Shown: positions 1 to 29,997 of the stretch, one piece after another
Layout of the letters: each line of letters opens with the position of its first letter
Position numbering within the stretch: position 1 is the stretch's first letter
DNA from: a virus
DNA length: 29,997 nucleotides
IMG/VR virus record: IMGVR_UViG_3300027902_000165
Span: 1-29,997 of that record
Reading direction: 5' to 3' (one strand)
The notes under the pieces: generated by a model
The model's input: the letters and a program-made list of their open reading frames with translations, nothing else
Told to the model about the DNA's origin: nothing
Database searches by the model: none
Translations under genes and position numbers: made by a program

Positions 1-165
1 TACATAATCGGGGTGGCATGTAGCGATAAAGTTATAGCAACTTTGTCCATGTCATCCCCCTTTATTATGCCGACAAAAAATGGCACTCCAAAAATAATAC
101 TGGAGGACAGTCCGATTCTGCCTGTCGGTACAAACAATTTGAAACGTAAACTTAAAATAAATACT

Positions 166-258
166 ATGACACATTATTTGTATTTGATACCTATGGTATT
201 TGTTGCTATATGTATCATTGGAATTGTTGTTTCCCCATTTCAAACTAAAAAAGGCTAA
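166..258 (+). CDS. Small single-pass membrane protein (30 aa)
   Basis: This short reading frame starts at an ATG and consists largely of one hydrophobic helix (roughly residues 4-23) followed by a short basic tail ending in KKG. The start is chosen because a TAAACTTA element lies about 20 bases upstream, as it does before the next two well-spaced small genes. The same frame is open back to the window edge, so the frame could instead be the C-terminal end of a larger gene entering from the left; the A/T-rich stretch before the ATG looks more like a leader than coding sequence. The region 1-165 holds weak inverted repeats (CCGACA at 70-75 with TGTCGG at 123-128; CTCCA at 86-90 with TGGAG at 101-105) and no other gene. 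The function is unknown. Confidence 0.35.
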   Translation: MTHYLYLIPMVFVAICIIGIVVSPFQTKKG

Positions 259-259
259 A

Positions 260-394
260 ATGGAAACACTGGAGCTGATTTACAAACCAGGGATGGTTGA
301 AGGCGGAATCCTGAGTAAAAAGGTATATTACTTTTATATTCAAATGTTCCTCAGGAATGACGATGTAATCACACTAAAAATCAACCTTAACTAA
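260..394 (+). CDS. Hypothetical protein (44 aa)
   Basis: The ATG lies directly behind the stop of the preceding small gene (GGCTAAAATG) and the frame closes just before a hairpin terminator, so the pair looks like a two-gene transcript. The protein (METLELIYKP at the start) is moderately hydrophobic in its middle (VYYFYIQMF), with no cysteines and no motif I recognise. An upstream GTG start at 200 would overlap the membrane protein extensively and is less likely. The function is unknown. Confidence 0.4.
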   Translation: METLELIYKPGMVEGGILSKKVYYFYIQMFLRNDDVITLKINLN

Positions 395-411
395 GGATGA
401 AGGCACTGTAG

Positions 412-444
412 GACGGGCTATTAATATATAGTCCGTCTTTTTTT
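412..444 (+). terminator. Rho-independent terminator 1
   Basis: A nine-pair stem (GACGGGCTA at 412-420 with TAGTCCGTC at 429-437, one G-U pair) encloses an eight-base loop and is followed by seven Ts. It ends the small gene cassette at the left edge. Its core resembles that of the terminator at 727-767. Confidence 0.85.
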
Positions 445-481
445 ATGACTAACATTGTAAACTTATTTAATACTTAAAAAA

Positions 482-718
482 ATGGAAGAGCTAATTTTGA
501 AAAACGGTAGGAAACTCATGGTTTATGAGTTTTCTTTTAGAGGCATGGCTGGTGAGGTAAATACCATACTCCATGCCAAATGGGCTGATGACAATCGCCA
601 GGTACAGTTAAAAAAGGTAATGCATTTAATGTCAGAGCGGGACAATGAAATGGTAACAGATTGGATTAACAGTCTGGGTCTGTACAATGAACAGAATGCA
701 ATTGCCTGGGTTTATTAA
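482..718 (+). CDS. Hypothetical phage protein (78 aa)
   Basis: A complete frame with its own leader (a TAAACTTA element about 24 bases upstream) and a hairpin terminator nine bases after the stop, so it appears to be a single-gene transcription unit. The sequence is mixed alpha/beta in character, with short charged strands (ILKNGRKLMVYEF) and a C-terminal helix (MSERDNEMVTDWINSLGL). It has no signal peptide, membrane segment or metal site. I do not recognise the family. Small, individually terminated genes like this are typical of early phage regions that encode host-takeover proteins, but that is context only. Confidence 0.7.
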   Translation: MEELILKNGRKLMVYEFSFRGMAGEVNTILHAKWADDNRQVQLKKVMHLMSERDNEMVTDWINSLGLYNEQNAIAWVY

Positions 719-726
719 TGAAATGT

Positions 727-767
727 AGTGGGTTCGGCTTAATATGTAAGTCGTTCCCACTTTTTTT
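727..767 (+). terminator. Rho-independent terminator 2
   Basis: A long hairpin (AGTGGG at 727-732 with CCCACT at 756-761, then two T-T mismatches and an inner stem CGGCTT/AAGTCG) is followed by a run of Ts to 767. The inner part, GGCTTAATATGTAAGTC, is similar to the core of terminator 1, and both are followed by ATGAC, which suggests duplication of the intergenic cassette. Confidence 0.85.
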
Positions 768-818
768 ATGACCGGAATGAAATGAACTTTAAATGTTAAA
801 CTTAATAAGTGAAATGCT

Positions 819-1022
819 ATGGTAAAACCAATGCCTAAAGAAATGAAAGAGAAACTCCAAAAGGAGAGGCTCATTCATGAAATCCGGGAAAGGATTATCC
901 CTGATAAAGCCTATCGGACAAAGTTTCCTGAACCTAAAAAGGTTCCTCTCATACTCCCGGAGGACTTTACCGGGACGGATCTGAAACGTACTAAAAAACT
1001 AATGAAAGGACATAAGAAATGA
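819..1022 (+). CDS. Hypothetical basic protein (67 aa)
   Basis: A strongly charged, lysine- and proline-rich small protein. Its first half is predicted helical (MPKEMKEKLQKERLIHEIRERI) and the rest is proline-rich, ending in KKLMKGHKK. A TAAACTTA element sits about 22 bases upstream of the chosen ATG. The stop overlaps the next ATG in an ATGA junction, so the two are probably translationally coupled. The basic composition would allow nucleic-acid binding, but no domain is recognised. Confidence 0.65.
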   Translation: MVKPMPKEMKEKLQKERLIHEIRERIIPDKAYRTKFPEPKKVPLILPEDFTGTDLKRTKKLMKGHKK

Positions 1023-1249
1023 TTAAAATTAATCCAAACACAGGAATTGAATATGTAGACTATTCAAAAGAGAAAAAACCAAAACTAAAATTGGTTGGTA
1101 ATGATGGGAATGCTTTTGCCATTCTTGGTAATGCATACAGAGTGGCTTGTGCTAATAATATGGATTGGGATAAAATTAAAACTGAAGCCATGTCAGGGGA
1201 TTATGATCATCTATTACAAACAATGATGAAATACTTTGACGTAGAGTAA
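1019..1249 (+). CDS. Hypothetical protein (76 aa)
   Basis: It overlaps the preceding gene by four bases (ATGA). The N-terminal third is basic and extended (INPNTGIEYVDYSKEKKPKL). The rest looks like a small helical domain (AFAILGNAYRVACANNMDWDKI, then DYDHLLQTMMKYFDVE). This resembles the short host- or phage-encoded proteins built around a glycine-asparagine-aromatic helix pair that are often found next to phage helicases, but I cannot name a family. Confidence 0.65.
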   Translation: MIKINPNTGIEYVDYSKEKKPKLKLVGNDGNAFAILGNAYRVACANNMDWDKIKTEAMSGDYDHLLQTMMKYFDVE

Positions 1250-1324
1250 CATACAAATAAATTTTGTGATAACAAAGGAATTTTGTAACTTACAGGCCTT
1301 ATATTGTTAATTTAAAAAAACCAA

Positions 1325-1540
1325 ATGAAATGAACAGAGCAAGAAAAAAATGAACTGGAAAAGGTTGCCAGCGAGTTATCCACACTCAAAGACAAACTTG
1401 AAGGACTTCGTGATGAAGAACAGGAATACTTTGATAATATCCCTGAGAATCTTGAAGGGAGTGAACGTTATGATGTTTCCCAGGAGGCACTCAGTAATAT
1501 GGAGGATGCCGGTGATTTGTTCGGGCGTCTTAAAAACTAA
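1325..1540 (+). CDS. Small helical acidic protein with a disrupted start
   Basis: The frame ending at the TAA 1538-1540 reads as a convincing small protein, TEQEKNELEKVASELS onwards, acidic and coiled-coil-like, ending in FGRLKN two bases before the helicase ATG. It has no intact start. The in-frame ATG at 1325 is followed by AAA and then TGA (1331-1333). The ATG at 1330 is one base out of frame; removing one A after it would give ATG ACA GAG CAA, a normal-looking N-terminus. Either this is a one-base insertion (mutation or sequence error), or an unusual start or frameshift is used. The nearest possible non-ATG start is a CTG at 1355. TGA is clearly a stop elsewhere in the window, so recoding is unlikely. 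Confidence 0.5.
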
Positions 1541-1542
1541 AT

Positions 1543-3183
1543 ATGTCAGATATAAAAACAGCATCATTAGCAAAGAATCAGTACGGCGAAAAGGTTGTAT
1601 TGATTAAATTTCCTTATGACCTCGACATGCTATTCAATATTCGTTCTTTACCAGGACGTAAATGGCATGCCGAGGACAAAGTATGGACGGCTCCTATCTT
1701 TCCTGAGACAATTAAATCACTAAGATTGTGGGGGTTTGTCTTCAATGAGAAACTGGAAAGTTTTATTCAAAAGACTGACAAACACCAAGACAAAATAGCT
1801 GATATAGGTGTCAAAGGATTGAAAGGGGAATTGTATCCTTTCCAAAAGAAAGGTGTAGCCTTTATTGAATCTAACAAAGGACGAGTATTGGTTGCTGATG
1901 AAATGGGTTTAGGTAAAACCGTACAAGCATTGGCTTGGTTACAAATGCACTCTGACCTTCGTCCTGTCGTGATTGTAGTCCCTGCTTCACTCAAATTAAA
2001 TTGGGCAAGGGAAGCTCAAATATGGATGAATAATCCTGAGGTAGAAATATTGTCTGGGGAAAAGTCTTGGACACCTACAGGAGAGATAATCATAATAAAC
2101 TATGATATCCTCCACAATTGGATTGACAGACTAAGATTAGTTGAACCTAAGGTGCTTATTACTGACGAATGTCACTATTATAAAAGTAATGGTGCTAAAC
2201 GTACCAAGGCAGTCAAAAGGTTGGCTAAAGGAATTCACCATGTGATAGCTTTGTCAGGGACTCCAATAGTAAATCGTCCTATTGAGGCTTTCAATGCACT
2301 AAAGATTATTGACCCAAATCTATTCCCAGACTATTGGTTTTTTGTTCGTAGGTATTGTGGTGCTAAACATAATGGATTTGGATGGGACTTTAATGGTGCC
2401 ACTCATACTCAAGAATTACATGAGCTCCTCACCAGTACCATAATGATACGCAGACTCAAAAAGGACGTATTGCCTGAGCTGCCCTCTAAGACGTTTTCGT
2501 TTGTCCCCTTACAATTACATAACCCAAGGGAATATGAGGCAGCAGAGCGAGATTTTATAGGGTATATCAAAGAGACAAGAGGACAGGAGATAGCCGACAG
2601 GATGTCAAACGCCGAGGTGTTGGCTCAAATAGAAGTATTGAAACAATTGGCAGTGAAAGGCAAATTAAAACAGTCAATAGAATGGATTGAAAACTTTTTA
2701 GAGTCCGGATTGAAACTGGTTGTGTTTGCTAATCATAGGTTTGTTATTGAAGAACTAATGCAACACTTCAGTTATATTGACAAGACAAGAAAAATCATTG
2801 ACAGAGTCGTTCGTATTGATGGTAGTGTTTCTCAAACTGAAAGACAGAAAGCGGTAGACACCTTCCAGAAGAACCCTGATTGTCGTTTGTTTGTTGGTAA
2901 TATAAAAGCCGCTGGTGTAGGTATTACATTGACTGCCTCATCAAATGTTGCTTTTCTTGAACTGCCCTGGACTCCTGGAGACCTTACTCAAGCTGAGGAT
3001 AGAGTTCACCGTATTGGACAAAAGGATGGAGTCAATATTCATTACCTGTTAGCAGTTGATACCATTGAGGAAAAGATTGCTAAACTGTTAGACAGCAAAC
3101 GTAAGATATTGGATGCTGTATTGGATGGTAAAGCAACTGATCCTGGATCATTATTAAGTGAATTATTAAAAGAATATGTGTAA
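1543..3183 (+). CDS. SNF2-family DNA helicase/translocase
   Basis: A superfamily 2 ATPase of the SNF2/SMARCAL1 type that translocates along duplex or forked DNA. Visible motifs are: Walker A DEMGLGKT (residues 119-126), DECH box (208-211), motif III SGTP (238-241), the C-terminal RecA lobe with motif V around AAGVGITLT (456-464), and motif VI QAEDRVHRIGQ (483-493). About 90 residues precede the helicase core and resemble the HARP-like substrate-recognition domain found in SMARCAL1-type proteins (LPGRKWHAEDKVWTAP). Length (546 aa) fits stand-alone phage SNF2 helicases. It likely acts in replication-fork remodelling or recombination-dependent replication with the recombination genes further right. 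The start follows the disrupted small gene by two bases. Confidence 0.93.
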   Translation: MSDIKTASLAKNQYGEKVVLIKFPYDLDMLFNIRSLPGRKWHAEDKVWTAPIFPETIKSLRLWGFVFNEKLESFIQKTDKHQDKIADIGVKGLKGELYPFQKKGVAFIESNKGRVLVADEMGLGKTVQALAWLQMHSDLRPVVIVVPASLKLNWAREAQIWMNNPEVEILSGEKSWTPTGEIIIINYDILHNWIDRLRLVEPKVLITDECHYYKSNGAKRTKAVKRLAKGIHHVIALSGTPIVNRPIEAFNALKIIDPNLFPDYWFFVRRYCGAKHNGFGWDFNGATHTQELHELLTSTIMIRRLKKDVLPELPSKTFSFVPLQLHNPREYEAAERDFIGYIKETRGQEIADRMSNAEVLAQIEVLKQLAVKGKLKQSIEWIENFLESGLKLVVFANHRFVIEELMQHFSYIDKTRKIIDRVVRIDGSVSQTERQKAVDTFQKNPDCRLFVGNIKAAGVGITLTASSNVAFLELPWTPGDLTQAEDRVHRIGQKDGVNIHYLLAVDTIEEKIAKLLDSKRKILDAVLDGKATDPGSLLSELLKEYV

Positions 3184-3197
3184 CCAAAAATTTAAAA

Positions 3198-3578
3198 ATG
3201 AAAACAACAAAACTTGAAAAACTTAATGCTTGCTATGACACAAGAGTGTATGTAAATACTCAAAAGACTGTAACCGCAGCTTGGCAGAATTGTGAAAGAG
3301 GAGACTGGATGCTTTGGCTTGCCAAGAAACTTGGAGTTGATGATAAGAAACTAACAATGGCAAAGGCAATGTGTGCAAAACAGGTTGAACATCTAATGAA
3401 AGATCAAAGAAGTAAAGATGCTCTTCAGGCTTGTTTTGATTATGTAAATGGGAAGATTACGAGAGAACAATTAAATGCTGCTGATGATGCCAGAAAAACA
3501 TCGTTAAAAAAATCTGCCGATATATGCAGGGAATACCTAACTGAAGAAGTAATTACCAAATACAAAAGGTTGAGATAA
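3198..3578 (+). CDS. Imm5-like helical protein
   Basis: A 126-residue, all-helical protein. Its C-terminal pattern DDARKTSLKKSADICREYL, together with repeated short helices containing W and C (WQNCERGDWMLWLAKKLG), resembles the Imm5-type putative immunity protein family that is common in phage genomes. The family name comes from polymorphic toxin loci, but no toxin is visible nearby, so an immunity role should not be assumed. It sits 14 bases after the helicase and abuts the sigma-like gene directly, so it probably belongs to the same transcript. The family call is moderate and the function open. Confidence 0.65.
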   Translation: MKTTKLEKLNACYDTRVYVNTQKTVTAAWQNCERGDWMLWLAKKLGVDDKKLTMAKAMCAKQVEHLMKDQRSKDALQACFDYVNGKITREQLNAADDARKTSLKKSADICREYLTEEVITKYKRLR

Positions 3579-4028
3579 ATGGAAAACATCAACCTACTTC
3601 GTAAACTTGCTTGGTCATTCCATAAGTCAACAGGATTAGATTGGGATGACTTATTTCAAGAGGCAGCATTAGCCTACCTTGAAGCCCGTGATAAATATAA
3701 CAGTGAAAAAGGTAAACCCTCTACCTATATATGGCGAGTGGTTGTGTACCGATTGAATTGTTATTTGTCAGATGAAAGGAATGCCACAAACGGGTTATGC
3801 CCAATAGAGGAAGCAATGTTTCAACAGGCTCCCTCTACAACCTTCTTGGAATCATTGACAAAGGATGCAGAAGAGATAGCAAATATTGTCCTTTCTTCAT
3901 CAAAGAAATTTGTCACTTTACCAACTGAGATGGCAGAAGATAGGATAGCCCATTTGTTGGAAAGGAAAGGTTGGGACTCACACCGTATCGAGAACGGGAT
4001 AACTGAATTAAAAATGGCATGTAGTTAA
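3579..4028 (+). CDS. RNA polymerase sigma-70-like factor (region 2)
   Basis: The N-terminal 60 residues match sigma-70 region 2: a helix, then DWDDLFQEAALAYLEARDKY, then a serine-threonine turn and TYIWRVVVYRLNCYL, which corresponds to the core-binding helix and the start of the -10 recognition helix. The C-terminal half (about residues 95-149) is less clear and could be a reduced region 4 or an unrelated helical domain (EDRIAHLLERKGWDSHRIENGI). At 149 aa it is shorter than an ECF sigma factor. It begins on the base after the stop of the preceding gene. It would direct host RNA polymerase to phage promoters, and the repeated TTCGTATAATAT motif, one copy of which starts two bases after this gene, is a candidate target. 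Confidence 0.75.
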   Translation: MENINLLRKLAWSFHKSTGLDWDDLFQEAALAYLEARDKYNSEKGKPSTYIWRVVVYRLNCYLSDERNATNGLCPIEEAMFQQAPSTTFLESLTKDAEEIANIVLSSSKKFVTLPTEMAEDRIAHLLERKGWDSHRIENGITELKMACS

Positions 4029-4029
4029 T

Positions 4030-4051
4030 CCAAAATTTATTCGTATAATAT
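4030..4051 (+). promoter_or_regulatory. Putative phage promoter, copy 1
   Basis: The core TTCGTATAATAT lies at 4040-4051, preceded by CCAAAATTTA. A core copy with a near-identical ten-base upstream part occurs at 6959-6980 and 10149-10170, and the core alone recurs at 21299-21310. Here it ends 14 bases before the lipoprotein start codon, the distance expected for a -10-type element with a short leader. Confidence 0.6.
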
Positions 4052-4065
4052 TAACAAATAAAACT

Positions 4066-4320
4066 ATGAAAACTTTACTGAAACTTTTATTGATTATTTT
4101 TATAATCCCTTTGAGTTTTACTCATTGTGAAAAAGAGCCCATGTATTATTGTTGGGAATGTTATCAATACGATCAGACAAATGACACTGCAAAAGTACAA
4201 GGACCTTTTGATGAATGTAATCATACTATTGAATTTATGAAATACTTTCAAGAGTCAATGTCATACAACAAAGGTGACACTATTATCAGGACTTGGAGAT
4301 GTACCATTAAAAATCAATAA
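4066..4320 (+). CDS. Putative small lipoprotein
   Basis: The N-terminus is a typical signal peptide: MKTLLKLLLIIFIIPLSFTHC, with a lysine, a long hydrophobic core, then a cysteine at residue 21 followed by EKE. The residues before the cysteine (FTH) are not an ideal lipobox, but the C-E-K-E pattern is common in Bacteroidetes lipoproteins. The mature part is about 63 residues with several further cysteines (YYCWECYQY, DECNH, WRC), which may form disulfides in the periplasm. Expression from the promoter motif just upstream suggests a protein placed in the host envelope, for example for superinfection exclusion; that role is inference. Confidence 0.6.
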   Translation: MKTLLKLLLIIFIIPLSFTHCEKEPMYYCWECYQYDQTNDTAKVQGPFDECNHTIEFMKYFQESMSYNKGDTIIRTWRCTIKNQ

Positions 4321-4331
4321 ATTATAAAACT

Positions 4332-4589
4332 ATGAAAACAATTATTGCTTTCTTCGTAGCCATTGGTCTATGGTTTGTCAAACTTTACAGAAAATTTAAC
4401 CCGTATTGGAAAGAAAAGAAACCTGCTCCTGTAACCAGGACGTATCTACCTTCTATTGCGGAACCGGTTAAGTATGCCCAGCGGATGGTCCCTCAGCATA
4501 ACAATCGTAAGAATACGAGAGGAAGACTCATCCAGTATATTAATGTAGGAGAAGGAAGACAACGAGTTATTTATCATTCAGCAAGATAA
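4332..4589 (+). CDS. Small membrane-anchored protein (85 aa)
   Basis: Residues 3-18 (TIIAFFVAIGLWFVKLY) form a hydrophobic N-terminal segment that could be a membrane anchor. The remainder is basic, ending in a well-ordered looking segment (RGRLIQYINVGEGRQRVIYH). It starts 11 bases after the lipoprotein gene, and its final base overlaps the next ATG. The C-terminal part looks like a short conserved beta unit, but I cannot name a family. Confidence 0.65.
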   Translation: MKTIIAFFVAIGLWFVKLYRKFNPYWKEKKPAPVTRTYLPSIAEPVKYAQRMVPQHNNRKNTRGRLIQYINVGEGRQRVIYHSAR

Positions 4590-4696
4590 TGAAAGCACAA
4601 TACAAAAATGGAAGAGTTCCTTGGAATAAAGGTAAGAAAACAGGATTGTATTTAGGGAAAACTTTGGAACAAAGAAAGGAATTAGGATGGATTTAA
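4589..4696 (+). CDS. Very small basic protein (35 aa)
   Basis: The frame starts at an ATG overlapping the preceding stop (TAATG) and ends inside the start of the primase gene, overlapping it by 10 bases. The peptide contains PWNKGKKTG, reminiscent of the short N-x-G-K-x repeats (NUMOD3-like) attached to phage HNH and GIY-YIG proteins, and ends in LEQRKELGWI. Its position, snugly coupled to genes on both sides, supports real translation. It may bind DNA; the evidence is weak. Confidence 0.5.
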   Translation: MKAQYKNGRVPWNKGKKTGLYLGKTLEQRKELGWI

Positions 4697-5586
4697 TTCA
4701 ATTATATTCTGATTATTCAGTAGACTATAAGACTGAAGGACATAAGCATTGTCATCCAGGGTGGGTGAACACCCCTTGTCCTCATTGTACAGGGAACCCT
4801 GGTTATCATCTTGGATATAACCTGCAAAATAATTATTATTATTGTTATAGGTGTGGATGGCATCCTATAGAACCCACCATAGCAAAACTTCTATCAATTA
4901 ATTATAAAGAGGTTGAGAAAATCCTCAAACGGTATGGCATACTTGTACCAAGGGTAACCAAATCAGATACCCAGGTCACCAAAGTTGTTGAACATCGTAT
5001 GCCATCCGGTACAGGTCCTTTAATGAAAAACCATAAACTGTATTTGGAATCCAGGGGCTTTGATTCAGACCTGTTAGAACGTACTTGGAACCTTGTAGGC
5101 ACAGGGCCAGTCAGCCTGTTAGACGGGTTAAATTACAAGTTACGTATAATAGCCCCAGTTATATGGGATTCTCAAGCAGTCTCTTTTATTTCGCGTGACA
5201 TCACAGGTAAAAGTTCTTACCGATATATAACTTGCCCAAAAGATAGGGAATTAATACTTCATAAACATATTTTATATGGAAAGCAAGATGAATGGAGAGA
5301 CACAGCAATCTGTGTTGAAGGCATTACCGATGCATGGCGTTTCGGAACCCAAGCAATTGCTACCTTCGGAATTCAATTCACTACCCAACAAGTCAGAGAG
5401 ATGCGGAATTTTTTCAAACGAATCATGGTTGTATATGATGATGATCCACAGGCTGTGGTGCAGGCTTCAAAACTCGTTAGTGAATTAAAGTTTAGAGGAG
5501 TAGATGCTAAACGGATTGACATTGTAGGTGACCCTGGAAGTATGAAACAAGAGGATGCTGATTATTTACTAAAACAATTAATATGA
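4687..5586 (+). CDS. DNA primase-like protein (zinc finger plus TOPRIM)
   Basis: The first 60 residues contain a CHC2-type zinc-binding element with paired cysteines C31/C34 and C53/C56, the second pair within YYCYRCGWH. The last 100 residues form a TOPRIM domain with the glutamate in VEGITD (E211) and the DDD triad (251-253) that coordinates magnesium. At 299 aa it lacks the C-terminal helicase of T7 gp4, so it would act with the separate RepA-like helicase encoded at 7.75 kb. It may synthesise RNA primers for the lagging strand. Some phage proteins of this layout are inactive or have other roles, so activity is not certain. Confidence 0.85.
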   Translation: MDLIQLYSDYSVDYKTEGHKHCHPGWVNTPCPHCTGNPGYHLGYNLQNNYYYCYRCGWHPIEPTIAKLLSINYKEVEKILKRYGILVPRVTKSDTQVTKVVEHRMPSGTGPLMKNHKLYLESRGFDSDLLERTWNLVGTGPVSLLDGLNYKLRIIAPVIWDSQAVSFISRDITGKSSYRYITCPKDRELILHKHILYGKQDEWRDTAICVEGITDAWRFGTQAIATFGIQFTTQQVREMRNFFKRIMVVYDDDPQAVVQASKLVSELKFRGVDAKRIDIVGDPGSMKQEDADYLLKQLI

Positions 5587-5747
5587 GTAAACCAAAACGA
5601 CACAGGCTTACCGTTACTCTGGAAACAGGTGAGGTAAAGAAACTTCTTATTCCAATGTCCTTTAGTGATCAGGACATAGTATGGTTCCTCCATATGAAAT
5701 ATGGACGACAAAGTTGGTTACAATATTCAATAAAAAAAGTTGCATAA
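5583..5747 (+). CDS. Hypothetical protein (54 aa)
   Basis: Starts in an ATGA overlap with the primase stop and ends with TAA at 5745-5747. The sequence is a basic beta-rich start (KPKRHRLTVTLETGEVKKLLI), followed by an aromatic helix (DIVWFLHMKYGRQSWLQY). There are no cysteines or hydrophobic spans. Its coupling to the primase suggests co-expression. I do not recognise the family. Confidence 0.6.
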   Translation: MSKPKRHRLTVTLETGEVKKLLIPMSFSDQDIVWFLHMKYGRQSWLQYSIKKVA

Positions 5748-5767
5748 AAATTTAATACTTTAAAACC

Positions 5768-5881
5768 ATGTCAAAAAACAGTAATGAAATAGCAGACGGA
5801 ATGGTAGGAGGATGTTGTGGTATAGTTGCAACTGGCCTTCTTATCATAATTGTCATAATTATAATTATTGCAATCTTTTAA
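5768..5881 (+). CDS. Very small membrane protein (37 aa)
   Basis: The peptide opens with a polar stretch (MSKNSNEIADGM), then GGCCG, and ends in a long isoleucine-rich transmembrane helix (about residues 18-37, IVATGLLIIIVIIIIIAIF). It resembles the tiny single-pass proteins frequent in phage early regions. The stop is three bases before the next ATG. The function is unknown. Confidence 0.55.
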   Translation: MSKNSNEIADGMVGGCCGIVATGLLIIIVIIIIIAIF

Positions 5882-5884
5882 ATT

Positions 5885-6139
5885 ATGACACAGGCAGAAA
5901 ACACTTGGCCTAATTGGCATACACCGCCTAAACGACCATTAATCAGACATCACTGGATTCCTGTTGAAGGAAAGTTCAAGACTGATCAATGTGTAATTTG
6001 TGGAACCATTCGTAAATGGGAACAGGATCAGCAGATGTACTCATACTTTGCTTTCTGGATTAATGGTGCTCCAGCAAAGCATTTAGGTTATAGAGCACCT
6101 GGATGTATATTACCAAATACTAAATTACCTAATACTTAA
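5885..6139 (+). CDS. Small zinc-ribbon-like protein (84 aa)
   Basis: It contains a CVIC pair (residues 36-39, in DQCVICGTIRKW) preceded by HHWIP, with a later lone cysteine (PGC), suggesting a small zinc or rubredoxin-like knuckle with possible histidine ligands. The second half is aromatic (YSYFAFWINGAPAKHLGY). Short proteins with a W-x-P...CxxC-G pattern are common in Bacteroidetes phages and prophages. The role is unknown. Confidence 0.6.
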   Translation: MTQAENTWPNWHTPPKRPLIRHHWIPVEGKFKTDQCVICGTIRKWEQDQQMYSYFAFWINGAPAKHLGYRAPGCILPNTKLPNT

Positions 6140-6143
6140 AATT

Positions 6144-6458
6144 ATGAAAACTACATTACCTGTTTTAGGAACATGGGAATGGATCATAATAGGATTCATT
6201 TTCATTGGATTTTTATGTGTTGTCAGAGTTATATATTGGGGATGGAGAGATGGAAGAAAACCAACTCCAAACGATCTTCTCTTTGATTTAAAATGGAAGA
6301 TAGAATATTGTATTCTTGACGAACATAGTGAACTCTATCTTTTCAGGCAAATCAAAGAACTCCGGTTGCGTTCAGACATTAATAAAGAGCACCTTTCTGT
6401 ATTGGAGGCAGAGTTTAGAAGGAGGTTCTCCGTACTACATGAAAATGACAAATTTTGA
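6144..6458 (+). CDS. Membrane-anchored protein (104 aa)
   Basis: Residues 11-33 (WIIIGFIFIGFLCVVRVIYW) form one clear transmembrane helix. The remaining 70 residues are soluble and probably helical, with many charged residues (LKWKIEYCILDEHSELYLF, RQIKELRLRSDI). It starts four bases after the preceding stop. The stop codon lies within the -33 box of the promoter for the lysozyme-like gene that follows. The function is unknown. Confidence 0.65.
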   Translation: MKTTLPVLGTWEWIIIGFIFIGFLCVVRVIYWGWRDGRKPTPNDLLFDLKWKIEYCILDEHSELYLFRQIKELRLRSDINKEHLSVLEAEFRRRFSVLHENDKF

Positions 6459-6484
6459 GCAAAGTTTTATATTGTTTAACTTTG
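6454..6484 (+). promoter_or_regulatory. Bacteroidetes-type promoter with overlapping inverted repeat
   Basis: TTTG at 6454-6457, 19 bases, then TAACTTTG at 6477-6484 fits the Bacteroidetes consensus (TTTG, 17-23 bases, TAnnTTTG) exactly. An eight-base inverted repeat (GCAAAGTT at 6459-6466, AACTTTGC at 6478-6485) straddles the spacer and the -7 box and could be an operator. Transcription would start near 6490, just ahead of the lysozyme-like gene. Confidence 0.7.
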
Positions 6485-6521
6485 CCCAAACAAGTTGAAA
6501 AGAGTATTCACCAAATTTAAA

Positions 6522-6950
6522 ATGATGAAACGAATGAAACTTCTACTCTTGTTACTTCTAACATTTGCAATATGTAAGGCTCCTGAATACAGGACCTTGT
6601 ATATTGAACGAGCGGAAAAGATTTCCAAGTATGATTATATTTGGAAAGTAATCTGCCAGGTAGAATCTAACAATGATCCTCTTGCATACCATATGGAAGA
6701 AGATGGATGGCCAGCTGTTGGTATCTCTCAAATTCGATGGGTAAGATTAAAAGACTACAATGGTAGGACTGGACATAATTATAAAATGAAAGACATGTAT
6801 GATCCTATCAAGAATAGACAGGTATTCATGTACTATGCCAACCTACTGGATGACCCAGACAAAATAATAAGGAAGTGGAACGGTTCGGGGCACAAATCCT
6901 ATAAATATTTGAAAAGGGTACAAGCTATTTTAAAGAGTACCATACCTTAA
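6522..6950 (+). CDS. Secreted lysozyme/transglycosylase-like protein (SLT fold)
   Basis: After a signal peptide (MMKRMKLLLLLLLTFAIC), the mature part has the layout of a soluble lytic transglycosylase/goose lysozyme domain: the catalytic-glutamate motif WKVICQVESNNDP (E in VES), the GISQI block after it, and a C-terminal aromatic NGSG block (KWNGSGHKSYKYL). It would cleave peptidoglycan, either at host lysis or on entry. At 142 aa it is close to a minimal SLT domain. The start is set at the ATG 6522 rather than TTG 6495, because the promoter would place the transcript start at about 6490. Its own promoter separates it from the genes on both sides. Confidence 0.8.
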   Translation: MMKRMKLLLLLLLTFAICKAPEYRTLYIERAEKISKYDYIWKVICQVESNNDPLAYHMEEDGWPAVGISQIRWVRLKDYNGRTGHNYKMKDMYDPIKNRQVFMYYANLLDDPDKIIRKWNGSGHKSYKYLKRVQAILKSTIP

Positions 6951-6958
6951 TAGGTGTA

Positions 6959-6980
6959 TCAAAAATTTTTCGTATAATAT
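6959..6980 (+). promoter_or_regulatory. Putative phage promoter, copy 2
   Basis: The core TTCGTATAATAT is at 6969-6980, preceded by TCAAAAATTT. It heads the gene-free stretch and lies immediately upstream of a Bacteroidetes-type promoter, so the two may be used at different times. Confidence 0.6.
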
Positions 6981-6981
6981 G

Positions 6982-7013
6982 TTTGTAGGTTACAATGAAA
7001 TTACATATATTTG
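6982..7013 (+). promoter_or_regulatory. Bacteroidetes-type promoter
   Basis: TTTG at 6982-6985, a 20-base spacer, and TATATTTG at 7006-7013 match the Bacteroidetes -33/-7 layout. Transcription would begin near 7020, inside a stretch with no open reading frame, which is the reason for calling a non-coding RNA here. Confidence 0.65.
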
Positions 7014-7019
7014 TAAATC

Positions 7020-7160
7020 AATTAGTAAGTATAATTTATAAGGCGGTATGAAAAAGCATAGCTTCATTTTTTTAAGTTTTCGTGATTTTCATAATTGGAT
7101 TTTTTGGTTAACATGTCAGAAGGGAGTAAGTGCCGCCTCACTGAAACCTTCTGATTTTTT
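7020..7160 (+). ncRNA. Candidate structured small RNA, about 140 nt
   Basis: The stretch 6951-7196 has no plausible gene, unusual in this dense genome, yet it has a promoter at its left and an intrinsic terminator at its right. Within it AGGCGG (7041-7046) is perfectly complementary to CCGCCT (7133-7138), which is exactly the six-base loop of the terminator hairpin, giving a potential pseudoknot. A second hairpin forms at 7048-7067 (AAGC-ATA-GCTT core, ATG/CAT outer pairs) and is followed by seven Ts. It could be a stand-alone small RNA or a leader in which the loop pairing controls termination before the downstream gene. I recognise no known RNA family. Confidence 0.5.
7116..7160 (+). terminator. 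Rho-independent terminator 3
   Basis: TCAGAAGG (7116-7123) pairs with CCTTCTGA (7147-7154), with an inner AGTG/CACT stem capped by the loop CCGCCT, followed by six Ts. The loop's complementarity to AGGCGG at 7041-7046 makes this more than a simple terminator. Confidence 0.75.
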
Positions 7161-7186
7161 ATCTTAAGATCTATTGAAAAAATTTA

Positions 7187-7194
7187 TATCTTTG
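7187..7194 (+). promoter_or_regulatory. Possible -7 box before the replication genes
   Basis: TATCTTTG fits the Bacteroidetes TAnnTTTG box and follows terminator 3, but no TTTG is found at the expected distance upstream. If it is used, the transcript would start at about the first ATG of the next gene, making it leaderless or shifting its start to an internal ATG (7260 or 7290). Confidence 0.35.
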
Positions 7195-7196
7195 TA

Positions 7197-7751
7197 ATGA
7201 TGGAAAGGACTAAATTTAACCAAGTAACCAAGACAATTAATATTACAGGAAAGGCCTTCATGAAAGCCGGCGCAATCATCGTAAGAATCATGATAAATGA
7301 AAATACCCTCCGACAGTTATATAAAGAAGAAAGAAAGAATACTTTGTTGGCACCCCAGAAAAGTAAGCCAAGCAAAGAAGATAGGAATATACAATATTAT
7401 CCATTAGCCAAACAATTATCCAAAATTATTCAAATCAAGAAAAATGTAAAACACACCCAACCACAAATTAAACAATGGGCTGATGAAATAAGAAAATTGG
7501 TAGAACAAAATGGAATAGAATATGCCCGAATTAAAAACTTATTAGATTGGTATGAAAAAAATATTGGTGGGGAATATATACCAGTAGTTGAATCTGGATA
7601 TTCATTGCGTACTAAATTTTTAAGGTTGGAAGATGCAGTAGGTAGAAAGAAAACCAAGAAATTTATAGTTGATCCAGATCGTGGTAAATATGTAGAAGGA
7701 AATGATGGTGCTTTATATCATGTTCGTTCTGGAGAAAAATATACTGATTAA
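7197..7751 (+). CDS. Putative replication accessory protein (helicase-loader-like)
   Basis: A 184-residue basic protein directly before the replicative helicase gene, two bases apart. Its middle (KQWADEIRKLVEQNG, then IKNLLDWYEKN) and the following LRTKFLRLEDAVGRKK resemble the C-terminal helicase-interacting region of phage replication proteins of the DnaT/gpO type, where a WY-containing helix precedes a SLRxKFxxL motif. The first 30 residues look less protein-like, and ATGs at 7260 and 7290 (MINENTLRQLYKEER) are possible true starts given the candidate -7 box at 7187. The assignment rests on weak similarity and position; it could also be an origin-binding protein. Confidence 0.6.
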   Translation: MMERTKFNQVTKTINITGKAFMKAGAIIVRIMINENTLRQLYKEERKNTLLAPQKSKPSKEDRNIQYYPLAKQLSKIIQIKKNVKHTQPQIKQWADEIRKLVEQNGIEYARIKNLLDWYEKNIGGEYIPVVESGYSLRTKFLRLEDAVGRKKTKKFIVDPDRGKYVEGNDGALYHVRSGEKYTD

Positions 7752-7753
7752 TT

Positions 7754-9013
7754 ATGATTGAGCGTAAAATCCTAATTGGACTAATCACGTCTACAGAGTT
7801 TTGTCAAAAGATTAAAGACATCTGGGATCTCCAATTAATTGAGTCCACCACCGCCAAACGTTTGGCAAGTTGGATATGGGAATATTATGCCAAGTATGGT
7901 AAGGCTCCAGGCAAGGAAATTGAAACCATCTATTATTCAAAAATCAAAGGTGGTAAACTTGCAGCGGATGTAGCAGAGGAAATAGAACAGGAGATTTTAC
8001 CAGGATTAAGCAAAGAATATGAAAATAATTCCTTCAACTTGGAATACCTGCTGTCTGAGACAGAGAAGTATTTCAACGAGAGACATCTAACCATACATAA
8101 AGAGAATATTGAATCTTTACTTGCTGCAGGACAAGTTGAAGAGGCTGAGAAAATGGCAAAGGAATTCAAGCCTCTTGGAACTTCTACTGGGAAATTAGAT
8201 GAATTTATTTTAACTGCTAACCAGATAAGGAACAAAGGAAAAGAGCATTCAACAGTTCTTATGAAACCTTGGCTTAAAGAAGGGCAGACTACTATTATTT
8301 ATGGAACATTTGGTTCAGGTAAATCCTTGTTGGCAATTTCAGTTGCCTATGTACTTGGTGTACGAAACTATGAAGATAAGAAATGTGATATAGTAGAATG
8401 GCAGGTAAAGCATCCAACCGGGTGTCTATATATTGATGGAGAGTTAGGTGAACAGGAAATGGAGGAAAGGATAAAACAATTTGAATGGCTTGGAAAGCAA
8501 CCTCCTGAATATAAGCTTCGAATCCTATCTGTTCCAGAGTATCAGTTGGCAACTGAGGATTCATTCTATTTATCAGATAGGGAAAATCAAAGAAAGATAA
8601 TTCAATGGCTTAAGGATCATCCAACCTATAAATTGGTAATACTTGATAGTGCCAGTACTTTATTTGGTTTATTAGAAGAGAATAGTAACTCAGAATGGAA
8701 TAACAAGATAAGTCCTTTTCTTCGCGATCTAAGAGCCCTCAGTGTAGCATGTATATTATTACACCATGCCGGTAAGGACGGCAAGAAGGGGTTAAGGGGT
8801 GCCTCTGCTATGGGTGCTATGGCACATAATATATTTAAACTTACCAATCATGAAGGAAAAGTTATTGAAGAAGGGAAAGCCTGGTTTGTTTTAGATAAGG
8901 ATAAACAAAGAGCTTCAGGATACAGCTTTAAAAAGTTTGCATTACAATATACACAAGATCTTAATAAGACAGAGACACATTGGAAGAAAACAGGAATTGA
9001 CTTAAATAATTAA
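7754..9013 (+). CDS. RepA/DnaB-like replicative helicase (RecA fold)
   Basis: A hexameric-helicase-type ATPase. Walker A GTFGSGKS is at residues 184-191, Walker B is in KLVILDSAST, and ILLHHAGKDGKKGLRGASAM supplies the H-loop region and the glycine-rich L-loop typical of RepA and AAA_25 proteins. The N-terminal 150 residues are helical (KENIESLLAAGQVEEAEKMAKEF) and resemble the DnaB N-terminal and linker domain. It should unwind the fork ahead of the polymerase encoded at 19.9 kb and cooperate with the primase-like protein at 4.7 kb. Length of 419 aa fits. QueD begins 10 bases later, so the modification genes may share its transcript. Confidence 0.85.
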   Translation: MIERKILIGLITSTEFCQKIKDIWDLQLIESTTAKRLASWIWEYYAKYGKAPGKEIETIYYSKIKGGKLAADVAEEIEQEILPGLSKEYENNSFNLEYLLSETEKYFNERHLTIHKENIESLLAAGQVEEAEKMAKEFKPLGTSTGKLDEFILTANQIRNKGKEHSTVLMKPWLKEGQTTIIYGTFGSGKSLLAISVAYVLGVRNYEDKKCDIVEWQVKHPTGCLYIDGELGEQEMEERIKQFEWLGKQPPEYKLRILSVPEYQLATEDSFYLSDRENQRKIIQWLKDHPTYKLVILDSASTLFGLLEENSNSEWNNKISPFLRDLRALSVACILLHHAGKDGKKGLRGASAMGAMAHNIFKLTNHEGKVIEEGKAWFVLDKDKQRASGYSFKKFALQYTQDLNKTETHWKKTGIDLNN

Positions 9014-9023
9014 ATTCAAAATT

Positions 9024-9377
9024 ATGTTTACAATTAGAAAAGAGTTTGCGTTTAGTGCCAGTCATGTATTGGCTAACTTACCTGAAGACCATCCCTGTTC
9101 AAGGGTTCACGGTCATAATTACATCGTGACTGTTGAATTAAAAGACAAGAAACTCAACGATGCTGGATTTGTTTGTGACTACCGGGCATTGGAACCTATC
9201 AAGAAGTATATTGATGAAACACTTGATCACAGACATTTGAATGAAGTCCTTCCTGGTCAACCCTCTGCTGAATTAATAGCAAAGACAATCTATTGGAAAT
9301 TTAAACCGATGTTCAAACAACTCTGTGCAGTAGAAGTGAGTGAAACCCCCAAAACAAAAGCACGCTATGATGGTTAA
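9024..9377 (+). CDS. queD: 6-carboxy-tetrahydropterin synthase (QueD)
   Basis: QueD converts dihydroneopterin triphosphate, the FolE product, to 6-carboxytetrahydropterin, the second step towards 7-deazaguanine. The T-fold signature is complete: zinc histidines H14 (FSASH), H29 and H31 (VHGHNY), the active-site cysteine C25 (DHPCSRVHGH), the D-H pair in LDHRHLN (D68, H69), and the substrate-binding glutamate near the C-terminus (VSETP, E107). Length of 117 aa is normal. QueE follows with an 11-base overlap. A tetrahydrobiopterin-type PTPS is the alternative, but the QueE and QueC neighbours decide for QueD. Confidence 0.93.
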   Translation: MFTIRKEFAFSASHVLANLPEDHPCSRVHGHNYIVTVELKDKKLNDAGFVCDYRALEPIKKYIDETLDHRHLNEVLPGQPSAELIAKTIYWKFKPMFKQLCAVEVSETPKTKARYDG

Positions 9378-10137
9378 ACAAATTATTCCAGCTGATCACC
9401 ATCTTACTCGAAAAGAGTTTCAAAAGGATGGTGATAATTTTCTCCATGTATCAGAATTTTACTTTGATACAATTCAGGGGGAAGGGATTCATATAGGGGT
9501 GCCAGCAGCCTTTCTACGTCTACAAGGTTGCCCGTTAGGTTGTTCCTATTGTGACACTACGGAGGTGTGGAGATATGGTACTCCTTGGACTTTTGATGAA
9601 TTAATTCGTCTAATTGATGCAGCTGGATTAAATACAAAACTGTTGAATGGACATCACTTGGTGATTACAGGTGGAAGTCCTTTGCAACAGCAGGAAAGGT
9701 TATACAATTTCATAAAGGCTTTTGAATCCTACTTTGGGTTTCTCCCCTTCATTGAAATAGAAAATGAATGTACAATTTTACCAAAAACATATTTTGCCAA
9801 TCTTATAGCCTGTTGGAACAATTCTCCAAAACTTGAAAGCTCTGGTGTTAAATTTGAGGATAGGTATAAACCAGATGTCATTCAGGTTACTGCTAATAAT
9901 CCAAGATCCTGGTTTAAATTTGTTATTTCCAAGGAAGAGGATTGGGATGAGATTGAAACTGGATTTCTTATGCCAGGGTTAATAGGAATACGTCAGATAA
10001 TCTTGATGCCCGAAGGTGCTACAAGAGAAGAATTGGAACGAAACAGAGAATTAACCGTAGAATTGGCTGTACAGCACGGAGTTAGGTATAGCACCAGGGA
10101 GCATATTGTCCTGTGGAATAAAAAAATTGGGGTTTAG
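9367..10137 (+). CDS. queE: 7-carboxy-7-deazaguanine synthase (QueE, radical SAM)
   Basis: QueE rearranges 6-carboxytetrahydropterin to 7-carboxy-7-deazaguanine (CDG). The opening FDTIQGEGIHIGVPAAFLRL is diagnostic, followed by the cluster motif CPLGCSYC (C55, C59, C62) that binds the SAM-reactive 4Fe-4S. The SAM-binding motif reads TGGSPLQQ (101-108) where many family members have TGGEPL. At 256 aa it is slightly longer than most bacterial QueE proteins. I place the start at ATG 9367; GTG 9340 is possible but adds a proline-lysine tail without family character. It ends with TAG, one of only two TAG stops among the genes here. Confidence 0.93.
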   Translation: MMVKQIIPADHHLTRKEFQKDGDNFLHVSEFYFDTIQGEGIHIGVPAAFLRLQGCPLGCSYCDTTEVWRYGTPWTFDELIRLIDAAGLNTKLLNGHHLVITGGSPLQQQERLYNFIKAFESYFGFLPFIEIENECTILPKTYFANLIACWNNSPKLESSGVKFEDRYKPDVIQVTANNPRSWFKFVISKEEDWDEIETGFLMPGLIGIRQIILMPEGATREELERNRELTVELAVQHGVRYSTREHIVLWNKKIGV

Positions 10138-10148
10138 TCAAGCATGTT

Positions 10149-10170
10149 CCAAATATTTTTCGTATAATAT
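10149..10170 (+). promoter_or_regulatory. Putative phage promoter, copy 3
   Basis: The core TTCGTATAATAT is at 10159-10170, preceded by CCAAATATTT. It would drive a transcript with a leader of about 150 bases containing direct repeats, leading into the acidic protein and then the tightly overlapping FolE-to-Nudix gene string. Confidence 0.65.
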
Positions 10171-10195
10171 GTTTGTTAGGATAAATCAATAGAGT

Positions 10196-10280
10196 AAAGA
10201 AACCCAGGTAGTCCAAGTGAATCAAAAATAAAAAGAAACCCATATTCATAAAGTGAATCAAATTAAAAAGTGAATATCAA
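10196..10280 (+). repeat. Bipartite direct repeats in the leader of the acidic protein gene
   Basis: Two 31-base units, 36 bases apart, each consist of AAAGAAACCCA, eight variable bases and AAGTGAATCAAA (10196-10226 and 10232-10262). A partial third copy, AAGTGAATATCAA, is at 10268-10280. They lie between the promoter-like motif and the ATG at 10324, where a regulatory protein or RNA-binding factor could act. The region 10281-10323 is A/T-rich with nothing else visible. Confidence 0.7.
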
Positions 10281-10323
10281 TTTTATTTAATTATTTCTAT
10301 TACTAATTTAAAAATCAAATTTT

Positions 10324-11016
10324 ATGGCAGAATTGAAAGAACTGCGGTCCGCCGCAAAAGAATTGGTTAGCGTACTTGGTCTTGTTGACAAGAAGAAAAA
10401 AGACATTGTTATCACCAAAGACATGGATGAGGATGATCTCACCAAGATTATCACCGATGCTCTTCCACTTATTGATCCCGCCCAGGATGAATTCTCAGAT
10501 GAAACCCAGGAAGTAATTGATGAACTCAATGGTGGTGATGCAGAGGAAGTTGAAGAAGAAGAAGAAGAAGAGGAAGAAGTCCCCGCTCCTAAGAAAAAAG
10601 GCAAACCGGCTCCTGTAGTTGAAGAAGAGGAAGAAGAGGAAGAAGAGGAAGAAGAAGTTGCTGAAAAGATTCACAAGAAAAACATCGCCAACAAAAAGGT
10701 GAACTCAAAAGAGGACGTTGAAGAGGAAGAGGAAGAAGATGAAAAACCGAAAGCAAAGAAATCCGGCAAGACTCCTCCGAAGGGTGTGAAACCCAACTTC
10801 AAGAAAGAAGGTTCAATGGCACAGTTTATGGACGACACCGTTAAGGCTGGGGGAACCTGGGACGAAATGGCAGCCGCCTGTAAAGAGGAAGGTGAATCAA
10901 GAGGTGTTACAACCAAGTTCACTTCAAGTGTTATCAAAGCCCATGTTAAATTCCGCGTGAGCAAAGATCCTAAGTTTCTTGGCAAACTCAAAATGAAAGA
11001 AAATGGGGTTGAGTGA
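10324..11016 (+). CDS. Acidic low-complexity protein
   Basis: A 230-residue protein with three parts. Residues 1-70 are a helical, charged N-terminal region. Residues 73-140 carry three glutamate runs (73-85, 100-111, 130-140), separated by lysine-proline linkers (APKKKGKPAPV). The C-terminal 85 residues (VKPNFKKEGSMAQFMDDTVK onwards) form a small basic domain with a predicted helix-turn-helix-like arrangement. The linkers closely resemble those in the tail of the ssDNA-binding protein at 23.0 kb, including EDEKP followed by lysines. Such polyacidic tails mimic DNA or bind basic proteins; a role as a chaperone of DNA-binding proteins is possible. FolE starts inside its last codons (14-base overlap). 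Confidence 0.75.
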   Translation: MAELKELRSAAKELVSVLGLVDKKKKDIVITKDMDEDDLTKIITDALPLIDPAQDEFSDETQEVIDELNGGDAEEVEEEEEEEEEVPAPKKKGKPAPVVEEEEEEEEEEEEVAEKIHKKNIANKKVNSKEDVEEEEEEDEKPKAKKSGKTPPKGVKPNFKKEGSMAQFMDDTVKAGGTWDEMAAACKEEGESRGVTTKFTSSVIKAHVKFRVSKDPKFLGKLKMKENGVE

Positions 11017-11554
11017 GGATTTAATCCAATCACTCTTACGACAGATAGGGGAAGATTCTGAGAGGGAAGGCCTCAAAGAAACCCCCTGTCGAGTCGTAAA
11101 AAGTTGGAAGGAATTATATGCTGGGTACGGAGTAGATGTACCCAGCATATTCACTACTTTCGTTGATGTTCATGGCTACAACCAAATTGTTATTTGTAAA
11201 GATATTGAAATGTATTCTACCTGTGAACATCATATGTTACCGTTTTTCGGTAAGGCTCATGTAGCCTATTTGCCAGACAAAAAAGTAGTAGGGCTATCTA
11301 AACTCGCTCGGATCGTTGATGTGTTCTCTCGTCGCCTACAAATACAAGAGAGGATTGGAGAACAAGTTACCGATGCTATAATGGACAATTTAAAACCCAA
11401 AGGTGCAGCTTGTATTATTGAAGCCAGTCATTTATGTATGCGTATGCGTGGTGTAAATAAACAGCAATCAACTATGGTTACGTCATCACTTCGTGGTGTC
11501 TTCCTGCAGGACATTGGTGCCCGTGCAGAATTACTTGAACTAATAAAACTCTAA
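11003..11554 (+). CDS. folE: GTP cyclohydrolase I (FolE)
   Basis: FolE opens GTP to dihydroneopterin triphosphate, the entry point to both folate and 7-deazaguanine. The zinc site is complete: CEHHMLPF (C74, H77) and SHLCMRMRG (C145), with catalytic histidine H143. GLSKLARIVDVFSRRLQIQE and the C-terminal STMVTSSLRGVF are family hallmarks. At 183 aa it is the length of a bacterial enzyme lacking the long N-terminal extension. A phage copy ensures precursor supply when host folate synthesis is limiting. It opens the overlapping gene string that runs to the Nudix gene. Confidence 0.95.
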   Translation: MGLSEDLIQSLLRQIGEDSEREGLKETPCRVVKSWKELYAGYGVDVPSIFTTFVDVHGYNQIVICKDIEMYSTCEHHMLPFFGKAHVAYLPDKKVVGLSKLARIVDVFSRRLQIQERIGEQVTDAIMDNLKPKGAACIIEASHLCMRMRGVNKQQSTMVTSSLRGVFLQDIGARAELLELIKL

Positions 11555-11557
11555 GTT

Positions 11558-12208
11558 ATGTCAAACATTGTTATAACTGGTGCCAGCTCTGGCATAGGAA
11601 AGGCTCTTTATGAATCCTTCTATGAAGATACAGCATGGAGATGTAGTAATGGAAGACACTTCTCCAAAAAGGAAGTAATTGGAATAAGTCGAAGAGGTCC
11701 TGATATTAAATTTGATATCAGAGGTGAATTTCCTGCCCATCCTTTTGTAAAAGATGTCAGTTGTTTAATCAATTGTGCTGGTATTATGCCTTTAGATGAA
11801 TCAGAAGGGGAAGATATATTCAATGTAAACTTCTGGGGCACTTATAAAATGATTTGGAATTTACGTTCTGAATTTATGAAGGATTGTTGCATAATAAACA
11901 TTGCATCTGTCTCTGGAATAAAACCAGATCCTGATCTTCCAATCTATGCTGCATCAAAAGCTGCAGTCATATCTCTTACCAAAAGTTATGCTAAATTCTT
12001 TGCTCCTCATTTTCGAGTGAACTGTATTAGCCCAGGTTTTTATAAAACGAATTTGGTTTTGGGAGAGATACCACACGAATTGATTAATACTATACCAATG
12101 GGGTATGCTGATAACCCAGTCAATTTATATCCTGTTGTAAAAATGATTATTGACAATAAATATATAACAGGTTCAAATATAATTGTGGATGGAGGTGTGT
12201 CATTATGA
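11558..12208 (+). CDS. Short-chain dehydrogenase/reductase (SDR)
   Basis: A classical SDR: cofactor motif TGASSGIG (residues 7-14), NCAG (72-75), catalytic serine in NIASVSG (117 or 119), YAASK (Y130, K134), and the C-terminal GSNIIVDGG strand that closes the Rossmann fold. At 216 aa it is a little short. It would use NAD(P)H to oxidise or reduce a carbonyl or alcohol. Nothing in the sequence fixes the substrate. Its position between FolE and the radical SAM gene, overlapping the latter by four bases, suggests it modifies a pterin, deazaguanine or sugar intermediate. A sepiapterin-reductase-like role is possible but would not explain QueE, QueC and DpdA. Confidence 0.88.
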   Translation: MSNIVITGASSGIGKALYESFYEDTAWRCSNGRHFSKKEVIGISRRGPDIKFDIRGEFPAHPFVKDVSCLINCAGIMPLDESEGEDIFNVNFWGTYKMIWNLRSEFMKDCCIINIASVSGIKPDPDLPIYAASKAAVISLTKSYAKFFAPHFRVNCISPGFYKTNLVLGEIPHELINTIPMGYADNPVNLYPVVKMIIDNKYITGSNIIVDGGVSL

Positions 12209-13233
12209 TGAATTCATTAACCTATTTAACTCGGAGGTGTCCACGTAGATGTGGATATTGTGCTTTACGTGATGCCAAAGGGCTCGGTCCTGAACTATCC
12301 CCGGAACAATGGATAGAGGCATTTAAAATCTTGAAAGAGATTGGTGTGGAATTTAATCTTATCCTTGGTAATGAAACATGGTTACTTGGTGAGGATTTGA
12401 TAACCATACTCAAAGAGAACAAGGTTCCATTTGCTCTATACACCACAGCCCCTGAACCTCTTTGGACAAACTACCGTGACAAGTTTTTTGAAAGCGGTGT
12501 ATTGGACAACCTATCCTGCGGGATGGACTATCCAATCATTGAAGGGTTATATGTTGAGGATGATTCCTACCATAAATCTAAGAGTGCTTTGGAGGCTTTT
12601 AAATGGATTAAAGAAAAATATCCAGAGGTTGATACACAAGGAAACATTACTGTTCACAAGAAAAACCTGTCTTATGTTCCATTGCTTGTAGCCCAGCTGT
12701 CTCAGATGGGTGTGTTTGTAGGGATGAACTTCATACACTGGAATTCCGACGGTAACTTTGATTTCTTTCCTGGTAAAGAAGAGATAGCTGATTTACTTTT
12801 CAGTCGTGAGGATTTTCCAGAGGTAGTTAAAACCTTAGCAAGAATATTACAAAATCCAGGGTTGTTACAAAATCCCGAGATTGTTCAAATGATAGCAAAC
12901 AAACCTGAATTACTTTTAATGAATTGGCATTGTATGGGAAACCCTTACGGGGGACCTTCAATTGATTCCGATGGTTCATTAAGAGTATGTGGATACAGAC
13001 GGGGAACTCGTACACCAAAGATATCTATATTTGACTTACCTGAGAAACTTGATGAATGGAAAGAGGCAGTTTATAATGATGCCTGGGATTGTCCAGGTTG
13101 TAATTGGGCCTATCCAATGATGGTTCATTATTGGGAAGAGAATGATAATGCAATGGGACGTGAGGTATTTGTCAAACATGCTGGCAATCATATTGAAAAG
13201 AACAAATGGTCTAAACGAATAATTGACAAATGA
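12205..13233 (+). CDS. Radical SAM protein with SPASM-like C-terminal cysteines
   Basis: The cluster motif CPRRCGYC (C12, C16, C19) is close to the N-terminus, as in radical SAM enzymes with a compact barrel. The C-terminal third has four more cysteines: C243 (NWHCMGNP), C262 (LRVCGYRRG) and C296/C299 (DCPGCNW), a spacing like the auxiliary 4Fe-4S site of SPASM or twitch proteins. The stretch GPSIDSDGSLRVCGY is typical of SPASM domains. At 342 aa it is not QueE-like, and the second overlapping ATG (12208) is an alternative start. The substrate is unknown; within this locus it is the best candidate for a new chemical step on the deazaguanine or its sugar. Confidence 0.85.
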   Translation: MMNSLTYLTRRCPRRCGYCALRDAKGLGPELSPEQWIEAFKILKEIGVEFNLILGNETWLLGEDLITILKENKVPFALYTTAPEPLWTNYRDKFFESGVLDNLSCGMDYPIIEGLYVEDDSYHKSKSALEAFKWIKEKYPEVDTQGNITVHKKNLSYVPLLVAQLSQMGVFVGMNFIHWNSDGNFDFFPGKEEIADLLFSREDFPEVVKTLARILQNPGLLQNPEIVQMIANKPELLLMNWHCMGNPYGGPSIDSDGSLRVCGYRRGTRTPKISIFDLPEKLDEWKEAVYNDAWDCPGCNWAYPMMVHYWEENDNAMGREVFVKHAGNHIEKNKWSKRIIDK

Positions 13234-13901
13234 AAAGCTACGACGAAAAAACAATTGAATTATTAAACTCTACCATATTAAATGATGAGTTTAATGATGA
13301 ACAACAAAACAAGGAAGCCTATGGTGGCCTTATGAGTGGGGAAAGGATTATGAATGACCTCATTTTAAAGGCTGGAAATGTTCTAAGGGAACCATTTACA
13401 ATACTGAATATTGGTGCTGGACAGGGAACCACAGAAAGGATATTTGAAGATTCAGCGGTAGAGGATTTGTATGATATGGAACCTTGTCTTACAAGGAAGA
13501 CTGATAATGCTATAGAAGGTTGGTGTGAGAACATACCAGCAGAGGTACGAGCATTCAATCTAATTCTTTGCTGGGGTGTCTTATGCTTTGTAAGAAGCCT
13601 ACCAGAAACATTGGTACAATTTAACCGTGTCTTAAAGACTGGTGGATTCCTCATTGTTGATACCGTTGCCTATACCACTATGCCTTTAGCACAAACAGTT
13701 AATCCAGATTGCTTTGTAAGGTATATGAGTATGTTTGGATTTACTTTATATGATAGGGCTGGGTTTGGTCCGGAGTATCATAACAGAGTTGGTTTCCTTT
13801 TCAAGAAGACTGAGGATTTTAATCCAGCCAGGATGAGAATGCCACAGAGTACTGGTGAGATTAAAAACTATTTGGTTGAAAGAGATTGGTATTTAAAATA
13901 A
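13230..13901 (+). CDS. Class I SAM-dependent methyltransferase
   Basis: The SAM-binding motif I is at residues 58-67 (ILNIGAGQGT), followed by an acidic residue after the second strand and the motif IV/post-motif region NLILCWGVLCFV, then RVLKTGGFLIVDT, which is standard for the methyltransferase 11-type fold. Length of 223 aa is typical. It lacks the DPPY or NPPY motif of N6-adenine or N4-cytosine DNA methylases and the PC motif of C5 enzymes, so it more likely methylates a small molecule, a sugar or a modified base. Start and stop both lie within the modification gene string (four-base overlap with the radical SAM gene). Confidence 0.82.
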   Translation: MKSYDEKTIELLNSTILNDEFNDEQQNKEAYGGLMSGERIMNDLILKAGNVLREPFTILNIGAGQGTTERIFEDSAVEDLYDMEPCLTRKTDNAIEGWCENIPAEVRAFNLILCWGVLCFVRSLPETLVQFNRVLKTGGFLIVDTVAYTTMPLAQTVNPDCFVRYMSMFGFTLYDRAGFGPEYHNRVGFLFKKTEDFNPARMRMPQSTGEIKNYLVERDWYLK

Positions 13902-13906
13902 ATTAT

Positions 13907-14458
13907 ATGAAAGAAATAAAGTATGATTTGGTTTTACTCCTTAGTGGAGGACTGGATAGTGCCTTGTTACTTGAAATAGCATTGGCACAGAAAGCGGAGC
14001 CTTATTGTCTGTTAATTGATTACGGACAGAAGCATATTGCGGAGTTGGATTTTGCTACTCAACTCTGTTTGGAAAAGGATGTAAAACATCAATCTATAAG
14101 GATTGAAAACTTCCTTGTTTCCTCCAAACTTACAGATGGTAAGAAGTTATACCCAGGTGTTTCTGAATGGCATGTGCCTTCCAGGAACTTAATATTTATT
14201 TCACTCGCAGTGAGTATTGCTGAGAGTCTTGGAATTCCTACCGTATGGTACGGGGCAAACTATGAAGACAGGGAACATTTATTCCCAGACTGTTACCAGG
14301 AGTGGGTTTACTCGTTGAACAAACTGTTGGAAATAAATGGCAGTATGAAGGTTCAAGTGGAAGCACCTCTGCTGGGAATGCAGAAAAACACAATCAAAGA
14401 AATGGCAAAACATTTTGGTATTAATAACGATAAAGTATTCAGCGGCTATGGACAATGA
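13907..14458 (+). CDS. queC: 7-cyano-7-deazaguanine synthase (QueC), C-terminally short
   Basis: QueC turns CDG into preQ0 with ATP and ammonia. Present are the PP-loop LLSGGLDSAL (SGGLDS 13-18), DYGQKH (38-43), VPSRN (90-94) and FPDC (126-129). The protein ends at residue 183 in VFSGYGQ, where typical QueC continues with CYxG and a zinc site of four cysteines. That whole C-terminal zinc knuckle, about 35-40 residues, is missing, and the overlapping next frame does not encode it. The true start is ATG 13907, five bases after the methyltransferase stop. It may still be active, or may be altered to stop at an amide or acid form. Confidence 0.9.
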   Translation: MKEIKYDLVLLLSGGLDSALLLEIALAQKAEPYCLLIDYGQKHIAELDFATQLCLEKDVKHQSIRIENFLVSSKLTDGKKLYPGVSEWHVPSRNLIFISLAVSIAESLGIPTVWYGANYEDREHLFPDCYQEWVYSLNKLLEINGSMKVQVEAPLLGMQKNTIKEMAKHFGINNDKVFSGYGQ

Positions 14459-14822
14459 CAAAACTTTCACAAAATTAGTGGACAAGCAATATAGTCCACT
14501 TGTAATCAGGAAATTTACCCATTGGGGATTTCCAATCTATGTTGGTTTAATTACCGATGATGATCTTACAAACTTGGATGACATCTGTACTGAGTTTGTA
14601 AAAGCAAATATAGCAAATTGGGCTAACAATATTCAACTACTGCGTAACTTTGCAGGAGCCTTCTGTGATCATTTGAATACAGTGTATCCAAAAACTGAAG
14701 GTGTTGCTGTCGTTTTCTATGTTGACAAATGTTTCATATCTTCTCTATTCGGGGACTTTATGAATCATGAGTCATGCCGTATTGAGTTCTACGGATTACT
14801 TAATATGAGTACAGGAGTATGA
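14448..14822 (+). CDS. Unknown protein of the modification locus (124 aa)
   Basis: The ATG at 14448 overlaps the end of queC by 11 bases, and the stop overlaps the PIG-L gene in an ATGA, so it is coupled into the string. The sequence has an N-terminal lysine- and tyrosine-rich start, then KFTHWGFPIYVGLIT, a helical middle, a strand VAVVFYVDKCFISSLFGDFM, and ESCRIEFYGLL. The alternating strands and helices would allow a T-fold or ferredoxin-like fold, but none of the QueF or QueD signature residues is visible. I do not recognise the family. Position makes it a candidate for an unassigned step in base decoration. Confidence 0.7.
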   Translation: MDNDKTFTKLVDKQYSPLVIRKFTHWGFPIYVGLITDDDLTNLDDICTEFVKANIANWANNIQLLRNFAGAFCDHLNTVYPKTEGVAVVFYVDKCFISSLFGDFMNHESCRIEFYGLLNMSTGV

Positions 14823-15286
14823 AAAAATATATAATCATAGCCCCGCATGCCGACGATGAAATAATAGGATGTTATGAATTGTTAGCCAAAGGATTAGTGG
14901 AAAAGGTTTTATTCTTTACCAGTAAGGATTGTGAAGAGGCTATTCCTTCAAGTGAACATTTTGAATTTAGTATTGGTTTGGTTGAAGAACATGACTTTCC
15001 AATAGTAAGTAATATGATTTATCTTTTCCCTGATCCTACGACTGAAACTCATCCATTACACCGATATTTAGGGAATCTCGGGGAAGAGTATTTGCGCCGA
15101 GGAGAGCCTGTTATTTTTTACACGACTAATATGTTAGCTCCTTACTTGCATGAGGTGTCACAGGCAATGCTTAAGGCTAAATGCCTGGATAAACTGTATC
15201 CGAACAAACGAAGCCTGTGGGAGTATGACCATAAGTATTTCCTCTTTGAAGGGTACACTCAATGGATGATGCAATGGCGAGATTAA
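14819..15286 (+). CDS. PIG-L-like deacetylase
   Basis: The N-terminus reads IIIAPHADDEIIGCYELL, matching the zinc-binding PHPDDE motif of PIG-L-type N-acetylglucosaminyl deacetylases (H-x-D-D at residues 9-12), followed by a Rossmann-like strand (KVLFFTS). A later histidine in APYLHEVSQAML fits the third zinc ligand helix of the family. At 155 aa it is shorter than most members (about 200-250), so some surface elements are missing. Known members remove the acetyl from GlcNAc linked to inositol, malate or other carriers, and often act after a GT4 glycosyltransferase. That is exactly the type of gene that follows, with a 25-base overlap. Confidence 0.72.
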   Translation: MKKYIIIAPHADDEIIGCYELLAKGLVEKVLFFTSKDCEEAIPSSEHFEFSIGLVEEHDFPIVSNMIYLFPDPTTETHPLHRYLGNLGEEYLRRGEPVIFYTTNMLAPYLHEVSQAMLKAKCLDKLYPNKRSLWEYDHKYFLFEGYTQWMMQWRD

Positions 15287-16206
15287 TCCTTGTACCACAA
15301 TACCCTACCAAACTGAGATATCAGGAGTGGTGGTGGACAGAGTTTCCAAAGTGGTTCAAATGCTTTATGGAAAAGGTTATTGTCCTGGGGCAGTCTGTTC
15401 AAGATGGTAGGAGGGGTATAGGTTTTGAGTTTGCCCCTACGACTGCTGCCATACAATTTGAAGCACAGCAAATCAAAGAGTATATGGAACTTCAATTGGA
15501 AAAGGATGATGTCCTGTTACTTTGTGATTTAAGTTATCCAGGGTTATTTGCCAATGTTCTATTCCATAAACGTCCTAAGAAATGTTATGCCATATGTCAT
15601 GCCACAAGTAAGAATGCTTATGATTACTTTGCCAAGGACAGGGAAAATAAATATCCTGTTGAAAAGGCAACGGCTAAACTGTTTGACAAAATCTTTGTAG
15701 GGTCCCAATATCATGCTAATAAACTTGGCTGGGATAATATTGTGGTCCATGCCTTACCAAACCCACCATTTAAACCTGTTCATAGGGACAAGATATATCA
15801 AATAGTGAATGTCTCTCGTCCAGGGATTCAAAAGAGAACTCGCAGGGTAGAAAAATTTGTTCAAAAGAGGACTGGTATAAATATCCTTTACCCAGGTGAG
15901 TTTCATATTTGGGATTTATATTATGAGTTCTTAGCAAAATCAAAGGTATTGTTAATTACTTCAAAGGAAGAGACATATGGTTACCAGGTAGTTGATGCAA
16001 TTTTAAATGGTTGTATCCCAATAGCACCAAGGGCATACAGTTATCCTGAATTACTACCTGATTGGTGTTTGTATAGTACAAAGGAAGAATGTGCTTTTAA
16101 AGTGGAGGGAGCCTTAAAGCACTCAATGACTTTTCCAAAGTTATTAACAAATGAGCCCGCCAGGTTATTTTTCCCAGACTTATCATACATTTTAAATCAT
16201 GAATAA
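15262..16206 (+). CDS. GT4-like glycosyltransferase (GT-B fold)
   Basis: The C-terminal lobe carries the GT4 sugar-nucleotide signature: KEETYGYQVVDAILNG (236-250) followed by CIPIAPRAYSYPELLP, the E-x7-D/E region that contacts the donor ribose and phosphate. Upstream, VNVSRPGIQKRTRRVEKF corresponds to the R/K-containing donor-phosphate site, and FVGSQYHANKLG to the end of the acceptor lobe. At 314 aa it is compact. The acceptor is unknown. Since it sits between a PIG-L-like deacetylase and a DNA transglycosylase, I infer a modified base, in DNA or free, as acceptor. ATG 15274 is an alternative start with less overlap. Confidence 0.78.
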   Translation: MDDAMARLILVPQYPTKLRYQEWWWTEFPKWFKCFMEKVIVLGQSVQDGRRGIGFEFAPTTAAIQFEAQQIKEYMELQLEKDDVLLLCDLSYPGLFANVLFHKRPKKCYAICHATSKNAYDYFAKDRENKYPVEKATAKLFDKIFVGSQYHANKLGWDNIVVHALPNPPFKPVHRDKIYQIVNVSRPGIQKRTRRVEKFVQKRTGINILYPGEFHIWDLYYEFLAKSKVLLITSKEETYGYQVVDAILNGCIPIAPRAYSYPELLPDWCLYSTKEECAFKVEGALKHSMTFPKLLTNEPARLFFPDLSYILNHE

Positions 16207-17233
16207 ACCAAGAGTTCTTTTAGATTCAGGAGCCTACACCGCTTCCAGGAAAGGAAAGGTTATTGACAGAGAAAAATATGCTGAGTATTTAAAAGCTAAT
16301 TCAGATAATTTTACTGGTTGTATAAACCTTGACGTAATTGGAGATGGTGAGAAAAGTTATGAAAACTGGAAATGGTTTAGAAGTCAGGGAATTGATCTTA
16401 TCCCTGTTTACCATGCAGCTACACCAGAAAAGTTCTTACGAAAGTATTTAGCACATACAGATTATATTGCGCTGGGTGCTATTGCTAACCTGGCAACCAA
16501 ACAGAGACGTGATGCCTTTCACGATTTATGGATTAGGTATTTCCTTGATCCTAAAGGTATGCCAAGAGTTAAAGTTCATGGATTGGGATTAACTGCTATT
16601 CCAATTATGTTTCGTTACCCTTGGTACTCAGTAGATTCCTTTACTCCAGTTATATCAGCTGTCTGGGGAAGTGTATTGTTACCACTTATAAGAGATAATG
16701 AATTCCGTTATTTGGAAATGTCAATTTACAGAATATCCGACCAGGCTGTCCATACCAAAGGTATTACAAGCAGTTTTCCAAATCTTCCTACCATTCTAAA
16801 GAAGAGATATACAGAATTATTTGAAAAGAATGGGTTTAAACTTGGTGAAATCCGTAATCAAGTAATTCGTCCGAGACGTGGTAAAAAGAATGAGGTTGAT
16901 TTAAAACCAGAACCCTTATTTTCAATGGCTGAGGAACCAGAGAATCCTGATGAAAGGACTTTAGCCAATCATTGGGAGGAAAGGATGAGGTGGAATCTAA
17001 CTATGTGGACAAAGTTACAGGAAAGGACACCAGTGTTTCCAAGGAAGTTTGATGAACCATTTCCAACTGAAGAACCCATTATCAAGGGACCGAAGACAAT
17101 CATGTATATGGGAGTATCAACAACCACACACCTTGAGATCTTTGGTAAAGTTACACCAAAACTTGACATACTTATAAGTTATGCCTACTTGAATGATCCT
17201 ATTTCTTTAATGATTAAAAAGTATTTAAAATGA
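16199..17233 (+). CDS. dpdA: DpdA-like 7-deazaguanine DNA transglycosylase (TGT family)
   Basis: A TGT-superfamily protein that would swap guanine for a 7-deazaguanine base, in DNA rather than tRNA. Visible catalytic-core blocks: LLDSGAY (D9), INLDVIGDG (D45), DYIALGAIANL, VHGLGLTAIPIMFRYPWYSVDSFTP (HGLGL 127-131, candidate nucleophile D146). The tRNA-TGT zinc pattern CxCxxC is absent, as expected for the shortened DpdA branch rather than bacterial Tgt. The C-terminal 120 residues are charged and include EERMRWNLTMWTKLQ, possibly a DNA-binding region. Length is 344 aa. It sits after the synthesis genes and overlaps the Nudix gene by four bases. Confidence 0.85.
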   Translation: MNKPRVLLDSGAYTASRKGKVIDREKYAEYLKANSDNFTGCINLDVIGDGEKSYENWKWFRSQGIDLIPVYHAATPEKFLRKYLAHTDYIALGAIANLATKQRRDAFHDLWIRYFLDPKGMPRVKVHGLGLTAIPIMFRYPWYSVDSFTPVISAVWGSVLLPLIRDNEFRYLEMSIYRISDQAVHTKGITSSFPNLPTILKKRYTELFEKNGFKLGEIRNQVIRPRRGKKNEVDLKPEPLFSMAEEPENPDERTLANHWEERMRWNLTMWTKLQERTPVFPRKFDEPFPTEEPIIKGPKTIMYMGVSTTTHLEIFGKVTPKLDILISYAYLNDPISLMIKKYLK

Positions 17234-17625
17234 AAAGTTACCTATCAGCGGGGTGTATTGTCATTTGTAGACATAAAATACTTTTGGTTCATCCAAAGAA
17301 TGCCTCATGGTGGGGAACGTATTCAATACCTAAAGGGATAGTTGAACCTGGGGAATCACCTTGGGATGCTGCTTTAAGGGAAACCAAAGAGGAAACTGGA
17401 TTAAGATTGGAAAAGAGTGATACCATAGGTTGTGTTGGACAGGTTCACTATCCCAATAGTCAAAAGAGTGTATTGGTGTTCCTTGCTCCTTTAACTAAAC
17501 CAGTAAGTCTTGGGTTTAAACCGAATGATGAAGTTGACTGGGCAGGATGGTTATCATATGAAGAGGCACAAAAAAGGATATTACCACATTTCAAAGATCT
17601 TTTAATCTATACAAAAAACTATTGA
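17230..17625 (+). CDS. Nudix hydrolase
   Basis: A complete Nudix box starts at residue 36: GIVEPGESPWDAALRETKEE, G-x5-E-x7-R-E-x2-E-E, with threonine in place of the usual aliphatic residue after RE. The fold surround (GTYSIPKG before, FLAPLTKP after) is normal. At 131 aa it is a single-domain enzyme that splits nucleoside diphosphate-linked compounds. In this locus it could hydrolyse a pathway by-product, recycle a nucleotide sugar, or sanitise modified nucleotides so that they are not used by the polymerase. The stop is one base before the sliding clamp start, linking modification and replication genes in one run. Confidence 0.85.
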   Translation: MKSYLSAGCIVICRHKILLVHPKNASWWGTYSIPKGIVEPGESPWDAALRETKEETGLRLEKSDTIGCVGQVHYPNSQKSVLVFLAPLTKPVSLGFKPNDEVDWAGWLSYEEAQKRILPHFKDLLIYTKNY

Positions 17626-17626
17626 T

Positions 17627-18664
17627 ATGCAAATAAATAAAAAACAACTTCAAGAGGCTTTGGAAATTGTAAAGCCTGGACTCGCTGGTAAGGAGTTAAT
17701 TGAACAGTCCACTTCGTTTGCCTTTATGAACGGTAAGGTAGTTACCTACAATGATGAAATTAGTATTTCTCATCCAGTAGAGGGTCTTGAACTCGAAGGT
17801 GCGGTCCTTGCTGAGAACCTGTATAAATTCCTCAGTAAAATAAAAAAGGATGAGATTGAATTATCCGTTGAGGATAATGAAATTATTCTTACCTCAGGTA
17901 AAGCCAAGGCAGGATTAACTTTACAAAGTGAAATAAAACTTCCTTTGGATGAGGAGTTAAATGAAAAAGGGAAGTGGCAAAAACTTCCAGATGATTTCAT
18001 AAGAGATATTTCTTTCGTAATGACAGCAGCAGGTTCTAATATGAGTCAACCACTTTTAACCTGTGTTCATGTAAATAAGAATGGTTATACTGAAGCCTCA
18101 GACGGATACAGGTTAGCAAGACATGAATTAGCAACCGAAATGCCAACAGGTACTTTCCTCATCCCAGCAACTTCAGTTGTTGAAGTATCAAAATTAAAAC
18201 CTCCTCCAACAAGGATAGCTGAAGGAAAAGGTTGGATTCATTTCCGTAATCCAGCTGGTACAATTATATCCTGTCGTTTGTTTGGTGAGGACAAATATAA
18301 AAACATGACACCCTTCCTTGAAATAAAGGGAACAAAACTTTTATTACCAGATAAGCTGGATGAGGTATTAGCACGGGCAATGGTCTTCTCTAAAAGGGAT
18401 CACATATTGGAAGAGGAAATTGTCATTTCCATTAAGAAAGGCATCTTGTTAATGAAGGCTAAGGCTGACTCAGGATGGTTTGAAGAGGAAGTAGATATGA
18501 AAGATTTTACAGGTGATCCAATCCGTTTTGTAATTACTCCATACCTGTTAAAAGGAATTCTGTCAGAAACAAGAGGCTGTGAACTTGTTCATAACAAGAT
18601 TAAGTTTGAAGGGCAAGGTTGGGTTTATATCAGTGCATTAAAAGATCCTAAAGAAAAGAAATAA
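17627..18664 (+). CDS. DNA sliding clamp (DnaN-like)
   Basis: A 345-residue protein with repeating beta-rich thirds: LQEALEIVKPGLAGKE at the start, the middle block LLTCVHVNKNGYTEASDGYRLARHE (very close to the DnaN domain-2 signature in which the ATDGHRLA-like segment follows a strand), and a C-terminal third ending in KIKFEGQGWVYISAL. The C-terminus is the charged tail KDPKEKK instead of the bacterial PMR ending. It would encircle DNA as a processivity factor for the polymerase and is loaded by the AAA+ protein at 21.3 kb. Its stop overlaps the next start (TAATG). Confidence 0.8.
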   Translation: MQINKKQLQEALEIVKPGLAGKELIEQSTSFAFMNGKVVTYNDEISISHPVEGLELEGAVLAENLYKFLSKIKKDEIELSVEDNEIILTSGKAKAGLTLQSEIKLPLDEELNEKGKWQKLPDDFIRDISFVMTAAGSNMSQPLLTCVHVNKNGYTEASDGYRLARHELATEMPTGTFLIPATSVVEVSKLKPPPTRIAEGKGWIHFRNPAGTIISCRLFGEDKYKNMTPFLEIKGTKLLLPDKLDEVLARAMVFSKRDHILEEEIVISIKKGILLMKAKADSGWFEEEVDMKDFTGDPIRFVITPYLLKGILSETRGCELVHNKIKFEGQGWVYISALKDPKEKK

Positions 18665-19893
18665 TGGAAAGCTTCTTTACTAAGAAAGAAATGGAATCTA
18701 TTTCCCGTCCTGAGGGGAAAAAATTATCTTGTCAAGCATGTGGATTGTATCGAGATGTCAAAAGTCCTAGGATGAAACCTTTTGGTAACTTTAAGAAAAA
18801 AATTCTTATAGTTGGAGAGGCACCAGGTGAGGTAGAGGATATGAAAGGGAAACCTTGGCAGGGGAAAGTTGGCAAACTGTTACAAAGGACAATGGAAAGT
18901 CTGGGTATTGATTTGTTTGAAGACTGTTTAAATATCAATGCCTGTTTGTGCCGACCTACAGACAAACAAGGAGAGAACCGACCACCTTCTAATATTGAGG
19001 TGGAATGCTGCCGAAAGACCGTATTGCGTACGATAGACGAGTACAAGCCCCACCTAATACTCCTTCTCGGGAATTCAGCCTTATTTAGCCTTGTAGGGCA
19101 TCGCTGGAAAAAGGATTTAGGTGGCATTACAAAGTGGAGAGGGTACACAATCCCTGACCAGGATTTCAAATGTTATCTTTGCCCCACATTTCATCCCAGC
19201 TTTATTGAAAGAAGTTTAGATCCTAAAGGGCGTTCAGTTGAAGAGGTTATTTGGAAACAGGATTTGAAACAAGCATTAGATTTATTGGAACGTAAATTTC
19301 CAGAGTATTTAGAACCTGGTATAGATGTAATTGAAGACCTGTCTATATTGAAAAAGATTAAAAGTCCTGAGATTGCTTTTGATTATGAGACAACGGGATT
19401 AAAACCACACGCCCCAGGTCATCGTATCGTTTGCTGTTCAATAGCTGATAATGAGAATCATGCTTATGTATTTATGATGCCCGAGACAAGGAAAGAAAGA
19501 CAACCGTTTATTGATTTATTACTCAATCCTCATATAGGTAAAATTGCTCAGAACATGAAATTTGAGCATACATGGAGTAAAGTACGTCTTCATGTCGAGG
19601 TACAAAAGTGGCAGTGGGATACTATGTTGGCTACTCATGTGTTTGATAACAGAGCAGGTGTGACTGGATTAAAGTTCCAAGCCTATGTACAATTCGGGAT
19701 CGTTGATTATTCAAGTGATATTGCTCCTTACCTGGAATCCAAAGATAATAAGGATGGTAATGGATTGAACAGAGTTCTTGAATTAGTCAGTAAATCTGAG
19801 GGGAAAAAGAAATTGCTTAAATACTGTGCGTTAGATAGTGTTTATGAATTTCGTTTAGCAAAGAAACAGTACGTTGATACTTTACCATTTTAA
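18664..19893 (+). CDS. Uracil-DNA glycosylase (family 4) fused to a DEDDy 3'-5' exonuclease
   Basis: Residues 1-210 are family 4 UDG-like: CQACGLY (C23, C26), the active-site block IVGEAPGEVED (GEAPG 51-55), NINACLC (C96), C115 and HPSFIER (177 on). The four cysteines are spaced as for the family's 4Fe-4S cluster, with a small insertion between the last two. Residues 235-405 are the proofreading exonuclease normally found in family A polymerases: FDYETTG (D240, E242), QNMKFEH, WDTMLATHV (D319) and YCALDSVYEFRLA (D391, Y394). The polymerase itself is the next gene, three bases on. The fusion suggests uracil removal and proofreading are linked at the fork. Confidence 0.88.
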   Translation: MESFFTKKEMESISRPEGKKLSCQACGLYRDVKSPRMKPFGNFKKKILIVGEAPGEVEDMKGKPWQGKVGKLLQRTMESLGIDLFEDCLNINACLCRPTDKQGENRPPSNIEVECCRKTVLRTIDEYKPHLILLLGNSALFSLVGHRWKKDLGGITKWRGYTIPDQDFKCYLCPTFHPSFIERSLDPKGRSVEEVIWKQDLKQALDLLERKFPEYLEPGIDVIEDLSILKKIKSPEIAFDYETTGLKPHAPGHRIVCCSIADNENHAYVFMMPETRKERQPFIDLLLNPHIGKIAQNMKFEHTWSKVRLHVEVQKWQWDTMLATHVFDNRAGVTGLKFQAYVQFGIVDYSSDIAPYLESKDNKDGNGLNRVLELVSKSEGKKKLLKYCALDSVYEFRLAKKQYVDTLPF

Positions 19894-19895
19894 TT

Positions 19896-21296
19896 ATGAG
19901 ATATATCCCAAAATTTGAAGAGGCATACCAGTTACTCCATAATGGAATACTTGCTTTAGCCAATGCTGAACAGCAAGGACTCCGTGTTGATACAGAGTAT
20001 ATTGATCAGAAAATGAGAGTGCTTGCTCATAAAATTGAAAAGTTGGAAACTGAATTTAAACAGACAACCTTTTTTAAACATTGGCAGCACTCAACAAGAG
20101 GTACAATAAATATTCATTCGGGAACTCAATTAGGGATATTCCTTTATAGAGTAAAGAAAATAAAAGTTGAAAAGGAAACTATATCTGGACAGGGGGCAGT
20201 GGATGATGAAGCTCTGAGGCAAATGAATATACCAGAACTGGACAACCTGTTAAAAATCCGTAAACTGAAAAGGGTTCGTGATACTTATTTAAGTGCTTTT
20301 CAAAGGGAACAGGTAAACGGGTATCTTCATCCTTTCTTTAACCTACATTTGGTAACGACATACCGCTCCAGTTCTGACCATCCCAATTTCCAGAATATTC
20401 CCAAACGTGATGAGGAATCTATGCAGATTTGTCGTAAAGCATTATTTCCACGTCCAGGTCATCAATTACTCGAGATAGACTATTCGGGACTTGAAGTCCG
20501 TATTGCTGCCTGTTATCATAAGGACAGTACAATGTTAGACTATATAAACAATCCTAAGAGTGACATGCATGCGGATATGGCTAAACAAATCTTTATCATA
20601 GATAAATTTGATAAAAACATTCCTTCTCATTATACATTGCGACAGGCTGCTAAAAATGGATTTGTGTTTCCAGAATTCTATGGTGACTATTATAAAAAAT
20701 GTGCAATAAACATGGCATGTTCCTGGGGGAAATTGTCACAAGGGAAGTGGGGGAGAGGGGAAGGGATTGAAATAGATACAAAAGAGTTTACTTTGTCAGA
20801 TCATTTTATAAGTAAAGGGATTAATTCATTAGATAAATTTTCTGAGCATGTTAAAAAGATTGAGATTGACTTCTGGGAAAATAGATTCTCTGAATATGCC
20901 GCTTGGAAGGATCGTTGGTATAATGCCTACAGGAAAAACGGTTATATTGATTTATTAACAGGATTTCGCTGTCAGGGAATCATGGGTAGGAATGACTGTA
21001 TAAATTATCCTGTACAGGGTGCAGCATTCCATTGTTTATTGTGGAGTTTTATTAGGTTAGATGAACTTATAAGAAGTGAAAAACTTGATAGTCGATTGGT
21101 TGGGCAAATACATGACTCCATTTTACTTGATGTAGCACCCGATGAGTTAGAGTACATTCAAGAGATGGCTCACAAAATAACTTGCTTTGAATTACCTGAG
21201 ACTTGGAAGTGGATAATTGTACCATTAGATGTAGATATGGAAATAGCTCCAGTAGATGGTTCATGGGCAGAAAAGGAAAAATACAGTTTTAAATGA
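19896..21296 (+). CDS. Family A DNA polymerase, polymerase domain only
   Basis: The replicative polymerase, without its own exonuclease domain: 466 aa starting at the thumb. Motif A is LLEIDYSGLEVRIAA (DYSGLEVR 195-202). The O-helix region is RQAAKNGFVFPEFYG (249-263), in which the RxxxK pair is kept but the aromatic spacing differs from E. coli Pol I by one residue. Motif C is QIHDSILLD (406-408 HDS, with serine where Pol I has HDE). TTYRSSSDHPNFQNIP precedes motif A as in all family A enzymes. Proofreading would be supplied in trans by the upstream UDG-exonuclease protein. The last codon overlaps nothing, and a promoter motif follows immediately. Confidence 0.92.
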   Translation: MRYIPKFEEAYQLLHNGILALANAEQQGLRVDTEYIDQKMRVLAHKIEKLETEFKQTTFFKHWQHSTRGTINIHSGTQLGIFLYRVKKIKVEKETISGQGAVDDEALRQMNIPELDNLLKIRKLKRVRDTYLSAFQREQVNGYLHPFFNLHLVTTYRSSSDHPNFQNIPKRDEESMQICRKALFPRPGHQLLEIDYSGLEVRIAACYHKDSTMLDYINNPKSDMHADMAKQIFIIDKFDKNIPSHYTLRQAAKNGFVFPEFYGDYYKKCAINMACSWGKLSQGKWGRGEGIEIDTKEFTLSDHFISKGINSLDKFSEHVKKIEIDFWENRFSEYAAWKDRWYNAYRKNGYIDLLTGFRCQGIMGRNDCINYPVQGAAFHCLLWSFIRLDELIRSEKLDSRLVGQIHDSILLDVAPDELEYIQEMAHKITCFELPETWKWIIVPLDVDMEIAPVDGSWAEKEKYSFK

Positions 21297-21298
21297 AA

Positions 21299-21310
21299 TT
21301 CGTATAATAT
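21299..21310 (+). promoter_or_regulatory. Putative phage promoter, copy 4
   Basis: TTCGTATAATAT starts two bases after the polymerase stop and ends 13 bases before the clamp-loader ATG. The upstream flank (AAATGAAA) is less conserved than in copies 1-3, perhaps because it overlaps the polymerase stop codon. Confidence 0.55.
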
Positions 21311-21323
21311 ATAAAATAACAGT

Positions 21324-22238
21324 ATGAGTCTATATCTTAAATATCGTCCTGCTGAATTAGAACACCTTAAAGGGAATGCTGACATCGTTACCACATTGGA
21401 AGGGATGTTGGAAGATCCTGATGATTGTCCACATACCTTCTTACTTCATGGTCCTACAGGATGTGGTAAAACAACCATAGCAAGGATCATAGCAAACAGG
21501 TTAGGTTGTAATGGTACTGATTTACAAGAAGTGGATTCTGCTCAGTTTCGTGGGATAGACACAGCAAGGGAAATAAGGAGTCAAAGTAATTACATGGCAC
21601 TAGAAGGTAATTGTCGTGTATGGATTATTGATGAGTGTCATAAGATGACTAATGATGCTCAAAATGCTTTGCTTAAAATACTTGAAGATACACCAAAGCA
21701 TGTCTACTTTGTTTTATGTACTACTGAACCTCAGAAACTCATTGCTACTATAAAAGGCAGATGTAGTATATTTCAAGTTAAACCATTAGGTGAGCAGGAT
21801 ATGTATCATTTGCTACGTAAGGTGGCAACCAAAGAGGGTGAACAACTTACCAGAGAAGTATATGATATAATAATTCGTGACAGTCTTGGACTTCCCAGGA
21901 ATGCTTTACAAACATTGGAACAGGTATTGAGAGCATCACCTGAACGTAGAGTAGAAATTGCTCAACAGGCAGCAGCTGAACAATCCCAATCAATTGAATT
22001 GTGTAGGATATTGTTGAAAGGGGGAACTTGGAAAGAGGTAAATACCATATTAAATGGATTGAGAGATCAGGACGCTGAAAGTATTCGTAGAGTTGTACTT
22101 GGCTATTGCCAGGCAGTATTACTCAAAGGTGATGTGTATAGGGCTGGATTAATTCTTGAGGAATTTATTACTCCATTTTATGACTCAGGATTTCCACAAT
22201 TAGTGTATGCATGTTATTCTATAATTAAAACCAAATGA
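21324..22238 (+). CDS. Clamp loader AAA+ ATPase (RFC/DnaX-like)
   Basis: The AAA+ motifs are clear: Walker A GPTGCGKT (43-50), Walker B with DECH (VWIIDECHKM, 103-106), sensor 1 in LCTTEPQKL and the SRC-like arginine finger KGRCSIF. YRPAELEHLKGN at the start is the usual RFC box. Length of 304 aa gives the ATPase module and a collar, without a tau-like extension. One protein may form the whole pentamer, since no second loader subunit is visible. It loads the clamp encoded at 17.6 kb onto primed DNA for the polymerase. Confidence 0.9.
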   Translation: MSLYLKYRPAELEHLKGNADIVTTLEGMLEDPDDCPHTFLLHGPTGCGKTTIARIIANRLGCNGTDLQEVDSAQFRGIDTAREIRSQSNYMALEGNCRVWIIDECHKMTNDAQNALLKILEDTPKHVYFVLCTTEPQKLIATIKGRCSIFQVKPLGEQDMYHLLRKVATKEGEQLTREVYDIIIRDSLGLPRNALQTLEQVLRASPERRVEIAQQAAAEQSQSIELCRILLKGGTWKEVNTILNGLRDQDAESIRRVVLGYCQAVLLKGDVYRAGLILEEFITPFYDSGFPQLVYACYSIIKTK

Positions 22239-22239
22239 T

Positions 22240-22395
22240 ATGACACCAACAGATGTAAGAATGAAGTATAATAAGGAAACAGGAAATGAAACCTATCCTT
22301 CTATAAATTCAGAACACGATTATGTAAAATGGTTGGAAGAGGAACTCATTAAAGCCTGGGAAGATATTGCAATCGGACTTAATAAACAAATATAA
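22240..22395 (+). CDS. Small hypothetical protein (51 aa)
   Basis: The start overlaps nothing but lies one base after the clamp-loader stop, and the stop is one base before the next ATG. The peptide begins MTPTDVRMKYNKETG and has a long acidic helix HDYVKWLEEELIKAWEDI. Its compact spacing argues that it is translated. A W-L-E-E-E helix of this kind is common in small phage proteins of unknown role. Confidence 0.55.
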   Translation: MTPTDVRMKYNKETGNETYPSINSEHDYVKWLEEELIKAWEDIAIGLNKQI

Positions 22396-22396
22396 T

Positions 22397-22891
22397 ATGA
22401 ACTACCAAGAGGACATAAGGATTGATGAGACTGCTCTTGACGTAGAGTGGTTGGAACAGGCATCACTTGCTATGAAATATGGTAAGTATTATGCCTTAGC
22501 ACGTCGACGGTTTATAGAAGCGGAAGAGAAAGTAAAGGTTGTCAGGGCTGAGCTTATAGCAGAGGCAAATGCTAACCCTGTTAAGTGCTGTAAAAAGGAC
22601 AAACCTAACGCGGCTGATATCGAAGCATATTATCGAAATGCTAAACGTCACAAAGACGCGAAAGAGGAGTGGGTAACAGCACAGTATGAACTTGACATGG
22701 CTGAGATAGCTAAGAACGAGATTGGCTTTACCAGGAAATCTGCCTTAGAGAACCTGGTAAGACTGCACGGACAGCAGTATTTTGCTGGTCCAAAGGTTCC
22801 CAGGGATATTGAATGGGAACGGAAAGCATTTGATAAGAAAGTGAATGCTGGTGTATCATCAAAGTTATCACGTAAACCTAAAATCGTATGA
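22397..22891 (+). CDS. Helical phage protein, possible recombination mediator (UvsY-like)
   Basis: 164 aa, mostly helical coiled segments (ARRRFIEAEEKVKVVRAELI, then KEEWVTAQYELDMAEIAKNE) ending in a conserved-looking block ALENLVRLHGQQYFAGPKVPRD. Proteins with this C-terminal block are frequently encoded beside phage ssDNA-binding proteins and RecA-like recombinases and are sometimes annotated as UvsY-like mediators. The neighbours here, an SSB two genes on and a recombinase four genes on, fit that pattern. The start is ATG 22397. The role as recombination mediator is an inference from context and remembered similarity. Confidence 0.7.
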   Translation: MNYQEDIRIDETALDVEWLEQASLAMKYGKYYALARRRFIEAEEKVKVVRAELIAEANANPVKCCKKDKPNAADIEAYYRNAKRHKDAKEEWVTAQYELDMAEIAKNEIGFTRKSALENLVRLHGQQYFAGPKVPRDIEWERKAFDKKVNAGVSSKLSRKPKIV

Positions 22892-23058
22892 TACTTGACC
22901 TAATATGTTTTGTAATTGTATCACTTGCCATAATTTACCTGGGAAGTAGGTTACAAATGAGAGCCTGGTTAAAAGAACTTGATATTCATTTGGGTAAAAA
23001 GTTTGTTGATTTTATTAATACTAAAAAGAAAGAAAATGACAACAAAGAAGAAAAGTAA
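22888..23058 (+). CDS. Small membrane protein (56 aa)
   Basis: The start overlaps the previous stop in an ATGA junction. Residues 3-19 (LDLICFVIVSLAIIYLG) form a single transmembrane helix. The rest is basic and lysine-rich, ending KKKENDNKEEK. The 3' end overlaps the first 23 bases of the ssDNA-binding protein gene, whose start codon lies within it. The function is unknown. Confidence 0.5.
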   Translation: MILDLICFVIVSLAIIYLGSRLQMRAWLKELDIHLGKKFVDFINTKKKENDNKEEK

Positions 23059-24163
23059 TTTCGCTGGAAAGGTAGGAGCCAATGCACAAAAGAAAGCACA
23101 AACTGGTGCCTCCTACGGTCACTTAAGACTTCCAAAAGGTGTGGGTGTATTTGCACCCGATCCTGATGGAAGGTATAAGTTGGATTTTTTGCCTTATGTC
23201 GTTACTGATCCAAAACATATGGACAGGGATAAGGAACTTGGTGTTGCTATGGTTGGGGAAGTTTGGTGGAAGAAACCCTACAGGCTTCATAGGAATGTTG
23301 GTTCCTCTGATGATGCTGAAGTTTGTTTGGCTACAATTGGTAAGAAATGTCCTATATGTGAATACAGGGCTAAACGTGTCAAAGAGGGTGCTGATAAAGA
23401 AGAATTACAGTCAATGAATTCTTCACTCAGGAACCTTTACATTGTTATTCCACTTGATTCTAAAAAGCATGAAGAGAAGATTCACATCTTTGACATGAGC
23501 GATTGGAACTTCCAAAAACTTTTGACTGAAGAGTTAAAAGAGGATGACACCAAGGAAATATTCCCAGATCTTGAAGAAGGATTAACAGTAAAGGTAAGAT
23601 TTGAAGCTGCTACAGTTGGTAAGAGTAAACCATTTGCTGAAGCAAGTCGTATTGACTTCCTGGAACGTGAGGAAGGGTATGATGAAGCAATGCTTGATAA
23701 GGTACCAAACCTTGATGAGATATTACACATACTTTCGTATGATGAACTTGCAGCTAAATTCTTTGAGACTGAAGGAGAAGAAGAGGGTGGTAAGGTAAAA
23801 GAGGTTGAAGAAGAGGAAGAGGATGAGGATGAAAAGCCTGTAAGGAAACATAAGGTTCGTGAAGAGCCGGAGGAAGAAGAGGAAGATGATGAACCCGTTC
23901 GTAAAAAGAAACGTCCTGTACCAGTTGAAGAGGAGGATGAAGAGGAAGATGAGAAACCAGTAAAGAAGAAAAAACCTGCACCGGTTGAAGAAGATGAAGA
24001 GGAAGAGGATGAAAAGCCTACTCGTAAACATTCCACACCTGCTAAAACCTCTGGTAAGGACAAATGTCCACACGGTCACAAGTTTGGAGTAGACCATGAG
24101 GAATATCCAGAATGTGATGATTGTAAACTTTGGGACCTGTGTCTTGAAGAGAAAGAGAAGTAA
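23036..24163 (+). CDS. ssDNA-binding protein (gp32-like) with acidic repeat tail and C-terminal zinc knuckle
   Basis: The N-terminal 240 residues match phage gp32-type SSBs: FAPDPDGRYKLDFLPY, then a zinc site with C97, C105 and C108 (CLATIGKKCPICEYR), and strands with RNLYIVIPL. Residues 248-335 form four imperfect repeats of a glutamate run followed by EKPV and lysines, such as DEKPVKKKKPAPV. The last 35 residues add a second zinc knuckle, C344, C360, C363 and C369. The acidic tail should compete with ssDNA and recruit replication proteins, as in T4 gp32. The start is ATG 23036, not the upstream possible start at 22979, which reads through the small membrane gene. Confidence 0.85.
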   Translation: MTTKKKSNFAGKVGANAQKKAQTGASYGHLRLPKGVGVFAPDPDGRYKLDFLPYVVTDPKHMDRDKELGVAMVGEVWWKKPYRLHRNVGSSDDAEVCLATIGKKCPICEYRAKRVKEGADKEELQSMNSSLRNLYIVIPLDSKKHEEKIHIFDMSDWNFQKLLTEELKEDDTKEIFPDLEEGLTVKVRFEAATVGKSKPFAEASRIDFLEREEGYDEAMLDKVPNLDEILHILSYDELAAKFFETEGEEEGGKVKEVEEEEEDEDEKPVRKHKVREEPEEEEEDDEPVRKKKRPVPVEEEDEEEDEKPVKKKKPAPVEEDEEEEDEKPTRKHSTPAKTSGKDKCPHGHKFGVDHEEYPECDDCKLWDLCLEEKEK

Positions 24164-24165
24164 TT

Positions 24166-24528
24166 ATGCCAATATTAAGTGTTGACAAAAAGAAGATGGA
24201 TAACCGACTCGTGGGGGTATATTTGCCTCCACGAGTATTTCGTTATCTTACTCTTTTCACATTGGCAAAAGGAATGACAAAATCTAAATTACTTATACTA
24301 TTGATTGAAGATTGGATGAGAAATGTAAATGTCAATGGAAAAGAAAGCAATCTCATCCAAGAAATTGTTATTCGTGCTAACCGGGAGTGGAAAGAGAAGA
24401 AGAAAGCACATCCAAGGGCAAGTCATAATGAGTTTAAAACAAAATTGGAAACAGAACTCCTTGATAAGGGATTGCCTCAGAAGCAAGTTGATACAATCTT
24501 AACACAGATACAAGATGGAAAGAACTAA
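24166..24528 (+). CDS. Putative ribbon-helix-helix protein (120 aa)
   Basis: The first half contains a short strand and two helices, NRLVGVYLPPRVFRYLTLFT followed by KGMTKSKLLILLIEDWMRN, the arrangement of ribbon-helix-helix DNA-binding proteins. The second half is a charged helical extension (REWKEKKKAHPRASHNEF). It starts three bases after the SSB stop and overlaps the recombinase start by 14 bases, so it is co-expressed. It may regulate transcription or act on DNA beside the recombinase; the fold call is tentative. Confidence 0.6.
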   Translation: MPILSVDKKKMDNRLVGVYLPPRVFRYLTLFTLAKGMTKSKLLILLIEDWMRNVNVNGKESNLIQEIVIRANREWKEKKKAHPRASHNEFKTKLETELLDKGLPQKQVDTILTQIQDGKN

Positions 24529-25576
24529 GAAACCAGAGTCATTAAGTTCACAAATGCAACGAAAGGTAGCAACAAGTGGAAAAGAAAAATATACAGAATT
24601 TGAAGGACACTTTGGAGGGAACAATATTTCAACAGGTAGCACGCTCCTTGACCTGGCGATTAGTGGTGGACGAGTCAGGGGAGGAGGTTTGCCAAGTGGA
24701 ATCCTCGTTGAGATATTCGGACCAAGTGGAAGTGGGAAAACCGTACTCTTATCTGAAATTGCGGGAAATATTCAAGCTAAAGGTGGGGAAGTTAAGTTTC
24801 ATGATCCTGAAGCAAGACTAAACCAACAGTTTGCTAAGATGTTTGGGCTTGAGTTAAAAGAAGGGGATTACCATAGACCTGATACCGTTCCAGAGGTTTT
24901 TAAAGAAGTAAGAAATTGGGAACCTGAAGGAAAGAAAGATACAGTACATGGTATAATGGCTGATTCCCTTGCTGCCCTTTCTACTGATATGGAAATGGGG
25001 AAAGATGAAGGTGATAAAATGGGTATGAGACGTGCTAAGGAATTCAGTGAGGAATTAAGAAAAACTTGTCGTATCCTTGCTCAAAATAATTTCCTAATGG
25101 TTTGTAGTAACCAAGTAAGAGTGAATGTTGACGCTGGACAATGGGCTCCTAAATATTCAACACCTGGTGGGGAAGCAGTTGGTTTCTATTCCAGTTTAAG
25201 ACTTCAAACATCTATTACCAAGAAGATTAAGAAAGAAAAAACATATCACGGGAAAGCCATTAGTCGTATTATTGGAGTAGAGATTGATATTACTGTTTTC
25301 AAAAACTCTATTTGGAAACCGTTTCGTGTTGCTCCTCTTACCATTATATTTGATTATGGTGTGGATGATATACGACAGAACCTTCAATTTGTTAAAAACT
25401 TTTCCAAGAATGCATTCTATTCTATAGGTGAAGAAAAACTGGATAAAGAAATGGATGCCTCAATAGCCAAAATTGAGGAGGATGGACGTGAAGAAGAACT
25501 TCGTCAAGAAGTAATTTTATTGTGGGATAAAATTGAATTACAGTTTGACAGTCATCGTAAACCTAAGAGAGGATAA
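24515..25576 (+). CDS. RecA/UvsX-like recombinase
   Basis: An ATP-dependent strand-exchange protein. STGSTLLDLAISGG leads to Walker A GPSGSGKT (69-76). The Walker B region is VHGIMADSLAAL. The L2/core stretch LMVCSNQVRVNVDAGQWAPKYSTPGGEAVGFYSSLRLQ is very close to RecA (its PGGNALKFYASVRL block). At 353 aa it is RecA-sized, and the C-terminal domain is acidic and helical. It should drive recombination-dependent replication with the SSB, the possible mediator, the RuvC-like resolvase and the Mre11/Rad50-like pair. Confidence 0.9.
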   Translation: MERTKKPESLSSQMQRKVATSGKEKYTEFEGHFGGNNISTGSTLLDLAISGGRVRGGGLPSGILVEIFGPSGSGKTVLLSEIAGNIQAKGGEVKFHDPEARLNQQFAKMFGLELKEGDYHRPDTVPEVFKEVRNWEPEGKKDTVHGIMADSLAALSTDMEMGKDEGDKMGMRRAKEFSEELRKTCRILAQNNFLMVCSNQVRVNVDAGQWAPKYSTPGGEAVGFYSSLRLQTSITKKIKKEKTYHGKAISRIIGVEIDITVFKNSIWKPFRVAPLTIIFDYGVDDIRQNLQFVKNFSKNAFYSIGEEKLDKEMDASIAKIEEDGREEELRQEVILLWDKIELQFDSHRKPKRG

Positions 25577-25577
25577 T

Positions 25578-26129
25578 ATGGAACGAACTATTCATCAACA
25601 GAGGGAACTCATTATCCTCACCAACGATCCAAGTATTACTGCCTGGGGATTTGCTGTACTTAATGGTAGAGGTGACATACTTGATTCAGGTTGTATTAAG
25701 ACTTCTCCAGAACAAAAGAAACGTCGTATTCGTAAATCAGATGATACTTGTCGTAGGGTAAGTGAAGTAAATCAACGACTCTTAGGACTGATTAAAAAAT
25801 GGAAAGTCAATTACATTTTATCTGAATTACCTCACGGTAGTCAAAATGCTTCAGCTGCAGTTATGATTGGTATTACAACTGGTATTGGACAAACCATATC
25901 AGATGCCTTAGGAATAGCAATTGAATGGTACTCTGAGGGTGACAGTAAGAAGGCTGTTCTTCATAAACAGTCCGCTACCAAAGGGGAAATGGTAAATGCT
26001 ATTTGTAAACTGTATGGTAATAAATGGAGAAAGAATGTAAAATATATTGATGAGGCAGTCGCTGATTCATTAGCCATACATTATGTAGCAAGTCTTGATA
26101 GCCCAATCTTAAAATACATGAAACGATGA
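25578..26129 (+). CDS. RuvC-like Holliday junction resolvase
   Basis: The RNase H-like fold of RuvC: first aspartate in LTNDPSITAWGFAVL (D17), a glutamate in ILSELPHGSQNASA (E83), and terminal acidic residues in YIDEAVADSLAIHY (D158, D163). GDSKKAVLHKQSATKGEMV occupies the place of the substrate-binding helix. Length of 183 aa is typical of RuvC. It would resolve four-way junctions produced during recombination or clear branched DNA before packaging. The start is ATG 25578, one base after the recombinase stop. Confidence 0.85.
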   Translation: MERTIHQQRELIILTNDPSITAWGFAVLNGRGDILDSGCIKTSPEQKKRRIRKSDDTCRRVSEVNQRLLGLIKKWKVNYILSELPHGSQNASAAVMIGITTGIGQTISDALGIAIEWYSEGDSKKAVLHKQSATKGEMVNAICKLYGNKWRKNVKYIDEAVADSLAIHYVASLDSPILKYMKR

Positions 26130-26311
26130 CACACGAAACATTTAAAAAGTTTAAATGGTACACTTACCATAATGGTGAGTTTACAAAGACATTCTTCTGT
26201 ATTGACATAGATGGTGAATACCTTATGTTTGACAGAAGAAGAGGATATAGTCTTATTCAATGTAAACCAGCAACTGAAGAGGAAATTAAACAAGCCAAAG
26301 CTGAATTATGA
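26126..26311 (+). CDS. Hypothetical protein (61 aa)
   Basis: A small beta-rich protein, KFKWYTYHNGEFTKTFFCID, DGEYLMFDRRRGYSLIQC, ending in an acidic helix. Both ends overlap the neighbours by four bases (ATGA), so it is translated together with the resolvase and the Rad50-like gene. I recognise no family. Confidence 0.6.
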   Translation: MTHETFKKFKWYTYHNGEFTKTFFCIDIDGEYLMFDRRRGYSLIQCKPATEEEIKQAKAEL

Positions 26312-27378
26312 TTACTGAATTACATATCACAAACTTTCAATCACATGAAGAAACTCACCTTACCTTCAATCCAGGGGTTAATATCATCATTGGCCCATCG
26401 GACTCCGGAAAAACGGCAATTATACGAGCTTTGCAATGGGTTATTTGGAACAGACCAAGTGGAGATTCCATCCGTTCTCATTGGGGAGGTAAGACATCTG
26501 TTGAGCTTGTCACCGAAGAAGGTACAGTTCTTAGGATTAAAGATAAAGGTGATTCGTATGGGTTGACTATTGGAGGACGAAAAGATTTGGATTTCAAGGC
26601 TTTTGGTACTTCAGTGCCGGAAGAAATCACTCAGCTGCTTAATATCAATGAAACAAATCTGCAAAAGCAATTAGATTCTCCATTTCTTTTAAGTTTATCA
26701 CCAGGGGATGTTGCTAAGCATTTCAATAAAGTTGCTAAACTTGATAAGATTGACACTTCATTACAAAACATCAATAGTGGGATAAGGGAATTAACTGCTG
26801 ATATCAAATATGCTGAAGGGCAAGAATTAACTTTAACTGAAAACCTGGGTGATTTTGATCATCTGGAAAAGATGGAAGTGGAGATTGAGGTATTAGAAGG
26901 AATGGAAAGTAGATTAAGCAGTCAAAGGAAAATCAGAGAGAAGTTGATGGATTGGTGTTGCTCATATCAAGAAACAGATATGGCCATTGATGTTGAATCC
27001 GAATTACTTCAATATGAAGAACCTTTAAATAAGATATTTGAACTGAAAGAGCAATATGGGGATTTAAAGCATGATCGTTTAGCTTTACATCTTGTCATAA
27101 GTAATATTGAAATGACAGAAGAGGATATTGAAGATCAGCAAGACTTACTTTCAATAGAGACAAACGTTACAAATTTACTGGTCTTGTATAAAGAGGTAAA
27201 CACGGCAAAATCCAATAGAAATCTCTTAAGCAAGGCTTTGGCAAATCTAAATAATATAAATAGTCGTCTCAGAACAGCAACGGCTGCTTTCGACGCATTA
27301 CAAGGCAAGTTAAATCAAGTGAAGGTATGTCCTTTCTGTGGTAATAAAATCAATAAGGATGCAACGCACAAACATTAA
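26308..27378 (+). CDS. SbcC/Rad50-like ATPase, N-terminal half
   Basis: This gene encodes only the first half of an SMC-type ATPase: the N-terminal lobe with HITNFQSHEETHLTF and Walker A GPSDSGKT (29-36), the Q-loop region around LQKQLDSPFLLSL, then an outgoing coiled coil, and a zinc hook at the very end, VCPFCGNK (C341, C344), 12 residues from the stop. No signature motif, Walker B or returning coil is present. These appear in the gene at 28.9 kb. Two such halves would have to combine with that protein to build a functional ATP site. It overlaps the Mre11-like gene by 20 bases. Confidence 0.88.
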   Translation: MITELHITNFQSHEETHLTFNPGVNIIIGPSDSGKTAIIRALQWVIWNRPSGDSIRSHWGGKTSVELVTEEGTVLRIKDKGDSYGLTIGGRKDLDFKAFGTSVPEEITQLLNINETNLQKQLDSPFLLSLSPGDVAKHFNKVAKLDKIDTSLQNINSGIRELTADIKYAEGQELTLTENLGDFDHLEKMEVEIEVLEGMESRLSSQRKIREKLMDWCCSYQETDMAIDVESELLQYEEPLNKIFELKEQYGDLKHDRLALHLVISNIEMTEEDIEDQQDLLSIETNVTNLLVLYKEVNTAKSNRNLLSKALANLNNINSRLRTATAAFDALQGKLNQVKVCPFCGNKINKDATHKH

Positions 27379-28228
27379 AATACCAACAGCCATATTATGC
27401 TCTGATTTCCATTTACGGGAATCCACTCCTGTTTGTTATACTGGAGACTATCAAAAGGAGCAATGGAATTCTGTAGATTTTATTTCCAATCTTCAAAAGA
27501 AGCATCATTGTCCAATTTTTTTTGCCGGTGATTTATTTGATCATTGGAAACCAAGTCCCTGGTTATTAACAAAGGCTTCAGAACATTTACCAAATGATAT
27601 TCTTGCAGTGTATGGTCAACATGATCTCCCTCAACATAATATAGATTTGGCAAATAAATGTGGTATGTGGAATTTAATGACAAATGGAAAACTTTCTATT
27701 TTACAGCAAGGGTATTGGGGATGGGAACCAGCAGGAGGGAAAGGTCTCATATGGAAAAATAGAGAAATTCTTATTTGGCATCATTTAACTTATCAACAGA
27801 AACCATTTCCGGGAGCCTCAGGTGGAATGGCATCAGGTGTATTAAGAAAGTATCCTCAATATGATTTAATAGTGACTGGAGACAATCATCAATCCTTTGT
27901 GGAAGAATATAAAGGAAGATATTTAGTTAATCCAGGATCTTTAATGAGGATGGATGCAGATCAAATAAACTTTAAACCTTGCGTATATTTATGGTACGCA
28001 GAGGATAATTCAATACAGCAAGTCTTTATACCTATAGTGCCCAATGTAATTACCCGTGCCCATATAGAGCAAGCGAAGCAGCGAGACTTAAGAATCTCTG
28101 CATTCGTGAGTAAGTTGGATGGAGACTGGAAAACCTCTATGTCGTTTGAAGAGAACCTAGATGAATTTTTTAAGACAAACAATACAAAAGAACCTATCAA
28201 ACAAATTATTTACCAATCCTTAGAATAA
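27359..28228 (+). CDS. SbcD/Mre11-like metallophosphoesterase nuclease
   Basis: All metal-binding motifs of Mre11-type nucleases are visible: CSDFHLRE (D16, H18), FFAGDLFDHW (D58, D61), GQHD in place of GNHD (86-89), WHHLTYQ, and TGDNHQSF in place of GHxH. LVNPGSLMRMDADQ is the typical end of the nuclease domain, followed by a capping region. At 289 aa it is close to T4 gp47. It works with the Rad50-like halves on either side to process DNA ends. The start is ATG 27359; an upstream GTG at 27338 is also open. Confidence 0.9.
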   Translation: MQRTNIKIPTAILCSDFHLRESTPVCYTGDYQKEQWNSVDFISNLQKKHHCPIFFAGDLFDHWKPSPWLLTKASEHLPNDILAVYGQHDLPQHNIDLANKCGMWNLMTNGKLSILQQGYWGWEPAGGKGLIWKNREILIWHHLTYQQKPFPGASGGMASGVLRKYPQYDLIVTGDNHQSFVEEYKGRYLVNPGSLMRMDADQINFKPCVYLWYAEDNSIQQVFIPIVPNVITRAHIEQAKQRDLRISAFVSKLDGDWKTSMSFEENLDEFFKTNNTKEPIKQIIYQSLE

Positions 28229-28464
28229 TGGAAACAGAATTAAGAAGAACCAATTTTCCCAAGAAACATCCAATTAGACGTGAATTGGAACAATATGTAA
28301 TTGCTTGGAACACCTGCCTCAGAGAGGTTGTTAGTACGATGGATTGCATAACTTTATTAAGAAATGCCAATCCAACATACCGATCGGATTATGCATACCA
28401 GTTAAGAGATGCTGGGTTAATTACACCAGAGCAAGCAAAAGAATTTGTAAAACTCATAAGATGA
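28228..28464 (+). CDS. Hypothetical helical protein (78 aa)
   Basis: Starts on the final base of the Mre11-like gene's stop and ends in an ATGA overlap. A charged N-terminus (RRTNFPKKHPIRRELEQYV) leads to helices that include NPTYRSDYAYQLRDAGLITPEQAKEF, a pattern reminiscent of small helical domains with a two-helix turn. It lies between the two Rad50-like halves. There is no evidence that it belongs to that complex beyond position. Confidence 0.6.
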   Translation: METELRRTNFPKKHPIRRELEQYVIAWNTCLREVVSTMDCITLLRNANPTYRSDYAYQLRDAGLITPEQAKEFVKLIR

Positions 28465-28646
28465 CACCACTTGATTTACTTCGTGAAGAATTGCTTAAAT
28501 GGAAAAAAGCATTGAGCAAGTCATATACTTCATATGAAAGGAATGAAATAACCCTTGCCGAGCATGAAACACATAGGGAAAATCTTGAACCTAAAATTCA
28601 AGAGTATAAAGATGCAATTGAAACCTTACAAATATTTGGACGATGA
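28461..28646 (+). CDS. Small helical coiled-coil-like protein (61 aa)
   Basis: The true start is ATG 28461 (MTPLDLLREELLKWKKAL). The whole sequence is predicted as a helical hairpin with heptad-like leucines and charged residues (HRENLEPKIQEYKDAIETL). It ends in an ATGA overlap with the next coiled-coil gene. It may be part of, or interact with, the split Rad50-like ATPase. Confidence 0.6.
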   Translation: MTPLDLLREELLKWKKALSKSYTSYERNEITLAEHETHRENLEPKIQEYKDAIETLQIFGR

Positions 28647-28891
28647 CAGAACAAGAATTGCTTGATTTAAAAGAAAAGGTTGATGAGGCAAAAACCACCG
28701 TCTCTGAACTCACAGGACAAAAGACAGCCTTAATGAAACAACTCAAAACTGATTGGGATTGTAAAACCATTGAAGAAGCTGAGGCTAAACTTGCAACTAT
28801 GGATAAGAATATTTCCATACTTGAGAAGAAGATTGAAAGAGGTGTAAAGGAACTTGAAGAGAAATACAATGATCAAGGAACTGAGGAATAG
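28643..28891 (+). CDS. Coiled-coil protein (82 aa)
   Basis: A strongly heptad-patterned helix (LLDLKEKVDEAKTTVSELTG, then KNISILEKKIERGVKELEEK) with a short break around TDWDCKTIEEAE. Its place, overlapping the C-terminal ATPase half by 23 bases, suggests it supplies part of the returning coil that a complete Rad50 would have after its zinc hook. It ends with TAG, one of only two in the window. Confidence 0.7.
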   Translation: MTEQELLDLKEKVDEAKTTVSELTGQKTALMKQLKTDWDCKTIEEAEAKLATMDKNISILEKKIERGVKELEEKYNDQGTEE

Positions 28892-29468
28892 GCTGGAACA
28901 GCAAAAGGGACAGGCTTTTCAAATACAGAAGTCCTTAACTGAAGTTAAAGAACAACTTACTATCAAAAGACGTTCCCTGATACGGCATGAGAAAGCTCGT
29001 GAGATTGTTCGCCTTGTAGGATTGGAAACACAAAAACAACTTCAATTTCACATCTCCGATATAACATCCCTTGCCTTGGAAGCAGTATTTCCAAATCCTT
29101 ATGAACTCAAAGTTGAGTTTGTTCAAAGGAGAAACAAGACTGAATGTGATTTGTATTTTGTTAGAGATGAAAACAAGATTGATCCATTAACAGCAAGTGG
29201 TGTGGGGGCAGTGGATGTGGCAGCATTTGCTTTAAGAATTGCCAGTTGGAGTATGGCAAGTCCTCATTCAAGAAATACAATTATACTGGATGAACCATTT
29301 CGTTTCTTAAGTGAGAATTATCAAGAACGAGCTTCAACTATGTTGAAAGAGATATCAGAAAAACTCAATATCCAATTCATTATTGTTACACATGAACAGG
29401 TATTGACAAGTTATGCTGATAAGATATTTGAAGTAAGTATAAGAAAAGGAAAAACAACGGTAAAATAA
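28869..29468 (+). CDS. SbcC/Rad50-like ATPase, C-terminal half
   Basis: The counterpart of the gene at 26.3 kb: a coiled-coil lead-in (NRLEQQKGQAFQIQKSLTEV), the ABC/SMC signature region LTASGVGAVDVAAFALRIA (a divergent form of LSGGE), Walker B and D-loop NTIILDEPFRFLSE (Walker B about 137-142), and the H-switch IVTHEQ (H175). No Walker A is present. Together the two proteins contain all ATP-site motifs once. The start is ATG 28869 within the coiled-coil gene; a TTG at 28854 is possible. It ends the replication-recombination run. Confidence 0.88.
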   Translation: MIKELRNRLEQQKGQAFQIQKSLTEVKEQLTIKRRSLIRHEKAREIVRLVGLETQKQLQFHISDITSLALEAVFPNPYELKVEFVQRRNKTECDLYFVRDENKIDPLTASGVGAVDVAAFALRIASWSMASPHSRNTIILDEPFRFLSENYQERASTMLKEISEKLNIQFIIVTHEQVLTSYADKIFEVSIRKGKTTVK

Positions 29469-29475
29469 TTGAACT

Positions 29476-29523
29476 ATGGAAACATTCATCAAGGTTTACA
29501 TTCGCTCAGAGAGAACTAACTAA
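29476..29523 (+). CDS. Possible tiny leader peptide (15 aa)
   Basis: An ATG frame encoding METFIKVYIRSERTN lies alone between the ATPase gene and the next gene, 24 bases before its ATG. Nothing but its position supports translation; it could be a chance frame in an 80-base gap. Confidence 0.2.
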   Translation: METFIKVYIRSERTN

Positions 29524-29547
29524 TATAAACAATTAAAATCTAAAAAA

Positions 29548-29874
29548 ATGAATCCAAAAATTAATGAAATTGTAATTGACGGAACAACCTATGTTCCAAA
29601 GGGCAGTGAAGTAAAAGAAGCTACTGGCGATATTAAGATTGTAATCCTTCAGAGGGGATGGGTTTACATCGGTAGGTTTGAAAGAACAGGTAATGACTGC
29701 AAGCTCCATAATGCCTATAACATCCGTTCATGGGGTACTACAAAAGGACTTCCCGAACTTGTTAACGGCGCAACAAGAGATACCAAGCTCGACAAATGTG
29801 AGGGAGTTGTTGAATTTGATTGGTTAACCGTTATTCACACTATCTCTGTAAATTCAACCAAATGGACTCTGTAA
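29548..29874 (+). CDS. Conserved small phage protein (108 aa)
   Basis: The protein starts MNPKINEIVIDGTTYVPKG, a pattern I recall from a family of small phage/prophage proteins with a leading I-x-x-x-Y-V segment, and continues with beta strands (VILQRGWVYIGRFE), NIRSWGTTKGLPELVNGATR, and a last strand block VEFDWLTVIHTISVNS. It is soluble and probably an all-beta, oligomeric protein. In that family the next gene is often a low-complexity Gly/Tyr protein, as here, so the two may function together. It overlaps that gene by 13 bases. No enzymatic motif is visible. Confidence 0.7.
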   Translation: MNPKINEIVIDGTTYVPKGSEVKEATGDIKIVILQRGWVYIGRFERTGNDCKLHNAYNIRSWGTTKGLPELVNGATRDTKLDKCEGVVEFDWLTVIHTISVNSTKWTL

Positions 29875-29997
29875 GAATTGCAGCCAATTTTGAGGATTCT
29901 CAGAATACTCACGGCAACGGCAACGGCAACGGCTACGGCTACGGCAACGGCTACGGCTACGGCGACGGCTACGGCTACGGCAACGGCAACGGCTACG
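29862..29997 (+). CDS. Gly-Asn/Gly-Tyr repeat protein, partial (cut by the window edge)
   Basis: The ATG at 29862 overlaps the end of the previous gene and the frame is open to the last base. After a 17-residue start (MDSVRIAANFEDSQNTH) come 14 Gly-X pairs in which X is Asn (6), Tyr (7) or Asp (1), written in GGC-NAC codons that contrast with the A/T-ending codons elsewhere. Such a sequence would be unstructured, sticky and rich in tyrosine, as in phase-separating or adhesive proteins. The full length, and what follows the repeat, cannot be seen. Confidence 0.65.
   Translation, partial: MDSVRIAANFEDSQNTHGNGNGNGYGYGNGYGYGDGYGYGNGNGY
29911..29997 (+). repeat. Hexanucleotide tandem repeat ACGGCN
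   Basis: Fourteen consecutive 6-base units differ only at one position, the first base of each NAC codon, which is A, T or G. The array runs off the window. The near-identity at every other base implies recent expansion by slippage or duplication. Confidence 0.9.

Follow-up and report, generated by a model that had tools for sequence, protein, structure and literature searches.

The presence of a terminator-like hairpin directly ahead of phage replication genes, with a loop able to pair with an earlier segment of the same RNA, raises the question of whether the pairing matters and whether the RNA stands alone or leads into the genes. We addressed it in a virus record of 29,997 bases (hereafter, the window). 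A preliminary description had placed in a gene-free gap (6951-7196, 246 nt, 26% GC) a promoter, an RNA body and a terminator, and its coordinates were all correct when the letters were re-checked, including the promoter spacing (TTTG at 6982-6985, 20 nt, then TATATTTG at 7006-7013) and the full complementarity of the terminator loop CCGCCT (7133-7138) to AGGCGG (7041-7046). The GC-rich match is indeed striking: the + strand of the whole window holds only two AGGCGG and three CCGCCT, which makes their co-occurrence at 7041 and 7133 unlikely by chance. The features of the locus, where the kiss is the pairing between these two segments, are:

6982..6985, + strand: -33 promoter element TTTG, from its sequence, the 20-nt spacing to 7006 and the Bacteroidetes consensus
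7006..7013, + strand: -7 promoter element TATATTTG, with a predicted start at about 7018
7035..7052, + strand: 5' hairpin H1, TTTATA-AGGCGG-TATGAA, complementary arms around the partner, weak in the window
7041..7046, + strand: kiss partner AGGCGG, perfect complement of 7133-7138, with compensatory changes in relatives
7053..7114, + strand: linker, A-rich then U-rich, 62 nt (12-83 nt in relatives)
7115..7155, + strand: predicted terminator hairpin H2, folding at -16.0 kcal/mol
7115-7123/7147-7155, + strand: lower stem P1 of H2, covarying in the alignment of relatives
7124-7128/7143-7146, + strand: internal loop GAGTA/GAAA of H2, between P1 and P2
7129-7132/7139-7142, + strand: upper stem P2 of H2, covarying in the alignment of relatives
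7133..7138, + strand: apical loop CCGCCT of H2, which kisses 7041-7046
7156..7160, + strand: U-tract TTTTT of the terminator, from its sequence; a T-rich tail follows H2 in nearly all relatives
7187..7194, + strand: possible, weak second promoter-like motif TATCTTTG, which would give a near-leaderless mRNA; TTTG is absent at the proper spacing
7197..7751, + strand: first downstream gene, DnaD-like helicase loader / replisome organizer (PHROG 2514, E 2e-11)
7754..9013, + strand: second gene, AAA_25/DnaB-like replicative helicase (PF13481, E 1.9e-22)

The Bacteroidetes -33/-7 promoter consensus is TTTG/TANNTTTG, and in Flavobacterium johnsoniae the G of TAnnTTTG sits at -5 (PMC6847099). Applying this rule, we predict an RNA from about 7018 to about 7160. 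The hairpin followed by a U-tract upstream of a gene is the arrangement of transcription attenuators. H2 was not picked up by a consensus promoter/terminator scan of the window, because the internal loop splits its stem. The arms around the partner, the GAGTA/GAAA interruption of the terminator stem and TATCTTTG at 7187-7194 add to the preliminary description. The conserved start of the DnaD-like gene is probably the ATG at 7200, judging from the aligned starts of relatives, M(E/Q)RTKF. Upstream, the neighbour of the element is a lysozyme-like SLT gene (SLT score 21.2, marginally under the cut-off of 21.3). An ORF of 39 aa (7048-7167) was considered as a small protein and rejected: its frame is not kept, the linkers of loci L005 and L011 differ by an indel, and relatives use other frames.

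Several other features of the window were recorded. An intergenic repeat block with TTCGTATAATAT(GTTTG), likely a class of phage promoter, occurs in four copies (4027-4051, 6956-6986, 10145-10176 and 21286-21310) and is also found 5' of the kissing element in L005 and L011. Beside the replication genes, positions 9024-13233 encode a QueD-like PTPS, a QueE-like radical SAM protein, a GTP cyclohydrolase I and another radical SAM protein; these 7-deazaguanine-type synthesis genes suggest that the phage DNA is modified. Two nearby intergenic repeats of AGAAACCCA...AAGTGAATCAAA (10198-10275) are possibly an operator or iteron, and a tandem GGCAACGGCTAC-type repeat lies at the contig end (29899-29988).

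The thermodynamic folding of the window's RNA body alone is unremarkable (z 0.11), so the evidence for the element is comparative. The H1 stem of the window consists of AU pairs plus one G-U pair, folds at -0.1 kcal/mol and is not distinctive by itself (null fraction 0.23); a longer linker hairpin competes with it in folding. In the window, the contact may be one of loop to single strand. This copy is atypical in having a weak H1, a long linker and a gap of 41 nt to the gene that holds a promoter-like motif.

Relatives were collected by helicase and DnaD searches of viral contigs, which gave more than 50 loci. Most have a terminator hairpin just 5' of the DnaD-like gene, with a loop complementary to a segment some 20-90 nt upstream (partner/loop pairs include AAACGGG/CCCGTTT, AGTCGG/CCGACT, AGTTGG/CCAACT, AGCTAG/CTAGCT and ATGCCG/CGGCAT). 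The predicted terminated RNA of compact relatives measures about 80-95 nt, against about 140 nt in the window. In some loci, e.g., L017, L036, L040, L041 and L052, the element is absent directly 5' of the DnaD-like gene; in L020, an HNH-like gene sits between the element and later genes. Inspection of L010, L012, L014, L021, L023, L025, L032, L034, L044 and L057 revealed pairings of 7-16 bp, mostly with larger loops and lacking the internal-loop motif, which we regard as a putative variant form of the element. Those at L014 (4344-4436), L025 (3567-3702) and L034 (892-978) pair the upstream segment to the loop over 15-16 bp, and the purine internal loop is absent from them. Searches of named phages with the window's own nucleotide and protein sequences returned no match, and searches of bacterial genomes with the helicase gave no useful relative.

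The preliminary description had proposed that compensatory changes in AGGCGG/CCGCCT among relatives would test the pairing, and such changes were found at all six pairs. We aligned 13 phage loci with MAFFT, using no information on structure. The kiss columns are 96% paired and all six pairs change on both sides (16 such cells); the row of the window is off by one column at H1, which costs it some pairs. In 500 shuffles, neither the paired fraction nor the covariation score was ever reached, and shifting the kiss columns by 1-3 positions destroys the signal. P1 and P2 also covary in this alignment. Of 45 distinct elements, which carry 31 distinct kiss cores, 43 have a perfectly complementary partner 6 nt or longer, compared with 49 out of 1902 swapped pairs (2.6%). 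The exact apical 6-mer has a perfect upstream partner in all 20 loci with a defined apical loop and in none of 372 swapped pairs, in a set that came partly from a scan already requiring such pairing; the structure-blind alignment and a protein-independent pattern scan are therefore the cleaner tests. An initial comparison of own with swapped partners over a wide search space gave a weak signal (own best in 10 of 31) and was replaced by the exact-loop and alignment tests. Close relatives show double changes as well (L005/L011 and L126/L130), and in L126/L130 the linker is near-identical while the loops are different yet matched.

The pattern scan of viral contigs used only the internal-loop sequences, GGAGTA...GAAACC plus a T-run, or a few more stem bases. 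It identified 35 distinct hairpins able to form at least 4 base pairs, and every one with at least 8 base pairs has a kiss, except L190. A strict descriptor gave 28 matches, compared with none in shuffles of an equal amount of sequence, and at most one element per record in the 13 records fetched whole. These comparisons show a genuine loop pairing that selection has maintained: matched mutations preserve it in dozens of phages of Bacteroidota-type bacteria, some related and others not.

The sequences on either side of the partner can pair into an H1 stem with 4 bp or more in 42 of the 45 elements (combined p 2e-18 versus other positions of the same stretch), which makes a loop-loop kiss the family feature. 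The pseudoknot described preliminarily thus stands as a pairing and is refined as usually loop-loop in the family, with a weak H1 in the window. The internal loop between P1 and P2 reads AGTA/GAA in 13 out of 22 protein-found elements and has a purine version, GGA/GAA, in about six more, so that about 19 of 22 carry either form; elements found by pattern were left out of this count because they had been selected for GAGTA/GAAA. AGUA/GAA matches in sequence the bulged-G (sarcin-ricin) module. In 28 of 45 elements (8% in shuffles), an exact TAnnTTTG occurs no more than 60 nt before the kiss partner, often so near that H1 would be transcribed first. H2 precedes the start codon by a median of 17 nt, and by 3-26 nt in 43 of 44 elements, the exception being the window (41 nt). 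The window is also the only one with TAnnTTTG between H2 and the gene. Overall, 42 of 44 elements, the window not among them, combine a start codon at most about 25 nt from H2 with a gap free of promoter motifs, as assessed with one promoter motif. Comparison of the loci thus supports the kiss, H2, a family-wide H1, the position of the element, the upstream promoter motif and, in relatives, the promoter-less gap between H2 and the gene.

The first genes after the element encode DnaD-like, AntA antirepressor, NUMOD4-HNH, MUG113-like, Mom-like and DUF6291 proteins, DEAD/SNF2 helicases and helicase-methylases. The protein-independent pattern scan recovered elements ahead of antirepressor, HNH, Mom-like, DUF6291 and helicase genes. 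This diversity argues for a general leader: the preliminary placement of the element 5' of replication genes is right for the window and not as a general rule, since other early genes also lie downstream. Among named phages, the element is found 5' of Ant in Tenacibaculum phage Gundel_1, with GAGTA/GAAA and CATCCAC/GTGGATG in Flavobacterium phage FCL-2, ahead of the operon holding the DnaD-like gene in Cellulophaga phage phi18:3, and, by reading, as the variant form in Flavobacterium phage elemoA. A relaxed scan of the inspected regions of FCV-1, Riemerella GRNRAP2 and PT33, VA7, Vibrio and Dulem phages found no element. A tyrosine integrase is present in 3 of the 22 records tested, and most records are thus without sign of being temperate. 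In L175, the element and an HNH gene are alone on their strand, with opposite-strand genes on both sides, so the expression of the HNH gene appears to require read-through.

Further observations concern individual loci. Elements lie directly 5' of HNH genes in L020 (by start sequence), L125 and L175, of a GIY-YIG-like gene in L166 (by sequence only) and of a MUG113-like gene in L188, as if the leader travelled with homing endonuclease genes. In L146 (3138-3835, minus strand), the gene immediately 3' of the element encodes a Mom-family DNA modification protein; control of mom in phage Mu is known to be layered. L123 differs from the other loci in that about 450 nt separate the element from the start of its AntA gene; a permuted tmRNA (RF04321, 64 bits, 6955-7230) lies there just 5' of the element and the antirepressor gene.

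The choice between a stand-alone RNA and a leader, left open preliminarily, falls in favour of a leader that is read through, given the short H2-gene gap, promoter-less in relatives, the upstream promoter motif and L175. We think it a little likelier right than wrong that the element is a kissing-loop attenuator, i.e., a leader with a conditional terminator, and that it belongs to a family of phage leader RNAs not catalogued so far; probably, it is a genetic switch missing from existing catalogues. Transcription would start at a Bacteroidota-type promoter close 5' of the element, and the small hairpin H1 would form first. After the A/U-rich linker, the polymerase would make H2, whose six-nucleotide loop would pair with that of H1, and the lower stem and U-tract would act as an intrinsic terminator about 17 nt 5' of the start codon that opens an early operon, in most cases a replication operon. 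The default product would be a short terminated RNA, and expression of the operon would need read-through. The kiss and the conserved internal loop would set how often H2 terminates. We lean towards a kiss that favours termination, where breaking it, or capture of a loop by a protein or RNA, would lead to read-through; the opposite sign is possible. Termination, read-through and their tuning by the kiss, like the signal sensed by the element and the kiss control of read-through, are what we infer from these features.

When the elements were folded, P1 was predicted to form in nearly all of them, the linker was mostly unpaired, and no competing antiterminator was common to the linkers. Any switch would therefore most naturally turn on the kiss itself or on a factor that binds it. 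A linker antiterminator seen by eye (GGTTTTGG with CCAGAACC in L006) was rejected because it concerns one locus and is not conserved. Several points weigh against an attenuator. Compact phage genomes often have terminators just 5' of genes, and termination that is simply leaky requires no switch. Since H2 and the kiss can coexist, the route from pairing to altered termination is not obvious. The window, with its weak H1, long linker and 41-nt gap, is atypical.

A stand-alone small RNA, made of promoter, H1 and H2 terminator, in which the kiss protects or shapes the RNA for a role in trans while the gene uses another promoter, would account for the promoter motif and terminator that bracket the element, for two hairpins near the RNA ends, as fits a stable RNA, and, in the window, for TATCTTTG just 5' of the gene. 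We consider it unlikely: the start codon is tightly near in 43 of 44 elements, a promoter motif lies in the gap only in the window, no other source of mRNA is apparent for the gene of L175, and the loop sequences are not conserved, leaving no common target by pairing. Less probable still, the kissed hairpins might be a 5' mRNA structure serving translation or stability rather than termination, by keeping the ribosome-binding window open or by protecting the 5' end. In Flavobacterium, initiation is tuned by how open the mRNA is from -20 to +20 (PMC6847099), and H2, ending a median of 17 nt before the ATG, reaches the border of this region; yet the U-tract that comes right after the stem almost everywhere is unneeded by a mere stability element.

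The kissed fold might also act as a PUT-like, RNA-only antiterminator, binding the elongation complex so that it passes H2 and later terminators. Its head-of-operon position and a structure that is fixed while the loop sequence is free are consistent with this, but the element has a terminator U-tract, which to our knowledge known PUT elements do not carry, and we find this reading quite improbable. It is highly improbable that the element confers specificity in trans as do the P4 CI RNA and P1 C4 RNA, the terminated RNA of one phage pairing with nascent leaders that have the same loops and shutting them down. The diversified loop pairs (31 distinct cores) and the joint change of loops over an unchanged linker (L126/L130) would suit it, but plain compensatory drift also yields diversity, and the rarity of tyrosine integrases leaves most records without sign of being temperate. 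We give a slim chance to the conjecture that the loops are a recognition code, in which a terminated leader from one phage would target, in trans, any leader whose loops match its own and shut off replication operons by loop type; if true, the code would serve copy control or superinfection exclusion and would explain the matched loop changes over unchanged linkers. Chance complementarity within an ordinary terminator, to which the lack of a significant folding signal in the window alone and its weak H1 stem might point, is already refuted by the compensatory changes and opposed by the recovery of the element independently of proteins, and is next to impossible.

The element combines a defined kiss and a recurrent internal loop in a short RNA, lies 5' of early genes in many Bacteroidota-type phages and is absent from Rfam 15. 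It would offer a testable control point for the timing of phage replication, in a phylum where little is known about regulation by RNA. A terminator loop that pairs upstream, with no common competing antiterminator, is an unusual design, and its orthogonal loop pairs are a possible source of programmable parts.

Neither the window's element nor those of 32 other loci reach the gathering cut-off of any Rfam 15 family. Relaxed searches gave only sub-threshold matches in the window, to rteR (25.6 bits, cut-off 72) and FopS (24.2 bits, cut-off 56); for the elements of 8 compact relatives they gave none. A reading as type III toxin-antitoxin or ribozyme was dropped for want of repeats and of an Rfam match. 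No earlier description was found in a literature search limited to open-licence papers. Membership is supported for none of the known systems that we compared: P1/P7 c4 RNA, terminator-overlapping riboswitches, IsrK, P4 CI RNA and ColIb-P9 repZ.

The c4 antisense RNA of phages P1 and P7 (RF01695) is a phage leader RNA that controls an antirepressor gene. Some kissing elements similarly precede AntA-type genes, but they differ from it in having no Rfam match. The c4 antisense RNA is listed in PMC2864571, as is the crcB (fluoride) riboswitch, a leader RNA overlapping a terminator. Unlike crcB, the element has no Rfam match, no common set of ligand-related genes and no conserved kiss sequence. 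In Gifsy-1, the terminated small RNA IsrK shares its promoter with an mRNA that reads through into an antirepressor-like gene (PMC4825925); that paper does not describe IsrK as a kissing-loop terminator, and its sequence and host are unrelated. In the satellite phage P4, leader RNA pairing (CI RNA / seqA-seqC leader) governs transcription termination before the replication genes (PMC4825925). P4 acts in trans through a processed RNA in lysogens, whereas here the pairing is within one RNA, the terminator would be intrinsic and most records lack a tyrosine integrase. Of the features of the ColIb-P9 type, a conserved leader ORF was not found and, by reading, there is no CAAAnnTA antisense promoter in 7047-7115. 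The repZ leader of this IncI-alpha plasmid contains a pseudoknot that is an expression switch, according to the passage of PMC8383071 citing Asano and Mizobuchi. The likeness lies in a leader pseudoknot ahead of a replication gene, and the difference in what is switched: there, an antisense RNA switches repZ translation, whereas here the pairing hairpin is itself the predicted terminator.
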